From: Eubacteriales bacterium
GTDB taxonomy: Bacteria > Bacillota > Clostridia > Lachnospirales > Lachnospiraceae
NCBI GenBank assembly: GCA_030524225.1
Contig: JAUNGV010000009.1
Location: 1-63,791, forward strand
DNA length: 63,791 nt
Reading direction: 5' to 3'
The notes beneath the pieces were generated by a model that had not been told where the DNA came from, searched no databases, and saw only the letters and a program-made list of their open reading frames with translations. The translations under genes and the position numbers were made by a program. Every line of letters starts with the position of its first letter. The first letter of the stretch is position 1. Positions 1 through 63,791 of this stretch are shown piece by piece.

Positions 1-16
1 AAAGTGTAACCAAAAG

Positions 17-62
17 AAAACTGGGGCATAGGCTGTCTTTCCGGCGGCCTGCTCCAGTTTTT
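17..62 (-). terminator. Probable bidirectional intrinsic terminator
   Basis: A 12-bp stem with one G-U pair (17-28 with 50-61) is flanked by A-rich sequence on the left and a T-run on the right, so it could stop transcription from either side. It lies about 90 bases past the stop codon of the methyltransferase on the minus strand. The remaining sequence between here and that stop codon shows no gene I can support. A short minus-strand frame starting at the methyltransferase stop stays open to the window edge but has no recognisable motif. Confidence 0.5.
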
Positions 63-147
63 CTCTGTTCAGAGAGCGTCGTCGTCGGTGACGTTACGAA
101 TATGGGCGGCCATGGCGCCCTCCCGATTCCGGGGGCTGGCTTCGGCA

Positions 148-921
148 TTACTTTTCCCCAATGATCAAAACCCATCGTTGATTGAAACAGATCTGTCCGT
201 TTTCCACGTACGGGGAAAATCCTGTTTTTTCTGTTCCGTCAATCTCTGATTTCATGAGTCTGGCAATTTCGTTTTGAATTGGTTCCGGCGTTCCGGTGAG
301 CGCGAGCCAGCTGATTAATCTCTGTTGAATTTCGGTTGTTTCGCATTGTCTGACCTGTAAACCATGGGAGGCGTACAATTGCAGCATTTCATTTTTGCTC
401 CTGTTTTTCACATGGGAGGGGTCGCGCAGCGTTTCGATTTTATCCTCCGTTTTTCGCAGCGCCTCGTCAGCGGCTTCCATATCTATCATCACCAGTTTTC
501 CGCCGGGGTGTAGTACCCGCACCATTTCAGAAAAGGCGGCGTCCGGATCAGTAAAGTGATGGAAAGCCAGCCGGGAAAATACTATCGAAAAACTGTCATT
601 CAGAAATGGCAGCTCCTCCGCATAGCCTTTTACAAAAATCATATTGTGTAAGCGGCTTTTCTCAGCCTCCTGTTTTCCGATCTGCAGCATAGAGGGCGTT
701 GCGTCCAGACACACCACGTTCTGCACCAGCGGTGCAAAAGACCGGCCGCAGACGCAAGTCCCGGCAGCTACCTCTAAGATTGTGTCCCCTTCAGTGGGAG
801 CAACGCGGGACAGGGTGTAATTTAAGTATTCCTCTTTCGTGAAATTGAGCGTTTTACTCTCAAAGTTGGGGGCCTGTATTTCAAAGGAGCGATTGATTTT
901 TTCTATGTTTTCCGGTTTCAT
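148..921 (-). CDS. Class I SAM-dependent methyltransferase (UbiE/Methyltransf_11 type)
   Basis: This 257-residue protein has a Rossmann-type methyltransferase core. Motif I is LEVAAGTCVCG (residues 49-59), an acidic loop follows (LDATPSM), and the post-core segment FSRLAFHHFTDPDAAF leads to VRVLHPGGKLVMID, which is typical of Methyltransf_11 proteins. The two cysteines in the glycine loop are unusual, as the loop is normally GxGxG. The substrate cannot be told from sequence. It is the second gene of a two-gene minus-strand unit: its ATG overlaps the stop codon of the upstream DNA glycosylase by 4 bases (ATGA), which indicates translational coupling. An AAAGGAA ribosome site precedes the start. 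Confidence 0.85.
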   Translation of the reverse strand: MKPENIEKINRSFEIQAPNFESKTLNFTKEEYLNYTLSRVAPTEGDTILEVAAGTCVCGRSFAPLVQNVVCLDATPSMLQIGKQEAEKSRLHNMIFVKGYAEELPFLNDSFSIVFSRLAFHHFTDPDAAFSEMVRVLHPGGKLVMIDMEAADEALRKTEDKIETLRDPSHVKNRSKNEMLQLYASHGLQVRQCETTEIQQRLISWLALTGTPEPIQNEIARLMKSEIDGTEKTGFSPYVENGQICFNQRWVLIIGEK

Positions 922-1565
922 AAGGTGATTCCTTTCTTTGGGGCGTGATCTTTTAAGTCCGGGAGAGCCCCGCCTGCGACAGCCCAGAGATATAAACTCG
1001 CCACGCTGCAGTAAGGGCTGAACCGTCTGCGGTATTTTTCAAACAGCCTGCGGTCTATTTTCCGGTGGTGGTAGACCATACGCAGCCCGCGCTGAATGGC
1101 AAGATCGTCAAAGCTGAATATGTCAGGCCGCTGTAAACAGAACAGCAGAATCATTTCCGCTGTCCATACGCCAATCCCTTTCAAAGAAGCCAATGCCAGA
1201 ATTGCTTCATCGTCCGGCAGCCGGGAGATTTCCTGCAGGGCAAATTCTCCGCATTTCACTTTTTCTGCAAAATCTTTGATATATCCGGCTTTCCGGAATG
1301 TCATTCCAAGAGACTGCAATGCGCCGGTATCAGACGCGGCAATACTTTCCGGGGTTACTTCTCCAAACTGCTCTTTCATTCTCGCCCAGATTGTGGCCTG
1401 CGCCTTGGTTGATATTTGCTGGCCGATGATATGGTGAACCACGGAAGAAAACAAGTCGGTGTCTGTCTCACGGTCAATATGGCCGATTTTTTCTATCACA
1501 TCACCTAAAACCCGGTCTTTGGCTTTCAGGTACTCTGTTTCGCTTGTGCCATAATGGAAATACAA
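918..1565 (-). CDS. DNA-3-methyladenine glycosylase II family (HhH-GPD, AlkA-like)
   Basis: This 215-residue base-excision repair glycosylase would remove alkylated purines. The helix-hairpin-helix lies at about residues 124-140 (ALASLKGIGVWTAEMIL). The downstream FSFDDLAIQRG carries the expected catalytic aspartate (Asp154, followed by LA as in AlkA). HHIIGQQIS near residue 45 is the usual family N-terminal motif. The [4Fe-4S] cysteine cluster of Nth/MutY is absent, which supports the AlkA/MAG branch. The start is TTG, chosen because AGGAGG lies 8 bases upstream and no in-frame ATG gives the conserved N-terminus. It is cotranscribed with the methyltransferase downstream and divergent from an AraC regulator. 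Confidence 0.88.
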   Translation of the reverse strand: MYFHYGTSETEYLKAKDRVLGDVIEKIGHIDRETDTDLFSSVVHHIIGQQISTKAQATIWARMKEQFGEVTPESIAASDTGALQSLGMTFRKAGYIKDFAEKVKCGEFALQEISRLPDDEAILALASLKGIGVWTAEMILLFCLQRPDIFSFDDLAIQRGLRMVYHHRKIDRRLFEKYRRRFSPYCSVASLYLWAVAGGALPDLKDHAPKKGITL

Positions 1566-1579
1566 CCTGCATACCTCCT

Positions 1580-1635
1580 GCCGCCTTGATTTTTTCTCGC
1601 TTTACAACTCAGCCGCCTTGATTTTTTATTCTCGC
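1580..1635. repeat. Direct repeat in divergent promoter region
   Basis: The block GCCGCCTTGATTTTTT followed by CTCGC occurs twice (1580-1600 and 1612-1635, the second with a 3-base insertion). It sits between the start of the glycosylase gene and the AraC gene. The origin or role is unknown; it may be a duplicated regulator site or a local duplication. Confidence 0.5.
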
Positions 1636-1646
1636 CATATTATGAT

Positions 1647-1713
1647 TTTATCGCAAAATTTATCGCAAAAGAAGCATAGAAAATATTAAAAAATCGCCGT
1701 GTATTATTATAAT
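1647..1713 (+). promoter_or_regulatory. Candidate AraC promoter with tandem 12-bp repeats
   Basis: Two perfect, directly adjacent copies of TTTATCGCAAAA (1647-1658 and 1659-1670) lie upstream of a TATAAT -10 box (1708-1713), and the -35 region is poor. Directly repeated half-sites next to a weak -35 are typical of AraC-family activator sites, so autoregulation or control of the divergent repair genes is plausible. This is inference from position and repeat form only. Confidence 0.4.
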
Positions 1714-1745
1714 ATCACCAAAACAGAAGGACAGAAGGGAAGGAA

Positions 1746-2633
1746 ATGAATTTGAACAGAGAAAACTATATCAATTCGGTTAATCTGAATATCGGTACGG
1801 AGTTTCCCTACCTTGTGCTTGATGTGATCAATGACAATTCTTATCCCAGAAATCCCGGTTTTCAGGTCATGCACTGGCATGAGGATTTACAGTTTATTTA
1901 TGTGCTGACCGGGGTAATAGAGGTGCGAACGCTGGAGGCTTCTGTTCAGATACGCGCAGGAGAGGGAATCTTTATCAACAGGAATGTGGTGCATTATGTG
2001 CGGCGGCTGGAGAGCTGCCATTACAACAGCTTCCTGTTCCCGGCTTATTTTCTTGAATTTTATGCTGGAAGCCCCGCAAAGGATTTTGTGGACAGCATGA
2101 CAAACAACGAACGGCTGACTTTCCTGCATTTTACCTCTGCGCTTGACTGGCACAGGGAAATCACGGGGCAGCTGCGGCAGTTATCGCAAATCGAGAAAGA
2201 CAAAACAGAGTTCTATGTGTACGAAGTGTTAGTCCGGTTATCCTCGCTGTGGCTGACGATGAGAAAACACGTCATTTTGCCGCAAGAACAGAGAAAGAGC
2301 ATTGTTCATCTCCGTATGCAAAAAATACTCCGCTTTATCGAAGAACACTATGCCGAAGATATTACGCTGGCTGATTTATCCATGTGCGCCAATATCAGCA
2401 AATCGGAATGTGCCCGCTGTTTTAAGCTGAGTATGAACAACACGCCTTATAAATACCTGACAGAATACCGGCTTTCAAAAGCCGCGCAGCTTTTGAAAAA
2501 GACAAATGAGCCAGTCGGGAATATTGCCGCTGCGGTCGGATTTCATCAGATAAGCCATTTCGGGAAATGTTTTCGGGAAAAAACAGGCTATTCGCCAAAG
2601 ACTTATCGGGAGATGGGGAGCGCCAGATCATGA
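1746..2633 (+). CDS. AraC family transcriptional regulator with cupin sensor domain
   Basis: This 295-residue protein has an N-terminal cupin-like ligand domain (HWHEDLQFIYVLTG near residue 43, then GEGIFINRNVVHYV) and a C-terminal pair of helix-turn-helix motifs (about 190-290). The C-terminal domain carries the usual signature ending in IAAAVGFHQISHFGKCFREKTGYSPKTYR. The ATG is preceded by GGGAAGGAAA. It is divergent from the glycosylase/methyltransferase pair, which may be its target. The ligand is unknown. The last codons run into a dispersed repeat, so the extreme C-terminus may have been altered by that insertion. Confidence 0.9.
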   Translation: MNLNRENYINSVNLNIGTEFPYLVLDVINDNSYPRNPGFQVMHWHEDLQFIYVLTGVIEVRTLEASVQIRAGEGIFINRNVVHYVRRLESCHYNSFLFPAYFLEFYAGSPAKDFVDSMTNNERLTFLHFTSALDWHREITGQLRQLSQIEKDKTEFYVYEVLVRLSSLWLTMRKHVILPQEQRKSIVHLRMQKILRFIEEHYAEDITLADLSMCANISKSECARCFKLSMNNTPYKYLTEYRLSKAAQLLKKTNEPVGNIAAAVGFHQISHFGKCFREKTGYSPKTYREMGSARS

Positions 2634-2690
2634 GCAAGGCCAGCCGCGAAGCGGCGAAGAGCGCGGCCCCTCGAATGACTCGGGCTGAAC
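2619..2690. repeat. Dispersed repeat, copy 1 (CCGCGAAGCGG family)
   Basis: The segment shares its layout with 41822-41895. Both read GCGCCAG, then TCATGAGCAA, then CAGCCGCGAAGCGGCG, then AGAGCG, a variable part, TCGAATG and finally CGGGCTGAA. The core CCGC-GAA-GCGG is a small hairpin. In this copy the outer GCGCCA arm has lost its partner, so it looks decayed. It covers the stop codon of the AraC gene and abuts the nuclease pseudogene. Confidence 0.6.
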
Positions 2691-3304
2691 TGCACGGAAG
2701 GCGCTGATTTCCTTGCTGTTCAAGTTTCCTCTTGGCAGTTAGGCAAAGAACTGCATGATAGAAAAAACAACTTCTCATATGGTCAGAGCTTTTATAAAAC
2801 AATTAGTCGAGATCTATGTAAAGAGCTACCCGATGTAAAGTCATTTTCAGAAACAAACCTGAAATATATGCAATACTTTTATGAGATGTATCCGAACATT
2901 GGAAATCGTCCACAAGTTGTGGACGGTTCAGATGACAATGCTATATTCTGCATTCCATGGGGACATCAGAGGACAATTCTGGATAAGTGCGCAGGAAATC
3001 ACAAAAGACCCGTATAAATTTGATTTTATTATATTGACCAAAAGCTATAATGAAAAGGAACTGAAGAACGCGCTCATGGATAACATCCAGAAGTTCTTGT
3101 TGGAGCTCGGCAATGGGTTTGCTTTTGTGGGACGGGAATATCGAATTGAAATCGGTACGACTGAAAATTTTATTGATATGTTGTTCTATCATATACGATT
3201 GTACTGTTATGTGGTAGTCGAGGTAAAGGTTACAGAACTTCAAAGGCTCTCTGCCTTCGATTGACGAGATTGAGTTTGAATTGAGAAAAGACACAGAAGA
3301 ATAA
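2691..3304 (+). pseudogene. Decayed YhcG/DUF1016-type PDDEXK nuclease gene
   Basis: Pieces of one DUF1016 (YhcG) protein are read in successive frames. An N-terminal part runs from QLGKELHDRKNNFSYGQ (from 2736) through CIPWGHQRTILDKC, where the product jumps frame. The nuclease core reads KDPYKFDFIIL, then LMDNIQKFLLELGNGFAFVG and LLFYHIRLYCYVVVEVK, which is the D-E/V-K nuclease motif. A C-terminal scrap SLPSIDEIEFELRKDTEE ends at 3304 in another frame. About 60 residues are missing between the first two parts and a further stretch before the last, and there is no start codon. Base composition is AT-richer than the neighbours. Intact family members are often encoded near restriction-modification or mobile genes, so this is a remnant of imported DNA. 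Confidence 0.8.
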
Positions 3305-3496
3305 GCAAAGATATTCTGCTGGTATGGTAATAACTTCCAGTTTATCGAACTGACAGGCCATAAACAACTGAATACCCAACCGCACCCACAGCGGCAGCCA
3401 AGGCAGCCGGGCGCATAACCGCCGGGAAAGAGACTACAGGCCCAGAGAAAGTCGAATCATACCTAAAATAAGCAACATAGCTGTTCTCTTTTTAAC

Positions 3497-3540
3497 GCCT
3501 GCCCTGTCCGGCACAGTTCTGAGTGCCGGACAGGGCAGGC
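3497..3540 (-). terminator. Strong hairpin, likely terminator between 3.3 and 3.6 kb
   Basis: A perfect 18-bp inverted repeat (3497-3514 with 3523-3540, 8-base loop) is flanked by CTTTTT on one side and AAAATTTTT on the other. It lies just past the end of the minus-strand Tim44-like gene and downstream of the pseudogene, so it probably acts for both directions. The sequence from 3305 to 3490 holds no supported gene. Confidence 0.7.
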
Positions 3541-3577
3541 AAAATTTTTGAAAAGGGCGGGACTATTTCCTTCTGTC

Positions 3578-4705
3578 TCAGACAGACGAATTCCGTTTGG
3601 CCGCTTCCTCGGCGGCTCTGATCGCCTCGGCGCGGGCTTTATCCTGCGCGCTCTGCCACTGGATGCCCTCATCCGTCATATCGCGGCGGACGGTCTGGAA
3701 TTCACTGAGAACCCAGTCGGACTTGGTCGTGTTCACGCTGGAGCCGCAGTAGCTGCAGACGACAGAAGCACCCGGCGGAAGAGGAGCGCCGCAGTTCGGG
3801 CACAGGTGCGCCTGGGCGTCGCCGTCCGTGCCGCTCGTGCTGCCTCTGGCTCTCTGGAACCGCATGCGGTACGCCAGCTCCCAGCGCGTCGTCTTGTTGC
3901 CGCGGACGACCTCTTTGGTATCCTCTTTATACTGGTAGTCGATCATTTTGGCGACGAGATAGACGGTCAGATATTCGAACTCATCGTCACGCTTTGCGCT
4001 TGTGAGATAAGCCGTCCCGATGGCGATGCTCTCGAGGGCATTGATCAGGCCCTCGTTTTTCTTTTTTATAATCTGCTTCTCGGTCTGGGCGTACAGGTTC
4101 TCATGGAGAATCGCCCGCACCGGCGTCAGATCGCGGCGGCACCAGGCGTCCTGAATGTCCATGTAGACGTTTTTGACAAAGGCGATAAAGTCCTCTGCCG
4201 AGAAGTCGGGATCGGTCTTCTGCACGAGCTCCGCGATTTCCTCATTCCGATTCGGGAAGGTGCGGGCGTCAAACGCGGGATCATGCTGCACGCGGAGTCC
4301 GCCTGCGCCGCCCGCCGCTGTGCCGCGGCCGGAGGAGAAGTCCTTTTTGTACCGGGAGATCACATAGACGACAAGGAAGATCATGAAGAGAAGAAACAGG
4401 AGTGAAATCAGCACATTCCCGTCGCTTTCGCTGTCTGTGCCTCCGGAACTTCCGGAATCATAGGACCCTCCGAAATAGTAATGGCCGGAGCCATAGTCGT
4501 CAGAGCCGTAGTCGTAGGTATCGTAGCCGCCGTAGTCATAGTCGTTATAGCTGCCGTAATCGTAGCTGTCGTAGTCGTTATAGTCGCCGAAGCCGGCGTC
4601 TGCGCCGATGCGGGGCGAACCGCCCAGACCGCCGATCAGGATCACGGTCAGAGCAAGAAGCAGTAAGACGTAAGTCAGACCGCGGTGTTTTGGATTGCGT
4701 TGCAT
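3578..4705 (-). CDS. Tim44-like domain membrane protein with C-terminal zinc ribbon
   Basis: This 375-residue predicted membrane protein is of unknown function. The order is: an N-terminal hydrophobic segment or signal (about 8-26), a low-complexity Tyr/Asp/Gly/Ser region of about 50 residues made of DYDSYDYG-like units, a second membrane segment (about 95-117), a Tim44-like domain (about 150-280, including TDPDFSAEDFIAFVKNVYMDIQ), and a zinc ribbon with CPNCGAPLPP and CSYCGSSV. I chose the ATG at 4705 because GGAGGAGG lies 11 bases upstream. A more distal ATG adds 16 residues with no ribosome site. In bacteria such proteins are poorly characterised, and a membrane scaffold or stress role is only a guess. 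It is transcribed alone. Confidence 0.78.
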   Translation of the reverse strand: MQRNPKHRGLTYVLLLLALTVILIGGLGGSPRIGADAGFGDYNDYDSYDYGSYNDYDYGGYDTYDYGSDDYGSGHYYFGGSYDSGSSGGTDSESDGNVLISLLFLLFMIFLVVYVISRYKKDFSSGRGTAAGGAGGLRVQHDPAFDARTFPNRNEEIAELVQKTDPDFSAEDFIAFVKNVYMDIQDAWCRRDLTPVRAILHENLYAQTEKQIIKKKNEGLINALESIAIGTAYLTSAKRDDEFEYLTVYLVAKMIDYQYKEDTKEVVRGNKTTRWELAYRMRFQRARGSTSGTDGDAQAHLCPNCGAPLPPGASVVCSYCGSSVNTTKSDWVLSEFQTVRRDMTDEGIQWQSAQDKARAEAIRAAEEAAKRNSSV

Positions 4706-4846
4706 AGAATAGCTGTCCTCCTCCGGAAAGTAAGTGGTTTTATCACAGATCAACAGACGTTGATAGTGAAGACAAAATCATTGTGCAATCAAAAACAGTA
4801 TAGCACATCCGTATTCTGTCCCGCATTCTTTTGCGTAAAGTTTGTA

Positions 4847-4909
4847 TTGACTTATCCTGTATCAGGTATATAATAGAAAAAGTTAGCAGGCGAATAGTTT
4901 GATGGCTAA
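4847..4909 (+). promoter_or_regulatory. Sigma-A promoter and possible MarR operator for the ABC exporter operon
   Basis: TTGACT (4847-4852) and TATAAT (4869-4874) are separated by 16 bases, a near-consensus vegetative promoter. Just downstream, TTAGC (4883-4887) and GCTAA (4905-4909) form an inverted pair across the expected transcript start. They are a candidate site for autorepression by the MarR protein encoded next. The promoter call rests on the boxes; the operator call is inference. Confidence 0.65.
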
Positions 4910-5075
4910 TTATTAGTAAGCAAATGATTCCAAAGACGTTCGGATGGGATGCGGGCAGGAGACGACGCGGCGGACGGCAGGACAGCAGCGTTATGCGGCG
5001 GTGAATGGCAGGCAGAATACGCTGCCGCGTGCAGCGCGACCCGGAAGAAGCCGGGGACGGCGGAAAGGAGAAGAA

Positions 5076-5687
5076 GTGCGGCGGGCCAGAGAGAGTACGG
5101 AAACAGAGAGAGAGCACGCGGACGAGTGGTGGAAGAACAGGGACAATCATGTCGGATTTCAGATCCGGCGGCTCAACAATCTCCTCACCTGTTATATGGA
5201 CTTTAATATGAGGGACATCCTGCACCGGATGGGCTGCGAGGATCTGACCGTGACGCAGTCGTGGGTGATTCATTTCATCAACGATCACGGTGATTCGCCG
5301 GTCTATCAGAGGGATATTGAGGAGCGCTTTGACATCAGCGGGGCGACGGTTTCCACGATGCTCAAGCTGATGGAGAAGAACGGCTATATTATCCGGCGGC
5401 CGGTGGAGAGGGACGCCCGCTTAAAACAGCTCGTCCTGACGGAGAAATCAAAGAACTTCCAGAATGAAAAAGAGCAGAGCGTACTGGAAACAGAGGCGCG
5501 GCTGCGGGAGGGAATTGAGCCGGAGAGTATGCAGAATTTTTTCCGGTGTATCGGACAGCTGCGGGAGAATATGACGCGCGAGCTGCGCAGGAGAGACAAA
5601 AGTCCGGCGGGGGAGCGACGCGCAAGGATGAAGGAAGCAGAAAAAGGCAAGGAGGACAACAGGGAACATGGCGGAGTTAAGCGGTAA
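5076..5687 (+). CDS. MarR family transcriptional regulator
   Basis: This protein of about 203 residues has a winged-helix core: LTVTQSWVIHFINDHGD, then QRDIEERFDISGATVSTML as the recognition region, then NGYIIRRPVERDARLKQLVLT as the wing. The GTG at 5076 is chosen as start because AAAGGAG lies 5 bases upstream. An ATG 44 codons earlier would add Arg/Gly-rich sequence unlike the family. The gene overlaps the first ABC subunit by 20 bases and shares its promoter, so it very likely represses this exporter operon until a toxic compound binds. The C-terminus is long and highly charged. Confidence 0.85.
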   Translation: MRRARESTETEREHADEWWKNRDNHVGFQIRRLNNLLTCYMDFNMRDILHRMGCEDLTVTQSWVIHFINDHGDSPVYQRDIEERFDISGATVSTMLKLMEKNGYIIRRPVERDARLKQLVLTEKSKNFQNEKEQSVLETEARLREGIEPESMQNFFRCIGQLRENMTRELRRRDKSPAGERRARMKEAEKGKEDNREHGGVKR

Positions 5688-7479
5688 GAAATCAAAAACG
5701 ATGAATATTCTGCGGATTCTCGGCGATCAGGTAGGAGAGTTCAAAAAGGATTCCATCCTGACGCCGCTGTTTATGATCTGTGAGGTGATCATGGAGACGA
5801 TCATCCCGATCATGATGGCGTCGATTATTGACAACGGTGTGGAAGCGGGCAATATGAACCACATCTATCTGATGGGAGCGCTGATGGTCTGCGCGGCGGG
5901 AATCAGTCTGCTCGTCGGATTCATGGGAGGCAAGTACGGAGCGAGCGCATCCTCCGGTTTTGCGAGAAATCTGCGTGAGTCGATGTTCCGGAACATTCAG
6001 ACGTACTCGTTTTCCAATATCGACAAATTCAGCACGGCGGGTCTGGTGACCAGACTGACGACCGATGTCACGAACGTGCAGAACGCATATCAGATGATCC
6101 TGCGGATGCTCACGAGAGCGCCCGCCAGTATGATTTTCGCGATGGCGATGGCGTTTGTCATCAGCCCGAGACTGGCGAGCATTTATCTGATCGCGGTGAT
6201 CTTTCTGGGGATCTGTCTCTTCTTTATTATGAGATCGGCAGCGACCAATTTCCGGCAGGTGTTCCACAAGTACGATGATCTGAATGCGAGTGTGCAGGAG
6301 AATATTTCCGGAATCCGTGTGGTCAAGGCGTATGTCAGAGAGGATTACGAGAAGAGCAAATTCCAGACGGCGAGCGAGAACGTCTATCGTCTGTTCGTCA
6401 AGGCGGAGAAAGTACTCTCCTGGAACAATCCTCTGATGCAGTTCACGGTTTACGCCTGCATCCTTCTGATCAGCTGGTTCGGCGCCAAGACAATTGTGGC
6501 CGGCAATCTGACGACAGGACAGCTGATGAGCCTGCTCACCTACTGCATGAATATTCTGATGAGCCTGATGATGCTCTCGATGGTATTCGTCATGATTACG
6601 ATGAGCAGCGCCAGCGCAGAGCGTATCGCGGAGGTGCTGACGGAGACCCCTGACATCACGAACCCGGAGCAGCCTCTCTATGAGGTGGCGGACGGCAGTA
6701 TCGAGTTTAACAACGTACAGTTCCAGTACAGCCATCATGCGGAGCGTCCTGTTCTGCAGGATATCAATGTGAAGATCCGTTCCGGAGAGACGATCGGCAT
6801 TATCGGCAGCACCGGTTCCGCCAAGTCGAGTTTCGTCAATCTGATCAGCCGTCTCTACGACGTGACGGCGGGGAGCGTGAAAGTCGGCGGCCGGGACGTG
6901 CGGGAGTACGATATCGAGACCCTGCGCGGCGAAGTTTCGATGGTGCTGCAGAAGAACGTGCTGTTCAGCGGAACGATTCTCGAGAATCTGCGCTGGGGCG
7001 ATAAGAACGCCACTGAGGAGGAGTGCATCCGCGCCTGCCGCCTGGCCTGTGCGGACGAGTTCATCCAGAAAATGCCCGACAAGTACAACACTTATATCGA
7101 GCAGGGCGGCAGCAACGTCTCCGGAGGACAGAAGCAGCGTCTGTGTATTGCGAGAGCGCTGCTGAGAAAACCGAAGATCCTGATTCTCGACGACAGCACG
7201 AGCGCGGTTGACACGGCGACGGATGCCAAGATCCGGCAGGCATTTGCCGAGGAGATTCCGGGCACGACGAAGCTGATTATCGCGCAGAGAATTTCCAGCG
7301 TGCAGAGCGCGGACCGCATCATTGTGATGAACGAGGGGCGGATCGACGGAATCGGCACTCATGAGGAACTGCTTAAGACGAATGAGATCTACCGCGATGT
7401 CTACGAGGCGCAGACGGGCGGCGGCGGAGATTTTGACGAGGCTGCTCCGGAGACGGACGGACAGAAGAAAGGAGAGTAG
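5668..7479 (+). CDS. Heterodimeric ABC exporter subunit with degenerate catalytic site
   Basis: This 603-residue half-transporter has six membrane segments (about 1-310) followed by an ATPase domain (about 345-580). Walker A is GSTGSAKSS, the signature is NVSGGQKQR, and Walker B is ILILDDSTSAVDT. The residue after Walker B is Asp instead of the catalytic Glu, and the Walker A loop has Ala where Gly is usual. Both are features of the non-hydrolysing site in BmrCD/EfrAB/LmrCD-type heterodimers. The start ATG has AAGGAGG 12 bases upstream. It pairs with the next gene and probably exports drugs or other hydrophobic compounds. Confidence 0.9.
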   Translation: MAELSGKKSKTMNILRILGDQVGEFKKDSILTPLFMICEVIMETIIPIMMASIIDNGVEAGNMNHIYLMGALMVCAAGISLLVGFMGGKYGASASSGFARNLRESMFRNIQTYSFSNIDKFSTAGLVTRLTTDVTNVQNAYQMILRMLTRAPASMIFAMAMAFVISPRLASIYLIAVIFLGICLFFIMRSAATNFRQVFHKYDDLNASVQENISGIRVVKAYVREDYEKSKFQTASENVYRLFVKAEKVLSWNNPLMQFTVYACILLISWFGAKTIVAGNLTTGQLMSLLTYCMNILMSLMMLSMVFVMITMSSASAERIAEVLTETPDITNPEQPLYEVADGSIEFNNVQFQYSHHAERPVLQDINVKIRSGETIGIIGSTGSAKSSFVNLISRLYDVTAGSVKVGGRDVREYDIETLRGEVSMVLQKNVLFSGTILENLRWGDKNATEEECIRACRLACADEFIQKMPDKYNTYIEQGGSNVSGGQKQRLCIARALLRKPKILILDDSTSAVDTATDAKIRQAFAEEIPGTTKLIIAQRISSVQSADRIIVMNEGRIDGIGTHEELLKTNEIYRDVYEAQTGGGGDFDEAAPETDGQKKGE

Positions 7480-7481
7480 GC

Positions 7482-9398
7482 ATGGCAGGCGGTACGAGAG
7501 TAAATGGAATGAACAGAGGCAGAGGGCCAAAGCCCAAGGTGGAGAATCCGGGCAAGCTGTTTCAGCGGATTATGCGGTATGTGTTCCGGTATTACGGCGT
7601 GCAGTTCGTCGTGGTCATTGCCTGCATCGTGATCACGGTGCTCTCCACCGTGCAGGGGACGATGTTTACCCAGTCCCTGATCGACGACTATATTCTGCCG
7701 ATGATCGGGCAGAGCGATCCGGACTTCTCCGCTCTGGCGGCGGCGATCATGAGGGTGGCGTTCTTCTACGCCTGCGGCGTGGTGGCGGCCTTTATCAACA
7801 CGCGGTCGATGATTTACGTCTCCCAGGGAACGCTTAAACATATGAGGGACGATCTGTTCGTTCATATGGAGAGTCTTCCGATCCGGTATTTTGACACCCA
7901 TGCGCACGGCGATATCATGTCGATTTACACGAACGATATCGACACGCTGCGGCAGATGATCAGCCAGAGTATTCCCCAGCTCTTAAACAGCGCGATTACG
8001 ATCGTGAGCGTGTTTGTGAGCATGGTGATCCTGAGCATTCCGCTGACGGTCCTGACGCTGGTGATGGTGGGCGTCATGATGGCGGCGACGAATTATCTGG
8101 CCGGGAGAAGCGCGCGCTATTTCACGGCGCAGCAGAAGGACCTGGGCAAGGTGGACGGCTACATCGAGGAGATGATGGCGGGACAGAAGGTGGTCAAGGT
8201 GTTCTGCCATGAAGAGGAGAACATTGAGAACTTCAAGCGTCTGAACGACCAGCTCTTTGACAGCGCGAACAACGCCAACAAGTATGCGAACGTGCTGATG
8301 CCGGTCAACGCGCAGATCGGAAATATCAGCTATGTGCTCTGCGCGATTGTGGGCGGCGCGCTGGCGCTCGGCGGGATCGGAGGCTTTACGCTGGGACGCC
8401 TCGCCAGCTTCCTTTCCTTTAACAAGAGTTTCAGCATGCCGATCAACCAGATCTCCCAGCAGCTCAACAGTGTGGTTATGGCAATGGCCGGAGCGGACCG
8501 TATCTTCAAGCTGCTGGACGAGAAGCCGGAGACGGACGAGGGTTACGTCACGCTCGTCAATGCCAGATATGAGAACGGCGCTCTGACAGAATGCGCGGAG
8601 CGCACGGATCTCTGGGCGTGGAAACACTATCACAAGGCGGAGAACACGACGACCTACACGGAATTAAAGGGCAACATCGAGTTCCACGACGTGGACTTCG
8701 GCTACAATGAGGAGAAGATCGTCCTGCACAATATCGAGATGTACGCCAACGACGGGCAGAAAATCGCCTTCGTCGGATCGACGGGAGCGGGCAAAACGAC
8801 GATCACGAATCTGATCAACCGGTTCTACGACATTCAGGACGGCAAGATCCGGTACGACGGCATCAACATCAACAAGATCAAAAAGGCGGATCTGCGCCGC
8901 TCTCTCGGCATTGTGCTGCAGGACACCCATCTCTTTACCGGCACGGTGGAGGAGAATATCCGGTTCGGCCGTCTGGAGGCGACTTCGGAAGAGGTGATTG
9001 CGGCGGCAAAGCGCGTCGGTGCGGACGGGTTCATCCGGCGCCTGCCGGAGGGATATCAGACGGTACTGACCGGCGACGGCGCGAACCTGAGCCAGGGACA
9101 GAGACAGCTCCTGTCCATCGCGCGGGCGGCTATCGCCGATCCGCCGGTGCTGATTCTGGACGAAGCGACGAGCTCCATCGACACCCGCACCGAGAAGATC
9201 GTGCAGGCCGGCATGGATGCGCTGATGGAAGGGCGCACGACGTTCGTCATCGCCCACCGGCTCTCGACGATTATGAACAGCGACTGCATCATGGTGCTGG
9301 AGAACGGGCGCATCATCGAGAGAGGACGCCACGAGGATCTGCTCGAGCAGAAGGGGCGCTATTACCAGCTCTTTACAGGACACGCGGCGCTTGCCTGA
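7482..9398 (+). CDS. Heterodimeric ABC exporter subunit with canonical catalytic site
   Basis: This 638-residue half-transporter is the partner of the preceding subunit, 2 bases downstream with GAAAGGAG as ribosome site. It has a cytoplasmic N-terminal tail, six membrane segments (about 30-330) and an ATPase domain with Walker A GSTGAGKTT and Walker B VLILDEATSSIDT, where the catalytic Glu is present. Its signature motif reads LSQGQ instead of LSGGQ. The consensus and degenerate nucleotide sites are therefore split between the two subunits as in EfrB/BmrD-type pairs. A roughly 40-residue insertion (about 365-400) lies between the membrane and ATPase domains. Confidence 0.9.
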   Translation: MAGGTRVNGMNRGRGPKPKVENPGKLFQRIMRYVFRYYGVQFVVVIACIVITVLSTVQGTMFTQSLIDDYILPMIGQSDPDFSALAAAIMRVAFFYACGVVAAFINTRSMIYVSQGTLKHMRDDLFVHMESLPIRYFDTHAHGDIMSIYTNDIDTLRQMISQSIPQLLNSAITIVSVFVSMVILSIPLTVLTLVMVGVMMAATNYLAGRSARYFTAQQKDLGKVDGYIEEMMAGQKVVKVFCHEEENIENFKRLNDQLFDSANNANKYANVLMPVNAQIGNISYVLCAIVGGALALGGIGGFTLGRLASFLSFNKSFSMPINQISQQLNSVVMAMAGADRIFKLLDEKPETDEGYVTLVNARYENGALTECAERTDLWAWKHYHKAENTTTYTELKGNIEFHDVDFGYNEEKIVLHNIEMYANDGQKIAFVGSTGAGKTTITNLINRFYDIQDGKIRYDGININKIKKADLRRSLGIVLQDTHLFTGTVEENIRFGRLEATSEEVIAAAKRVGADGFIRRLPEGYQTVLTGDGANLSQGQRQLLSIARAAIADPPVLILDEATSSIDTRTEKIVQAGMDALMEGRTTFVIAHRLSTIMNSDCIMVLENGRIIERGRHEDLLEQKGRYYQLFTGHAALA

Positions 9399-9546
9399 CG
9401 GCGGGCAATGCAGTTGCCTGAGGGAGGTGCTGCGCTTGCCTGACGAATGCGCGGAGGCTGTCCGGCAGACATGGCGCCGAGCCTGATGGGGCGCGCCGCG
9501 CTCACCGGACAGGCGCACTGTCGATGGCTTTGAATGGAATGTCTGT

Positions 9547-9595
9547 CCCCCGGAAGAGAGGACGCGTATGTGGTGTTCTCCTTCCGGGGGTTTTT
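9547..9595 (+). terminator. Rho-independent terminator of the ABC exporter operon
   Basis: CCCCCGGAAG (9547-9556) pairs perfectly with CTTCCGGGGG (9581-9590) and is followed by TTTTT. It ends the MarR-ABC operon. The stretch between the last stop codon and this hairpin contains no gene, only three imperfect copies of GCTTGCCTGA. Confidence 0.85.
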
Positions 9596-9640
9596 GTATT
9601 CTTTCGGGGTTTTTGTATCCTTCCGGGGATTTTGTTATTT
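9581..9640 (+). repeat. Triplicated terminator arm
   Basis: The right arm and T-run of the terminator are repeated three times in tandem with a period of about 19-20 bases: CTTCCGGGGGTTTTTGTATT, then CTTTCGGGGTTTTTGTATC, then CTTCCGGGGATTTTGTTATT. Each copy could pair with the single left arm upstream, giving nested alternative terminators. The origin is probably slippage or local duplication. Confidence 0.7.
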
Positions 9641-9760
9641 CTTCTTTTGCGCTTCCGCACTTCTGTATTTCTGCGAACCGTTCTGTGGAACGGACTTTGT
9701 GAGAAATAGACAAAAAAGGAACGTGAATTTCTGCAGTAATCACGAAAATAACAAAATCTA

Positions 9761-9837
9761 TTGTAATCATCCTGTCAAAGTGATATATTGAAACCAGTTC
9801 CGGAAACGTTACCGATAACGATACCGAATACGTTTCC
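9761..9837 (+). promoter_or_regulatory. Promoter and LacI-type operator of the maltodextrin operon
   Basis: TTGTAA (9761-9766) and TATATT (9784-9789) are spaced 17 bases. Immediately downstream lies GGAAACGT...ACGTTTCC (9802-9837), an extended palindrome whose centre reads CCGATAACGATACCG. CG-centred, AT-flanked palindromes such as this are typical LacI/GalR-family operators. Its position over the transcript start implies repression, with the LacI gene at the end of the operon as the likely repressor. The 215 bases from here to the binding-protein start code for nothing I can recognise. Confidence 0.7.
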
Positions 9838-10052
9838 AATTGATTCGGATTGACGGGACCGGAACCGGCGGTTTCGGGCACGGCGACAGGCTGCGCACCG
9901 GCAGGAACAGACTCCGGAAACGGAAGTGCTGGCAGAGAGCCGGATTGCAGAGACGGATACGGCGGGAATACCGCGCGGGGAAGCGGAGTGGCCGGAAAGA
10001 AGCCGCGGAAACAGTGGTTGGGGTAACACAGACAAAAGAAGGAGAAGACACT

Positions 10053-11465
10053 ATGAAGAAGAAACTGGTGAGCGCGTTATTGAGTGTCGCTATGATTTCT
10101 GCTCTGCTCGTGGGCTGCGGCTCCTCGGCATCGACCGAGACGACAGAGACGACGGCAGAGGAGACAGAGAGCGCGACGGAGGAAGCGGCGGCAGCGGAGA
10201 GCGAGGCGACCGAGACGGCTGAGGCGGCTCCCGCAGGCGAGGGTAAGGTTTACTACCTGAATTTCAAGCCGGAGCAGGATACGCAGTGGCAGGATCTGGC
10301 GGCGCTGTACACCGAGCAGACGGGTGTTCCGGTTACCGTTGTGACGGCGGCGTCCGGTGAGTATGAGAACACGCTGATGAGCGAGATGGAGAAGAGCGAA
10401 GCGCCGACCCTGTTCCAGGTCAACGGACCGGTGGGGCTCCAGAACTGGAAGGATTACTGCTATGATTTAAAGGACAGCGATCTCTACAGCCATCTGACGA
10501 GCGACGATTTTGCGCTGATCGATGACGAGACCGGAGCAGTACAGGGCGTAGCGTACGTTATCGAGACTTACGGCATTATTTACAACAAGGCAATTCTTGA
10601 CGATTACTGCACGAAGCCGTACGCGGTGGTCGCGGATGTCTCTGAGATCAACAATTTCGACACGTTAAAGGCGGTTGCGGATTCCATTCAGGAAAACAAG
10701 GAAGATCTCGGCGTAGAGGGCGCGTTTACCTCCGCAGGTATGGATTCCTCTTCTGACTGGAGATTCAAGACGCATCTGGCAAACCTGCCGATCTACTATG
10801 AGTATGAGGCAGAGGGCGAGACCTCTTCTCCGGCGATCAAGGGCGAGTTCCTTGACAACTACAAGGCGATCTGGGATCTCTACATCACCGATTCCACGAC
10901 GGATCCGACCCTGCTGGCTTCCAAGACGGCAGACGACGCGACGAGCGAGTTTGCAAACGGACAGGCAGTGTTCTATCAGAACGGCACCTGGGCTTACAAT
11001 GACATTTCCAGCCTCGGCGATGAGAATCTCGGCATGCTTCCGATCTACATCGGCGCAGAGGGTGAGGAGAATCAGGGCCTTTGCACCGGTTCCGAGAACT
11101 ACTGGTGTGTGAACAATCAGGCGTCTGAGGAGGACATTCAGGCGACTCTCGATTTCCTGAGCTGGGTGATCACCTCCGACGAGGGACGGCAGTCCATGTC
11201 GCAGGATATGGGATTTGTCACTCCGTTTGATACCTTCACGGATGAGTACGAGACGACCAATCCGCTTGTTAAGATCGCAAATCAGTATGTAGCGGACGGC
11301 ACGAAGTCGGTGGCATGGTGCTTCACCACGATGCCTTCCGAGAACTGGAAGAACGGCGTAGGTTCCGCACTGACCGCATACGCGGCGAGAACCGGCGACT
11401 GGGACGGCGTGGTAACCGCATTCGTGGACGGATGGGCAACCGAGTATCAGCTGGCGAATGAGTAA
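10053..11465 (+). CDS. Extracellular sugar-binding lipoprotein of a carbohydrate ABC transporter
   Basis: This 470-residue protein belongs to solute-binding protein family 1. It has a lipoprotein signal (MKKKLVSALLSVAMISALL) with lipobox LVGC and Cys22 as the lipid anchor, then a Glu/Thr/Ala-rich linker of about 35 residues, then the two-lobed binding domain (YYLNFKPEQDTQWQDLA onward). The start is set by AAGGAG 8 bases before this ATG; an in-frame upstream ATG encodes Arg-rich sequence without a signal. Followed by two permeases and malQ, it most likely captures maltose or maltodextrins. It is probably anchored to the outer face of the membrane. Confidence 0.88.
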   Translation: MKKKLVSALLSVAMISALLVGCGSSASTETTETTAEETESATEEAAAAESEATETAEAAPAGEGKVYYLNFKPEQDTQWQDLAALYTEQTGVPVTVVTAASGEYENTLMSEMEKSEAPTLFQVNGPVGLQNWKDYCYDLKDSDLYSHLTSDDFALIDDETGAVQGVAYVIETYGIIYNKAILDDYCTKPYAVVADVSEINNFDTLKAVADSIQENKEDLGVEGAFTSAGMDSSSDWRFKTHLANLPIYYEYEAEGETSSPAIKGEFLDNYKAIWDLYITDSTTDPTLLASKTADDATSEFANGQAVFYQNGTWAYNDISSLGDENLGMLPIYIGAEGEENQGLCTGSENYWCVNNQASEEDIQATLDFLSWVITSDEGRQSMSQDMGFVTPFDTFTDEYETTNPLVKIANQYVADGTKSVAWCFTTMPSENWKNGVGSALTAYAARTGDWDGVVTAFVDGWATEYQLANE

Positions 11466-11561
11466 CATACAACCTGGCGGAGCCGGGTTGCAGCGAAGCA
11501 GAATTCATCAGGCTATAGGCCGGGTTGTATTACATCAGGCTGTAACAATATTTTTATGCTA

Positions 11562-11593
11562 GGGGCGGGCAAGGGCATTGCCCGTCCCTTTTT
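11562..11593 (+). terminator. Intra-operon terminator between binding protein and permeases
   Basis: GGGGCGGGCAA (11562-11572) pairs with TTGCCCGTCCC (11578-11588) and is followed by TTTTT. Placed inside the operon, it should make most transcripts end after the binding-protein gene. This fits the usual excess of binding protein over permease. The spacer before it also holds two ACAACC/GGTTGT-type repeats (11469-11530). Confidence 0.8.
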
Positions 11594-11634
11594 CACAATC
11601 GGAGCACACAGAACGCTTCGACATGGAGGAAGCT

Positions 11635-12486
11635 ATGCAAAAAGCGATCAAGAAATACTGGCCCGTTTTTTTACTGCCGACTCTGGTTGCGTTCGCAATC
11701 GGATTTATCTGGCCTTTTCTGTGGGGACTCTTTCTCTCCCTGTGTAAATTTACGACGATTTCCAAAATAGAGTTCGTGGGATTTGCCAATTATACCAAGA
11801 TCTGGGCAGATGCGACGTTTACCCACGCTTTTCTGTTTACCGCACTGTTTACGGTAGTCTCCACGGTGACGATCAATGTGCTCGGCTTTGCCGTCGCGCT
11901 TCTGCTCACCCGTGGTGTCAAGGGAACGAATATTTTCCGGACGATCTTCTTTATGCCGAACCTGATCGGCGGTATCGTGCTCGGTTATATCTGGCAGATT
12001 CTGTTAAACGGCCTGCTGACCAAGTGGGGCCTGCCGCTTCTGGCTCTCGATGAGAAGTACGGATTCTGGGGCCTGCTGATTCTGATGAGCTGGCAGCAGA
12101 TCGGCTATATGATGATTATTTATATTGCGGGCCTGCAGAACGTCTCGCCGGATCTGATCGAGGCGGCCCAGATTGACGGAGCGACCTCCCGACAGGTGCT
12201 CTTTAAGATCAAGGTTCCGATGGTGATGCCGAGCATCACGATCTGTACGTTCCTGACGCTGACCAATTCCTTTAAGCTGTTTGACCAGAACCTGTCCCTG
12301 ACGGGCGGCGAACCGGCGAAGCAGTCCCAGATGCTCGCGCTCAATATTTACGACACGTTCTACGGCAGAAGCGGGGCACAGTGGAAGGGCATCGGACAGG
12401 CCAAAGCAGTTGTGTTCTGTCTGCTGGTGGTGGTGATCGCGATGATCCAGCTGCGGCTGACGAGATCAAAGGAGGTACAGGCGTGA
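11635..12486 (+). CDS. Sugar ABC transporter permease (MalF/UgpA type)
   Basis: This 283-residue integral membrane protein has about six helices and the cytoplasmic EAA loop EAAQIDGATSRQVLFKIKVP, which docks the ATPase. The ATG at 11635 is preferred because GGAGG lies 5-6 bases upstream; upstream ATGs add 4 to 19 residues. No ATPase gene is in this operon, so a shared MsmK-type ATPase encoded elsewhere probably energises it, as in many Firmicutes sugar importers. The ribosome site sits in a small CTTC-gacat-GGAG hairpin with an alternative upstream partner (GGAGC at 11601-11605), part of a motif family seen at other starts here. Confidence 0.88.
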   Translation: MQKAIKKYWPVFLLPTLVAFAIGFIWPFLWGLFLSLCKFTTISKIEFVGFANYTKIWADATFTHAFLFTALFTVVSTVTINVLGFAVALLLTRGVKGTNIFRTIFFMPNLIGGIVLGYIWQILLNGLLTKWGLPLLALDEKYGFWGLLILMSWQQIGYMMIIYIAGLQNVSPDLIEAAQIDGATSRQVLFKIKVPMVMPSITICTFLTLTNSFKLFDQNLSLTGGEPAKQSQMLALNIYDTFYGRSGAQWKGIGQAKAVVFCLLVVVIAMIQLRLTRSKEVQA

Positions 12487-13355
12487 TGAAGATGAGGGGA
12501 CACGCGGAATCCATGGCCGGAAGGCGGAGTGTTATCAACTGGATAATTACGGCGGCGCTGACAGTCGTCAGCCTGTTCTATATTTACCCCATTATTCTGA
12601 TCCTGCTCAATTCGCTCAAGGATGAGCTGGCGATTTCGACGACGCGGGCGTTTGAGCTGCCGACGGCGGAGACTTTCGTCGGACTGAGCAACTATATTTA
12701 CGGCATTACCCAGATGAACTTCCTGAGCAGCTTCGGCTACAGCCTGTTCATCACGGTCTCCTCGGTGGTGCTGATCCTGCTGTGCTGTTCGATGTGCGCG
12801 TGGTATATCACGAGAGTCAACGGCCCGCTCTCCAAGGCCATGTACTATATGTGCGTCTTTTCAATGGTCGTGCCCTTCCAGATGGTGATGTTCACGCTCT
12901 CCAAGACGGCAGACACGTTAAAACTGAATAATCCCTTCAACATCTGCGTCATCTATCTGGGCTTTGGCGCGGGGCTGGCGGTCTTTATGTTCACGGGCTT
13001 CATGAAGTCCATGCCGCTGGAGATCGAAGAGGCGGCGATGATCGACGGATGCGGTCCGCTGGGGATTTTCTTCAAGGTCGTGATGCCGATCTTAAAGCCG
13101 ACGACGATCTCCACCGCGATTCTGGAGACGATGTGGGTGTGGAACGACTATCTGCTGCCGACGCTGGTTCTCGACATCAAGAAGTACCGCACCATTCCGA
13201 TGTCGATCCAGTATTTCCGCGGGAGCTACGGGAGCGTGCAGATGGGACCGATGATGGCGTGCATTATGATTACAATTCTCCCTGTTATTATCTTGTATCT
13301 TGTCTGCCAGAAATATATTATAGAAGGTGTAGTGGCGGGCGCGGTGAAGGGGTGA
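12486..13355 (+). CDS. Sugar ABC transporter permease (MalG/UgpE type)
   Basis: This 289-residue membrane protein is the second permease of the importer. It has six helices and the EAA loop EIEEAAMIDGCGPLGIFFKV. The ATG at 12486 overlaps the last base of the preceding stop codon (TGATG) and has GGAGG 10 bases upstream, so the two permeases are translationally coupled and presumably equimolar. An earlier in-frame ATG would add 35 non-hydrophobic residues encoded inside the previous gene and is rejected. Confidence 0.9.
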   Translation: MKMRGHAESMAGRRSVINWIITAALTVVSLFYIYPIILILLNSLKDELAISTTRAFELPTAETFVGLSNYIYGITQMNFLSSFGYSLFITVSSVVLILLCCSMCAWYITRVNGPLSKAMYYMCVFSMVVPFQMVMFTLSKTADTLKLNNPFNICVIYLGFGAGLAVFMFTGFMKSMPLEIEEAAMIDGCGPLGIFFKVVMPILKPTTISTAILETMWVWNDYLLPTLVLDIKKYRTIPMSIQYFRGSYGSVQMGPMMACIMITILPVIILYLVCQKYIIEGVVAGAVKG

Positions 13356-13404
13356 GACAACGCTCCGGCATGGAGATTACTAGGACAGAGAGGAATGAAG
13401 TTTC

Positions 13405-14925
13405 ATGAAACGCAGATGCGGTGTTTTGCTTCCGGTGGCGAGCCTGCCGTCCCGCTACGGGATCGGGTGCTTTTCCAGGGAAGCGTATGAATTTATTGAT
13501 TTTCTTGCTCAGGCGGGGCAGTCCTACTGGCAGATTCTGCCGCTGGGACAGACAGGATACGGCGATTCTCCGTATCAGTCGTTCTCGACGTATGCGGGCA
13601 ATCCCTATTTTATCGATCTGGAGCAGCTGATTGAGAGAGGATATCTGACGAAGAACGACGCAGAACTCTGCGATGTGGGGGAGAATCCCTCCTATGTGGA
13701 CTATGCGGCGGTGTACCACAGCCGGTTTGCGGCGCTCAGAAAGGCGTACGAGAACAGTCCGTATGCGCTGACTCCCTCCGGGAAATGGGCGGGCGAAGCA
13801 TATGAGAGCGAGCGGGAGGCGATGGCGCGCTTTTGTGAGGAGAGCGCGGACTGGCTCGCGGATTACGCGCTCTACAGCGCGGTGAAGAGCGAATTCGGCG
13901 GCAAAGCCTATATTGAGTGGGACGAGGAGATTCGTCTGCGCAGACCGGAGGCGATGCGCCGCTGGAGAGAGGAACTGGCGGATGAGATCCGTTTCTATGA
14001 GTTCCAGCAGTTCTTCTTTGCGCAGCAGTGGCAGGCGCTCAAGGAGTATGCGAACCGGAAGGAGATTCAGATCATAGGGGATATTCCGATCTATGTGGCG
14101 TTTGACAGCGCGGACACATGGAGTCACCCGGAGCTCTTTCTCCTGGATGAGAAGGGATATCCGACGGTGGTGGCGGGCTGTCCGCCCGACGGGTTCTCAG
14201 CGACGGGGCAGCTCTGGGGCAATCCACTCTATGACTGGGACTATCACAAAGAGACAAAGTACGACTGGTGGGCGCACCGGATCGAGCATTGTTTCCGGCT
14301 CTATGATGTGGTGAGAATCGATCATTTCCGGGCGTTCGATGAGTATTACGCGATCCCTTACGGGGATGAAACCGCGGAATTCGGCAAATGGATGCCGGGA
14401 CCTGGCTACGCCCTGTTCGAGGAACTGAAACGGCGTCTTGGCCGCAAGCAGATTATTGCGGAGGATCTGGGCTTCCTGACGCCCTCGGTGCTGCGTCTTG
14501 TGAAAAAGACAGGGTATCCCGGCATGAAGGTGCTGCAGTTCGCCTTCGATTCCAGGGAGGAGAGCGATTATCTGCCGCACAACTATACGCACAACTGTGT
14601 CGTATATACCGGCACGCATGACAATGAGACGATGCGGGGCTGGTATGAGAATGTGAACCGGAGAGACCGGGCGTTCGCCAGAAAGTATGTGAACGTCAGG
14701 AGGGCGGATACGGCGGCGTGGGACTTTATCCGCTGTGCATTTATGAGCGTGGCGGATACGGCGGTGATCCCGATGCAGGATTATCTGAATCTGGGGGATG
14801 AGGCGAGGATCAATACGCCTTCGACGCTGGGCGGCAACTGGGAGTGGCGGATGCTCCCGGGACAGGCGACGCCGGAGCTGGCTGCGCGGATGCGGGAGCT
14901 GGCGATGATTTATAAGAGAATGTAG
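13405..14925 (+). CDS. malQ: 4-alpha-glucanotransferase (amylomaltase, GH77)
   Basis: This 506-residue amylomaltase transfers alpha-1,4-glucan segments between maltodextrins and releases glucose in the cytoplasm. Family signatures are visible: PLGQTGYGDSPYQSFSTYAGNP near the N-terminus, the nucleophile region VVRIDHFRAFDEYY, the acid/base IIAEDLGFLTPSV and the third carboxylate motif TGTHDNETMRGW. The size matches the bacterial enzyme. It lies 49 bases after the permeases, which supports a maltodextrin role for the transporter. Its own ribosome site is AGAGAGGAATGAAG, and a CTCCGGCATGGAG hairpin motif lies about 30 bases upstream. Confidence 0.95.
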   Translation: MKRRCGVLLPVASLPSRYGIGCFSREAYEFIDFLAQAGQSYWQILPLGQTGYGDSPYQSFSTYAGNPYFIDLEQLIERGYLTKNDAELCDVGENPSYVDYAAVYHSRFAALRKAYENSPYALTPSGKWAGEAYESEREAMARFCEESADWLADYALYSAVKSEFGGKAYIEWDEEIRLRRPEAMRRWREELADEIRFYEFQQFFFAQQWQALKEYANRKEIQIIGDIPIYVAFDSADTWSHPELFLLDEKGYPTVVAGCPPDGFSATGQLWGNPLYDWDYHKETKYDWWAHRIEHCFRLYDVVRIDHFRAFDEYYAIPYGDETAEFGKWMPGPGYALFEELKRRLGRKQIIAEDLGFLTPSVLRLVKKTGYPGMKVLQFAFDSREESDYLPHNYTHNCVVYTGTHDNETMRGWYENVNRRDRAFARKYVNVRRADTAAWDFIRCAFMSVADTAVIPMQDYLNLGDEARINTPSTLGGNWEWRMLPGQATPELAARMRELAMIYKRM

Positions 14926-15056
14926 TCCGGGCGGCCGCGAGGTCTCTGCCCGGGACAAACGTCATCCGAAAGGCGGAGGAGTGCCACACTGCGTGCGGGA
15001 AAACTCCGTCTGCCGGAACGAAAATCCGGATAAAAGCGGGGAAACAGGAGGAAGCT

Positions 15057-16103
15057 ATGGCGGCGGCTACAATTAAGGATATTGCAAAAATGTGCGGCGT
15101 CGGCGTCAGCACTGTTTCAAGAGCGCTGAATAACCACCCGGACATCAATCCGCAGACGCGGACGCGGATCATGCAGGTGATTGCGGAGACCGGCTTCGTG
15201 CCGAATAACAGCGCGATCAACCTGAAAAAGACGGACAGCCGGAGCATTGCGCTTCTCGTCAAGGGAATTTCCAATCCTTTTTTCTCGGGGATGATTCAGC
15301 AGATTGAGGACATCGCCGAGCGCCAGCAGTACACCGTGACGCTGCGTCACGTCGAGGCGGGAGAGGATGAGGCGGCGGTGGCGCTGCGTCTCGTGCGCGG
15401 AAGGCCTCTGCGCGGCATTATTTTCCTCGGCGGGAACTTCACCCATGACGAGGCGATCCTGCGCCAGCTCAAGGTGCCGTTCGTGTTCAGCACCATCGGG
15501 ACGACGAAGCTGCCGGAGGGGCAGAGCCCGTGGTATTCCAGTATTTCTGTGGACGACCGGGAGGAGGAGCGCCGGGCGACGGCGTATCTGATTGAACAGG
15601 GCCACCGGCGGATCGCGATGATCACAGAGGGACTCCATGAGCTCTCGGTCGGTCATCTGCGTTTCGAGGGATACCGGGACGCACTGCGGGAGGCCGGTAT
15701 CGGGTATGATCCGGCTCTCGTCGCGGAGGGGACGGCGGGAATCGAGCACTACTCGTTCAGGAACGGGTATGAGGCGGCGAAAAAGCTGCTGGAATCCGGG
15801 GCCGGATTTACGGCGCTGCTGTGCGGAGCGGACGTCTTTGCGCTCGGCGCGTGCCGGGCGATTTTCGAGAGTGGACGGCGGGTGCCGCAGGATATTTCGG
15901 TGGTGGGCTATGACGGAATCGAGACGGGAGAGTATTACAATCCTCCGCTGACGACGGTCTGTCAGCCCATCGCGGAGATGGCGGAGGCGACGGCGGAGCT
16001 GCTGTTCGACGTGATCGCCAAGCGGCGCAGTCATGAGAATCTGATTCTGCCGGCCCGGCTCGTTGTGCGCGGATCAAGCGGCCCGGCAGAAGAGGAAGCG
16101 TGA
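15057..16103 (+). CDS. LacI/GalR family transcriptional regulator
   Basis: This 348-residue protein has an N-terminal helix-turn-helix (TIKDIAKMCGVGVSTVSRAL) and hinge (residues 4-60), followed by a periplasmic-binding-protein-like effector domain with the expected AFFLG-type and VVGYDGIETGEYYNPPLTTV segments. AGGAGG lies 6 bases before the ATG. It is the last gene of the maltodextrin operon and is the best candidate to bind the palindrome at 9802-9837. The inducer is presumably a maltodextrin. A decayed copy of part of a closely similar gene follows it. Confidence 0.92.
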   Translation: MAAATIKDIAKMCGVGVSTVSRALNNHPDINPQTRTRIMQVIAETGFVPNNSAINLKKTDSRSIALLVKGISNPFFSGMIQQIEDIAERQQYTVTLRHVEAGEDEAAVALRLVRGRPLRGIIFLGGNFTHDEAILRQLKVPFVFSTIGTTKLPEGQSPWYSSISVDDREEERRATAYLIEQGHRRIAMITEGLHELSVGHLRFEGYRDALREAGIGYDPALVAEGTAGIEHYSFRNGYEAAKKLLESGAGFTALLCGADVFALGACRAIFESGRRVPQDISVVGYDGIETGEYYNPPLTTVCQPIAEMAEATAELLFDVIAKRRSHENLILPARLVVRGSSGPAEEEA

Positions 16104-16116
16104 GAAGAAACAGAAC

Positions 16117-16185
16117 GTGATGCGTGCGGCGTCGGGCTTCGTGCCGGACAACAGTGCGATCAGTACACCGTGACGTTGTGTCACA
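16117..16185 (+). pseudogene. Fossil fragment of a second LacI-type gene
   Basis: GGCTTCGTGCCG followed by ACAACAG-GCGATCA matches the segment at about 15191-15217 inside the intact LacI gene. It is fused directly to CAGTACACCGTGACG-TG-GTCAC, which matches 15328-15350. The roughly 110 bases between these two segments are missing here. This is the remnant of a tandem duplication or of a former neighbouring paralogue. The rest of the interval up to 16439 has no coding signal I can support. It includes a TATAAT at 16373-16378 without a good -35. Confidence 0.65.
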
Positions 16186-16439
16186 GCGGGACAGGAGACG
16201 GTCGGAGATGCTCCGGGCGCAGGGAATCAGAGACAGGCAAGGCAGGCACAGTCCGGAGGGGGCGATGTCTGCCTTTTTTATCCTTTTTTTAGAGATTAGT
16301 CATATTATGGTAAAAGAAATCCTATATACTAGTTTTTATGAAATACCCGTTTTCGTTTGGTTGAACTGCGCGTATAATAGGAGACGAAAACGAAAAAAAC
16401 AGACAAAGCGCACAAAACGTGCGTTCGACAGGAGGGCTT

Positions 16440-17009
16440 ATGTTTCAGGCATCTACGGAGAAAAAGGTCGCCGTCTTTCTGGCAGACGGCTTTGAGGAGA
16501 TCGAGGCGCTGACCGTTGTCGATCTGCTCTATCGGGCGGGGATTCCCGTCACGACGGTTTCGATAGGAGAGGAGCGGGAGGTCGTCTCGTCTCATGAGAT
16601 TACGGTGAAGGCGAATACGACGATCGGCGCGCTTGATTTTGCACAGTACGATATGATTGTTCTGCCGGGCGGCATGCCGGGGACCATTCATCTGAAGGAA
16701 TGTCAGGCACTCACAGAGCAGGTGAGCGCGTTCCACCGGGCGGGCAAACCCCTTGCGGCGATTTGTGCGGCACCCACGATTCTCGCGGAGCTGGGCCTGC
16801 TCGAGGGCAAGCCTGCCACCTGTTTTCCGGACATGGAGCCGCAGATGAAAGGGGCGGTGCTGACCCACGGCGCGGTGGCGGTGACGGACGACAGGATTAT
16901 TACGGGGCGCGGCATGGGCTGTGCGATCCCGTTCTCCCTCGCGATCGTAGCGTATTATCTCGGCCAGGAAACGGCAGATCTGCTGGCCGGGAAGATTGTG
17001 TATGAATGA
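16440..17009 (+). CDS. DJ-1/PfpI family protein
   Basis: This 189-residue flavodoxin-like protein is of the DJ-1/ThiJ subgroup. It has VAVFLADGFEEIEALTVVDL (with the conserved acidic residue before the nucleophile elbow), IVLPGGMPG, and the nucleophile motif AAICAAPTIL with the reactive cysteine, then DDRIITGRGMGCAIPFSLAI. Proposed family roles are deglycation, chaperone or oxidative-stress protection; the exact substrate is uncertain. The ATG at 16440 follows AGGAGGG at 5 bases, better than an ATG 7 codons upstream. A CBS protein gene follows within about 10 bases. Confidence 0.9.
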   Translation: MFQASTEKKVAVFLADGFEEIEALTVVDLLYRAGIPVTTVSIGEEREVVSSHEITVKANTTIGALDFAQYDMIVLPGGMPGTIHLKECQALTEQVSAFHRAGKPLAAICAAPTILAELGLLEGKPATCFPDMEPQMKGAVLTHGAVAVTDDRIITGRGMGCAIPFSLAIVAYYLGQETADLLAGKIVYE

Positions 17010-17019
17010 GGATGCGCAT

Positions 17020-17478
17020 ATGAATATTCTTTTCTTTCTGACTCCTAAAAAGGAAGTTGCCTATGTGTATGATTCCGATACGCTCCGGCAGGCGCTGGAG
17101 AAGATGGAAAACCATCAGTTCAGCTCCATCCCGATTATCCGGGAGAAGACGGGAGAATATGTCGGGACGCTGACGGAGGGCGATCTGCTGCGGACCATTA
17201 AGGATCGCTATGACCTGAGTCTGAAGGACGCGGAGGATATTCCGCTCCAGAGAGTGCACCGCAAGAGGGATTACCGTCCGGTGCGCATCGACGCGGACAT
17301 CGAGGATCTTCTGAACTATGCCAAGACGCAGAATTTCGTTCCGGTGGTGGACGATACGGGAGCCTTTATCGGAATCGTGACGCGCAAGGACGTCATGCAC
17401 TTTCTGATCAATTCGCTGGAGAGACTGCAGCGGGAGGCGGAGCACAGGGAACCGGTGGGGGCGGCGCATGGAAATTGA
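17020..17478 (+). CDS. Protein with a CBS domain pair
   Basis: This protein of about 152 residues consists of two CBS motifs (about 8-70 and 80-140; FSSIPIIREKTGEYVGTLTEGDLLR and FVPVVDDTGAFIGIVTRKDVM). Free-standing CBS pairs bind adenine nucleotides and act as energy or second-messenger sensors (CbpA/CbpB-like). The partner is unknown. I prefer the start at MNILFF, with GAGGATG upstream; an ATG 8 codons earlier is possible. It is apparently cotranscribed with the DJ-1 gene before it and the CYTH gene, which it overlaps by 11 bases. Confidence 0.85.
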   Translation: MNILFFLTPKKEVAYVYDSDTLRQALEKMENHQFSSIPIIREKTGEYVGTLTEGDLLRTIKDRYDLSLKDAEDIPLQRVHRKRDYRPVRIDADIEDLLNYAKTQNFVPVVDDTGAFIGIVTRKDVMHFLINSLERLQREAEHREPVGAAHGN

Positions 17479-17986
17479 GAGGAAATTCACAGTCAGATCC
17501 CTGCCGGAGAATCTGAATGCCTACGCCTGTCTGATCATTGAGCAGGCCTATCTGTGCGTGGATCCTGTCATCCGGATCCGGCGGCAGGATGAGAATTATT
17601 ATCTGACCTACAAGGGCTCGGGAATGCTGGAGCGGGAGGAGTACAATCTCCCCCTGACGGCGCAGGCGTACCGTCATCTGCTTCCGAAGGCGGACGGGAA
17701 TGTGATCCGCAAGAAGCGGTTCCGTATTCCGATAGAACATCCGCAGTTTGCGGCGGGGTACGATCCGGCGGCCGATCCCGCATCGGGAGGAGACAAGGCG
17801 GATCTGACGATTGAACTGGATCTGTTCGAGGCACCTTTTCAGAATCTCGTGATTGCGGAGGTTGAATTTGCGTCCCGGGAGATGGCGGAGGCTTTCGTTC
17901 CGCCGGAGTGGTTTCTGGAGGACGTCACCTACGACGGACGCTATCACAACTCCTATCTGAGCCGCTGCCGTCCGCAGGCGCTCTGA
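17468..17986 (+). CDS. CYTH domain protein (triphosphate tunnel metalloenzyme)
   Basis: This 172-residue protein opens with the diagnostic ExExK motif (MEIERKF) and has IRIRRQDENYYLTYKG, then RKKRF and TIELDLFE, the alternating charged strands that line a CYTH tunnel. Family members hydrolyse tripolyphosphate or nucleotide triphosphates, and a few are adenylate cyclases; tripolyphosphatase is the commonest activity. A ribosome site GTGGGGGCGGCGC is weak, and the start overlaps the CBS gene, suggesting coupling. Confidence 0.9.
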   Translation: MEIERKFTVRSLPENLNAYACLIIEQAYLCVDPVIRIRRQDENYYLTYKGSGMLEREEYNLPLTAQAYRHLLPKADGNVIRKKRFRIPIEHPQFAAGYDPAADPASGGDKADLTIELDLFEAPFQNLVIAEVEFASREMAEAFVPPEWFLEDVTYDGRYHNSYLSRCRPQAL

Positions 17987-17999
17987 GAAAGAGGAGGAG

Positions 18000-18051
18000 A
18001 CTTCGGGGTTCTCTGATGCAGGCGGTGCCGTAGCGGAGCACCCGGAGTTTT
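18000..18051 (+). terminator. Probable terminator after the CYTH gene
   Basis: ACTTCGGG (18000-18007) pairs with CCCGGAGT (18041-18048), with an inner GGTGC/GCACC helix, and is followed by TTTT. The remaining 280 bases to the next gene contain a TATACT hexamer (18150-18155) without a well-placed -35, and no supported reading frame. Confidence 0.55.
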
Positions 18052-18333
18052 GCCACAGGCGGCGAAGCGGCGGGGCATACAGAGTGATTTTGCGGCGAAC
18101 GACAGAAATTGGGGCGCGGGGACTTCCTTTTTTGAGGAAAATAGAGTACTATACTACCAGTATTCCGTGCTTTTATTGCGTGCTTTTTGCCGCTGGCGGA
18201 CTTCTTCTGCCGGAGGGAAAGGGCTTTGTGCGGGATATCGGAATAAGGAAAAACAGGAAACAGGAACGGAGAAGAAAAGCGGGGACGGCGCGGCGGATCG
18301 CAGGGTGTGCCGGTTCCGGTGAAGGAGGCGGCA

Positions 18334-18918
18334 ATGGGAAAATTCGGTAAGTTCGTGTTGGGATGTGCGGTGATCGGAGCGGCCGCGGCAGGCGTCTATA
18401 ATTATCTGGAGAAGAATTCCAGAGCGTCCGCCGGTGACGCTGATCCGGTGCAGGGAGAGACCTGCGGGGAGGAGGATTCCTTTTCCGGGACAGCCAGCCG
18501 CACCTATACGACCTTAAAGCACGGAGCGGACGAGGCCATGAGCAAGATGAAGGAGGCCATCGGCCCGAAGGGCGAGAGCGTTCTGAACGTGGTCGGAGAG
18601 ACTGCGGGGAAGATGAAGGACGTGGCGGTGGATTCTGCGGGCAGGATAAGAGATATTATGAAGGAGAGCGCACAGGAGCAGGACGAGGCCGCGCAGGATG
18701 CGGCAGAAGCGGCTGAGACTGTGAGCGAGGCTGCGGCGGACGGTGCGGAGACTGCCGGTGAGACCGTGCAGGAGACGGCGGATGCGTCGCAGGAGCTGGC
18801 GGACCGGGCGGCGGAGACGCTGCAGGAGGCTGCGGCTGATTTTGCGGACGGCACAGATGCCTTTGCCAAAGAGGCGGACAAGGTCGAGAAGTTTTTTGAT
18901 GAAGAGAAAAAGCAGTGA
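18334..18918 (+). CDS. Ala/Glu-rich helical protein with N-terminal membrane segment
   Basis: This 194-residue protein is not assigned to a named family. MGKFGKFVLGCAVIGAAAAGVYNYL is a likely membrane anchor. The rest is highly charged and almost entirely helix-forming, with heptad-like repeats rich in Ala and Glu (AAQDAAEAAETVSEAAADGAETAGETVQ-type units, given here in part) that resemble YtxH/LEA/apolipoprotein-like proteins. GAAGGAGG precedes the ATG. It is a single gene ended by a terminator. An envelope or stress-related structural role is possible but unproven. Confidence 0.7.
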   Translation: MGKFGKFVLGCAVIGAAAAGVYNYLEKNSRASAGDADPVQGETCGEEDSFSGTASRTYTTLKHGADEAMSKMKEAIGPKGESVLNVVGETAGKMKDVAVDSAGRIRDIMKESAQEQDEAAQDAAEAAETVSEAAADGAETAGETVQETADASQELADRAAETLQEAAADFADGTDAFAKEADKVEKFFDEEKKQ

Positions 18919-18977
18919 CAGAGTTCCGGGATAAGTGCTCCGGCACAGCTTCCGGGAAACTGACAAAGGAGGAGAGA

Positions 18978-19011
18978 CGCAGCGGGGCGTGAAGGTTCCG
19001 CTGCGCTTTTT
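18978..19011 (+). terminator. Terminator or attenuator upstream of the uracil permease
   Basis: CGCAGCGG (18978-18985) pairs with CCGCTGCG (18998-19005), followed by CTTTTTT. It closes the preceding transcript, or could attenuate the permease if transcription reads through. I could not identify the PyrR-binding consensus. Confidence 0.75.
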
Positions 19012-19028
19012 CGGGATTTGAGCAGAAA

Positions 19029-19058
19029 GAAGCGCCGAGGGGGCGCTTCGGAATGGAG
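19029..19058 (+). promoter_or_regulatory. Three-segment Shine-Dalgarno hairpin before the uracil permease
   Basis: GAAGCGCC (19029-19036) can pair with GGCGCTTC (19042-19049). The end of that second arm, CTTC, can instead pair with the Shine-Dalgarno GGAG (19055-19058) across the 5-base loop GGAAT. The two hairpins exclude each other. The same arrangement recurs at several starts in this window. Confidence 0.5.
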
Positions 19059-19064
19059 AGGACA

Positions 19065-20441
19065 ATGGGGAGAGAGAAGATTAAGATCGGAGAACATCCT
19101 ATCTACGACGCGACGGCGCTCGGCGCGCCGAAAATGCTGGTTCTGGGAATCCAGCATATGTTCGCGATGTTCGGGGCAACCGTGCTGGTGCCTGTTCTGA
19201 CGGGGCTGAGCGTCTCGACGACGCTGCTGTTCGCGGGACTCGGAACACTGCTGTTTCATCTGATTTCCAAGAAGAAGGTGCCGGCGTTTCTGGGGTCCTC
19301 CTTCGCTTTTCTGGCGGGCTACGCGGCGATCGCGCCGAACGGGGAGGCGGAACTGCTCCCGTATGCCTGCTTTGGCGTCGCGGTGGCAGGAATGATTTAT
19401 CTGATTCTGGCGGGACTGTTCAAGGCTTTCGGCGCCAATAAGGTCATGCGCTATTTCCCGCCGGTGGTGACCGGCCCGATCATCATCGCGATCGGTCTGA
19501 ATCTGTCGCAGTCGGCGATCGACAACTGCGCGACCCACTGGTGGGTGGCTCTCGTGGCGATTGCGATCATTGTGATCTGCAATATCTGGGGCAAGGGAAT
19601 GATCAAGATCATTCCGATCATCATGGGCGTGGTCGGCTCGTACATCGCGGCGGCCATCGCGGGGCTGATCGACTTCACACCGGTGGCGGAGGCGGCGTGG
19701 ATTGGTCTTCCGATTGACTACAGCCGGACGGTATTCGCGATCTTCACGGGCGGCAATCTCGATCCATCTCTTCTGATCACGTCGGTGATCACGATCGCAC
19801 CCATCGCGTTTGCGACGATGATGGAGCATATCGGCGATATCTCCGCGATCTCCTCGACGGTCGGCAAGAACTTTATCAAGGATCCCGGACTGCACCGGAC
19901 GCTGACCGGCGACGGGCTGGCAACGACAATGGCCTCTCTCTTCGGCGCACCGGCCAACACGACGTATGGAGAGAACACGGGTGTGCTGACGCTGACGAAA
20001 GTGTTCGATCCGAAGGTGATCCGGCTGGCGGCCTGCTTTGCCGTGATCCTCTCCTTCTGCCCGAAGTTCGCGGCGATTATCGAGGTGATGCCTGCGGCGA
20101 CGATGGGCGGCATCTCCCTCGTGCTCTACGGCATGATTTCGGCGGTCGGCGTGCGCAACGTCGTTGAGACAAAGGTGGACTTCAGCAAGAGCCGCAACGT
20201 GATCATCGCCGCGCTGATTTTGGTGCTCTCGATCGGCATCAATTATTCGGCGGCGGGGAGCGTCGGCTTCTCGATCGGCAGCGTGACGCTGAGTTTCTCC
20301 GGTCTGGCGGTCGGCTCTTTTGTGGGAATCGTGCTGAACGCGATTCTGCCGGGCAAGGATTACAAGTTTGAGAACGAGACGCCGAATGAGACCGGCGTTG
20401 ATTTTGAAATTGTGCAGGGCAGGACGCTTTCGGAGAAATAA
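19065..20441 (+). CDS. uraA: Uracil permease (NCS2/nucleobase-cation symporter family)
   Basis: This protein of about 458 residues has 12-14 membrane segments. It opens with the UraA/PyrP-type sequence LGIQHMFAMFGATVLVPVLTGL, followed by VPAFLGSSFAFLAGY. The core signature region is MMEHIGDISAISSTVGKNF and DGLATTMASLFGAPANTTYGENTGVL, with the substrate-contacting Glu/His. The uracil rather than xanthine assignment rests on these N-terminal motifs. The ATG at 19065 is preferred over one 4 codons earlier because of the GGAGAGG spacing. It is a single gene. Confidence 0.9.
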   Translation: MGREKIKIGEHPIYDATALGAPKMLVLGIQHMFAMFGATVLVPVLTGLSVSTTLLFAGLGTLLFHLISKKKVPAFLGSSFAFLAGYAAIAPNGEAELLPYACFGVAVAGMIYLILAGLFKAFGANKVMRYFPPVVTGPIIIAIGLNLSQSAIDNCATHWWVALVAIAIIVICNIWGKGMIKIIPIIMGVVGSYIAAAIAGLIDFTPVAEAAWIGLPIDYSRTVFAIFTGGNLDPSLLITSVITIAPIAFATMMEHIGDISAISSTVGKNFIKDPGLHRTLTGDGLATTMASLFGAPANTTYGENTGVLTLTKVFDPKVIRLAACFAVILSFCPKFAAIIEVMPAATMGGISLVLYGMISAVGVRNVVETKVDFSKSRNVIIAALILVLSIGINYSAAGSVGFSIGSVTLSFSGLAVGSFVGIVLNAILPGKDYKFENETPNETGVDFEIVQGRTLSEK

Positions 20442-20523
20442 CAGACTGCTCCCGAAGCTGCGCCCGAAACGCGGGGAGACCTCCGGGAGCGGTGGGGAGC
20501 GAGAGTATGCGTTCGCGTCCGGA

Positions 20524-20563
20524 CTGCAGAAACCGCAGAAGTGGATTTCTGCGGTTTCTGCAG
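20524..20563 (+). terminator. Long hairpin after the uracil permease
   Basis: A perfect 17-bp inverted repeat (20524-20540 with 20547-20563) has a 6-base loop. No T-run follows, so factor-independent termination is uncertain. It may instead protect the 3' end of the permease mRNA. Confidence 0.5.
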
Positions 20564-20616
20564 CCGCGGATTTCTGATGACAGCGCCGCCGGCGGGCGGC
20601 AGGAAGGCAGGAAGCT

Positions 20617-21486
20617 ATGAAAATTCTGGATACAAAGTTCGTGCAGGGCTTTATTAAAATGGCAAACGACGGCTATCTGCAGGGATGGCATGAGAGAAAC
20701 GGCGGCAATCTTTCGTACCGCCTGAAAACGGACGAAGTGGAGAGCATCCGTCCGCGTCTGATGGATCACGGGCAGTGGCACCCGATCGGCGCCAGCGTGC
20801 CGGGGGTGGCGGGAGAGTTCTTCCTCGTCACCGGAACGGGCAAGTATTTCCGGAACATCATCGTGGATCCGGAGGCGAGTATCGCGATCATCGAGATCGA
20901 CGAAAAGGGGGAGAACTACAGGATCCGCTGGGGACTCGTCGAGGGCGGACTGCCCACCAGCGAGCTGCCGACCCATCTGCTCAATCACGAGGTCAAGAAG
21001 CGCACCAGCGGCGGCGTACATCGCGTAATCTACCACGCGCACACGACGAATGTGATCGCGCTCTCCTTTGTACTGCCTCTGCAGGATGAGATTTTCACAA
21101 GGGAGCTGTGGGAGATGGCGACGGAGTGCCCTGTCGTATTCCCAAAAGGTGTCGGCGTGATCGGATGGATGGTGCCGGGCGGACGCGACATCGCGCTGGC
21201 GACGAGCCGTCTGATGGAACAGCACGACTACGACGCGGTGATCTGGGCGCACCACGGCATGTTCTGCTCGGGAGAGACCTTCGATCTGACCTTCGGACTG
21301 ATGCACACGATCGAGAAGTCGGCGGAGATTCTCGTCAAGGTGATGTCGATGGGCGGCCGCAAGCTCCAGACGATCCGGCCGGACGACTTCCGGGCGCTGG
21401 AGCCGCAGTTCCACATCGAGCTGCCGGAGCGTTTCCTTTATGAAAAGGAGGATCCGGCGGAAATCGGCGGTCCCGCAAAGGCATAA
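20617..21486 (+). CDS. rhaD: Rhamnulose-1-phosphate aldolase (class II aldolase)
   Basis: This 289-residue zinc aldolase would split L-rhamnulose 1-phosphate into dihydroxyacetone phosphate and L-lactaldehyde. RhaD-type features are WHERNGGNLSYRL at the N-terminus, GEFFLVTGTGKYFRN, the metal ligands in VIYHAHTTNVIALS (HAH) and the third histidine in IWAHHGMFCSGETFDLTFGLMHT (read in parts). The size fits RhaD (about 275) better than shorter fuculose aldolases. It stands alone, with no rhamnose isomerase or kinase next to it, so those genes must be elsewhere or the aldolase serves another deoxysugar. AGGAAGGCAGGAAG precedes the ATG. Confidence 0.88.
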   Translation: MKILDTKFVQGFIKMANDGYLQGWHERNGGNLSYRLKTDEVESIRPRLMDHGQWHPIGASVPGVAGEFFLVTGTGKYFRNIIVDPEASIAIIEIDEKGENYRIRWGLVEGGLPTSELPTHLLNHEVKKRTSGGVHRVIYHAHTTNVIALSFVLPLQDEIFTRELWEMATECPVVFPKGVGVIGWMVPGGRDIALATSRLMEQHDYDAVIWAHHGMFCSGETFDLTFGLMHTIEKSAEILVKVMSMGGRKLQTIRPDDFRALEPQFHIELPERFLYEKEDPAEIGGPAKA

Positions 21487-21631
21487 GCTGTCCGGGCGGG
21501 GGATGTATATCCCGAAAAATCGGGTCAAACTCTCCGGAAACCGCATAAAACCGCGGAAAAATCATGAAAAACGGTTGTTTTTTGCCGCAAAAAGTGCTAA
21601 GGTAAGACAGTAAACATAGATTGTTAAGTGG

Positions 21632-21657
21632 AAAGTGGGCTGGCAAGTCCACTTTTT
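21632..21657 (+). terminator. Leader hairpin with T-run upstream of rimP
   Basis: AAAGTGG (21632-21638) pairs with CCACTTT (21649-21655), followed by TTC. It lies 26 bases before the rimP start and could act as an attenuator for the whole translation cluster. The preceding 140 bases hold no gene. Whether transcription starts upstream of it could not be decided. Confidence 0.55.
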
Positions 21658-21682
21658 CTATGTAGAGAAACGGATGGAGTGC

Positions 21683-22177
21683 ATGAATAAGAAGAGTTCA
21701 AAACCCTCAAGGCGTGCAGGCTGCGAGGAGGCTGTGGAGGCGATGCTTTCGCCGATTGCGGCTTCTTTGGGCGTGCGGATTTATGATGTGGAATACGTAA
21801 AGGAAGGCAGCGACTACTACCTGCGGGCGTATATCGACAAGGAAGGCGGCGTTACTATCGGAGACTGTGAGGCGGTGAGCCGCGCACTCTCGGAGGAGCT
21901 GGACCGGGAGGATCCGATTCAGGACGCCTATATACTGGAGGTGTCCAGCCCGGGGCTGGGACGGAACCTGACGAAGGACCGCCATCTGCAGTACAGTCTC
22001 GGCGAGGAAGTGGAGGGGAAGCTGTTCAAGCCGCTTGTTCCGAAGGGACCGAAGGAATTTGAGGGAATCCTGCGCGCGTTTGACGCGGATACAGTGAGCG
22101 TGGAGACGCCGGAGGGGGAGACCATCGTTTTGGACAGAAAGAATATCGCAGTTTTGCGTTTGGCATTGGACTTCTGA
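21683..22177 (+). CDS. rimP: Ribosome maturation factor RimP
   Basis: This protein of about 164 residues is needed for 30S subunit maturation. It has LGVRIYDVEYVKEGSDYYLRAYID, then GVTIGDCEAVSRALSEELD, then YILEVSSPGLGR (the family hallmark) and a C-terminal Sm-like barrel. The ATG at 21683 follows GGATGGAG; an ATG 3 codons upstream is equally close to the family length. It is the first gene of the conserved rimP-nusA-rnpM-ylxQ-infB-rbfA cluster, 27 bases before nusA. Confidence 0.93.
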   Translation: MNKKSSKPSRRAGCEEAVEAMLSPIAASLGVRIYDVEYVKEGSDYYLRAYIDKEGGVTIGDCEAVSRALSEELDREDPIQDAYILEVSSPGLGRNLTKDRHLQYSLGEEVEGKLFKPLVPKGPKEFEGILRAFDADTVSVETPEGETIVLDRKNIAVLRLALDF

Positions 22178-22204
22178 GGCAGAGAACGGAGGAAAGGAAA
22201 AACA

Positions 22205-23596
22205 ATGAACAAGGAACTTAAGGAAGCACTGGACGCGCTGGAGAAAGAGAAAAATATCAGCAAAGACACTCTTTTCGAGGCGATCGAGAACGCGCTGCTG
22301 ACCGCCTGCAAGAACAATTACGGCAAGGCGGACAACGTCAGGGTGGAGATTGACCGCGATACCTGCGACTACGACTGCTACGCGGAGAAGACAGTGGTCG
22401 AGACACCTGAAGAGGTGGAGGATCCGATGCTCGAGATCCCCCTGGCAGAGGCACAGGAGCACGACCGCGACGCGCAGGTGGGCGGCACGGTGCGCGTGGA
22501 CATCAACAGCCAGTCCTTCGGACGCATTGCGACGCAGATTGCCAAGAACGTGATTCTGCAGAAAATCCGCGAGGAAGAGAGAAGCGCGGTTTACAAATAT
22601 TATTTCGAAAAACAGAAGGATATCGTGACCGGTATCGTGCAGAGAAACATCGGCAAGAACATCTCCGTGAATCTGGGACGGGCGGACGGCCTTCTCAGCG
22701 AGAAGGAGCAGGTGCCGGGTGAACATCTGCGTCCGACCGAGCGCGTCAAGGTTTATATTCTGGAAGTGCGCGACACGCCCCGCGGTCCCCGTATTCTCGT
22801 GAGCCGCACGCACCCGGAGCTGGTCAAGCGGCTGTTTGAACAGGAAGTCGCCGAGATCCATGACGGGACGGTGGAGATCATGAGCATCGCGCGCGAGGCG
22901 GGAAGCCGCACGAAGATCGCGGTGTGCAGCAACGATCCGAACGTGGATCCGGTGGGCGCATGCGTCGGTATGAACGGCGCCCGGGTCAACAATATCGTGG
23001 ACGAGTTAAACGGAGAGAAGATCGATATCGTGAACTGGGATGAGAATCCGGGCAACTTTATTCAGAACGCCCTCTCCCCGGCCAAGATCGTTGCGGTCTT
23101 CGCCGATCCGGAGGAGAAGACCGCCAAGGTGGTGGTTCCGGATTACCAGCTCTCTCTGGCAATCGGCAGGGAAGGACAGAACGCCCGTCTGGCGGCCCGC
23201 CTGACCGGCTACAAGATCGATATCAAGAGCGAGACTCAGGCCAAGGACGCGCCGGGCTTCCGCTATGAGGACTATCTCGACGACGAGGAGTACGAAGACG
23301 GGGACGGATACGAAGGAGAGTACGAGTCCGAAGAGGAAACGTATGAATCCGAAGCCGCGGACGAGACGTATGAGTCTGAGAGCGATGCGGAGGAGAGCAC
23401 AGACGCTGCGGATGAGGGCGCGGATGCAGCGTATGAGACCGGAGAGACTGCAGATGCGGCGTATGAGTCTGAGGGCGATGCGGAGGACAGCGCAGACAGC
23501 GAAGAGACGTCCGGACAGGACGAACTGAGCGAGGAAGAATCCGGAGAGGATTCCGAAGCCGGACAGGAAACCGGGGACGAAGCGAAGCAGGAGTAG
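22205..23596 (+). CDS. nusA: Transcription termination/antitermination factor NusA with acidic tail
   Basis: This 463-residue NusA has an N-terminal RNA polymerase-binding domain (1-125), an S1 domain (NIGKNISVNLGRADGLL), KH1 (ACVGMNGARVNNIVDEL) and KH2 (AIGREGQNARLAARLTGY). In place of the usual short end, residues from about 354 form a 110-residue acidic low-complexity tail made of near-repeats of YESE/DAAYE/SEGDAEDS units. E. coli NusA has acidic repeats of a different kind there. Such a tail could modulate RNA binding (inference). AGGAAAGG precedes the ATG. Confidence 0.95.
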   Translation: MNKELKEALDALEKEKNISKDTLFEAIENALLTACKNNYGKADNVRVEIDRDTCDYDCYAEKTVVETPEEVEDPMLEIPLAEAQEHDRDAQVGGTVRVDINSQSFGRIATQIAKNVILQKIREEERSAVYKYYFEKQKDIVTGIVQRNIGKNISVNLGRADGLLSEKEQVPGEHLRPTERVKVYILEVRDTPRGPRILVSRTHPELVKRLFEQEVAEIHDGTVEIMSIAREAGSRTKIAVCSNDPNVDPVGACVGMNGARVNNIVDELNGEKIDIVNWDENPGNFIQNALSPAKIVAVFADPEEKTAKVVVPDYQLSLAIGREGQNARLAARLTGYKIDIKSETQAKDAPGFRYEDYLDDEEYEDGDGYEGEYESEEETYESEAADETYESESDAEESTDAADEGADAAYETGETADAAYESEGDAEDSADSEETSGQDELSEEESGEDSEAGQETGDEAKQE

Positions 23597-23738
23597 CGCA
23601 GAGCGCCTCCTTCTTCGGGACAGATACGAAACAGACAGAGGCGCGGCGTCCGGGAGTGCGGCGCAGAGGCGCGGAGATGATGGAAGCAGAGCCGGAATCC
23701 GCGCGGGAGTTTGAAAAAGTAAGGAGCAGAAAAGCAGT

Positions 23739-24053
23739 ATGCCGAAAAAGATACCGATGCGCCAATGCATCGGGTGCGGAGAGATGAAAGAAAAAAAGAG
23801 TCTGGTGCGGATCATACGATCGCCTGAGGGGGCGATATCACTGGATCGGACCGGACGTGCGAACGGGCGGGGGGCGTATCTGTGCGGAGACGTGCGGTGC
23901 CTGCGCCTGGCGGAGAAGAAAAAGGCATTGAACCGTGCTTTCGGCATGGCAATACCACCGGAAATCTACAGGGAGCTGGAGGCGGCCTTCGGAGACGGCG
24001 CAGACGCCGGAAACGGGACGCGGACCGGAAAGGAGGCCTCTGATGCAGGATAG
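23739..24053 (+). CDS. rnpM: RNase P modulator RnpM (YlxR, DUF448)
   Basis: This 104-residue basic protein has the DUF448 signature: RQCIGCGEMKEKKSLVRIIR, then GRANGRGAYLCGD and CLRLAEKKKALNRAF. In Bacillus subtilis the YlxR protein binds RNase P RNA and modulates its activity. The last 11 bases overlap the start of ylxQ. The 140-base gap after nusA holds no separate gene. An AAGGAG ribosome site is present. Confidence 0.92.
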   Translation: MPKKIPMRQCIGCGEMKEKKSLVRIIRSPEGAISLDRTGRANGRGAYLCGDVRCLRLAEKKKALNRAFGMAIPPEIYRELEAAFGDGADAGNGTRTGKEASDAG

Positions 24054-24384
24054 AGTCTTATCCCTTCTGGGATTGGCGGCGCGGGCAGGCCGGATAGAGA
24101 GCGGACATTTTGCCGTGGAAAAGGCGGTCAAAAGCTTCCGGGCCTATCTGGTGATTCTGGCCGGGGACGCGCAGAAGAATACAGAGAAGAGCTTCGGCAA
24201 TATGTGCCTGTTTTACGAGGTGCCGATGCGCCACTACGGCAGCAGGGAGGCGCTGGGTCACGCCATCGGCAAGGAGTACCGATCCTGTATTGCGGTGACG
24301 GACAGGGGATTTGCGGAGAGTATGATCAAGCTGCTTGGCAGCGGGGAAGAAAGAGGTTGCAATGGCGAAAACGAAAATCAGTGA
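24043..24384 (+). CDS. L7Ae/L30e-family RNA-binding protein YlxQ
   Basis: This 113-residue protein has [25 protein letters not shown] and then [16 protein letters not shown], typical of L7Ae-like kink-turn RNA-binding proteins found between ylxR and infB in Firmicutes. The start at 24043 is fixed by AAAGGAGG 6 bases upstream and by family length, although the frame is open further upstream. Its C-terminus overlaps infB by 23 bases. Confidence 0.9.
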
Positions 24385-27300
24385 ACTGGAAAAGATGTAC
24401 AGCGCGGACCGCAAGGAAATCATTGCATTTCTGAACGAGAAAGGAATCGAAGCCAAGACAGCAAGCAGCAGTGTGGACGAGGAAGCAGCAGCGATGGTAG
24501 CCAGGAAATTCGGGAAAGACGCCGGTGAAAAAATGCAGAGCGCACCTGCAAAAGCGGGGACGGAACAGGAAGCCGGAGCGGCTGCGGGAGTGAAGAAAGT
24601 GGAAACGGAGAGGGAAAAGAAGTCTGTGGAGAAGGATCAGAAAACGGTGAAGGAGACGGGCGCGGCGGAGAAGCAGGGCGCTCCGAAGAAAAAGAAGATC
24701 ATCATTATCACGAACGGCAATCAGAACCGCTCAGCGCAGAGCGGCCATACGGCGGCTTACAGCACGGGCAGCCAGCAGAAGCCGCGCCAGCAGCAACAGC
24801 AGCAGAGGCCGCAGCGCCCCGCAGCCGGAGCAGGAAACGGAGCGGGCAGGCGCGAGGGCGCAAGGGGCGGCGAGAACCGCGGCGGACGTATGGCGGCACA
24901 GACGATGTATCATCCGATCAAGCCGCTCTCGGCTCCTTCGCAGATGGATCTTGACTATCACAAGCCGATTCCGCGTTCCACGCAGCCAAAGCCCAAGCCG
25001 GCTCCGGAAGAGACGAAGGTTCGCCTTGAGAAGCCGCAGAATGCGGCGCAGGCGGAGGTGCAGACCGGCGCGGCGCAGAGTCAGGGCGCAGCGCAGCAGA
25101 CGGCGGCGGACCGGACGGCCCCGGTGAGCGCGGCGCAGACAAACGCACCCGCAGAGAACGTCAGAGCAGAGAGCGCGCAGGCATCGCAGGAGAGAGCGGC
25201 GCAGAACCAGAGCGCTCCGCAGCAGACGGCAGCAGATCAGAATGGGGCTGCACAGAGCGCCTCTGCCGCACAGAGCACGGCGGCAGCGCAGAGCGCACCG
25301 CAGGGACAGGCGCAGAATCCGGTTCAGAATCAGATGAATCAGGGACAGAATCAGGCGTCTGCGCCCAGAAGGGAGCAGGCTCCGGCACAGGCACAGCGCG
25401 CACAGAGACCGGCGTCCTCCGGCGAGAGAACACAGGGAGACCGCCCTTACCGTCCGGCAGGCGGACAGGGCCAGAACCGTCAGGGACAGGGCTCCTCTGA
25501 CCGCGGCCGCAGCGGCTACGGTCAGAACAGCTATGGGCAGGGCGGAAACAGGAGCGGCGGCCAGAACAGGGGAACCGGCTACGGCCAGAATTCCCAGGGC
25601 GGCTACAATAACCGCAGCTCTCAGGGCGGTTACGGCCAGGGCGGCAGCAGACCCGGACAGGGCAGAGGAACCGGCTACGGCCAGAATTCCCAGGGCGGCT
25701 ACAACAACAGGGGCTCTCAGGGAGGCTACGGTCAGGGCGGCAGCAGACCCGGACAGGGCAGACCGGGTCAGGGCGCGGCGCGTCCGGGCTTTGGCGACAA
25801 CAGAAACCGCCGGACGAGCGGACCCGCGAGACCGGGACAGGGGGCGGACGCTCCTTTTGTCAAGGATGCGGAGAAGCATCGCGACGAGAACAGAAGAAAA
25901 CAGGGACAGGAGCGTGACAAGCGCTCCAAGAAAGACCTGATCTATACCGAGGACGAGAAGAGCAGAAAGAATCGTCCGGGCCGCTTCATCAAGCCGGAAA
26001 AGAAGGCGGAGGAACCGGCAGAGGAGAAGATCAAGGTGATCGCGCTTCCGGAGAAGCTGACGATCCGCGAACTGGCGGAGAAGATGCACATGCAGCCCGC
26101 TGAGATCATCAAGAAGCTCTTCCTGCAGGGACAGGTGATGACGGTCAACAGCGAGCTGACCTACGAAGAGGCGGAGAACATCGCGATCGACTACGAGATT
26201 ATCTGCGAGAAGGAGGTCAAGGTCGACGTCATCGAGGAGCTGCTGAAGGAGGAAGAGGACCAGGAGGAGAATCTGGTTTCCAGACCGCCGGTCATCTGCG
26301 TTATGGGTCACGTTGACCACGGTAAGACCTCCCTGCTCGACGAGATCCGCAAGACGAATGTGACGGACAAGGAGGCGGGCGGCATTACGCAGCATATCGG
26401 CGCGTATACCGTGACGGCGGGCGGCCGCGTGATTACCTTCCTCGATACGCCGGGACACGAGGCGTTCACGGCGATGCGTATGCGCGGCGCCAATTCCACG
26501 GACATTGCAGTTCTGGTCGTCGCGGCGGACGACGGCGTGATGCCGCAGACGGTGGAGGCGATTAACCACGCCAAGGCGGCCGGCATCGAGATCATCGTGG
26601 CAGTCAATAAGATGGACAAGCCGAACGCGAACATTGACAGAGTGAAGCAGGAGCTGACAGAGTATGAGCTCGTCGCGACGGACTGGGGCGGATCGACCGA
26701 GTTCGTTCCGGTATCGGCAAAGACGGGCGAGGGGATCGACACCCTGCTTGAGACCATTCTGCTGACAGCTGATATTCTGGAGCTGAAGGCGAATCCGAAC
26801 CGCAAGGCGAGAGGCCTCGTTCTGGAGGCGAAGCTGGACAAGGGCCGCGGCCCGGTGGCGAACGTCCTCGTGCAGAAGGGAACGCTCCATGTGGGCGATT
26901 TCATCTCTGCGGGAGAGGCCTCCGGCAAGGTGCGCGCGATGGTGGACGACAAGGGCAGACGCGTCAAGGAGGCGGGACCTTCCATGCCGGTGGAGATCCT
27001 CGGTCTCTCCAGCGTGCCGAGCGCGGGCGAGGTGATCGTGGCGCACGAGGACGACAAGACGGCGAAGTCCTATGCGCAGACCTATATGACGCAGCATAAG
27101 GAGAACCTGATTGAGGAGACGAGAATGCGCATGAGCCTCGACGATCTCTTCAACCAGATGAAGGAAGGCAATTTAAAGGAATTCGACCTGATTATCAAGG
27201 CGGATGTGCAGGGCAGTGTCGAGGCACTCAAGCAGAGCCTCTTGAAGCTCTCGAACGAGGAGGTCGTTGTCAAGGTGATCCACGGCGGCGTCGGCGCCAT

Positions 27301-27784
27301 CAACGAGTCCGACGTGACGCTGGCTTCCGCGTCGAATGCGATTATCATCGGCTTCAACGTGCGTCCTGACACGACGGCGAAGGCGATGGCGGAGCGCGAG
27401 GGCGTGGATGTGCGCCTGTACAAGGTCATCTACCAGGTGATCGACGACGTGGAGGCGGCTTTAAAGGGAATGCTCGCCCCGGTTTACGAGGAGAAGGTGA
27501 TCGGTCACGCGGAGGTCCGTCAGATTTTCCGCGCTTCCTCGGTCGGAAATATCGCGGGATCCTTCGTCACGGACGGTATCTTCAAGAGAGGATGCCAGAT
27601 TCGCATCCGCAGAGACGGAGAGCAGATTTACGAGGGCTCGCTGGCATCGCTTAAGCGCTTCAAGGATGACGTCAAGGAAGTGCGCGAGGGCTACGAGTGC
27701 GGTCTCGTCTTCGACGGCTTTGACAAGATGCAGGAACTGGATGTGGTCGAGGCTTATGAGATGGTAGAGGTGCCGAGAGAATGA
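24362..27784 (+). CDS. infB: Translation initiation factor IF-2
   Basis: This 1140-residue GTPase brings initiator tRNA to the ribosome. The N-terminal IF2 helix ([20 protein letters not shown]) is followed by a very long low-complexity region (about residues 60-500) rich in Gln, Ala, Gly and Arg, including a 32-residue unit repeated twice. The second IF2N domain ([15 protein letters not shown]) and the G domain follow: [11 protein letters not shown] from about residue 645, [15 protein letters not shown] and SAKTGEG. Domains II, III and C2 complete the protein. The start at 24362 follows AGAGG. It is coupled to rbfA by ATGA. Confidence 0.96.
25571..25762 (+). repeat. 96-bp tandem duplication inside infB
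   Basis: Two head-to-tail copies (25571-25666 and 25667-25762) encode a 32-residue Gly/Gln/Tyr-rich unit starting [15 protein letters not shown] few silent or conservative differences separate the copies. It is in frame, so the protein is lengthened, not broken. Partial copies extend on both sides. Confidence 0.85.
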
Positions 27785-28203
27785 GAAAAAACAGTGTGAA
27801 AAACCGCCGCATCAACGACGAGGTGCGGCGGGCGCTGGCTGAGATCATAGAGCGTGATTTAAAGGATCCGCGGATCGACCGGCTGACCAGCGTTCTCCAG
27901 GTGGAGGTCGCGCCGGATTTAAAGACGTGCAAGGTCTGGATCAGCGTATACAGCGGCGGCGACGCCGGTGAGAAGACGATTGCCGGTCTGCGCAGCGCGG
28001 TGGGGTATATCCGCAGTGCGCTGGCCAAGAAGGTCAATCTGCGCAATACGCCGGAGCTTCACTTTATTCTGGATGATTCGATCGCCTACGGCGTCGCGAT
28101 GAGCCACAGGATCGACGAGATCTCGGCGGCGGACCGCGCGGCGCAGGAAGCGCGCGGAGAGGAGCCGGAGGAAGCGGCGCAGGATATGCCGGAGACGATG
28201 TAA
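27781..28203 (+). CDS. rbfA: 30S ribosome-binding factor RbfA
   Basis: This 140-residue KH-like protein is needed for late 16S rRNA processing and cold growth. It has [23 protein letters not shown], then [23 protein letters not shown] and [13 protein letters not shown]. The ATG overlaps the infB stop by 4 bases. The acidic C-terminal tail (residues 125-140) is longer than in Bacillus. Confidence 0.93.
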
Positions 28204-28306
28204 ACCGTTTGCCAAAGTACGGAAAAGCGGCAGCGGAAACGGCAGCAAGACGATTGCCGGAGTGCAGAGAAGCAGCAGTAAAGACAGAAAGCGAAAGGAC
28301 AGAAGG

Positions 28307-29269
28307 ATGAATTTATCACAGGAACTGCGCGGTGCGAATACAATAGCGATCAGCGGACATATCCGTCCGGACGGGGACTGTGTCGGTTCGTGCATGGCGG
28401 CGGCTCTGTATCTGAGAAAGACGATGCCGCAGGCGCGGGTCGATGTCTTTCTGGAGGAGTTCGGAGAGAGCCTGCGGAGTCATATTCCGGGGACGGAGAC
28501 CATCTGCCATTCCTTTGAGACGGACGTCGCCTCTTACGACGTCTTTCTCGTGCTGGATACCGGGGCGGACCGGCTCGGAGAGGCGAAGCCGATCTTTGAC
28601 GCGGCGAAGAAGACCGTGAATATCGATCATCATGTGACGAATACCGGTTCCGGAACCGTGAATTTCATCGATCCGGCGGCCAGCAGCACCTGTGAGCTCG
28701 TCTGTGAGACGCTGGACAGGGAACGATTGGACAGAGAGATCGCACAGGCGCTCTATGTCGGCATGGTGACGGATACAGGAGTGTTCAAATATTCCAACAC
28801 CTCCCCCAAGACCATGCGGATCGCCGGGGAACTGATGGGATATGGCTTTGACTTTTCGTCTCTGATCGACGAGGTCTTCTATGAAAAGACGTATGTGCAG
28901 AGCCAGATTCTGGGTCGGGCTCTTCTGGAGAGTATTCTGTTTATGGACGGCCGGTGTATCTTCAGCGTGATTGATAAGAAAACGATGGAGTTCTACCAGG
29001 CATCCCCCGGGGATATGGACGGGATTGTGAGCCAGCTCTTCCTGACGAAGGGGGTCTGCTGTGCGATCTTCCTCTATCAGCTAGATCCGCTGACGTATAA
29101 GGTGAGCCTGCGCTCCGACGGAACGGTGGATGTGGCGGCGGTCGCGCGCTTCTACGGAGGCGGCGGTCATGTGCGCGCGGCGGGATTTACCGCGTCGGGA
29201 ACTCATCACGACATCGTCAACAATCTCTCGGAGAGTATCGAGATGCAGATGGAGAAGAACGGAAATTAA
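28307..29269 (+). CDS. nrnA: DHH family phosphoesterase, NrnA-like (nanoRNase/pAp phosphatase)
   Basis: This protein of about 320 residues degrades short oligoribonucleotides and dephosphorylates 3'-phosphoadenosine 5'-phosphate in characterised relatives. Metal-binding motifs are GHIRPDGDCVGS (I), VLDTGADRLGE (II), IDHHVTNTG (III, the DHH), and VTDTGVFKYSNTS (IV). The C-terminal DHHA1 domain has RFYGGGGHVRAAGFT. The start at MNLSQEL follows AGAAGG, while an ATG 15 codons upstream encodes only charged residues. It is in the usual place between rbfA and truB. Confidence 0.9.
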   Translation: MNLSQELRGANTIAISGHIRPDGDCVGSCMAAALYLRKTMPQARVDVFLEEFGESLRSHIPGTETICHSFETDVASYDVFLVLDTGADRLGEAKPIFDAAKKTVNIDHHVTNTGSGTVNFIDPAASSTCELVCETLDRERLDREIAQALYVGMVTDTGVFKYSNTSPKTMRIAGELMGYGFDFSSLIDEVFYEKTYVQSQILGRALLESILFMDGRCIFSVIDKKTMEFYQASPGDMDGIVSQLFLTKGVCCAIFLYQLDPLTYKVSLRSDGTVDVAAVARFYGGGGHVRAAGFTASGTHHDIVNNLSESIEMQMEKNGN

Positions 29270-29270
29270 T

Positions 29271-30386
29271 ATGCTGGACGGAATGCTGAATGTATACAAG
29301 GAAGCGGGCTTTACCTCCAACGACGTGGTGGCGAAGCTCCGCGGCATATTGAAACAGAGAAAAATCGGTCATACAGGAACGCTCGATCCGGATGCGGTGG
29401 GAGTGCTTCCTGTATGTTTGGGTAAGGGGACAAAGCTCTGCGAGCTGATCGCCGACCGGGATAAGGAGTATGTGGCGGTACTGCGCCTCGGCGTCGTCAC
29501 GGATACGCAGGACGTTACCGGCGCTGTGCTGCGCAGGATTCCGGAGGAAGAGGTCAGGGAGAGCGTGAGCGAGGCGGGGGTCCGGGAGATGGCGGCCTCT
29601 TTCCTGGGAGACATTGACCAGATTCCCCCGATGTACTCGGCGCTCAAGGTAAACGGAAAGAAGCTCTACGAGCTGGCCCGGGCCGGGCAGACGATTGAGA
29701 GGGCGGCCAGACGGATTCATATCTATGAGCTGGAGATTGAGAAGATCGAGCTGCCGCTGGTGCGGATGCGGATCCGCTGTTCGAAGGGGACGTATATCCG
29801 CACACTCTGTCACGATATCGGGGAGAAGCTCGGCGTCGGCGGGGCGATGGAGTCTCTCGTGCGGACGAGAGTGGGAATCTTCCGGATTGAGGAGGCGAAA
29901 ACCCTCTCTGAAATAGAGGCGATCGTAAAGGGTGGAGACGCGCAGAGCACCGCGGGCGGGCAGGAGCTGGAAATGGAACCGGCGTGTCCGGAACGGGTGT
30001 GCCCGGGATGCCAGAGGCCTGTGGATGGACGGGCAGACGACGCGGAACCTGTGGGGATACAGGAACTGGTTTATCCGATCGAATCCTTTTTTGCAGACGC
30101 ACCGAGGGCTGTGGTCAGGCCGGAGGCCCTGCGCTATCTGGACAACGGAAACGCCCTGCGGGCGGATCAGGTGGAACTGGAATCCGGAGAGGATGCGGAC
30201 TGCGCGTTGGAGCAGGGAGCGGCCCTCCCCGACACAGGGAAGCCGGGCGATGTGCAGAAACAGGCGGCGCAAGGCAGCGTGCCAGACGGGATGCGGGTCC
30301 GCATCTGCGATCCGGAGGGAAGATTCCGGGCTCTGTACCGGTATGCGGCGGACAGGAGAAGCTTCCTGGTGGAAAAGATGTTCTGA
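29271..30386 (+). CDS. truB: tRNA pseudouridine-55 synthase TruB with large insertion
   Basis: This protein of about 371 residues makes the T-loop pseudouridine 55. Conserved blocks are GMLNVYKEAGFTSNDVV, KIGHTGTLDPDAVGVLPVCLG (the catalytic Asp of GTLDP), YVAVLRLGVVTDTQD, QIPPMYSALKVNGKKLYELAR and RMRIRCSKGTYIRTLCHDIG. After the catalytic domain, the usual PUA-like end is interrupted by two extra stretches: about 45 residues including CPERVCPGCQRPVDG, and about 35 acidic residues. It begins one base after the nrnA stop, with only a distant GGAG. Confidence 0.93.
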   Translation: MLDGMLNVYKEAGFTSNDVVAKLRGILKQRKIGHTGTLDPDAVGVLPVCLGKGTKLCELIADRDKEYVAVLRLGVVTDTQDVTGAVLRRIPEEEVRESVSEAGVREMAASFLGDIDQIPPMYSALKVNGKKLYELARAGQTIERAARRIHIYELEIEKIELPLVRMRIRCSKGTYIRTLCHDIGEKLGVGGAMESLVRTRVGIFRIEEAKTLSEIEAIVKGGDAQSTAGGQELEMEPACPERVCPGCQRPVDGRADDAEPVGIQELVYPIESFFADAPRAVVRPEALRYLDNGNALRADQVELESGEDADCALEQGAALPDTGKPGDVQKQAAQGSVPDGMRVRICDPEGRFRALYRYAADRRSFLVEKMF

Positions 30387-30481
30387 CAGACGAGCAGATC
30401 ACCTTCTGCAGAGGCACGGCGTTTTGACGGCTTCGGGACACAAAGACATCGGGATGCAAAGACAGGAGATGCGAAGAAAGC

Positions 30482-31420
30482 ATGCAGATCATCAGCAATA
30501 CGACAGAATTTCAGATAGAAGAACCGACGGCAGTGGCGATCGGCAAGTTTGACGGCGTGCATCTGGGACACAGAAAGCTCCTGGCTGCGCTGGAACGGAA
30601 AAAGAAAGAGGGACTGCGCAGTACGGTGTTCACGTTTGATCCGTCTCCGGCGATCTTTTTCTCAGGCGGAAAAGGGGCGGAACTGACGGTGCAGGCGGAG
30701 AAGAGAGTGCTCTTTGAGCGGCTGGGCGTGGATATTCTCGTTGAATTCCCTCTGAACGCGCAGACGGCGGCGACGCCGCCGGAGAACTTTGTGAGAGAGA
30801 TTCTGGCGGGACGGCTCCACGCGGAATTTCTGGCGGCGGGAAGCGATCTCTCCTTTGGAGACAAGGGGGCGGGAGATTTCGCGCTGGTGCGCCGGCTCGC
30901 CGATTCCTGCGGTTATACTTCGCGGACAATCCGCAAAGTGCGCGTGGGCGACGAGATTGTCAGCTCTACGAAGATCCGGTCCTATGTGGAGGCGGGACAG
31001 ATGGAGGAGGCGGCTGCGATGCTGGCAGAGCCGTACTTCTTCCTCGGGGAGATTGTGCACGGCAATGAGATCGGCAGGACACTGGAGATTCCCACGATCA
31101 ACCAGAGACCGGCGGAACATAAACTCCTGCCTCCCTTCGGTGTTTACTACTCCCGGGTGGAGATTGACGGCAAAGAGTATGCCGGAATGACGAATATCGG
31201 AATCAAGCCGACCGTACAGCGGAGCGGGGAGGGCGAAAGCTCGCCGGTCACGGTGGAGACGTATCTCTATGACTTCCGGGGAGATCTCTACGGGCGCACC
31301 GCACGCACCTGCCTGCTGACCTTCCGCCGGCCCGAGCGGCGTTTCTCCGGTCTGGAGGAACTCCGGGAGACGATGGCCAGGGATGTTGCGGCGGGAAGAG
31401 AGTACCACCGGATCAAATAG
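30482..31420 (+). CDS. ribF: Bifunctional riboflavin kinase / FAD synthetase
   Basis: This 312-residue enzyme converts riboflavin to FMN and FAD. The N-terminal adenylyltransferase domain has IGKFDGVHLGHRKLL and VSSTKIRSYVEAG. The C-terminal flavokinase domain has GEIVHGNEIGRTLEIPTIN, YAGMTNIGIKPTV and TYLYDFRGDLYG. It ends the rimP-ribF cluster and meets the convergent histidine-kinase gene with an 8-base overlap, so no terminator can separate them. No FMN riboswitch is present. Confidence 0.94.
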   Translation: MQIISNTTEFQIEEPTAVAIGKFDGVHLGHRKLLAALERKKKEGLRSTVFTFDPSPAIFFSGGKGAELTVQAEKRVLFERLGVDILVEFPLNAQTAATPPENFVREILAGRLHAEFLAAGSDLSFGDKGAGDFALVRRLADSCGYTSRTIRKVRVGDEIVSSTKIRSYVEAGQMEEAAAMLAEPYFFLGEIVHGNEIGRTLEIPTINQRPAEHKLLPPFGVYYSRVEIDGKEYAGMTNIGIKPTVQRSGEGESSPVTVETYLYDFRGDLYGRTARTCLLTFRRPERRFSGLEELRETMARDVAAGREYHRIK

Positions 31421-32474
31421 AAGGCAGTATCACGGTGAAGACCGTTCCCTCTTCTGCGGAGGAGCGTGCTGTGATGCTGCCTCCGTGCAGTTCGGTGATG
31501 CGTTTGGCGAGAGTGAGGCCGAGACCGTTTCCCTGTGTGCTGCGGGAGCGTTCGCTCTGATAGAATTTTTCAAAAATATGGGCCAGATCGGCTTCGGCAA
31601 TTCCGGTCCCGTCGTTGATGAAAACGACGAAAATCCCTTCTTCTTTCTGTTTGCAGCGGACGGCAATGTGTCCGCCCTGGTCACAGAACTTCACAGCATT
31701 CTCGAATAGATTCTGCCAGACCTGATACAGGAGCTCCTCGCTTCCGGCGTACCGGATAGGCTCCAGTTCCAGATCGAGTTCAATTTCCTTTTTTACCCAT
31801 TGCGTTTCATATAACAGAACGACCTGACGCAGCTGCTCATCGAGAGCAAAGAGGGTGCGGCTGACGCCGACCTGCCTGTTTTCGAGACGGGAGAGCGTCA
31901 GAATATTACCGGTCAGAGCGGAGAGCCGTTTCGTTCCCTCGATGATCCGGCTGGTGTATTCCATCTGTTTTTCCGCGCTCAGAGAGGGAGTCTGCAGCAG
32001 CATGGCGTACCCCTCGATGGAGGAGAGCGGCGTGCGGAATTCGTGGGAGATCGTGCTGATAAAGTCGCTGTGAACAATTTCCGTGTGACGCAGCTCCTGC
32101 ACCATGCAGTTAAAACTGTGGGACATTTCCCGGATTTCGGAAATATCTCCGCTCTCCTGCACAGAAACGGAGAAATCTCCGTCGGCTACCTTGCCGGCGG
32201 CCTGTTTGAGCTCCCGGATAGGGGCGAAGATCTTCTCTCCGACCAGCCGGACTGTCACGGCGCTCACGAGCAGGCTGAGCAGAGCGATAAAGCCCAGTAC
32301 AAAGAGGGGCCGGCCGGAAGACGGAGAAAGATGCAGATAGCCCGTATGCAGAAGGAGCAGGAAGATGGCGAAGAAGGAGAGAATCCCGAGCATAATAGAG
32401 AGAAAAACGGCACGGTAGAACAGGAACACGATGCTTTTAGAAACGCGTGTTCGTTTTTTGGAGGAAATATGCAT
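31413..32474 (-). CDS. Sensor histidine kinase
   Basis: This 353-residue kinase has two membrane segments (about 19-46 and 57-78) with only about 10 residues outside, so it belongs to the intramembrane-sensing type common beside antimicrobial-peptide ABC systems. HAMP follows (APIRELKQAAGKVADGDF), then HisKA with FISTISHEFRTPLSSIEGY (phospho-accepting His), and the ATPase N box QNLFENAVKFC, G1 DGTGIAEADL and G2 GNGLGLTLAKRI. The start shares one base with the stop of the upstream response regulator. It is convergent with ribF. Confidence 0.92.
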   Translation of the reverse strand: MHISSKKRTRVSKSIVFLFYRAVFLSIMLGILSFFAIFLLLLHTGYLHLSPSSGRPLFVLGFIALLSLLVSAVTVRLVGEKIFAPIRELKQAAGKVADGDFSVSVQESGDISEIREMSHSFNCMVQELRHTEIVHSDFISTISHEFRTPLSSIEGYAMLLQTPSLSAEKQMEYTSRIIEGTKRLSALTGNILTLSRLENRQVGVSRTLFALDEQLRQVVLLYETQWVKKEIELDLELEPIRYAGSEELLYQVWQNLFENAVKFCDQGGHIAVRCKQKEEGIFVVFINDGTGIAEADLAHIFEKFYQSERSRSTQGNGLGLTLAKRITELHGGSITARSSAEEGTVFTVILPSI

Positions 32475-33160
32475 CAGGAGTTCTCCTCTCTGCCCGCGAC
32501 AGCCTTGTATCCGAGACCGCGGACGGTGATAATTTCAAAATCGCCGTTTGTCTTGAACCGCTCGCGCAGGCGTCCGATGTGAACCTCCAGCGTATGGGGA
32601 TCGGCGTCGGATTCCATCCCCCAGACCTCGTCCATGAGCTGCAGACGGGTAAACGTGCGGTTGGGTGCGGAGAGAAGCTTGTACAGGAGATTGAATTCCT
32701 TCGGCGGGAGAGCGGTCTGCGTCTGTCCGGACACGACGGTATAGGAGTCGCACAACAGAGTGGTCGAGCCGATCGTAATGCGCTGGTCATGCGCGGCCTG
32801 GGAGCGGCGCAGAAGGGCACGGATTCTCCAGAGCATTTCGTTGACATCAACGGGCTTGATCATGTAATCATCCGCCCCTGCCTGAAATCCGTCCCGCATG
32901 TAGACCATGGCGTCTCTCGCGGTCACCATCAGGATGGGAACGGTCATGTTGGAGCGGCGGATCGCTCTCGTCAGTTCGTAACCGTCCATGCGGGGCAGCA
33001 TAATGTCTGAGATGATCAGATCGACATAAGAGTGCTCCATCATGCGCAGCGCCTCCTCTCCGTCCCCGGATTCCAGAGGGTGATAGCCGTTTTCGGACAG
33101 AACGGCGCAGAACAGACCGCGCAGTTCCACGTCATCTTCCACCACAAGAATTGTAAACAT
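32474..33160 (-). CDS. OmpR/PhoB family response regulator
   Basis: This 228-residue protein has a receiver domain with acidic pocket (Glu8, Asp9, Asp10), phospho-acceptor Asp52 in LIISDIMLP, Thr80 and Lys102. The C-terminal winged helix (PPKEFNLLYKLLSAPNRTFTR and HIGRLRERFK) is of PhoB/OmpR type. It is transcribed with its kinase and divergently from the membrane-fusion/ABC operon. The intergenic region has a perfect tandem 11-bp repeat, the form such regulators bind. The target is therefore likely the adjacent exporter. Confidence 0.93.
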   Translation of the reverse strand: MFTILVVEDDVELRGLFCAVLSENGYHPLESGDGEEALRMMEHSYVDLIISDIMLPRMDGYELTRAIRRSNMTVPILMVTARDAMVYMRDGFQAGADDYMIKPVDVNEMLWRIRALLRRSQAAHDQRITIGSTTLLCDSYTVVSGQTQTALPPKEFNLLYKLLSAPNRTFTRLQLMDEVWGMESDADPHTLEVHIGRLRERFKTNGDFEIITVRGLGYKAVAGREENS

Positions 33161-33278
33161 AAAAATTTATACCTAACCTTCCGCATCTCTCTTCTTTGTC
33201 CCTTATTATATCCGCAAAATCCCGCGCCATTCCATAAAAAGGTATAAAAATTTGATAAATTCGTTTCCGCACGGGCTG

Positions 33279-33314
33279 TTTGTTGAGGATTTGTTGAGGT
33301 TTCTCCCCTAAGAT
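33279..33314 (+). promoter_or_regulatory. Tandem 11-bp response-regulator site and -10 box
   Basis: TTTGTTGAGGA (33279-33289) and TTTGTTGAGGT (33290-33300) are directly adjacent. One helical turn is the repeat spacing used by OmpR/PhoB dimers. A TAAGAT -10 box (33309-33314) follows 8 bases later without a -35 box, as expected for activated promoters. CCCCT/AGGGG form a small hairpin around it. The site lies between the divergent regulator and exporter genes. Confidence 0.6.
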
Positions 33315-33434
33315 GAGGGGCGGACAAAAGCGGCGCCGCAGGGAAAGCGAAAGCAGTGCTGAAAGCGCGCGCCGGAGCAAGGAAGCGCGAACGGAAAGCA
33401 GCGTCGGACAAAAGCAGAGCAGACGGAGGAAGAG

Positions 33435-34961
33435 ATGGAAGATAAGACCATGGAAAAACGAAAAGGGAAAAAGAAAAAGTTCTGGATTGCGGGAATCGCC
33501 CTGATTGCGGCGGTGGCCCTCGTCGCGGGACTGGTGTGGAGCAGAAGCACATCACAGTATGAAGAGGTCGCGGTGCAGACCAGGGATATGAGTTCCTATC
33601 TGGAATTCTCCGGTAATGTGGAGGCCTCCGAGACGAGGGAAGTGCGGTCATCGGTTTCTGCAAAAGTGCTGGAGGTTCCTGTGGAAGAGGGGGATACGGT
33701 GAAGAAGGGAGATGTCATCGCCGTGCTCGACTCTTCGGATGTGGAGTACAATATTGAGATTCAACAGGCGGCGCTGGAAGCGGCGCAGGCGAGCGATTAC
33801 TACAATGTCAGGGACTCGCAGAGAACGCTTGATCAATACAATGAGGCGCTGGCCAGCGGTCTGAATACGTCGGCGGATACGGCGCAGGATTCCCTGATGA
33901 GCGCGCAGCAGCAGTATCAGGAGGCTGTTGACGCCTATAATAAGGCGCGGACAGATCTGGAAAACGGGGATACCTCCGCAGTCGTCACAGCGCGCCAGAC
34001 CATGGATTCGCAGGCGGCGGCCTACACTTCGGCGGAACAGCAGCACGATAATCACATGATCACGGACGAGGCGCTCAATACCTACTGGGTGTCCTATTCC
34101 AACGCGAAAGAGTCGTATGAGCTGGCGGTTGCAGAGGCGCAGAAAGCGGTGGACGACGCCTACGACGCGGTGACTGAGGCGGAGGAGGCGCTCGCACAGG
34201 CGGAGAGAAATTATGAGGCCACAGCGCTGACTACGGAGCAGACCCAGGAAAACTACGAGGAATCACTGGAAAAGGTACAGGCCCTCGCCAATCAGGAGAG
34301 CACGCAGCTGCAGATCGATCAGCTCCGGGATTCTCTCGATGACTATACGATTTATGCGCCGATCGACGGCGTGGTGACACAGCTCAATATTCATGAGGGG
34401 GATCTGCTGGCATCCGCCGCGAGCACGCAGGGCGTCGCGCAGATCGCCGATCTGGATACGATGAAGGTGGCGGTGAAAATCAATGAGCAGGACGCCGTCA
34501 GCGTGAAAGAGGGAGATGCGGTTTCCGTTTATGTGGATGCGCTGGGCACATCGTATGACGGAACCATTACGAAGATTTCACGGACAGGAACGATAGAGAA
34601 CGATACGGTCTATGTGACTGCCGAGGTGCAGTTCGAGGCGGATGATCAGGTGCGCAGCGGATACAGCGCAGAGATCACGCTGATCAAGGAGGAAGCGAAG
34701 GACGCGATCTGCCTTCCGGTTTCTGCAATTTCCTACCGGACAGACAACACGGCATACGTGAACGTGCGCGCGGAGAACGGGAAATTACAGGAGCAGACGG
34801 TCAGCCTCGGCATTTCGGACGGGGAATACGTGCAGATTACAGACGGTCTGTCGGCAGGCGATACCGTCTATCTGGTGCAGCAGACGGGAACCCTGGTCGA
34901 GCAGCGGATGCAGGAACAGCAGCAGGCTATGGAGAATATGCAGGAGGAGGCCGGTTCGTGA
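33435..34961 (+). CDS. Membrane-fusion (MacA/HlyD-type) efflux adaptor protein
   Basis: This 508-residue protein has one N-terminal membrane anchor (about 14-35) and an extracellular part. The biotinyl-lipoyl half domain (VRSSVSAKVLEVPVEEGDTVKKGD) is followed by a long coiled coil (about 95-285), then the second half (DDYTIYAPIDGVVTQLNIHEGD), a beta-barrel (VKINEQDAVSVKEGDAVSVYV) and a membrane-proximal domain. In a Gram-positive cell such adaptors work with MacB-like ABC proteins in peptide or drug export. GGAGGAAGAG precedes the ATG. The stop codon overlaps the GTG of the ATPase gene. Confidence 0.92.
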   Translation: MEDKTMEKRKGKKKKFWIAGIALIAAVALVAGLVWSRSTSQYEEVAVQTRDMSSYLEFSGNVEASETREVRSSVSAKVLEVPVEEGDTVKKGDVIAVLDSSDVEYNIEIQQAALEAAQASDYYNVRDSQRTLDQYNEALASGLNTSADTAQDSLMSAQQQYQEAVDAYNKARTDLENGDTSAVVTARQTMDSQAAAYTSAEQQHDNHMITDEALNTYWVSYSNAKESYELAVAEAQKAVDDAYDAVTEAEEALAQAERNYEATALTTEQTQENYEESLEKVQALANQESTQLQIDQLRDSLDDYTIYAPIDGVVTQLNIHEGDLLASAASTQGVAQIADLDTMKVAVKINEQDAVSVKEGDAVSVYVDALGTSYDGTITKISRTGTIENDTVYVTAEVQFEADDQVRSGYSAEITLIKEEAKDAICLPVSAISYRTDNTAYVNVRAENGKLQEQTVSLGISDGEYVQITDGLSAGDTVYLVQQTGTLVEQRMQEQQQAMENMQEEAGS

Positions 34962-35653
34962 GCACAGACGTCATCCTCTCCATGAGAGGAATTGTCAAAG
35001 AGTATCAGGTGGGAAATGAAATTTCCACTGTATTGAAGGGGATCGATCTGACGGTGGAAAGAGGGGAGTTCCTTGCGGTGCTGGGCCCCTCCGGATCCGG
35101 AAAATCGACGTTAATGAACATCATCGGCTGTCTGGATGTGCCGACAGCGGGAGAGTACCAGCTCTCTGGCATGCAGATCTCCAATCAGAGCGAGGAGACG
35201 CTGGCGCATATCCGCAACAAGGAGATCGGATTTATTTTCCAGTCCTTCTTCCTGATGCAGCGGCAGACGGCGCTGGAAAATGTGAAAATGCCGCTGATTT
35301 ACGCGGATGTACCGGAAAAGGAGCAGGATGAGCGGGCGCGGCGCATGCTCGAGAGGGTAGGTTTGGGAGACAAGGCGCTCTATTATCCGAATCAGATGTC
35401 GGGCGGACAGCAGCAGCGGGTCGCCATTGCGAGAGCAATGTGCAACAATCCGACGCTCCTTCTGGCGGATGAGCCGACCGGAGCCCTCGATCAGAAGACG
35501 GGGCGGCAGGTTATGGAGCTTTTCCATGAGCTGAACGATGAGGGTCGGACGATTATCATGATTACACACGACATCCATATTGCGGAACATGCGCGGCGTA
35601 TCGTGCGGATTCTGGACGGCAACATAGGGGAAGGAGCGCTCGAGGATGCGTAA
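34958..35653 (+). CDS. MacB-like ABC transporter ATPase
   Basis: This 231-residue ATPase belongs to the LolD/MacB group. Walker A is [19 protein letters not shown], the Q-loop is FIFQSFFLM, the signature is [13 protein letters not shown], and Walker B is [11 protein letters not shown] with the catalytic Glu, followed by [15 protein letters not shown]. The start is GTG within a GTGA overlap with the adaptor gene, and the 3' end overlaps the permease by 8 bases, so the three proteins are made together. Confidence 0.95.
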
Positions 35654-36851
35654 GTTGTGGAGTGTGCTCCGGCAGAGCATGAAAATGTCGGTGCAGAATA
35701 TTAAAAGCAATAAAATGAGGACGTTTCTGACAACCCTCGGTATCATCATCGGAGTGACGGCTGTCATTGCTCTGATCACGATCGTAAACGGCGTCATCGA
35801 CTATGTGATGGGGGAGTTCTCCTCTCTGGGAGCGGGAACGCTGAACGTGACAGTGAGCGGATCGCCTCTGAAATCGGGACTCTCAGAGCAGGAACTGGCT
35901 GAGATTGAGGATCTGGACAATGTGGCGGGAATTTCTCCTTCCGTGGACAGCACCTCGACGGCCTCGCGGAACGGGAACTATCTGGATACCGTCGCCGTTC
36001 AGGGGCGCAGCGACTACTATTTCGCAGAGGGCGATCTGATTGCGCACGGCAGAGCGCTGACGAAAATCGATATCGAACAGGAAACCTATGTCTGCGTGAT
36101 CGACAGCGATCTGGCGGAAAGTCTCTTTCCGGGAGAGGATCCCGTGGGAAGCGAGCTGACGGTGGGCGGCGGACGGTATACTGTGGTGGGGATTCTCGGA
36201 GAGGACGATAATCTGATGAGTTCCATGTCGGCGGCGAACAGCAACGCGGACGGCACGGTCATCATTCCGTATACGAATGCGATGAAGCTCTCCGGCAACA
36301 GCAGAGTCAGGAGCCTTACGGTCTATGTGGCGGATACGGATCAGACGGATGCGCTGCAGGACGAACTGGACCAGCTGCTGGCCTCGGACTTTAACGGAGA
36401 CGAGGACTGCTACAGTATATTCAGTATGGACAGCCTGCTGGATACGATGAACGAAATGATGAGTATTATGACGTATATGCTGGCCGGAATCGCTTCCATC
36501 GCTCTTCTTGTCGGTGGAATTGGTATCATGAATATGATGCTCGTCTCGGTGACGGAGCGGACGAAAGAGATCGGACTACGCAAGGCCATGGGGGCGACGC
36601 CGGAGAGAATCCAGATGCAGTTTCTGTTGGAGGCGGTTATTCTCTCGCTGATCGGCGGTCTCGTCGGCGTGGTGCTGGGACTGGTGATTTCCTTTGCGGC
36701 GGCATATCTGCTGGGGACGCCGTTTGTCCTTTCGATTTCGGCTGTCGCGCTGGGCGTCGGCTTTTCGGCCGCTGTGGGAATCCTGTTTGGATGGACACCC
36801 GCGAGAAAGGCGAGCCGGTTGAATCCGATCGACGCGCTGCGGAGCGAATAG
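35646..36851 (+). CDS. MacB-like ABC transporter permease (FtsX fold)
   Basis: This 401-residue protein has one N-terminal membrane helix (about 25-50: MRTFLTTLGIIIGVTAVIALITIV in part), a large extracellular MacB_PCD domain (about 55-265), then three helices with the FtsX signature GGIGIMNMMLVSVTERTKEIGLRKAMGA (read in two parts). Together with the adaptor and ATPase it forms a mechanotransmission-type exporter, probably for peptides or drugs, under the adjacent two-component system. Confidence 0.93.
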   Translation: MRKLWSVLRQSMKMSVQNIKSNKMRTFLTTLGIIIGVTAVIALITIVNGVIDYVMGEFSSLGAGTLNVTVSGSPLKSGLSEQELAEIEDLDNVAGISPSVDSTSTASRNGNYLDTVAVQGRSDYYFAEGDLIAHGRALTKIDIEQETYVCVIDSDLAESLFPGEDPVGSELTVGGGRYTVVGILGEDDNLMSSMSAANSNADGTVIIPYTNAMKLSGNSRVRSLTVYVADTDQTDALQDELDQLLASDFNGDEDCYSIFSMDSLLDTMNEMMSIMTYMLAGIASIALLVGGIGIMNMMLVSVTERTKEIGLRKAMGATPERIQMQFLLEAVILSLIGGLVGVVLGLVISFAAAYLLGTPFVLSISAVALGVGFSAAVGILFGWTPARKASRLNPIDALRSE

Positions 36852-37033
36852 AACAGGAACATGGGCGAGGAGCCCTGCCTGCGGACAGATTCGGCAGGGA
36901 AAAACTGGCAGGGAGAGTAAGAGAAGTCGGCAGGGAAAGTGAGAGAGTCCGATAGGAAAATAAGAGAAGAGAGGCCGTGATAAGATTGAGAAGGCGGCAG
37001 AGAGGAAATAAGAGAATGGGCAGGAGAGGAAAC

Positions 37034-37903
37034 ATGAAAAAAGAAGTGAAGCCGCGCAGAGGCGGCACGGGACAGGGAGCAGGGTTCAGACGGGGAATTA
37101 TGGCGGGAACGCTCGCCATGATGATGGCGATGGGGATGCCTGCGGGCGCGATGGCGGCGGAGGCAGGAACGCAGCCCTCCGTGAGCACAGCGCAGATCCC
37201 GGCGGCAGACACACAGACGGCAGGGACGCAGGCAGCAGATGCCCAGACGGCGGCTCCGGCGGCACAGCTCGTCACAGCGCAGTCGATCTCTCTGTCCGGG
37301 AAGGCGGTGCAGATGAATGTGGGTGAGAGCAAGACAGTGACGGTGGATTACGCCAAGGTGGCGGGAGGATATGCGGATCTGGGCGTCGTCTCGAGCAACC
37401 CGGAGATTGTGCAGGCAGTCCTTACGGATGCGGGAAACGGGAAAGCAACGCTGACAGTTACATCGGCGAGCTTCGGAACCGCCACAGTCGCCGTTTATGT
37501 AAACAGCAATCCGGCGGTCGCTTCCTATATCTCGGTCAGCAGCGGATTTGCACAGAAGGGAAAGTCGTACACGCTGATGCAGGGCCAGACGGTCACGACG
37601 GTATACGACGACCGCTCCGTTTCCTATAATGCGGTGATGAACGGCTCTAACGGCGCGGCGCTGACCGTGCAGAGCGTGTCGCTCACGCGGGAGAGCGGGT
37701 TTGATAAACTGCGCGTGACGGGAAGTCTGTCGGCGCAGGACAGCAAACTGCCGGGCCTGAGTGCTTTCTATGCGAATTATTACGATGCGGCGGGAATGCT
37801 GATCAAACGGCAGGCGGTCTATGTGGAGAAACCGCTCAATTACAGTCAGGTGGAGTTGGACTGGTATCTCCCCGACGGATGCGTCCAGGTGGTGCTGGAG
37901 TAG
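37034..37903 (+). CDS. Secreted protein with Ig-like (BIG_2-type) domain
   Basis: This 289-residue protein has a Sec signal peptide with an extended basic N-region (cleavage near AGAMAAEAG, about residue 41), then an Ala/Thr/Gln-rich linker (45-85), then a beta-rich domain starting QSISLSGKAVQMNVGESKTVTVDY, which resembles bacterial Ig-like domains. The C-terminal 110 residues (YNAVMNGSNGAALTVQSVSL onward) are not recognised. There is no LPXTG or other anchor, so it is probably released or loosely bound. GGAGAGG precedes the ATG. It follows the exporter after a purine-rich repeat stretch and might be exported or sensed by it, though this is only suggested by position. Confidence 0.75.
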   Translation: MKKEVKPRRGGTGQGAGFRRGIMAGTLAMMMAMGMPAGAMAAEAGTQPSVSTAQIPAADTQTAGTQAADAQTAAPAAQLVTAQSISLSGKAVQMNVGESKTVTVDYAKVAGGYADLGVVSSNPEIVQAVLTDAGNGKATLTVTSASFGTATVAVYVNSNPAVASYISVSSGFAQKGKSYTLMQGQTVTTVYDDRSVSYNAVMNGSNGAALTVQSVSLTRESGFDKLRVTGSLSAQDSKLPGLSAFYANYYDAAGMLIKRQAVYVEKPLNYSQVELDWYLPDGCVQVVLE

Positions 37904-37928
37904 AGGGGAGTGGGGACAGAGAAAGATT

Positions 37929-37952
37929 CCGGCACGGAGCGATCCGTGCCGG
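37929..37952 (+). terminator. Hairpin after the secreted protein gene
   Basis: CCGGCACGGA (37929-37938) pairs perfectly with TCCGTGCCGG (37943-37952). No clear T-run follows, so it may be a terminator or an mRNA 3' stabiliser. Confidence 0.5.
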
Positions 37953-38092
37953 GTATACGGGTGAGGAACAGGAGGAGCAGAGTGGAGCTTTCGTTATGGA
38001 TTTTTAAAATTTGAAATATTCTGATCTTGAAATAAACGCAAATAAGGTTTAATAAATACGAATATAAGTTCCTCTATTTTTTGATTTTCTGA

Positions 38093-38121
38093 TTGACAGA
38101 AGAGTATTATCATCGTATACT
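38093..38121 (+). promoter_or_regulatory. Consensus sigma-A promoter of the tRNA gene
   Basis: TTGACA (38093-38098) and TATACT (38116-38121) are separated by 17 bases, and very AT-rich sequence (38010-38090) that could serve as an UP element lies upstream. The tRNA begins 28 bases after the -10 box. Confidence 0.85.
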
Positions 38122-38148
38122 ATACAGGCAGGCCAAGAACGGCCGTGT

Positions 38149-38222
38149 GGCGAGATAGCTCAGCTGGCTAGAGCACACGGTTCATACCCGTGGTGTCGAG
38201 GGTTCAAGTCCCCCTCTCGCTA
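38149..38222 (+). tRNA. tRNA-Met(CAT), elongator type
   Basis: A full cloverleaf is visible: acceptor GGCGAGA with TCTCGCT, D-arm GCTC-AGCTGGCTA-GAGC, anticodon stem CACGG/CCGTG around loop TTCATAC (anticodon CAT), and T-arm GAGGG-TTCAAGT-CCCCC with one mismatch. The CCA end is not encoded. The acceptor begins with a G-U pair, not a C/A mismatch, and the anticodon stem lacks the three G-C pairs of the initiator, so it is the elongator. A lysidine-modified isoleucine tRNA is less likely because the body resembles Firmicutes tRNA-Met. Confidence 0.93.
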
Positions 38223-38227
38223 CTTAG

Positions 38228-38266
38228 AAAACCTTAGAGAATTGTCTCTGAGGTTTTTTATTTTTC
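38228..38266 (+). terminator. tRNA terminator
   Basis: AAAACCTTAGAGA (38228-38240) pairs with TCTCTGAGGTTTT (38245-38257), followed by a T-rich tail. The region from here to the ammonium transporter leader (about 38270-38450) has no gene I can support. Confidence 0.88.
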
Positions 38267-38504
38267 AAAATAAGAACCATCTCAAAATCACTCCGTACAG
38301 GATCGCGCTACAGCGGAATGGAATGATGCCGCTAATGCGGCTGGCCCCGGGCGAAGAACCCTGCTGAGACAGCATTCTTTCCTGCTTGGTTATTTTTACC
38401 AAAAAAATTCCGGACATGAAATGATATTGCTTCACATTGGCGATTGACGAAAAGAAACGGATGCGATAGACTGTACCCCATAATCGAATGAAGCGATGAG
38501 AGCG

Positions 38505-38538
38505 AAGGCGCTGAGAGACAACTCTTGGCGCCTTTTTT
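38505..38538 (+). terminator. Leader terminator upstream of the ammonium transporter
   Basis: AAGGCGC (38505-38511) pairs with GCGCCTT (38528-38534), followed by TTTT, about 100 bases before the transporter start. A possible promoter (TTGACG 38454-38459, CATAAT 38479-38484, spacing 19) lies just before it. CGAT/ATCG/CGAT segments (38464-38497) can form alternative short hairpins. The layout suggests control by premature termination in response to nitrogen. I could not match it to a known riboswitch or ANTAR target. Confidence 0.6.
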
Positions 38539-38638
38539 GTTTATCCTTGGGCGGGGTGCGATCGGCCTCGGAAACGGATGGAACATCGCGCAGGAGAGAA
38601 AAAAGAGTCGCAGAACACTGCGGCGGGGGAGGTAAAAT

Positions 38639-40369
38639 ATGACGTATTCATCTGTGGATGTAATTTGGACTTTACTGGGCGCAGCAATGGTGTTTTTCAT
38701 GCAGGCCGGATTTGCTATGTGTGAGGCGGGACTGACGAGAGCAAAGAACACCGGCAATATTCTGATGAAGAATATGATGGATTTCTGTATCGGCACGCCG
38801 GTGTACTGGTTTCTGGGATTTGGTCTGATGTTTGGCGGAACAGGGGCTTTTATCGGAACGTTTGATCCTTTTGTACTGGGAAGCTATGATTTCGGCTCGC
38901 TGCCTACATGGTGCTATCTGATTTTCCAGACGGTGTTCTGCGCGACGGCGGCGACGATCGTCTCCGGCTCCATGGCGGAACGGACGAATTTCAAGGCGTA
39001 CTGCCTGTACAGCCTGATTATCTCCGCGATCATTTATCCGATTTCCGGACACTGGATCTGGGGCGGCGGCTGGCTTTCCCAGCTCGGTTTCCACGATTTT
39101 GCGGGATCTACGGCGGTGCATATGGTGGGCGGCGTCTGTGCCCTGATCGGCGCGATTATTCTTGGTCCCCGCATCGGCAAGTATTCCAAGGACGGGAAGT
39201 CTCACGCAATTCTCGGACATAATATGTCGGCGATGGCGCTCGGCGTGTTTATCCTCTGGTTCTGCTGGTTCGGCTTTAACGGCTGCTCGACAGTGGCGAT
39301 GAGCACCGATGAGAATCTGATCTCTGCGAGTATGATTTTCGTCAACACGAATCTCTGTGCGGCAGTGGCGACCGTGACGGTCATGATCTTTACATGGATC
39401 CGGTACAAAAAGCCTGACGTCTCGATGACGTTCAACGGCGCGCTGGCAGGGCTGGTAACCATCACGGCGGGATGCGATACGGTCAGTCCGGCTGGCTCGG
39501 CCATCATGGGAATTGTGGCGGGTATCCTCGTGGTGCTGGCGGTGGAAACGCTCGATGTGAAGTTCAAGGTAGACGATCCGGTCGGTGCGATTTCCGTGCA
39601 CGGTGTCAGCGGCGCGGTCGGCACAATTATGGTAGGACTGTTCTCCACCGGTCAGAACGGTGTTGGCGCTGGTCTGTTTTACGGCGGCGGCTTCACCCAG
39701 CTCGGCATCCAGATTCTCGGCGTGCTGGCGGTGATCGCATGGGTTGCGGTGACGATTACGGTGGCATACAAGATTATTGATAAAACAGTCGGTCTGCGTG
39801 TTCCTGCACAGGTGGAGATCGATGGTCTTGATATTCACGAACATGGTCTGGCGAGCGCCTATGCGGGATTCGCAATTACTGATGTGGCGATGGCGGATAT
39901 GTCGGTCAATGAGAACACGGATCTGGGCGAGGATAATTATGTGGCGGCTTCCGAGGCACAGAAAAACGCGGCGGTTCCGGTTGTGCGGGAGAAAGCTCCG
40001 GCAGAGCTGGCGAGCGGAATGCACAAGGTGACGATCGTCACAAGACTCTCCAAATTCGAGGATCTGAAAAATGCGCTGAACGCCCTCGGCGTGACAGGTA
40101 TGACGATGACACAGGTGATGGGATGCGGAATTCAGAAGGGATCCGGCGAGTACTACCGCGGCGTTGAGGTGGACAGCACGCTCCTTCCCAAGATCAAGAT
40201 CGAGGTGATCATCGGCAAGATTCCGGTGGAATCCGTGATTGCAACGGCGAAAAAGGTACTGTACACCGGCCATATCGGAGACGGCAAGATTTTTGTTTAC
40301 GATGTCCTTAAGGTTGTCAAGGTCCGCACCGGCGAGGAGGATCTGGCGGCGCTGCAGGATGTGGAGTAA
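38639..40369 (+). CDS. amt: Ammonium transporter fused to a PII signalling domain
   Basis: This 576-residue protein has two parts. Residues 1-400 are an Amt/MEP/Rh channel (GAAMVFFMQAGFAMCEAGLTR, WGGGWLSQLGFHDFAGSTAVHMVGG, VHGVSGAVGTIMVGLF; about 11 helices). After a 60-residue linker, residues 461-576 are a complete GlnB/GlnK-type PII domain: HKVTIVTRLSKFEDLKNAL, a T-loop region ending with GEYYRGVEV, and TGHIGDGKIFVYDV as the nucleotide-binding C-loop. In most bacteria the PII protein is separate and plugs the channel reversibly; here both come as one chain. GGGGGAGG precedes the ATG. No separate glnK is next to it. Confidence 0.94.
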   Translation: MTYSSVDVIWTLLGAAMVFFMQAGFAMCEAGLTRAKNTGNILMKNMMDFCIGTPVYWFLGFGLMFGGTGAFIGTFDPFVLGSYDFGSLPTWCYLIFQTVFCATAATIVSGSMAERTNFKAYCLYSLIISAIIYPISGHWIWGGGWLSQLGFHDFAGSTAVHMVGGVCALIGAIILGPRIGKYSKDGKSHAILGHNMSAMALGVFILWFCWFGFNGCSTVAMSTDENLISASMIFVNTNLCAAVATVTVMIFTWIRYKKPDVSMTFNGALAGLVTITAGCDTVSPAGSAIMGIVAGILVVLAVETLDVKFKVDDPVGAISVHGVSGAVGTIMVGLFSTGQNGVGAGLFYGGGFTQLGIQILGVLAVIAWVAVTITVAYKIIDKTVGLRVPAQVEIDGLDIHEHGLASAYAGFAITDVAMADMSVNENTDLGEDNYVAASEAQKNAAVPVVREKAPAELASGMHKVTIVTRLSKFEDLKNALNALGVTGMTMTQVMGCGIQKGSGEYYRGVEVDSTLLPKIKIEVIIGKIPVESVIATAKKVLYTGHIGDGKIFVYDVLKVVKVRTGEEDLAALQDVE

Positions 40370-40406
40370 CAGATAAACAATCCGGGAAACCGGAAATGGA
40401 ACATAG

Positions 40407-40449
40407 AAAGTGCTATGCAAAAGACGGGGTCAGCTGCATAGCACTTTTT
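40407..40449 (+). terminator. Terminator of the ammonium transporter gene
   Basis: AAAGTGCTATGCA (40407-40419) pairs perfectly with TGCATAGCACTTT (40435-40447), and the T-run continues. The 210 bases between it and the esterase contain an ATTATAATA stretch (near 40485) that may be a promoter. Confidence 0.92.
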
Positions 40450-40661
40450 ATTCAGTACTGGGTGACAGGGGGAGAGGATCGAATTATAATAGAAAGAACG
40501 ACAGCTGGGGCTGCCGTAGGTGCACAGGAACGACGTAAAAATGATTGATATCTGCAACAGTAAGGAGGGCGCCTGTGTGAATTTCGGGATTTCCGGAGCC
40601 TGAAACGGTTTGGAAGAGAGAGTCCGGCAGGAAGAAATGGCAGAAAGGAAGAAACAGACAG

Positions 40662-41600
40662 ATGGCTATGACACAGGAATTCTGGGACAGAATGAGAGAG
40701 GAATGGAAACAGGGAGACGCGCAGCGCGATGCAGGGCTGACGACACCGGAGGACGTCGTGCGGTATGACGATCTGGCCTACGGACCGGATGGCGTCTGGA
40801 ATCTGCTGGATATTTACCGGCAGAGAGAGCTTCCGGAGGAGAAGATGCCTGTGATTATCAGTATTCACGGCGGCGGATGGTTCTACGGGACGAAAGAGAT
40901 CTACCAGTATTATCTGATGGATCTGGCAAAGCGAGGATTTATTACTGTGAATTTCAACTATCACCTCGCGCCGGAGCACCCGTTTCCGGCAGCGGTCTCG
41001 GATATGGCGGCGGTGATTCGTTTCGTGCAGGAGCATGCGCAGGAGTATCACATGGATCTTTCCAGGGTCATTCTGATCGGCGACTCGGCGGGCGGGCAGA
41101 TGTGCGGAATGTACACGAATTTCTGCACGAATCCGGAGTACGCGCAGGAGATGTGCAGACGCTATCCGGAGCAGTTCCCGGGCAAAGAGGCGCTCGTTCC
41201 GAATGGATTTGTTCCGGCGGCAGTGGGGCTTCACTGCGGTGTCTACGATACGGTGGAGAGTTATTGTGGAGAAGGAACCCATGATGACGGGATATATCTG
41301 GATGCGCTGCTCGCTCCGGCCACGAGGGACAAGGTGGAACTGATCGACGTGATCCGCCACATGAGCGCTTCGTTTCCTCCGGCGTATGTGCTGACGGCGG
41401 AGCATGATTTCCTCGTCTACCAGATGCCGCTTCTGACGGCGAGAATGGATCAGCTGGGGATCCGCTATCAGGCGAAGGAGTACGGGAAGGGGGATGAGCA
41501 GGTGCAGCACGTCTTTATGTGCAACCTGAAGCTGGCGGAAGCGACCCTTGCCAACGATGAGGAGTGCGCCTTTTTCCATAAGGTGACGGCGAAGCAGTGA
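40662..41600 (+). CDS. Alpha/beta-hydrolase, HSL-type esterase/lipase
   Basis: This 312-residue cytoplasmic hydrolase has the oxyanion motif ISIHGGGWFYG and nucleophile elbow ILIGDSAGGQM with the catalytic Ser. A likely acid is in LTAEHDFLVYQ and the His in EQVQHVFMC. It resembles acetyl-esterases of the hormone-sensitive-lipase group that deacetylate plant oligosaccharides in gut Firmicutes. The substrate is not proven. The gene stands alone with its own terminator. Confidence 0.88.
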   Translation: MAMTQEFWDRMREEWKQGDAQRDAGLTTPEDVVRYDDLAYGPDGVWNLLDIYRQRELPEEKMPVIISIHGGGWFYGTKEIYQYYLMDLAKRGFITVNFNYHLAPEHPFPAAVSDMAAVIRFVQEHAQEYHMDLSRVILIGDSAGGQMCGMYTNFCTNPEYAQEMCRRYPEQFPGKEALVPNGFVPAAVGLHCGVYDTVESYCGEGTHDDGIYLDALLAPATRDKVELIDVIRHMSASFPPAYVLTAEHDFLVYQMPLLTARMDQLGIRYQAKEYGKGDEQVQHVFMCNLKLAEATLANDEECAFFHKVTAKQ

Positions 41601-41694
41601 GGAAAATGGGTAAACAATAGGCGTGGCAGAGAGCGGGCCGTCCTGTCATGGTAAAATCATTGCGAATTTCAATTTATATCAGCTGCGGTAAACC

Positions 41695-41738
41695 GGAGTA
41701 CAGACAGTCAATCAAGGACAGTCTGTGCTCCTTTTTTT
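41695..41738 (+). terminator. Terminator of the esterase gene
   Basis: GGAGTACAGAC (41695-41705) pairs with GTCTGTGCTCC (41721-41731), followed by seven T. It separates the esterase from the repeat-filled stretch 41740-42166. Confidence 0.9.
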
Positions 41739-41746
41739 GGGAGTAA

Positions 41747-41895
41747 CAGTTCAGCCAGCCGGAGGCAGGAGGGGTAAAATCGTGCTTACATGAATTTGTG
41801 CCGCTTGCTTCCGGCTGAGGACGCGCCAGTTCATGAGCAAAGACAGCCGCGAAGCGGCGGAGAGCGGCGGCAGCGTAGCTCCATCGAATGGCGCG
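41747..41895. repeat. Dispersed repeat, copy 2, within a three-way-junction fold
   Basis: The core 41822-41895 matches the repeat at 2619-2690. Here the surroundings complete a fold. The outer stem is TTCAGCC with GGCTGAA. Hairpin one is AGCCGGAGGCAG with CTTGCTTCCGGCT. Hairpin two is CGCGCCA with TGGCGCG, enclosing CCGC-GAA-GCGG. The roughly 150-base unit could be a structured RNA or a miniature mobile element; no reading frame in it looks real. Between it and the next element lies AT-rich DNA (41896-42000). Confidence 0.6.
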
Positions 41896-42055
41896 GGCTG
41901 AATTATTACCTTTGTGGGAATGTTTTATAATTAGGTACCTTGACAATAAGAGGGTAACGTGGTATTCTTTCAAATATCAAGGCACCTAAATATAAAATAA
42001 AACATGGATTTTATCCATGTTATCGAGTGGAGTGCTACGAGTCTCGGCAGTGGTA

Positions 42056-42160
42056 GACACAGATTTGAACTTTGTGTCGGAGTGCCGCAAAGTTCGTTGA
42101 TAGCAGACATAAATTTGAGATTTGTGTCGCTCTGTCGCGCAAAAGCGCTCCGGAAAGGAG
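42056..42160 (+). ncRNA. Pseudoknotted leader RNA element, copy A
   Basis: The stem GAACTTTGTG (42067-42076) pairs with CGCAAAGTTC (42086-42095) around a 9-base loop. After the 10-base linker GTTGATAGCA comes the stem GACATAAAT/ATTTGTGTC (42106-42114 with 42120-42128). Loop bases CGGAG (42078-42082) can then pair with CTCTG (42130-42134) as a pseudoknot. A GCGC-AAAA-GCGC hairpin and a CTCC/GGAG hairpin with the ribosome site end the element 6 bases before the MarR start. An alternative hairpin GACACA/TGTGTC (42056-42061 with 42073-42078) competes with the first stem. A perfect hairpin AACATGGAT/ATCCATGTT lies just upstream (42001-42021). Confidence 0.65.
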
Positions 42161-42166
42161 AACAGG

Positions 42167-42871
42167 ATGAATAGAGAAATAAGTCGGAAACAGGAATGGA
42201 ATACGGAGAGAGAGGGGATTTTCATGGAAAATAATGGCAGGGACGCTACGGAGATCACGCACTGCAATCAATGTCCGAATCACTGCCCGCTGACATCGCC
42301 GCGCTGTGGAAAGGGGCGGCGGTATGCGGAGAGTCTGAAACAGGCGCAGGAACCGGTGAGGGAAGAGCTGTTTGACTTCCCGCGCTGGCAGAAGAAACGC
42401 GGAGAGCGGATTGGACGCAGAGAAGGCGGTCGTGGAGAACATGGCGGCTGGGAGAAGCGGGACGACCTGACCAGTCTGCTGCGGCGGTGTGGTCATATCC
42501 TTCATCACCGGCAGGGCGGCGGCCGGGGAGGACAGAACGGGATTCTCAGGATTCTCGCGGAGCGGGGAGAGATGTCCCAGCGGGAACTGCAGGAAATCCT
42601 GCGGATTCAGCCGGGGTCGATGAGTGAGATTCTGGCCAAGCTGGAGAGAAAGGGATTTTTGATCCGCCAGAGGGAGGAAGAGGACAGGAGAAAGAGTCTG
42701 CTCCGGATTACGGAGGCAGGACGCGCCGAAGCGGACGCCCGGACAGAAGAGGGGGCAGAGGAGGACAGGCTTTATGATTGTCTTTCCGGGGAAGAGAAGG
42801 AGGTTCTGCGTGCACTGCTGAAGAAAGTACTGCAGAGCTGGGAGGAACCGGAACGGCAGGAACAGGAGTAG
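42167..42871 (+). CDS. MarR family regulator with N-terminal cysteine cluster
   Basis: This 234-residue protein has an N-terminal CNQCPNHCPLTSPRCGKG segment (about residues 28-45), a Cx2Cx3Cx6C arrangement suited to a metal or Fe-S cluster. A Gly/Arg-rich linker follows, then a MarR winged helix: NGILRILAERGEMSQRELQEIL, then QPGSMSEILAKLERKGFLIRQREEEDRRK. Sensing of redox state or metal is a reasonable inference. No transporter gene follows; the next gene converges. The ATG at 42167 has AAAGGAG 7 bases upstream, inside the structured RNA element. Confidence 0.82.
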   Translation: MNREISRKQEWNTEREGIFMENNGRDATEITHCNQCPNHCPLTSPRCGKGRRYAESLKQAQEPVREELFDFPRWQKKRGERIGRREGGRGEHGGWEKRDDLTSLLRRCGHILHHRQGGGRGGQNGILRILAERGEMSQRELQEILRIQPGSMSEILAKLERKGFLIRQREEEDRRKSLLRITEAGRAEADARTEEGAEEDRLYDCLSGEEKEVLRALLKKVLQSWEEPERQEQE

Positions 42872-42908
42872 AACGTTTGCAACCGTGACGGAATTCCCTG
42901 TATATATA

Positions 42909-42941
42909 GAAAGCCCATCGCTTACGCGGCGATGGGCTTTC
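42909..42941. terminator. Bidirectional terminator between convergent genes
   Basis: GAAAGCCCATCGC (42909-42921) pairs perfectly with GCGATGGGCTTTC (42929-42941). It separates the MarR gene from the convergent CorC-type gene and serves both. Confidence 0.85.
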
Positions 42942-42949
42942 CTGTCTCG

Positions 42950-44329
42950 TTAAAATCCGGAACTCTTTTTGGAGCCTGAGTTTCCGGAGGCGTCTTCCTC
43001 CTGTGTTTCCCCGCTCTTGCGCGTCATTCTCACAACGGCGCGCTCGAGGCGATGCTCCTTGATGCTCAGGACCTTGATATGCATGCCGAAGCCGTCGATT
43101 TCCGGCGTGCTGCCGTCGGAAGGAATGGTTCCAAGGAGACTGAATACGAGGCCGCCGAAGGTGTCAAACTCATCCTCGGGAAGATGGAGCCCGAGCTGCT
43201 CGGCCACGTCTTCGATCGGCGCGGTTCCCTGAATCCGCCATGTCGTCTCGCCGATTCGCTCGATCAGAGGTGTGTCGGCGGGAGCGGAGCTGTCGTTTTC
43301 GAGATCGCCGACCAGTTCCTCCAGAAGATCGTTGATGGTGATGATACCGCTCATGCCGCCGTACTCATCGACGACGATGGCAAAGTGGTTGCGCGACTGT
43401 TTCATATTGCGGAACAGAATGTCGGCGCGCACGGTTTCGGGAACGAAACAGGCCGGCTGCACCGCGTGTTTCATAATTTCCTCGCGTGTTTTCGTTTTGA
43501 GACGGAAATAATCCTTGACGTAGAGGACACCGACGATGTTGTCAGGGCTGTCCGCGCAGACCGGATAAATGGAGTGGCGCGTCTCCTCAACAATTTTAGC
43601 CCATTCGGCGTCGCTCTCATCGAGCCAGAGCAGATTGACGTCGACGCGGTGGGTCATGATATCACCGGCGGAGATGTCGTTGAACTCGAAAATGTTCTGG
43701 ATCATATTCCGCTCCTCGGGGCGGATGGTGCCGTTCTGGTTGCCTGCGTCGAGAAGCATGCGGATCTCCTCTTCGGCGTTTTCCTCCTCTTCGCTGTTCG
43801 GATCGACGCCGAGCAGACGCAGCAGACCGTTAGTGGAGACGGTGAAGAGCCAGACCGCAGGGTTGAAAATTTTAGATACCGTATAAATCAGGCCGGACAT
43901 GCCGAGCGCGATCTGCTCGGCCTTTTTCATGGCGAGACGTTTGGGAATCAGCTCGCCGAGCAGAACGGTGAAGTAGGTCAGCAGGATAGTGATGACGGCA
44001 ACCGACAGGACACGGATGACGGACGCAGGAATCGCAAGTCCGATTCCGGTGAAAAAGTCCGCGAGACGATCGGAAAAGTTCTCGGTCGCGACAGCACTGC
44101 TGAGCAGGTTGACGAGAGTGATACCTACCTGAATGGTGGCCAGGAATGTCGCGGGCTGTTCGGTCAGCTTGGACAGGCGGATGGCCCGCTTGTCTCCGGC
44201 CGCTGTGAGTTTGGCGAGTTTATTGTCGTTCATGGAGATGACGGCGATCTCGGCACAGGCAAAAATCGCGTTTAAACCGATGAACAGAAGCTGCAGAAGA
44301 AATAACCAGATTAATGAAACGTTAGACAA
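42950..44329 (-). CDS. Hemolysin C/CorC family membrane protein (CNNM-CBS-CorC)
   Basis: This 459-residue protein has an N-terminal CNNM (DUF21) domain with four hydrophobic segments (about 1-200), a CBS pair (about 215-335; IMTHRVDVNLLWLDESDAEW and VVDEYGGMSGIITINDLLEEL in parts) and a C-terminal CorC_HlyC transporter-associated domain (WRIQGTAPIEDVAEQLGLHLP). Relatives take part in magnesium or cobalt efflux; true haemolysis is not implied. The start is TTG, supported by GGGAGG 7 bases upstream, and no ATG fits the hydrophobic N-terminus. It is a single gene. Confidence 0.92.
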   Translation of the reverse strand: MSNVSLIWLFLLQLLFIGLNAIFACAEIAVISMNDNKLAKLTAAGDKRAIRLSKLTEQPATFLATIQVGITLVNLLSSAVATENFSDRLADFFTGIGLAIPASVIRVLSVAVITILLTYFTVLLGELIPKRLAMKKAEQIALGMSGLIYTVSKIFNPAVWLFTVSTNGLLRLLGVDPNSEEEENAEEEIRMLLDAGNQNGTIRPEERNMIQNIFEFNDISAGDIMTHRVDVNLLWLDESDAEWAKIVEETRHSIYPVCADSPDNIVGVLYVKDYFRLKTKTREEIMKHAVQPACFVPETVRADILFRNMKQSRNHFAIVVDEYGGMSGIITINDLLEELVGDLENDSSAPADTPLIERIGETTWRIQGTAPIEDVAEQLGLHLPEDEFDTFGGLVFSLLGTIPSDGSTPEIDGFGMHIKVLSIKEHRLERAVVRMTRKSGETQEEDASGNSGSKKSSGF

Positions 44330-44735
44330 AATAAAACCTCCCTTGCTGAATTTGATGCTATAGACGATCGATGGTTGTGATAAACAGTTTTGTTTTCTTT
44401 TGGCCGTTCAAATCCGCAGTTTGACCGCGCACAAAAAACACACCCGTCTCCAGAAACAGAAAAATCTGTTCTGATCCGCGTGCCATGAAAAAAGCATTTT
44501 TATTTTCTTGTCATAATAGCTCAGAATGCGGAGACAACCGCAGGAAAAATTGTCCCTGCCCGAAATACGGCTGGCAGGACATACATATAAAGGAAAAACA
44601 AAGTTCTTTTTTGCAGAAAAATTAAATAAAGATGCGGTCTCTGCGCCGCAGATACACCATCGGTTAGGCGGTTCTGCGTCAGAGTCGGTCAGTTCGTTCA
44701 CGTTTTTGTACCAATCCTTTCTGGTAAAAATATAA

Positions 44736-44924
44736 TATGAAAACCCTTCGATTGTCAACAGGGAGATTGCCGGTCCGCCCTGTCAGGGAGAAGAATACAG
44801 GCGTCAGGAATATATTTTTCTGTTTGCCGTGCTGCCGACGTGGAATGGGTGGACGGATTCATTGATCTCTGTATTCGGATTTGTTGTACTTTTGTGGTGC
44901 TTTGCGATTTACAATGACAAATAA
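44736..44924 (+). other. Open frame encoding a membrane-protein-like tail, possible gene remnant
   Basis: Between 44330 and 45019 no clear gene is present. One frame is open from 44736 to the TAA at 44924 and ends with EYIFLFAVLPTWNGWTDSL then ISVFGFVVLLWCFAIYNDK. This is a plausible membrane helix with a cytoplasmic end. It has no ATG and no ribosome site at a useful place (only an internal GTG). It may be the 3' end of a deleted membrane-protein gene. The AT-rich DNA from 44340 to 44735 shows only a TATAAT near 44731. Confidence 0.35.
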
Positions 44925-45019
44925 ATCTATGCGAGGTACTCGTGTGACAGAAAGGATGCAGTCGACGGGAGGAGTATGCCGGATAAAATGCTCCGGCAGG
45001 GAGGAAAGGTGAGAAACGA

Positions 45020-45862
45020 ATGGTTGGAAAGATAAGAAAATGGATGCAGAGCCATCCGGTTGTGGTGGGACTGGCTGGTCTGGCAATCGGGTATGCGGGG
45101 ATCAAATATGTTCCGGAGCCCAATAAGGTGGCGGAGATCCTCAACCGCGCAATGCTGTCGGTGATTATGCTGGCGATCATGGCGGCGGTAGGCGGCCGGG
45201 AGGCGTTTCGCTGGGAAAAGGGAAGCTTTGTGCGCAGCGCGCGTCTGTACAGGAGCATGCTGGTGGTGGCAGTGGTGCTTGGCGTGGCTATTTTTGCTTC
45301 GAATGCGTGGCTGGCAGGGGGAGTTCCGGTAGCCGGTTGGGGCGGGCGGCTTGCGCTGCTGGTTGTGGAGTATTTTTTTGTCGGACTATTTGAAGAGACG
45401 TGTTTTCGCGGTGTTCTGATGGGCGGTCTGGTGACAAAATGGGGCAATACCCGTAAAGGGCTGTGGGGCGCTATGGTGATTTCCGGACTGGTGTTCGGAT
45501 TCGTGCACGTGGCCTCTGCGTTGTTTGGCGTCATGACCGCTGCAACGGCGCTTCAGATGTTCAGCAAAACGTTTACCACAGCCTTTATGGGGATTCTGAT
45601 CGGGGCGGTGTATCTGGAAACCAGGAATATCTGGGCGGTATCGATTCTGCACGGCTTTTCCGATCTCGTTCTGATGATAGGCAGCGGGGTGTATGCGGCG
45701 GAGGGGATCACGCTCACCTACGTGAATGCGGAGCAAGGTGTTGCGGATTCGGTGTTTGGTCTTGTGGGGGCCTCTCTTATACATCTGTGGCCGCTGATTG
45801 CGGGCATCAAACTGACGAAAAAGCTGCCTCTGCCGCAAAAGGGAGCGTGGAAGGATGCGTAA
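45020..45862 (+). CDS. CPBP family intramembrane metalloprotease
   Basis: This 280-residue polytopic protein has the three CPBP/Abi motifs: VGLFEETCFRGVLMG (EExxxR), FGFVHVAS (second His region) and ILHGFSDLVLM (third). Members process prenylated or other membrane proteins, or confer immunity to bacteriocins. The specific substrate is unknown. GGAAAGGTGAG lies ahead of the ATG. It is monocistronic, next to AT-rich imported DNA. Confidence 0.88.
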   Translation: MVGKIRKWMQSHPVVVGLAGLAIGYAGIKYVPEPNKVAEILNRAMLSVIMLAIMAAVGGREAFRWEKGSFVRSARLYRSMLVVAVVLGVAIFASNAWLAGGVPVAGWGGRLALLVVEYFFVGLFEETCFRGVLMGGLVTKWGNTRKGLWGAMVISGLVFGFVHVASALFGVMTAATALQMFSKTFTTAFMGILIGAVYLETRNIWAVSILHGFSDLVLMIGSGVYAAEGITLTYVNAEQGVADSVFGLVGASLIHLWPLIAGIKLTKKLPLPQKGAWKDA

Positions 45863-46027
45863 TGCCGCGGTACGGCAGACATATGAACGGATACATGAAT
45901 CATTATAGAGAGGACACAGTAAGGAAAGGGCTGCTGCAAAATAAAATGAAAAGTTCATAGAATAATACAACAGCTAAGGCGTACAAGAGTTATTGTATGC
46001 CTTTTATAGTTGGACGATTTTTAAGAT

Positions 46028-46116
46028 ATGTCCATTTATGGATCGTACTTTACTATTGTAGTTTGTATTATTGGAATAAGGTATTAAAATATAAATAAAT
46101 GGACATTTGTACAAAT
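46028..46116 (+). promoter_or_regulatory. Inverted repeats and palindrome in the TetR promoter
   Basis: ATGTCCATTTAT (46028-46039) and ATAAATGGACAT (46095-46106) are perfect inverted copies 55 bases apart. The second runs into the perfect palindrome ATTTGTACAAAT (46105-46116). AT-rich promoter-like hexamers lie between. These are good candidates for operators bound by the TetR protein encoded 30 bases downstream, possibly with DNA looping. Confidence 0.6.
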
Positions 46117-46145
46117 ATAGTCAATTGATCAATGGAGAAACAGAA

Positions 46146-46736
46146 ATGAAAATTGATATATCAAATAAGACGAACAGATTTGCAAAAAGAACACTGGCAG
46201 CTTTTTCAGAGGCATTGTTTATGCTTATGGAAAAATCTTCCCTTGAGACAATTTCCGTTCAAAAACTATGTGACAGCTGTAATTACCCAAGATCAACCTT
46301 TTACAATTATTTTGAGGACATCTATGATTTGATGGAGTACTGTTGGGAAGCAATTGCAGGAGACATGGATATTCGTAAGTGCATGGAACTGCCTGAGGAA
46401 GAAAGAACAAAAGCAATTTTTATAGTCATGTATGAATATCTAAATGAAAGAAAAGAGACGCTTAACAAGATCGTAAAGCACAATGGAATGGATGGCAGGA
46501 TGATGTTTTCTTTAAGTAAACATATGAAAGCACGCATCAAAGAAATGATTGCTGCTTGCGAATACAGCAATCAGTATCCCATCAGGCAGGATATTATAGT
46601 TGATTTTTACGCAGAGACTTTCGAAATGTTGTTGGAAAAGAGCTTTTTTGAGGGTCAAGTGTTGAGTAAGGAAGATGCAGTGACGGCACTTTCGTTTTTG
46701 ATTGGAAGTGTTGAGAAAGAGGTTCATAAAAGATGA
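46146..46736 (+). CDS. TetR/AcrR family transcriptional regulator
   Basis: This 196-residue protein has an N-terminal TetR helix-turn-helix (AFSEALFMLMEKSSLETISV, then KLCDSCNYPRSTFYNYFED) and a divergent C-terminal ligand domain. Codons are strongly AT-biased (roughly 35-40 % GC) against the 57 % of the neighbours, so the gene was probably acquired. The start follows GGAGAAACAG. It overlaps the ferredoxin gene by 4 bases (ATGA) and probably represses the pair. Confidence 0.88.
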   Translation: MKIDISNKTNRFAKRTLAAFSEALFMLMEKSSLETISVQKLCDSCNYPRSTFYNYFEDIYDLMEYCWEAIAGDMDIRKCMELPEEERTKAIFIVMYEYLNERKETLNKIVKHNGMDGRMMFSLSKHMKARIKEMIAACEYSNQYPIRQDIIVDFYAETFEMLLEKSFFEGQVLSKEDAVTALSFLIGSVEKEVHKR

Positions 46737-47491
46737 TTTTATATTTCAGTGCGACAGGAAACAATAAATATATCGCAGAAAAAATTGCTTTGGAGACGAG
46801 AGAAAAACCTGTATCCATCGTAGATTGTATAAGAAACAATCAATATGAATTTCAAGATGAAAAGCTTCTTGGAATTATCACACCAACATACTTTTGGAGG
46901 CTGCCACGTATTGTAGCCTTATTTTTGGAACAAATAAAATTTTCGAATTGCGAGTATGTATTTTTTCTGGCAAGTTATGGTACTACGACGGGACAAGCAG
47001 GCGCAATGTCAAAGAAAATAATGAAAAAACATAAACAGTCATTTGATGCATTTTACAGTGTAATTATGCCGGATACATGGACACCGGTATTTAACTTAAA
47101 TAATGATGCTAAAGTAAATCAATGGTTATCAGAAGGAGAACATCAGCTGCAAGAGGTGATTAATCGCATCAGGAACAGGGATGTTGGTAACTTTATAGAT
47201 AAGAAAGTACCGAGATTTATAGCTGCATTTCCGTCGAGTTATATGTACAACACAGAGCGAAAGACCAGAAAATTGTCAGTGGATATTGAAAAGTGCGTAG
47301 GCTGCGGATTATGTGAGAAGAAATGTCCTGTTTTAGCGATACAAATGGTGGATAAGAAACCATTCTGGCAATTGGATGAATGCGAAATGTGTCTTGGATG
47401 TTTGCATAGATGCCCAATGTTTGCAATATCTTATGGAAATGGCAATACGAGCAAACATGGGCAATATAGAAACCCAAATACAAAAATTTGA
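46733..47491 (+). CDS. EFR1-type flavodoxin-ferredoxin fusion protein
   Basis: This 252-residue protein has an N-terminal flavodoxin-like domain (MILYFSATGNNKYIAEKIAL; the phosphate loop is SATGNNK) and two C-terminal 4Fe-4S motifs, CVGCGLCEKKCP and CEMCLGCLHRCP. EFR1 family proteins are thought to shuttle electrons in anaerobes; the partner is unknown. It is AT-rich like the TetR gene and is cotranscribed with it. A truncated reading frame follows immediately, so the operon was longer once. Confidence 0.9.
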   Translation: MILYFSATGNNKYIAEKIALETREKPVSIVDCIRNNQYEFQDEKLLGIITPTYFWRLPRIVALFLEQIKFSNCEYVFFLASYGTTTGQAGAMSKKIMKKHKQSFDAFYSVIMPDTWTPVFNLNNDAKVNQWLSEGEHQLQEVINRIRNRDVGNFIDKKVPRFIAAFPSSYMYNTERKTRKLSVDIEKCVGCGLCEKKCPVLAIQMVDKKPFWQLDECEMCLGCLHRCPMFAISYGNGNTSKHGQYRNPNTKI

Positions 47492-47504
47492 AAGAGGTAA
47501 TGAC

Positions 47505-47685
47505 ATGGATATTGCAATTATAACTGTGGCTTCGTCAGGTCTGGAGTGAAATTCTTAGAGCCGATGTAGACAAATATCCCAATCTGGATGAATATTGGAT
47601 TATAGCCAGAAGAAAAGAACTGCTGGATGAGCTGGCAAATAAATATAAAGAATTAAGAAGATTATATGTGTTAAAGCCGATTTGA
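47505..47685 (+). pseudogene. Frameshifted remnant of a third gene in the AT-rich operon
   Basis: ATG at 47505, with AAAGAGGTAATGAC upstream, opens MDIAIITVASSGLE and stops at 47549. An overlapping frame (from 47530) carries VWSEILRADVDKYPNL, then DEYWIIARRKELLDELANKY, to a stop at 47685. The two together look like the first few residues and the last 50 of one protein with the middle deleted. The family was not recognised. The rest of the gap to 47935 holds only the next promoter. Confidence 0.5.
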
Positions 47686-47845
47686 CAAGTGAACAATCAT
47701 ATCAATAATTTCGTGCCACACAGATCGTGGCTGGGCAAATATTAATGCTGGCATACGCCGGGGACAGGAGGTGGGAAAGGCATAAACGCTGTCCGCGAAT
47801 CGCAACGTGGAATGTGAAGATTATGTGATTTGGCGGACGCTGCGG

Positions 47846-47874
47846 TTGACAGGGGAGGAGGGCTTTGTTATGAT
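47846..47874 (+). promoter_or_regulatory. Sigma-A promoter of the NlpC/P60 gene
   Basis: TTGACA (47846-47851) and TATGAT (47869-47874) are separated by 17 bases. The start codon is 60 bases downstream. Confidence 0.8.
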
Positions 47875-47935
47875 ATGACTTGTTAATAAATTTAACAACT
47901 TTGTAACAAATTTGAGCAGATCAGGGAGCGGGCCA

Positions 47936-49183
47936 ATGAGAGAGAGAACGGCAGATCAGATGCCGATGGAGGAAGAGAATACGCCGCGGAGCGTGCGGGG
48001 CAGAAGAGCCGTCCGCCATACGGCAGAGGAGAACCGCAGATATTTCCTGACAACCGCTGGGATCGCCTGTGCGCTTCTGCTGACGTCGGGAGGGATTTTG
48101 CTCTTTGACGGACACAGCGCGAAAGTGTTCGAATCGGAGCAGGCGGCGGAAGCGGCGACTCTGGCCATGCAGGAGGAGCAGCAGGTGGCGGATCTGGGTG
48201 AGATCCATTTCGAGGACGATTCGGAAACGGTAGCGGTTTCTTCTATTACTAAGGAGGTTATCGGCGCCATCAATTTATTCAAAAGTCAGAAGTCTGAGGA
48301 CGAGTATATCGCCGAGGCCAATAAGGCAGATGAGATCTATGCGGACTATGAGAATCTGGGGATCGCGAATGTGTCCGATACCCTGAATATCCGCAAGAGT
48401 CCGGAGGAGGATGCGGATCTAGCGGGACGTCTCCCGGCGCACGCGGTGTGCGAGGTGGTTTCCGAGGACGGCGGCTGGTCTTATATCGTATCCGGAGATG
48501 TGGAGGGCTACGTCAAATCGGAGTATCTGGCGACGGGAGCGCAGGCGCGGCTGCTGGCGCAGGAGGCGATCCAGACCGAGGCGACAGTGAGCGTGGAAGA
48601 GGACGCTCTGACGGTGCGGGTAGCGCCGAGCACGGACGCCGACGCGATTACGACGATTCCGAACGGACAGACGATGGATGTGATCAGCAAGCTCGGCAAC
48701 TGGGTCAAGGTGCAGATTGACAGTGAGATCGCTTATGTCTCGGCGAAGTATGTGACGCTGAGCCAGTCGCTGCGCACGGCGATCTCGATCAGCGAGCTGA
48801 TCTACGGCGACGGGGTGACGGACATTCGCGCACAGCTCTGCAGCTATGCGATGCAGTTTCTCGGGAATCCGTATGTCTGGGGCGGCACGAGCCTGACGAA
48901 CGGAGCGGACTGCTCCGGTTTTGTGCAGAGCGTGTTTGCCAATTACGGCATTTATCTGCCGCGCGTCGCGGCGGCGCAGGCGAACGCCGGAACGACGATC
49001 AGCCAGTCGGAGGCGCAGCCGGGCGATCTCTTCTTTTACAGCGGAAGCGGCGGAATCAATCATGTGGCGATCTACATCGGAAACGGGCAGGTCATAAACG
49101 CCAGCAATGAGAAATACGGCATTACCATCTACAACAGCAATTACCGCACGGTGACGAAGGTAGTCAGGGTGCTGGAAACCTGA
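47936..49183 (+). CDS. SH3-domain NlpC/P60 peptidoglycan endopeptidase
   Basis: This protein of about 415 residues has a short cytoplasmic N-terminus and one membrane/signal segment (about 36-56, [20 protein letters not shown]). Two bacterial SH3 domains follow (about 135-200 and 210-275; [36 protein letters not shown]), then a C-terminal NlpC/P60 catalytic domain with [13 protein letters not shown], the Cys in [12 protein letters not shown] and the His in [11 protein letters not shown]. It would cut D-gamma-Glu-diaminopimelate stem bonds during wall turnover. The ATG after GGGAGCGGGCCA is preferred to an upstream TTG. Confidence 0.92.
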
Positions 49184-49193
49184 ATTTCCACTA

Positions 49194-49332
49194 TTTACAG
49201 AACCATATGTCTGTGATACAATTCATACGTTGCACATTTGGAAGTGCAGAAACAGACCGATACTCAGGAGACGGAAACTCCGACCCTTCCTTAGTATACG
49301 GCGCATCGCCCTCGGGGCAGAAGGAGAAAAGC
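49194..49332 (+). promoter_or_regulatory. rpsO promoter and 110-nt leader
   Basis: TTTACA (49194-49199) and TACAAT (49217-49222) are spaced 17 bases. The transcript then has a leader of about 105 nt before the rpsO start. S15 represses its own translation in several bacteria by binding such leaders. I see short pairing options around 49240-49320 but cannot assign the S15 site by eye. Confidence 0.65.
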
Positions 49333-49599
49333 ATGATTTCCAAAGAGAAGAAAACAGAAGTAATCAACACCTATGCAAGAAAAGAAGGCGACACCGGATC
49401 GCCGGAGGTACAGATCGCAGTTCTGACCGAGCGTATCCGCGAGCTGACCGAGCACATGAAGAAGAACCCGAAGGACAAGCACTCCGGACGCGGTCTTCTG
49501 AAAATGGTTGGTAAGAGACGCGGCCTTCTGGACTATCTGAAGAAAACCGATCTGGATACGTACCGTTCCTTAATTGAAAAACTGGGTATCAGAAAGTAA
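49333..49599 (+). CDS. rpsO: Small subunit ribosomal protein S15
   Basis: This 88-residue protein binds the central domain of 16S rRNA early in 30S assembly. It is full length with the conserved [36 protein letters not shown] and [23 protein letters not shown] precedes the ATG. It is followed by its own terminator and then pnp, the common bacterial order. Confidence 0.97.
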
Positions 49600-49613
49600 T
49601 CCATACGGATATT

Positions 49614-49658
49614 AAAAGACGGCCTCATACTGGGACTACCGGTACGTGCCGTCTTTTT
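49614..49658 (+). terminator. rpsO terminator
   Basis: AAAAGACGGC (49614-49623) pairs with GCCGTCTTTT (49648-49657) and the T-run continues. It reduces read-through from rpsO into pnp. Confidence 0.9.
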
Positions 49659-49672
49659 GTATAGAAAGCCCG

Positions 49673-49944
49673 GACGGCGGGCGAACCACGGGCGCGCCTG
49701 CGCGCACCGGGGATCGCGCATCGGCCGGGCAGAACACATGAGCAGGGAGGGCGCAGCCCGGAGTGCGAATGTGTTCTGCGATTTCAAAGGAGCCGAAGGC
49801 GAGTTTGAAATCAGGCTTTCGTAAGACGCGGGAGCCCAAAGGAGACGGCGGGCGAACCACGGGCGCGCCTGCGCGCACCGGGGATCGCACATCGGCCGGG
49901 CAGAACACATGAGCAGGGAGGGCGCAGCCCGGAGTGCGAATGTG
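49673..49944. repeat. 101-bp direct repeat between rpsO and pnp
   Basis: Two copies, 49673-49773 and 49844-49944, differ at a single base. The 70-base spacer contains a perfect inverted repeat, GATTTCAAA with TTTGAAATC, enclosing GGAGCCGAAGGCGAG. The copies are very GC-rich and free of any believable gene. The near identity points to recent duplication or a mobile element with a terminal direct repeat. It sits in the 5' region of the pnp mRNA. Confidence 0.9.
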
Positions 49945-50000
49945 CTCAGGAAGAGACGAGTGACGAAAGAGAAGAAGCAAGAGAAGAAAAGGAGAGAGAC

Positions 50001-52091
50001 ATGTACAAGACGTTTTCTATGGATCTGGGCGGACGCACGCTCAGCATCGACATCGGCAGAGTAGGCAAGCAGGCGAACGGCTGCGCGTTTATGCACTACG
50101 GGGACACAACCGTGCTGTGCACCGCGACGGCGTCGGAGAAGCCCCGGGACGGAATCGACTTTTTCCCGCTGAGCGTGGAGTATTCCGAGAAGTACTATGC
50201 AATCGGCAAGTTCCCGGGCGGTTTCATGAAGAGAGAGGGCAAGCCCTCTGAGAATGCGGTTCTGACGAGCCGTGTCATCGACCGTCCCATGCGCCCCCTG
50301 TTTCCGAAGGACTACCGCAACGATGTGACGCTCGAGTGCATGGTGATGAGTGTGGATCCTGCCTGCCGTCCGGAGCTGGTCGCGATGATCGGCGCATCGG
50401 TTGCGGCGTCTATTTCGGACATTCCGTTTGCGGGCCCCTGCGCTACGACGCAGCTGGGCAAGGTAAACGGCGAGATCATCGTCAACCCGAGTCAGGAGCA
50501 GTGGGATAAGGGCGACCTGCAGCTGACGGTGGCGAGCACGGCGCAGAAGGTCATCATGATCGAGGCCGGGGCGAACGAGATCCCGGAGCAGGAGATGATC
50601 GACTATATCTACAAGGCGCATGAGATCAACCAGAAGATCATCGCGTTCATCGATCAGATCGTGGCGGAGAGCGGCAAGCCGAAGAAGGAGTATACGAGCT
50701 GCGCAGTGCCGGAGGAGATGTTCGAGGCGATGAAGGAGATCGTTCCCCCTGTGCAGATGGAGGAGGCGGTCTTTACCGACGAGAAGCAGGTTCGCGAGGC
50801 AAATGTCTCCGCGCTCAAGGAGAAGCTCCGTGAGGCGTTTGCGGAGAAGGAAGAGTGGCTTGCGGTTCTCGACGAGGCGGTTTACCAGTATCAGAAGAAG
50901 ACGGTGCGCAAGATGATCCTCAAGGATCACAAGCGTCCGGACGGCAGAGAGATGACACAGATCCGCCCGCTTGCGGCGGAGGTGGATATCATTCCGCGGG
51001 TGCATGGCTCTGCGATGTTTACGCGCGGCCAGACGCAGATCTGCGACGTCGTGACCCTGGCGCCTCTCTCTGAGATGCAGAAGATCGAAGGGCTTGACCC
51101 GAACATCACGGGCAAGCGTTACCAGCACCAGTACAATTTCCCGGCTTATTCCGTGGGCGAAACGAAGGTCAGCCGCGGTCCGGGACGCCGCGAGATCGGA
51201 CACGGCGCTCTGGCGGAGAAGGCTCTGATTCCGGTTCTGCCCAGCGAGGAGGAGTTCCCGTACGCGATTCGCGCCGTCTCCGAGACGTTTGAGTCGAACG
51301 GCTCCACGTCCCAGGCGTCAGTCTGCGCATCGTGCATGGCGCTGATGGCGGCGGGCGTTCCGATCAAAAAGCAGGTGGCGGGTATCTCCTGCGGACTTGT
51401 GACGGGCGAGACCGACGACGACTTCATCCTTCTGACCGATATTCAGGGGCTGGAGGACTTCTTCGGCGATATGGACTTCAAGGTGGCGGGAACCCACGAC
51501 GGCATCACCGCGATCCAGATGGATATCAAGATTCACGGACTGACGAGACCGATCGTCGAGGGTGCGATCGCGCGCTGCAAAGAGGCCAGAGAGTATATTA
51601 TGAACGACATCATGACGCCCGCCATCGCACAGCCGCGTCCGGAGCTGAGCCAGTACGCGCCGAAGATCCTCTCGATGTGGATTGATCCCGAGAAGATCGG
51701 CGATGTGGTCGGACAGCGCGGCAAGACGATCAACGAGATCATCAAGAGAACCGGCGTGCAGATGGATATCAACGACGACGGACAGGTTTCGATCTGCGGC
51801 ACGGACAGAGCACAGATGGAGAGAGCGCAGAAGATGGTCGAGATCATCACGACGGAATTCGCGGAGGGTCAGGTTCTCGACGGCGTCGTTGTGAGCATCA
51901 AGGAGTTCGGCGCATTCCTCGAGTTCGCGCCCGGCAAGGAGGGAATGGTTCACATCTCCAAGATCACGAACCACCGCGTCGAGCATGTGGAGGATGAGCT
52001 GACCCTCGGACAGAAGGTCAGAGTCGTCTGCCTTGGCAAAGACAGAATGGGAAGACTGAGCTTCTCGATCAAGGACGCTCCGAAGGGCTGA
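50001..52091 (+). CDS. pnp: Polyribonucleotide nucleotidyltransferase (PNPase)
   Basis: This 696-residue phosphorolytic 3'-5' exoribonuclease of the RNA degradosome has two RNase PH domains (5-230 and 310-540; RPMRPLFPKDYRNDV and VHGSAMFTRGQTQ). These are joined by an alpha-helical part and followed by a KH domain (IGDVVGQRGKTINEIIKRTG) and an S1 domain (GVVVSIKEFGAFLEFAPGKEG). GGAGAGAGAC precedes the ATG. Its leader carries the 101-bp repeats, so post-transcriptional control of pnp may differ from relatives. Confidence 0.97.
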   Translation: MYKTFSMDLGGRTLSIDIGRVGKQANGCAFMHYGDTTVLCTATASEKPRDGIDFFPLSVEYSEKYYAIGKFPGGFMKREGKPSENAVLTSRVIDRPMRPLFPKDYRNDVTLECMVMSVDPACRPELVAMIGASVAASISDIPFAGPCATTQLGKVNGEIIVNPSQEQWDKGDLQLTVASTAQKVIMIEAGANEIPEQEMIDYIYKAHEINQKIIAFIDQIVAESGKPKKEYTSCAVPEEMFEAMKEIVPPVQMEEAVFTDEKQVREANVSALKEKLREAFAEKEEWLAVLDEAVYQYQKKTVRKMILKDHKRPDGREMTQIRPLAAEVDIIPRVHGSAMFTRGQTQICDVVTLAPLSEMQKIEGLDPNITGKRYQHQYNFPAYSVGETKVSRGPGRREIGHGALAEKALIPVLPSEEEFPYAIRAVSETFESNGSTSQASVCASCMALMAAGVPIKKQVAGISCGLVTGETDDDFILLTDIQGLEDFFGDMDFKVAGTHDGITAIQMDIKIHGLTRPIVEGAIARCKEAREYIMNDIMTPAIAQPRPELSQYAPKILSMWIDPEKIGDVVGQRGKTINEIIKRTGVQMDINDDGQVSICGTDRAQMERAQKMVEIITTEFAEGQVLDGVVVSIKEFGAFLEFAPGKEGMVHISKITNHRVEHVEDELTLGQKVRVVCLGKDRMGRLSFSIKDAPKG

Positions 52092-52131
52092 GCGGATGAT
52101 ATCTGATTGAGTTTGGAGGTTTTACAGTTTC

Positions 52132-53724
52132 ATGGGTAATATTGCTGACGAAATCGCAAAGCGCCGGACTTTTGCGATCATTTCCCACCCCGACGCCGGC
52201 AAAACGACACTGACTGAGAAATTCCTGCTCTACGGCGGGGCGATCAATCTGGCGGGAAGCGTCAAGGGGAAGGCGACGGCGCGTCATGCGGTCTCGGACT
52301 GGATGGAAATCGAGAAGCAGAGAGGAATCTCGGTGACGAGTTCGGTGCTGCAGTTCAATTACGGCGGGTTTTGCATCAACATTCTGGATACGCCGGGACA
52401 CCAGGATTTCTCGGAGGATACGTACCGCACGCTGATGGCGGCGGATTCCGCGGTCATGGTCATCGACGCGAGCAAGGGCGTGGAGGCGCAGACGCGCAAG
52501 CTGTTCAAGGTCTGCACGATGCGCCATATCCCGATTTTCACCTTTATCAATAAACTTGACCGGGACGCGATGGATACCTTCGATCTGCTCGATGACATCG
52601 AGAAAAATCTCGGGATCGCGACGTGTCCGGTCAACTGGCCCATCGGCTCCGGTAAGGAGTTTAAGGGCGTTTACGACAGGGAACTGCAGGAAATCATCAC
52701 CTATGCGGACACTGAAAAGGGGACGAAGGAGGGACACGAGACGCGGATTCCGCTCTCGGATGAGGCTCTGCTGCGCGCGCAGATCGGTGAGGATAAGACG
52801 GAGCAGCTTCTCGGAGAGATTGAACTGCTCGACGGGGCGAGCGCGCCCTTTGATCTGGAAGAGGTGCAGGCGGGAATGCTGACGCCGGTCTTCTTCGGCT
52901 CGGCGCTGACGAACTTCGGCGTGGAGATTTTCCTGCAGCATTTCCTGAAGATGGCGCTGCCGCCGACGGCGCGGGTTTCGGACAAGGGGCCTGTAGATCC
53001 GGTGGAGCAGGGCTTCTCGGCTTTTGTGTTCAAGATCCAGGCGAATATGAACAAGGCGCACCGGGACCGCATCGCGTTTATGCGTATCTGTTCCGGCCGC
53101 TATGAGGCGGGCATGGAGGTGCGCCACGTCCAGAGCGGCAGGGTGCAGCGCCTCCAGCAGCCGCAGCAGCTGATGGCGAGCGACCGCAAGATTCTCGATG
53201 AGGCGTATGCGGGAGATATTATGGGCGTTTTTGATCCGGGGCTCTATTCGATCGGGGATACCCTCTGCCTTCCCAAAGATGCGTTCCGGTACGAGGGAAT
53301 TCCGACGTTTGCGCCGGAACACTTTGCCCGGGTGCGTCAGGTCGATACGATGAAGAGGGATCAGTTCGTCAAGGGGATCACGCAGATCGCCCAGGAGGGC
53401 GCGATTCAGATTTTTCAGGAGTTCAATACCGGCATGGAGGAGATCATCTGCGGCGTCGTCGGTATGCTGCAGTTCGACGTGCTCAAATTCCGGTTAAAGA
53501 GCGAGTACAATGTGGAGATCTATCTCGACACACTGCCGTATGAGCACATCCGGTGGATCGTGAACCGGGATCTCGATGTGTCGAAAATTGTCGGGACATC
53601 CGATATGAAGCGGATCAAGGACTTAAAGGGCAATCCGCTCCTGCTGTTCGTCAACCCCTGGTCGGTGCAGATGGTGCTCGACCGCAACAAGGGGCTGGAA
53701 CTGGCGGATTTCTCCAGGGAATAG
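52132..53724 (+). CDS. prfC: Peptide chain release factor 3
   Basis: This 530-residue translational GTPase recycles RF1/RF2. It has G1 ISHPDAGKTTLTEKFLLYGG, the RF3-specific KQRGISVTSSVLQF (G2), DTPGHQDFSEDTYRTL (G3) and NKLDRDAMD (G4), with C-terminal RF3 domain EIYLDTLPYEHIRWI. A GGAGG lies 14 bases upstream, a longer spacing than usual. It is a single gene, 40 bases after pnp. Confidence 0.95.
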   Translation: MGNIADEIAKRRTFAIISHPDAGKTTLTEKFLLYGGAINLAGSVKGKATARHAVSDWMEIEKQRGISVTSSVLQFNYGGFCINILDTPGHQDFSEDTYRTLMAADSAVMVIDASKGVEAQTRKLFKVCTMRHIPIFTFINKLDRDAMDTFDLLDDIEKNLGIATCPVNWPIGSGKEFKGVYDRELQEIITYADTEKGTKEGHETRIPLSDEALLRAQIGEDKTEQLLGEIELLDGASAPFDLEEVQAGMLTPVFFGSALTNFGVEIFLQHFLKMALPPTARVSDKGPVDPVEQGFSAFVFKIQANMNKAHRDRIAFMRICSGRYEAGMEVRHVQSGRVQRLQQPQQLMASDRKILDEAYAGDIMGVFDPGLYSIGDTLCLPKDAFRYEGIPTFAPEHFARVRQVDTMKRDQFVKGITQIAQEGAIQIFQEFNTGMEEIICGVVGMLQFDVLKFRLKSEYNVEIYLDTLPYEHIRWIVNRDLDVSKIVGTSDMKRIKDLKGNPLLLFVNPWSVQMVLDRNKGLELADFSRE

Positions 53725-53730
53725 ACTGGG

Positions 53731-53754
53731 AAAGCAGCCCGACAGGCTGTTTTG
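53731..53754 (+). terminator. prfC terminator
   Basis: AAAGCAGCC (53731-53739) pairs with GGCTGTTTT (53745-53753), with one G-U pair, directly after the stop codon. Confidence 0.7.
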
Positions 53755-53843
53755 GAGTCCGGGATTTGTGCCGGAGCAACATCAATCACAACGCAGAATC
53801 AAAGATTCTGCTGCAGAGGGCGGAAATTTCCGGAATGGAGAGT

Positions 53844-53933
53844 ATGCGTACAAAGAGAGCGGCTGCGTGGAAGCAGCCGCTCTTGCGTTTCCTTGGTGGG
53901 ACTATGCAAACCGGATCTAATTTGCTAAAATGA
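53844..53933 (+). other. Possible 29-residue basic small protein over a hairpin
   Basis: ATG at 53844 follows TTCCGGAATGGAG, the same ribosome-site hairpin seen at other starts here. It opens MRTKRAAAWKQPLLRFLGG and ends TMQTGSNLLK. The frame contains an 11-bp perfect hairpin (53856-53866 with 53873-53883) that resembles a terminator without a T-run. Either a small protein or merely a terminator is possible. The remaining sequence to 54088 holds an extended -10 (TGCTAAAAT at 53923-53931) that may be the promoter of the next operon. Confidence 0.3.
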
Positions 53934-54088
53934 AAGACAGGCGTATCTGTTCAGCGCAGTCTGAAGCTGAACGGTGGCAGGCGGACATATCCGGCCGGAC
54001 GCGCGGTGGACACTGCGGCGCGCCGGGGGTAAGAGGCCGGAGGGAGGCGTTTTCGCCGCAGCAGGAAGAAAGGAGAACGAAGACAGCC

Positions 54089-54472
54089 ATGGAGCAGGAT
54101 GGAAAGAAGACATATACGGTAGAGACGAACGCGGAGATCGGCACGGTCAAAATCGCGGACGATGTGGTGAGCATGATCGCTGCGTTTGCTGCGATGGAGG
54201 TGGACGGCGTCTCTGCGATGGCGGGTAATCTGACGATGGAGCTTCTGGGCAAGGCGGGCTTTAAGAATCTGAACAAAGGCGTCAAGGTCGAGGTGAGCGA
54301 GGGCAGGGTGAGAGTGGCTCTCTCGCTGATTATGGCGTACGGCTATAATATTCCGGTGACGAGTTCCCAGGTGCAGACGCGCGTCAAGACGGCGATCGAG
54401 AATATGACGGGGCTGACCGTCACGGATGTCAATATCCGTATCGCGGGCATCAACGTAGCAAAGGACAAGTAG
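54089..54472 (+). CDS. Asp23/Gls24 family envelope stress response protein
   Basis: This 127-residue protein has an Asp23 domain with VKIADDVVSMIAAFAAMEVDGV, then VKVEVSEGRVRVALSLIMAYGYNI and VTDVNIRIAGINV. Proteins of this type sit at the membrane or in the cytoplasm and influence cell-wall homeostasis; one is found upstream of nusB in most Clostridia. The start follows AAAGGAG at a 13-base spacing. It is the first gene of the nusB-recN cluster. Confidence 0.9.
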   Translation: MEQDGKKTYTVETNAEIGTVKIADDVVSMIAAFAAMEVDGVSAMAGNLTMELLGKAGFKNLNKGVKVEVSEGRVRVALSLIMAYGYNIPVTSSQVQTRVKTAIENMTGLTVTDVNIRIAGINVAKDK

Positions 54473-54478
54473 AGACAG

Positions 54479-54991
54479 ATGAAAAGAGCAATGTTGAGGG
54501 AACAGGTCTTTAAGCTGCTGTTCCGAGTGGAATTTAACACACCTGAGGAAATGCCGGAGCAGAAGGCTCTCTTCTTCGAAGACCGGGGCGTGATGGTGAA
54601 TGCGTCGGACCGCGCTTTTATCGAGAAGCAGTACGATGCGGTCATGGAGCGTCTCCCGGAAATTGACAGAATTCTGGAAGAGAGCACGAGCGGCTGGTCG
54701 ATTTCGCGTATCGCCAAGGTGGAACTGGCGGTGCTGCGTCTTGCGGTTTATGAGATGCTCTGGGACGAGGCAGTTCCGGTCGCGGTGGCGATCAACGAGG
54801 CGGTGGAGCTCTCCCGCCGGTTCGGACAGGACGGAGCGGCGGCGTTTGTCAACGCGGTACTCGCCAAGGTGGACAAGCCGCAGAAGAGAGACGGTACAGA
54901 GCAGGCGGAGAAAGCACCGACAGGGAAGAAGGAGCAGGGCGCGACGATCGTGGTGGCTTCCAGAAAGGCAGGGAGCGACAGAAAGTCTTGA
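54479..54991 (+). CDS. nusB: Transcription antitermination factor NusB
   Basis: This 170-residue all-helical RNA-binding protein acts with NusE at rRNA boxA sites. It has REQVFKLLFRVEF at the start, RIAKVELAVLRLAVYEMLW, VAINEAVELSRRFGQDGAAAFVNAVL (quoted in part) and a 35-residue charged C-terminal extension. It is 6 bases after the Asp23 gene. The stop overlaps the TTG start of xseA. Confidence 0.94.
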   Translation: MKRAMLREQVFKLLFRVEFNTPEEMPEQKALFFEDRGVMVNASDRAFIEKQYDAVMERLPEIDRILEESTSGWSISRIAKVELAVLRLAVYEMLWDEAVPVAVAINEAVELSRRFGQDGAAAFVNAVLAKVDKPQKRDGTEQAEKAPTGKKEQGATIVVASRKAGSDRKS

Positions 54992-56238
54992 AGAGCGTAT
55001 TTTCCGTCAGACAGATCAACTCTTATATTAAAAACATGTTCACGCAGGATTACCTGCTGCATTCGGTTCTGGTACGCGGCGAGGTGAGCAATTGCAAGTA
55101 TCACTCGTCGGGGCATATTTACTTTACCCTGAAGGACGAATCCGGCACGCTTTCCTGCGTGATGTTTGCGGGAAACCGCAGGGGTCTTTCCTACCCGATG
55201 AAGGAGGGAGATCAGGTGATCGCCGCGGGTTCGGTCGATGTGTACGGGAGAGACGGGAAGTATCAGCTCTATGCGACCCGGATCATCGCGGACGGAGCGG
55301 GGGCGCTGAATGAGCGGTACGAGCGTCTCAAGAAGCAGCTCGGGGAACAGGGGCTTTTCGATGAGGCGTATAAGCAGCCGATCCCTCGCTATATCCGCAC
55401 GCTGGGCGTCGTGACCGCTCCGACGGGTGCGGCGGTGCAGGATATTCTCAACATTTCTCTTCGCAGGAATCCCTATCTGCAGATTCTGCTGTACCCGGCG
55501 CAGGTGCAGGGGGCCGGGGCGGCGCAGAGCATTGTGAACGGAATCCGGGCGCTGGAGGCGGCCGGTGTGGACGTCATGATTATCGGACGCGGCGGTGGTT
55601 CTCTGGAGGATCTGTGGGCGTTTAACGAGGAGTGTGTGGCACAGGCGGTCTTTGACTGTTCGGTTCCGGTGATCTCGGCGGTCGGACATGAGACGGATAC
55701 GGTGATCACGGATTATGTGGCGGATCTGCGCGCCCCGACGCCTTCTGCGGCGGCGGAGCTTGCTGTTTTTGAGTTTGCGCAGTTTGAGGAGGATCTCAGA
55801 GGTTTTCGGGATTCGCTGACGCTGGCGATGAACCGGCGCCTGGGCGAGCTGCGATCGAGAACGGCGCTGTTGGAACGAGCGGTCTGGCATGGCTCTCCGG
55901 TGTATCAGATCAGAGACAGGCGGATGTATGCCGCGCAGCTGGAGGAACGGCTGCAGAATGCGATGGAGAGAACGCTGCTGCGGGACCGTCACAGGATCGG
56001 GCTGCTTGCCGGGCGGCTGGACGCCCGTTCGCCTCTTGCGAAGCTCTCGGGAGGGTACGGTTATCTCCGGAGAGAGCGGGACGGGAAGCCGCTGCAGAGC
56101 GTGGAGGAGACCGCGGTTGGCGACAGACTTCTGATCCGGCTGCGGGACGGTTCTCTGGAGGCGCAGGTGAGCGCGGTGCAGCCTGATGAGCGACAGGGGA
56201 TGGAAAAGCGGAGCAGGGAAAGCTCCGGCATGGAGTGA
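54988..56238 (+). CDS. xseA: Exodeoxyribonuclease VII large subunit
   Basis: This 416-residue subunit has an N-terminal OB-fold (FSVRQINSYIKNMF, VRGEVSNCKYHSSGHIYFTL) and a catalytic domain with LGVVTAPTGAAVQDILNI, the IIGRGGGSLEDLWAFNEE motif and ISAVGHETDTVITDYVADLR. The start is TTG within a TTGA overlap with nusB, as no ATG fits. It forms the single-strand exonuclease with the small XseB subunit encoded next. Confidence 0.95.
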   Translation: MKSVFSVRQINSYIKNMFTQDYLLHSVLVRGEVSNCKYHSSGHIYFTLKDESGTLSCVMFAGNRRGLSYPMKEGDQVIAAGSVDVYGRDGKYQLYATRIIADGAGALNERYERLKKQLGEQGLFDEAYKQPIPRYIRTLGVVTAPTGAAVQDILNISLRRNPYLQILLYPAQVQGAGAAQSIVNGIRALEAAGVDVMIIGRGGGSLEDLWAFNEECVAQAVFDCSVPVISAVGHETDTVITDYVADLRAPTPSAAAELAVFEFAQFEEDLRGFRDSLTLAMNRRLGELRSRTALLERAVWHGSPVYQIRDRRMYAAQLEERLQNAMERTLLRDRHRIGLLAGRLDARSPLAKLSGGYGYLRRERDGKPLQSVEETAVGDRLLIRLRDGSLEAQVSAVQPDERQGMEKRSRESSGME

Positions 56239-56240
56239 CG

Positions 56241-56558
56241 ATGAAAAGAGCGGGTACAGAACAGACGGAGCAGATACGGGAACAGAACGGACAGGGCATC
56301 CCGGAGGAGAACGTGCAGAGGGAGAACACGCGGGCAGCTGCGGAGACAGATCCGCAGGAGATGAGCATAGAGGAGGCGTTCTCGGCACTGCAGGAACTGC
56401 TGGGACAGATGGAGAGCGGGGAGATTCCGCTGGAGGAATCCTTTGCTCTCTATGAGCGCGGGATGCGTCTCGTGCAGTACTGCAATACCAGGATAGACCG
56501 GGTGGAGAAGCAGGTGCAGCAGATCAGTGAAGAGGGAACGCTGGAGCCGTTCGTATAA
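56241..56558 (+). CDS. xseB: Exodeoxyribonuclease VII small subunit
   Basis: This 105-residue subunit has a C-terminal two-helix domain typical of XseB (SIEEAFSALQELLGQMESGE, then PLEESFALYERGMRLVQYCN). The first 40 residues are an additional Gln/Glu-rich extension absent from short homologues. I chose the ATG at 56241 with GGAG 5 bases upstream; a GTG two codons earlier overlaps the xseA stop. The site shows the CGGAGC/GCTCCG/GGAG three-segment layout. Confidence 0.9.
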   Translation: MKRAGTEQTEQIREQNGQGIPEENVQRENTRAAAETDPQEMSIEEAFSALQELLGQMESGEIPLEESFALYERGMRLVQYCNTRIDRVEKQVQQISEEGTLEPFV

Positions 56559-56577
56559 AAAGCGGCGGGGAGGTGAC

Positions 56578-56848
56578 ATGACAGAAGAATCGCCCGATGG
56601 CGCTTTTCTGTCATTCGAACCGGCAGGAACCGCCGCCGGTTCGGTGATTGCAGATCAGAAACCGCCTGCGCGGATTTCTGATCGCAGTGCCGCAGCAAAG
56701 CTGCGGCAGGGAGGTAAGATTGAACAATAAGCTTGATAGCTTATTGTTTAATCCTGAGCTTTGTGTCGGGGCGTCACAAAGCTCGAGAATGGCAGACGCA
56801 AATTGGACATTTGCGTCGCCCCGTCGCGAGAGACGCTCCGGAATGGAG
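56578..56848 (+). ncRNA. Multi-hairpin leader between xseB and ispA, ending in RNA element copy B
   Basis: Successive hairpins fill the gap: 56578-56586/56606-56614; 56616-56624/56635-56643; 56653-56665/56670-56683; TGCCGCAGC/GCTGCGGCA (56688-56708); AACAATAAGC/GCTTATTGTT (56723-56748). Element copy B follows: GAGCTTTGTG/CACAAAGCTC (56756-56784) with loop TCGGGGCGT, the 10-base linker GAGAATGGCA and GACGCAAAT/ATTTGCGTC (56795-56817). Loop bases GGGGCG (56768-56773) can pair with CGCCCC (56817-56822). A final CTCC/GGAG hairpin (56836-56848) holds the ispA ribosome site. No gene is encoded in this stretch. Confidence 0.7.
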
Positions 56849-56854
56849 AAAGTT

Positions 56855-57757
56855 ATGAATTTCGAGGAAGAACTGCGGAAAAAGACGGAGGACTGCGAAC
56901 GGGTCATCCTGAATTTCCTGCCCTGTGCGGAGGGATATGCCTCCCGGGTCGTGGAAGCGATGCACTACAGCGTGGAGGCGGGCGGCAAGCGTCTGCGCCC
57001 GCTGTTTCTCTTTGAGACGTGCCGGATGTACGGCGGACCGATGACGCTGGCGGAGCCGTTTATGGCTGCGCTGGAGATGATTCATACGTATTCCCTCGTT
57101 CACGACGATCTTCCGTCCATGGACAATGACGAGTACCGGCGGGGACGCCGGACGACGCATGTCGTCTATGGCGAGGGAATGGCGGTTCTGGCGGGTGACG
57201 CCCTGCTCAATTATGCGTATGAGACGGCGATCGGCGCGCTGTTCGTGGCGCAGTCGGAGCAGGAGAGGGCGCGGGTGGCGCGCGCGCTCCGCGTGCTGGC
57301 GGGAAACGCCGGGATCTACGGCATGGTGGGCGGTCAGTGCGCGGATCTGGAAGCGGAGGGCAGAGGCGGTGCGGCTGACGCGCAGACGCTCCTCTATATC
57401 CATAAGCACAAGACGGCCTGCATGATCGAGAGCGGCTTCAGGATCGGAGCGATTCTGGCGGGAGCGCCCCAGGAGGATGAGGAGAAACTGGGGAAAATCG
57501 CGGAGCATATCGGTATTGCATTCCAGATCCAGGACGATATCCTCGACATTGAGGGAGACAGTCAGACGCTGGGCAAGGCGACGGGACAGGACGAGCGGGA
57601 CGGCAAGTCCACGTATGTGACCGTACACGGCATGGAGAAGGCGAAAGAGGACGTCCGCGTGCGCACGCAGGAGGCGCTGGAGCTGCTGGACGGACTTTCG
57701 GTTGGAAATGAATTTCTGCGCGGGCTGATACAGAGGCTGATGACGCGGGAGAAGTAA
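56855..57757 (+). CDS. ispA: Farnesyl/geranyl diphosphate synthase
   Basis: This protein of about 300 residues is a short-chain polyprenyl synthase. It has AGGKRLRPLFLFETC, the first aspartate-rich motif SLVHDDLPSMDNDEYRRGR (DDxxxxD) and the second FQIQDDILDIEGDSQTLGK. It condenses isopentenyl and dimethylallyl diphosphates for undecaprenyl and other isoprenoids. The ATG at 56855 lies 6 bases after GGAG inside the structured leader. Neighbouring dxs supplies the precursor pathway. Confidence 0.94.
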   Translation: MNFEEELRKKTEDCERVILNFLPCAEGYASRVVEAMHYSVEAGGKRLRPLFLFETCRMYGGPMTLAEPFMAALEMIHTYSLVHDDLPSMDNDEYRRGRRTTHVVYGEGMAVLAGDALLNYAYETAIGALFVAQSEQERARVARALRVLAGNAGIYGMVGGQCADLEAEGRGGAADAQTLLYIHKHKTACMIESGFRIGAILAGAPQEDEEKLGKIAEHIGIAFQIQDDILDIEGDSQTLGKATGQDERDGKSTYVTVHGMEKAKEDVRVRTQEALELLDGLSVGNEFLRGLIQRLMTREK

Positions 57758-57825
57758 CAGTACTGCCGGAGCGGGGGACAAACGGCCGGGGAAAGACCGC
57801 GCGTTCCGGCGAGAGGTGGCGGCTT

Positions 57826-59697
57826 ATGGGGATGTTGTTGGATTCCATTCAGAAGGCAAATGATATTAAGAAAATTCCGCCGGAGTATTATGAGAAGCTG
57901 GCGGGGGAGATCCGCCAGTTTCTCGTGGAGAAGATCAGCGAGAACGGCGGGCATCTCGGGAGCAATCTGGGAACGGTAGAGCTGACGATGGCGCTTCATC
58001 TGTCGCTGGATCTGCCGAACGATGAGATTATCTGGGATGTGGGGCACCAGTCCTATACGCACAAGATCCTGACGGGAAGGAAGGCGGGGTTTGACACGCT
58101 GCGCAAATTCGGCGGGATGAGCGGTTTCCCGAAGAGAAAGGAGAGCGCGTGCGACTGTTTTGACACCGGACACAGCTCCACGTCGATCTCAGCAGGCGTC
58201 GGTCTCGCGAAGGCGCGGGATCTGCTGGGACAGAAGCGCACCGTCGTCTCGGTGATCGGTGACGGGGCCCTGACGGGCGGCATGGCGTACGAGGCGCTCA
58301 ACAACGCCGCCAAGCTGAACACGAACTTCATTATCGTCCTGAACGACAACAATATGTCGATCTCTGAAAATGTGGGCGGCCTCTCCCAGTATTTGAACGA
58401 TATCCGCACTTCGGACGGCTATCTGAATCTGCGGGACAAGGTCTACTACTCGATCAACGACAGCATGCCGAAGGTGGTGACCGGCATACGCCGGGCCAAG
58501 AATTCCTTAAAGCAGCTCATGATTCCAGGCATGTATTTCGAAGATCTGGGAATCACCTATCTGGGACCGGTGGATGGTCACAATATCTCTGCCATGATGC
58601 GTGCTTTTCACGACGCGAAGAGGATCAACAAGGCCGTCATCGTCCATGTCTGCACGAAAAAGGGGCGCGGTTATGTGCCGGCGGAGCGTCATCCCGCCCG
58701 CTTTCACGGGGCGGCTCCCTTTGACATCGCGACGGGTCTGCCGAAACAGGCACATACCAAGGCGAATTATACCGATATTTTCTCGACTGTCATGATCAAG
58801 CTCGCGGCGAGGGACAGCCGCCTCGTGGCGATCACGGCGGCGATGGCGGACGGCGTGGGACTCAAGCGTTTCCGCAATATTTATCCCGACCGGTTTTTTG
58901 ATGTGGGAATCGCGGAACAGCACGCCGTGACCTTTGCGGCGGGGCTGGCGGCCGGAGGACTCGTTCCGGTGGTGGCGATTTATTCCTCTTTCCTGCAGCG
59001 CGCTTACGACCAGATTCTGCACGACGTCTGTCTCCAGAATCTCCATGTGATTTTCGCAGTTGACAGGGCGGGACTGGTCGGTGCGGACGGAGAGACGCAC
59101 CAGGGTATTTTTGACCTCTCCTACCTCTCCTCGATTCCGGGAATGACAGTGCTCGCGCCCAAGAACAAGTGGGAATTCTCGGATATGATGAAATTCGCGG
59201 ATGCATGGCAGGGGCCGATTGCGGTGCGCTATCCGCGGGGGGAGGCGTACGACGGACTGCAGGAGATGCGCGCCCCCGTCGAATACGGAAAGGCGGAGGT
59301 TCTCTTCGAGGAGAGCGGGATTCTGCTTCTGGCGGTCGGTACGATGGTCAAAACGGCACTGGAAGTGCGCCGGGCGCTGAAAGAGGCGGGATACGCCTGT
59401 TCGCTCGTCAATGCGCGTTTCGTCAGGCCTTTTGACACCGGTCTTCTGGAAAGGATGGCGGGGACGCACCGTCTCTTCGTGACGATGGAGGAGAATGTGC
59501 TGAGCGGAGGCTTTGGCGAGCATGTGCAGGCATGGGGAGCGGAGCTGGAACACGCGCCCCGCATCATGCACGTCGCGATTCCCGACGAGTATGTGGAGCA
59601 CGGCAGCGTGGAGAGGCTGTATCAGGAGGAGGGGCTGGATGCGGCGTCCGTCACGGAGCGGGTGCTGGCGGAGGCCGGAAGGATATTCACAGAATGA
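57826..59697 (+). CDS. dxs: 1-deoxy-D-xylulose-5-phosphate synthase
   Basis: This 623-residue thiamine-diphosphate enzyme is the first step of the MEP isoprenoid pathway. It has GGHLGSNLGTVELTMALH, the thiamine-diphosphate motif VIGDGALTGGMAYEALNNA with its Asn, VGIAEQHAVTFAAGLA with the catalytic Glu, DRAGLVGADGETHQGIFDL and the C-terminal transketolase domain. GAGAGGTGG precedes the ATG. The stop overlaps the tlyA start (ATGA). Confidence 0.96.
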   Translation: MGMLLDSIQKANDIKKIPPEYYEKLAGEIRQFLVEKISENGGHLGSNLGTVELTMALHLSLDLPNDEIIWDVGHQSYTHKILTGRKAGFDTLRKFGGMSGFPKRKESACDCFDTGHSSTSISAGVGLAKARDLLGQKRTVVSVIGDGALTGGMAYEALNNAAKLNTNFIIVLNDNNMSISENVGGLSQYLNDIRTSDGYLNLRDKVYYSINDSMPKVVTGIRRAKNSLKQLMIPGMYFEDLGITYLGPVDGHNISAMMRAFHDAKRINKAVIVHVCTKKGRGYVPAERHPARFHGAAPFDIATGLPKQAHTKANYTDIFSTVMIKLAARDSRLVAITAAMADGVGLKRFRNIYPDRFFDVGIAEQHAVTFAAGLAAGGLVPVVAIYSSFLQRAYDQILHDVCLQNLHVIFAVDRAGLVGADGETHQGIFDLSYLSSIPGMTVLAPKNKWEFSDMMKFADAWQGPIAVRYPRGEAYDGLQEMRAPVEYGKAEVLFEESGILLLAVGTMVKTALEVRRALKEAGYACSLVNARFVRPFDTGLLERMAGTHRLFVTMEENVLSGGFGEHVQAWGAELEHAPRIMHVAIPDEYVEHGSVERLYQEEGLDAASVTERVLAEAGRIFTE

Positions 59698-60629
59698 AAA
59701 CAAGACTGGATATACTCCTGACGGAGGGCGGCTACGCTCCTTCGCGGGAAAAGGCGAAAGCCCTGATTATGGAAGGGCTCGTATACGTCAACGGGCAGAA
59801 GGAGGACAAGGCCGGCGCGTCCTTTGATCCGGAAAAGAGCACGATCGAGGTGCGGGGACAGGCGCTTGCCTACGTCAGCCGGGGAGGGCTGAAGCTGGAC
59901 AAGGCGATGATGGTTTTCCCGCTGGATCTTACGGGCAGGGTCTGCATGGACATCGGCGCATCGACAGGAGGCTTTACGGACTGTATGCTGCAGAACGGGG
60001 CGGCGAAGGTCTATGCGATCGACGTCGGTTACGGACAGCTCGCGTGGAAGCTGCGGAACGATCCCAGGGTTGTCTGCATGGAGAAGACGAATTTCCGTTA
60101 TCTGACCCCGGCAGATCTCCCGGAGGCCCCCTCCTTTGCCTCGGTGGACGTCTCGTTTATTTCCCTCTCAAAGATTCTTCCGGCGGCCGCGCCGATCCTG
60201 ACGCCCCGGGCGCAGATGGTCTGCCTGATCAAACCGCAGTTCGAGGCGGGCAGGGAGAAGGTGGGGAAGAAAGGCGTCGTCCGGGATCCGGCCGTGCACG
60301 AGGAGGTCATCGCGGCGGCGATCGGATACGCGCGGGAGAATGGATTCGAAGTCATGGGACTCGATTTCTCTCCGATCCGGGGGCCTGAGGGCAACATCGA
60401 GTATCTGATGTATCTTGTAAAAAAAGAAGAGGACGCACCGGCATCCGGAGAGAACACAGGCTGCGGACAGTCCGGAGAGCAGGGAGACGGAGCGGTCTGC
60501 GGACAGCCCGGAGAACAGGGAGACGGAGCGGTCATCGCACACCATGGTGATCCGGTCGCGGCACAGAGTCAGGCGCAGGAGATCCGCGGGCTGGTCGAGA
60601 GGGCGCATGAGACGTTTGTGGCGCAGTGA
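59694..60629 (+). CDS. tlyA: TlyA family rRNA methyltransferase
   Basis: This 311-residue protein has an N-terminal S4 RNA-binding domain (RLDILLTEGGYAPSREKAKA) followed by an FtsJ-type methyltransferase (MDIGASTGGFTDCMLQNGA, VYAIDVGYGQLAWKLR, FASVDVSFISL, LIKPQFEAG). Characterised TlyA proteins 2'-O-methylate ribosomal RNA; historic annotation as haemolysin is secondary. The C-terminus is extended by about 60 residues containing a 12-residue tandem repeat (CGQSGEQGDGAV). It is coupled to dxs by ATGA. Confidence 0.92.
   Translation: MKTRLDILLTEGGYAPSREKAKALIMEGLVYVNGQKEDKAGASFDPEKSTIEVRGQALAYVSRGGLKLDKAMMVFPLDLTGRVCMDIGASTGGFTDCMLQNGAAKVYAIDVGYGQLAWKLRNDPRVVCMEKTNFRYLTPADLPEAPSFASVDVSFISLSKILPAAAPILTPRAQMVCLIKPQFEAGREKVGKKGVVRDPAVHEEVIAAAIGYARENGFEVMGLDFSPIRGPEGNIEYLMYLVKKEEDAPASGENTGCGQSGEQGDGAVCGQPGEQGDGAVIAHHGDPVAAQSQAQEIRGLVERAHETFVAQ
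60461..60532 (+). repeat. 36-bp tandem repeat inside tlyA
   Basis: Two adjacent 36-base units (60461-60496, 60497-60532) with three differences encode the 12-residue unit CGQSGEQGDGAV / CGQPGEQGDGAV in the C-terminal extension. The in-frame length is conserved. Confidence 0.85.
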
Positions 60630-60750
60630 CAGAGCCGCAAACGCCTGCGCGCTTCTGACAGAGCGAGCGGTCGGGGAGCGCCGCGCAGGATGGAACAAAG
60701 CAGGGCAAAATGCAGCCGGGAACCGGGATGCAGAGAGCTTTGCAGCGTAG

Positions 60751-60778
60751 CCGGAGCACAGAGCGCTCCGGCGTGGAG
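60751..60778 (+). promoter_or_regulatory. Three-segment Shine-Dalgarno switch before nadK
   Basis: CCGGAGC (60751-60757) can pair with GCTCCGG (60765-60771). Alternatively CTCC (60766-60769) pairs with the Shine-Dalgarno GGAG (60775-60778) across loop GGCGT. The two structures exclude each other, and the start codon is 5 bases downstream. Confidence 0.55.
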
Positions 60779-60783
60779 AAGAG

Positions 60784-61617
60784 ATGGAACATTTTTGCAT
60801 CATCACAAATCAGGAGAAGGACCCGGCGTCGGAACTGACCGGGCAGGTGCGCGCCTTTCTGCAGGAGAGGGGGAAGGTGTGCGACTGCGCGGACGCGGCC
60901 AGCGGGATCAGGGAGAATACGGACTGTCTGCTCGTACTGGGCGGAGACGGGACGATGCTGCAGGCAGCCAGAGACAGCATTGACCGGCAGATTCCCATTC
61001 TGGGCATCAATCTGGGAACGCTGGGGTATCTGGCGGAGGTGGAGAAGCAGAACTGGAGAGAGGCGCTGGCCAATCTGCTCTCCGGCCGCTATGCGCTGGA
61101 AAAGAGGATGCTTCTGGAGGGACGTCTGACCTGCGGGGCGCAGGCCCGCGTCTGTGATACGACGCCGGAGTACGCGCTGAACGATATTGTCATCACCCGG
61201 GACGGATCGCTTCAGATTATCAACTACAATATTTACGTCAACGGCAAAGCGCTCAATACGTTTGAGGCGGACGGCATTATCGTCTCCACGCCGACGGGAT
61301 CCACCGCGTATAACCTCTCTGCGGGAGGACCGATTGTGGAGCCGAAGGCCAAGCTGATTCTGCTGACGCCGATCTGCCCGCACACCCTCAGCACGCGCAG
61401 TATTATCCTTGCGCCGGAGGATCGGATCACGATCGAGATCGGTCCCGGCAGGAGGCAGGAAGTACAGCGGGCGAAGGCGAGCTTCGACGGAGGTTTTGAT
61501 AAGCCGATGGAGACGGGAGACCGGATAGAAATCTGCCGCTCGGACCGGGAAGCCACCGTGATCAAGCTCTCGGAGCTGAGCTTTCTCGAGACGCTGCACA
61601 AGAAAATGGCGCATTGA
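60784..61617 (+). CDS. nadK: NAD kinase
   Basis: This 277-residue kinase phosphorylates NAD to NADP. It has CLLVLGGDGTMLQAARD (the GGDGT motif), ILGINLGTLGYLAEV, LNDIVITRDGSLQ and VSTPTGSTAYNLSAGGPIVE. GGAGAAGAG precedes the ATG. It lies in the normal order between tlyA and argR. Confidence 0.96.
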   Translation: MEHFCIITNQEKDPASELTGQVRAFLQERGKVCDCADAASGIRENTDCLLVLGGDGTMLQAARDSIDRQIPILGINLGTLGYLAEVEKQNWREALANLLSGRYALEKRMLLEGRLTCGAQARVCDTTPEYALNDIVITRDGSLQIINYNIYVNGKALNTFEADGIIVSTPTGSTAYNLSAGGPIVEPKAKLILLTPICPHTLSTRSIILAPEDRITIEIGPGRRQEVQRAKASFDGGFDKPMETGDRIEICRSDREATVIKLSELSFLETLHKKMAH

Positions 61618-61650
61618 ACAGTGCGGTACACATCGGGCGCAGCGCGCTGA

Positions 61651-61740
61651 TACCGCCGCGGCGCAGGGCATAGAAGGCAGCACCGCCGCAGCGCAGGGCA
61701 CAGAAGGACGCATCGCCGCAGTGCGGCGCCAAGGGACGCG
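61651..61740 (+). repeat. 30-bp tandem repeats between nadK and argR
   Basis: Three consecutive units of about 30 bases occur: TACCGCCGCGGCGCAGGGCA plus 10 bases; CACCGCCGCAGCGCAGGGCA plus 10 bases; and a more diverged third starting CATCGCCGCAG. A fainter unit precedes them at 61629. They lie in the argR leader and contain no reading frame of note. Their GC-rich sequence is unlike an ArgR box. Confidence 0.7.
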
Positions 61741-61766
61741 CACACTGTCCGGAATGGGGAACAGTC

Positions 61767-62219
61767 ATGAAGAAGAACCGGCACGAAAAAATTCTGGAAA
61801 TCATAGGAACACAGGAAATCGAGACGCAGGAAGAACTGGCGAGAGCGCTGCGGGAGGACGGCTACGACGTGACGCAGGCCACCGTCTCCCGGGATATCAG
61901 GGCGCTGAAGCTCTCGAAAATGCAGACGGGAGCCGGGCGGCAGAAATACGTTGTTATGCGGGCGCATGACGAGCAGCTGGCCGGTAAATATATCCGCGTG
62001 CTGCGGGATGGCTATGTCTCCATGGATCTGGCGGAGAATATCCTGGTCATGAAGACGGTCTCCGGCATGGCCATGGCGGTGGCGGCCGCGCTGGATGCGC
62101 TCCATCTGCCGCAGATTGTCGGCTGTATCGCCGGAGACGATACGATTATGGCGGCAATTCGCACGAAAGAGGATGCGGCCGCCGTGATGGAGCGGCTGCG
62201 GGAGATGATAGAGGGCTGA
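61767..62219 (+). CDS. argR: Arginine repressor ArgR
   Basis: This 150-residue protein has an N-terminal winged helix (KILEIIGTQEIETQEELARA, then VTQATVSRDIRALKLSK) and a C-terminal hexamerisation and arginine-binding domain with the GCIAGDDTIMAAIRT motif (GDDT). It regulates arginine metabolism genes. In Clostridia and Bacilli it sits between nadK/tlyA and recN by ancient synteny. A weak site GGGGAACAG precedes the ATG. Confidence 0.95.
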   Translation: MKKNRHEKILEIIGTQEIETQEELARALREDGYDVTQATVSRDIRALKLSKMQTGAGRQKYVVMRAHDEQLAGKYIRVLRDGYVSMDLAENILVMKTVSGMAMAVAAALDALHLPQIVGCIAGDDTIMAAIRTKEDAAAVMERLREMIEG

Positions 62220-62251
62220 GCGGCAGGCGAAAAGGCAGGGAAGGCGGTACT

Positions 62252-63791
62252 ATGTTACTGAGTTTGCACGTCAAAAATCTGGCGCTGATCGCCGAGGAGG
62301 AAGTGACCTTTACGGACGGGCTCAATATCCTGACCGGCGAGACGGGCGCGGGCAAATCCTTCATCATCGGGTCCGTGAATCTGGCGCTGGGAGCCAAGGC
62401 GGATCCGGGGCTGATCCGGGAGGGGGCGGAGTATGCGCTGATCGAGCTGGTCTTTTCCGTGGATAACGAGGGACAGCGCGGGGCGCTTGCCGCTATGGAA
62501 CTGGAGCCGGAGGAGGACGGAACTATCCTGATCAAACGCAGGATTTACGCGGGGCGCAGCGTGTGCACGGTCTCCGGAGAAACCGTGACAGCCAGACAGC
62601 TGCGGGAGATTGCGGAGCTTCTGATCGATGTCTGCGGCCAGCGGGAGAACCAGACACTGCTGCGAAGAGAGCGCCAGCTGGGTCTGCTCGACGAGTATGC
62701 GGGCAGGCGGGCGCAGGAGGTAAAGAGCCGTTTAAAAGAGCGCTGGAGAACGCTGCGGGAGGTGACGGCGCAGTGGGAGGACGCGGCGGATGAGTCGGCC
62801 CGGATGCGGGAGGCGGAGCTGCTGCGCTACGAGATCGGGGAGCTGGAGCAGGCTGATATCAGAGACGGAGAGGATGAAGAACTGGAGGGGCGCTACAGAC
62901 GCCTCTCTTCGTTCCAGCGGATTCACGAGGCGGCCGGGATTGCCCTTGCCTGCACGGCGGGAGAGGAGGGCGGCGCCTCGGAACAGATCGCGCGGGCCTG
63001 CCGGGAGCTGCGGCCTCTTGCGGGGTGCGACGGCGAACTGGATGAGCTGATCGGGCAGCTGGAAGAGCTGGACGGCCTTCTCTCAGATTTTGACCGGGCG
63101 CTCTCGGATTATGCCGAGGGACTGACCTTTGACCCCGGGGAATTTGTCCGTGTGGAGGAGCGCCTGAATCTGGTGAACCGTCTCAAGGACAAGTACGGCG
63201 TGTCCGGGGCGGGGGAACTGGGGACTGCGCTGGCGCAGCGCAGAGAGCGGTTCGAGGCGATTCTGCAGTACGAGGAGCGCAGGGAAGAGCTGGCTGCCCG
63301 CAGAGAAGAAGAGAGGGAGAAGGCGCTGATTCTGTGCCGGGAGCTCTCGGCGCTGCGGCGGGAGGCGGCGGGGGAACTGTCCGCGCAGATGAAGCAGGCT
63401 CTTCTGGAACTGAATTTTGAACAGGTGGAATTTGAAATCACGCTCTCCGGCGATCCGGAGGCGGTGGGAGAGAACGGAACTGACCGGGCGCTCTTTCTGA
63501 TTTCCATGAATCCCGGAGAGCCGCTGCGGCCTCTGGATCAGATCGCCAGCGGCGGAGAACTCTCCCGAATGATGCTGGCGCTCAAGACGGTGTTTGCGGG
63601 GAGAGACGGGATCCGCACACTGGTCTTTGATGAGATCGACAGCGGAATCAGCGGACAGACGGCGTGGAAGGTGGCGCAGAAGCTGGGAGTGCTGGCGGGA
63701 AACCATCAGATCCTGTGTATCACGCATCTGCCGCAGATCGCGGCGATGGAGGACAGTCATTTCCTGATCCGGAAACAGTCGTCGGACGGGC
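62252..63791 (+). CDS. recN: DNA repair protein RecN (3' end beyond window)
   Basis: This is the first 513 codons of an SMC-like ATPase that acts early in double-strand break repair. The N-terminus is MLLSLHVKNLALIAEEEVTF with Walker A GETGAGKS at residues 29-36 and VCGQRENQTLLR. The coiled-coil middle is followed by the signature LDQIASGGELSRMMLAL, Walker B TLVFDEIDSGISG and CITHLPQIAAMED. The last 40-50 residues are cut off by the right edge. AAGGCGG lies upstream of the ATG. Confidence 0.95.
   Translation, partial: MLLSLHVKNLALIAEEEVTFTDGLNILTGETGAGKSFIIGSVNLALGAKADPGLIREGAEYALIELVFSVDNEGQRGALAAMELEPEEDGTILIKRRIYAGRSVCTVSGETVTARQLREIAELLIDVCGQRENQTLLRRERQLGLLDEYAGRRAQEVKSRLKERWRTLREVTAQWEDAADESARMREAELLRYEIGELEQADIRDGEDEELEGRYRRLSSFQRIHEAAGIALACTAGEEGGASEQIARACRELRPLAGCDGELDELIGQLEELDGLLSDFDRALSDYAEGLTFDPGEFVRVEERLNLVNRLKDKYGVSGAGELGTALAQRRERFEAILQYEERREELAARREEEREKALILCRELSALRREAAGELSAQMKQALLELNFEQVEFEITLSGDPEAVGENGTDRALFLISMNPGEPLRPLDQIASGGELSRMMLALKTVFAGRDGIRTLVFDEIDSGISGQTAWKVAQKLGVLAGNHQILCITHLPQIAAMEDSHFLIRKQSSDG

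Follow-up and report, generated by a model that had tools for sequence, protein, structure and literature searches.

What occupies the space in front of an ispA-like gene in a Lachnospiraceae genome, and why does the same RNA fold recur in front of an unrelated gene? The window analysed here, a 63,791-nt stretch of contig JAUNGV010000009.1, had been predicted to carry two copies of a pseudoknotted element, copy B at 56756-56848 and copy A at 42067-42160, which might be either a dispersed regulatory RNA or a mobile repeat bearing a ribosome-binding site. The coordinates of both copies are correct. We think it probable that they belong to a non-autonomous mobile element, present in dozens of copies, that lands behind Shine-Dalgarno (SD) sites and supplies a replacement SD. 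This reading draws on the copy number, the fold, the covariation in the pseudoknot, the position of the element and an insertion polymorphism, all of which we observe.

The extent first proposed for copy B was too short, since a hairpin at 56718-56753 (P1) also forms part of the element, which measures roughly 135-165 bp. Its general order is P1, with GAT in the loop; P2, of 11 bp with a 9-nt loop; P3, with an outer GGC/GCC, a bulged A and a 9-bp inner stem; a small P4; and a strand CGCUCCGG, after which come AAU, the SD GGAG and the start codon. Copy B lies directly behind an older relative, and the features around it and around copy A are as follows.

56615-56723, plus strand: older relative of the element, ending in the hairpin GCCGCAGCAAAGCTGCGGC and GGGAGG (model R2, 44.9 bits, E 1e-9)
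56710-56714, plus strand: GGAGG, SD of the preceding older element, with copy B directly behind it
56718-56753, plus strand: P1 hairpin, GATTGAACAATAAGC / GCTTATTGTTTAATC with GAT in the loop; the P1 pattern recurs in the genome
56755-56785, plus strand: P2 stem, with the 9-nt loop TCGGGGCGT at 56766-56774; both bases of the pair vary in 7 of its 11 pairs
56791-56820, plus strand: P3, with outer GGC/GCC, bulged A at 56794, inner GACGCAAAT/ATTTGCGTC and loop TGGAC
56822-56835, plus strand: P4, small hairpin CGTC/GACG, from the minimum-energy fold
56834-56841, plus strand: CGCTCCGG, pseudoknot strand for the P2 loop, whose CTCC could alternatively pair with the SD
56845-56848, plus strand: GGAG, the element's own SD
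56855-57757, plus strand: polyprenyl synthetase gene (ispA-like), downstream of copy B (PF00348, E 8.9e-58)
42066-42160, plus strand: copy A, with P2 at 42066-42096, P3 at 42102-42131, P4 at 42137-42148, the pseudoknot strand at 42146-42153 and the SD at 42157-42160
42167-42871, plus strand: gene for a MarR-family protein, behind copy A (PF01047, E 2.9e-14)

Ahead of copy A and overlapping it, at 42051-42079, part of its P3 arm is repeated, and this repeat could form an alternative hairpin with P2.

The stems of this fold are real, as the original prediction had it, but its pseudoknot partner was wrong, the element is longer and the copies are far more than two. P2 and P3 do form the pairs first proposed, with compensating changes between copies A and B. 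Both folding energy and covariation among host copies, each measured against shuffles, support a selected RNA fold. Copy B together with P1 (56714-56862) folds at -63.3 kcal/mol, compared with -37.1 kcal/mol in shuffles (z -7.4, 0/200). An alignment of 49 of the 88 host copies (A2), scored on a given structure that included the pseudoknot first proposed as one of five helices, holds 49 double-changed cells, compared with 16.5 in shuffles (0/500); in this alignment both bases of the pair vary in 7 of the 11 P2 pairs and in 4 of the 9 inner P3 pairs. The outer P3 stem is GGC/GCC in copy B, AGC/GCT in copy A and CGC/GCG in relatives; among relatives it occurs in GC and CG forms, and 82.9% of its cells are paired, against 70.5% in shuffles, with 35 double-changed cells against 17.7 (0/500 for each). 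The bulged base is an A in 166 of the 209 elements that could be parsed (out of 252), by a parser that favours paired outer stems and is to that extent biased toward this structure. P4 varies among copies, with 83.7% of its cells paired in the register counted. All of these shuffle tests disregard relatedness among the copies.

We find that the partner of the P2 loop is a strand other than the one first proposed. The earlier candidate, GCCCCG, overlaps the outer P3 stem and lacks covariation support: in the host genome 84.5% of its cells are paired, no better than in shuffles (291/500), with an A-C position that fails to pair in 36 of 45 cells, and in relatives 61.5% are paired, with one pair showing a double change compared with 3.7 in shuffles. 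Its run lengths lie at the permutation level in three sets. Counting against its rejection, only 9 of 500 shuffles attained the percentage observed in relatives, and only 4 of 500 the covariation score. The P2 loop instead pairs with CGCUCCGG, immediately 5' of the SD; in copy B this strand ends three bases upstream of the SD. In alignment A5, which comprises 88 distinct sequences, all from relatives and found with a model (R1) that was built from host copies and contains no pseudoknot, standard pairs fill 95.3% of cells, compared with 90.3% in shuffles (0/500), and there are 49 double-changed cells compared with 16.5 (0/500, relatedness ignored). Among the relatives 89 of 90 hits were parsed and 81 were left once 8 without a recognised SD were dropped; the longest Watson-Crick run between loop and strand is 6.89, compared with 5.22 when partners are swapped and a maximum of 5.90 in 1000 permutations. 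Compensated loop/strand combinations include CCGGAG/CUCCGG, CCGAAG/CUUCGG, UCGAAG/CUUCGA, CCUGAG/CUCAGG and ACGGAG/CUCCGU. The support comes from these relatives and not from the host genome, within which neither this pairing nor that with GCCCCG shows covariation above shuffles. The sequence comparisons show a conserved pseudoknot between the P2 loop and the CUYCGG strand.

Copy B is one of 88 places in the 2.92-Mb host genome, counted after removal of duplicates, that match a degenerate P3-arm pattern with at most three mismatches, whereas the reversed pattern has no match; the P1 pattern adds about a dozen places that lack the P3 arm, 12 of which were fetched. In the window itself, models R1 and R2 give four further matches.

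60695-60788, plus strand: probable diverged copy ending CGCTCCGGCGTGGAG (R2, 23.0 bits, E 3.7e-4)
53759-53850, plus strand: probable decayed copy ending TTCCGGAATGGAG (R1, 26.2 bits, E 7.8e-5)
18977-19068, plus strand: probable diverged copy ending GCGCTTCGGAATGGAG (R2, 21.2 bits, E 0.0011)
11560-11638, plus strand: possible remnant ending CGCTTCGACATGGAGG (R2, 18.7 bits, E 0.0047)

Model R1 finds the element in at least 21 of 48 other genomes of the genus and at least one of 31 other genomes of the order, and model R2 finds it in at least 7 of 195 other genomes in a sample of the order, from two families, and in none of 198 other genomes in a sample of the phylum; these counts are lower bounds, with 18-49 candidates scored per genome. 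One exact pattern occurs in at least 118 stretches of named genomes, and the 80 listed, mostly labelled Lachnospiraceae or its genera, were given to the model, which yielded 86 hits; 83 were used and three at contig ends were left out. Carriage by phages or plasmids was considered and rejected: a plasmid search gave no match, one exact pattern had 0 matches among viral contigs, and two unannotated phage records match at 72-74% identity.

The prediction of a dispersed element that brings a ribosome-binding site to unrelated genes, made from two copies, is borne out across the genome. An SD, a start codon and an ORF on the same strand follow the element in at least 77 of 87 host copies (the 88th, a tandem pre-unit of copy A, was left out of this count), and among the remaining ten some are decayed and some, by eye, still have an ATG behind the SD. 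Of 30 downstream proteins, 24 have a Pfam match, and their functions, which include a glycosidase, a histidine kinase, a sugar transporter, MarR and polyprenyl synthetase, have nothing in common, with only Radical_SAM appearing twice. The sense orientation and the placement at an SD, together with the conserved pseudoknot and the possibility of mutually exclusive pairing by the CUYC strand, are what would be expected of a dispersed cis-regulatory RNA, whether it resembles a riboswitch or binds a protein, whose copies mark out a regulon and have spread because the regulation is useful. We nevertheless consider this unlikely, as the coherent gene set expected of a riboswitch class was not found among the 30 proteins, the presence of the element within the genus is patchy, some copies are nested, and closely related genomes differ in whether a site is filled.

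At the other end of the element, 90 of 108 elements from five sets have an SD within the 12 nt that precede P1, compared with 14 and 24 in two control windows (7 of the 20 stretches fetched from genomes G101, G190 and G174 gave no P1 by script). In G101, where the 12 copies with a P1 look nearly alike, a left SD is present in 12 of 12, whereas each of two control windows has one in 1 of 12. These left SDs vary from copy to copy, the right-hand GGAATGGAGG is nearly constant, and another element precedes two of the 12, which are nested behind it. The left SD might alternatively serve a leader ORF whose first codon is the NTG of P1, in which case a translated leader would be coupled to the gene and the SD would not be a target. 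Of 92 elements for which a main start could be placed, 83 do have an NTG where P1 begins, and its frame is open to the main start in 35 of these 83, compared with 0 and 3 in the other frames (P1 was found by script in 95 of 252 elements, and 83 were used). By eye, however, the other frames close early owing to stops inside P1 itself, and the NTG frame stops in the linker in many elements. The right SD and not the left is conserved in G101, and the left SD is already there in an empty site (see below). We regard a coupled leader as the least probable of the alternatives, and quite improbable.

The possibility that the element is a mobile repeat is confirmed by filled and empty sites in two genomes, G021 and G035, that are 99.8-100% identical around two of the loci compared, and 95-97% identical at a third, where the contig ends. 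At the first site G021 has about 164 nt more than G035, placed exactly behind a GGGAG that is also present in the empty site; the flanks are 100% identical, and the base after the SD is A in G035 and G in G021. At the second, G021 has a 136-nt element within the 3' end of xseB, before ATGATG, where we saw no canonical SD. By eye, xseB runs into ispA without an element in at least 10 of 29 loci of the same genus; at their xseB-ispA locus G021 and G035 each carry element remains of their own.

The empty version of the first site in G035 is itself the end of an older element, which matches the inserted end at 14 of 16 bases, so that recombination is possible there. Spread by recombination among cassettes that end in an SD, in place of transposition, would also accommodate chimeric copies, such as L030 and L078, in which P2 arms and linkers are of different types. 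Yet 23 of 37 host copies tested are non-nested, with left flanks that by eye resemble the element only in the SD, as is also the case in G101, and the xseB insertion sits in coding sequence. We therefore find recombination as the general route improbable and favour insertion of a mobile element. Against this favoured reading stand the xseB insertion at no canonical SD and the absence of three enzyme families from the host genome, which is 81% complete: neither a Y1 transposase (IS200/IS605), nor an RVT_1 reverse transcriptase (as in group II intron-like or other retro-elements), nor a DEDD recombinase (IS110, bridge RNA) was found there.

We do not claim a classic target-site duplication: flank similarity suggestive of one is significant in the host genome, owing in part to nested copies, and is not general. 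The flank similarity test gave 0/3000 in the host genome and 9/3000 and 32/3000 in other sets, a stricter spacer test gave p values of 0.0006 in the host genome and 0.30 and 0.07 elsewhere, and most of the near-identical copies in G101 show no such duplication by eye. The SD overlaps a possible duplication at the first G021/G035 site. Nor did we see terminal inverted repeats by eye, when the start of P1 (GATTG/GTGTG) was compared with the complement of the CGGAATGGAG end. We also note that in two related genomes (L106, L107) 30- and 36-bp repeats with CCCCAGAGGTC vary in copy number inside apparent coding regions.

In the mechanism that we propose, the element would insert directly behind a gene's SD, between the SD and the start codon, and would bring a structured leader (P1-P4 and the pseudoknot) that ends in an SD of its own, so that the gene would stay translatable. 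When the pseudoknot is formed the CUYC strand would be held and the SD free; when it is open the strand could pair with the SD instead and so mask it. The RNA so inserted may reset how the host gene is translated, and could perhaps act as a switch. Pairing between the CUYC strand and the SD is possible in 91.9% of cells, compared with 91.5% in shuffles (135/500), and two of the five measures in the SD-hairpin test were reached by only 7/500 shuffles. Covariation gives no clear sign that the SD hairpin is maintained, and a switch is thus weakly supported. More tentatively, and short of an even chance in our estimation, the element could represent a new class, one whose members home to SD sites, are mobilised by a route that involves their own SD-like end and the pseudoknot strand, and place ordinary ribosome-binding sites under the control of a pseudoknot across many species of a single bacterial order. 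Should the reading as a mobile element that lands behind SDs be right, one such element would have rewritten the regions where translation starts in dozens of unrelated genes of these gut bacteria. It would offer structured ribosome-binding sites ready-made by nature, and new post-transcriptional control could arise by this route. This raises the question of what recognises the SD as an insertion target.

Several known systems invite comparison. Non-autonomous elements derived from IS200/IS605, and REP sequences, insert behind a short fixed sequence, have hairpins near both ends and end in a sequence that resembles the target; the present element is like them in its insertion point, end hairpins and target-like end, but its host lacks a Y1 enzyme in the 81% of the genome available. 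In the preQ1-II and SAM-II pseudoknot riboswitches a hairpin loop pairs with sequence adjoining the SD, as proposed here, although the present element has dozens of copies, no shared downstream function and no Rfam match. BOX elements of Streptococcus pneumoniae are likewise high in copy number and modular, with predicted RNA stem-loops and possible effects on downstream genes (PMC3049150); the part of that account available to us describes no terminal SD, pseudoknot or SD target, and the comparison is one of described features. The bacterial MITEs ERIC, RUP and YPAL are, like the present element, under 200 bp, non-coding and mobile, with RNA hairpins (PMC2229807). Our element is short, non-coding, dispersed and mobile; judged against the part of that source available to us, it differs in having no terminal inverted repeats (by eye), in not being A+T-rich (G+C 0.39-0.65) and in lying at SD sites. 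As far as these partial sources go, its nearest counterparts are BOX elements and other MITE-like repeats of bacteria, from which it differs in its position at the SD, its own SD and its pseudoknot.

In Rfam 15 no family reached its gathering score for the element in the window or at 10 further loci, nor did any when copies A and B were each searched at a relaxed threshold; the element may for this reason be overlooked in annotation. Its description was not recognised from titles and the starts of abstracts, in a literature search whose coverage mostly excludes subscription papers and preprints. Kinship with the Clostridiales-1 RNA (RF01699) was rejected, as copy B scores 12 bits against a gathering score of 48. 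A member of that family does lie in the same window as copy B, at 49660-49823 (69.2 bits), and is followed at 49845-49945 by a shorter near-repeat of its core, noticed by eye, that is absent from the Rfam matches.

Variants of the element were also seen. Upstream of copy A, at 41820-41915, lies a GC-rich module ATGAGCAAAG...GCGAATGGCGCGG, similar to one that takes the place of P3 in L094, and by eye this module resembles the UGAGCA...UGCGAAUG part of Clostridiales-1. At four other loci (L091, L092, L095 and L097), from the places found with the P1 pattern, an insert of roughly 100 nt that bears a hairpin like CTTCTTGAACGCAGTTCAAGAAG stands in place of P3, so that the element is modular. A subset of host copies (L009, L017, L026, L029 and others) has a linker hairpin, GCAAAATCAAAGATTTTGC, between P2 and P3. 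Lastly, a second subfamily has the hairpin GCCGCAGNNAAGCTGCGGC followed by GGAGG (L358-L369; 56689-56714 in the window); it occurs at 44 places in the host genome with at most three mismatches, sometimes as a bare hairpin-SD cassette.
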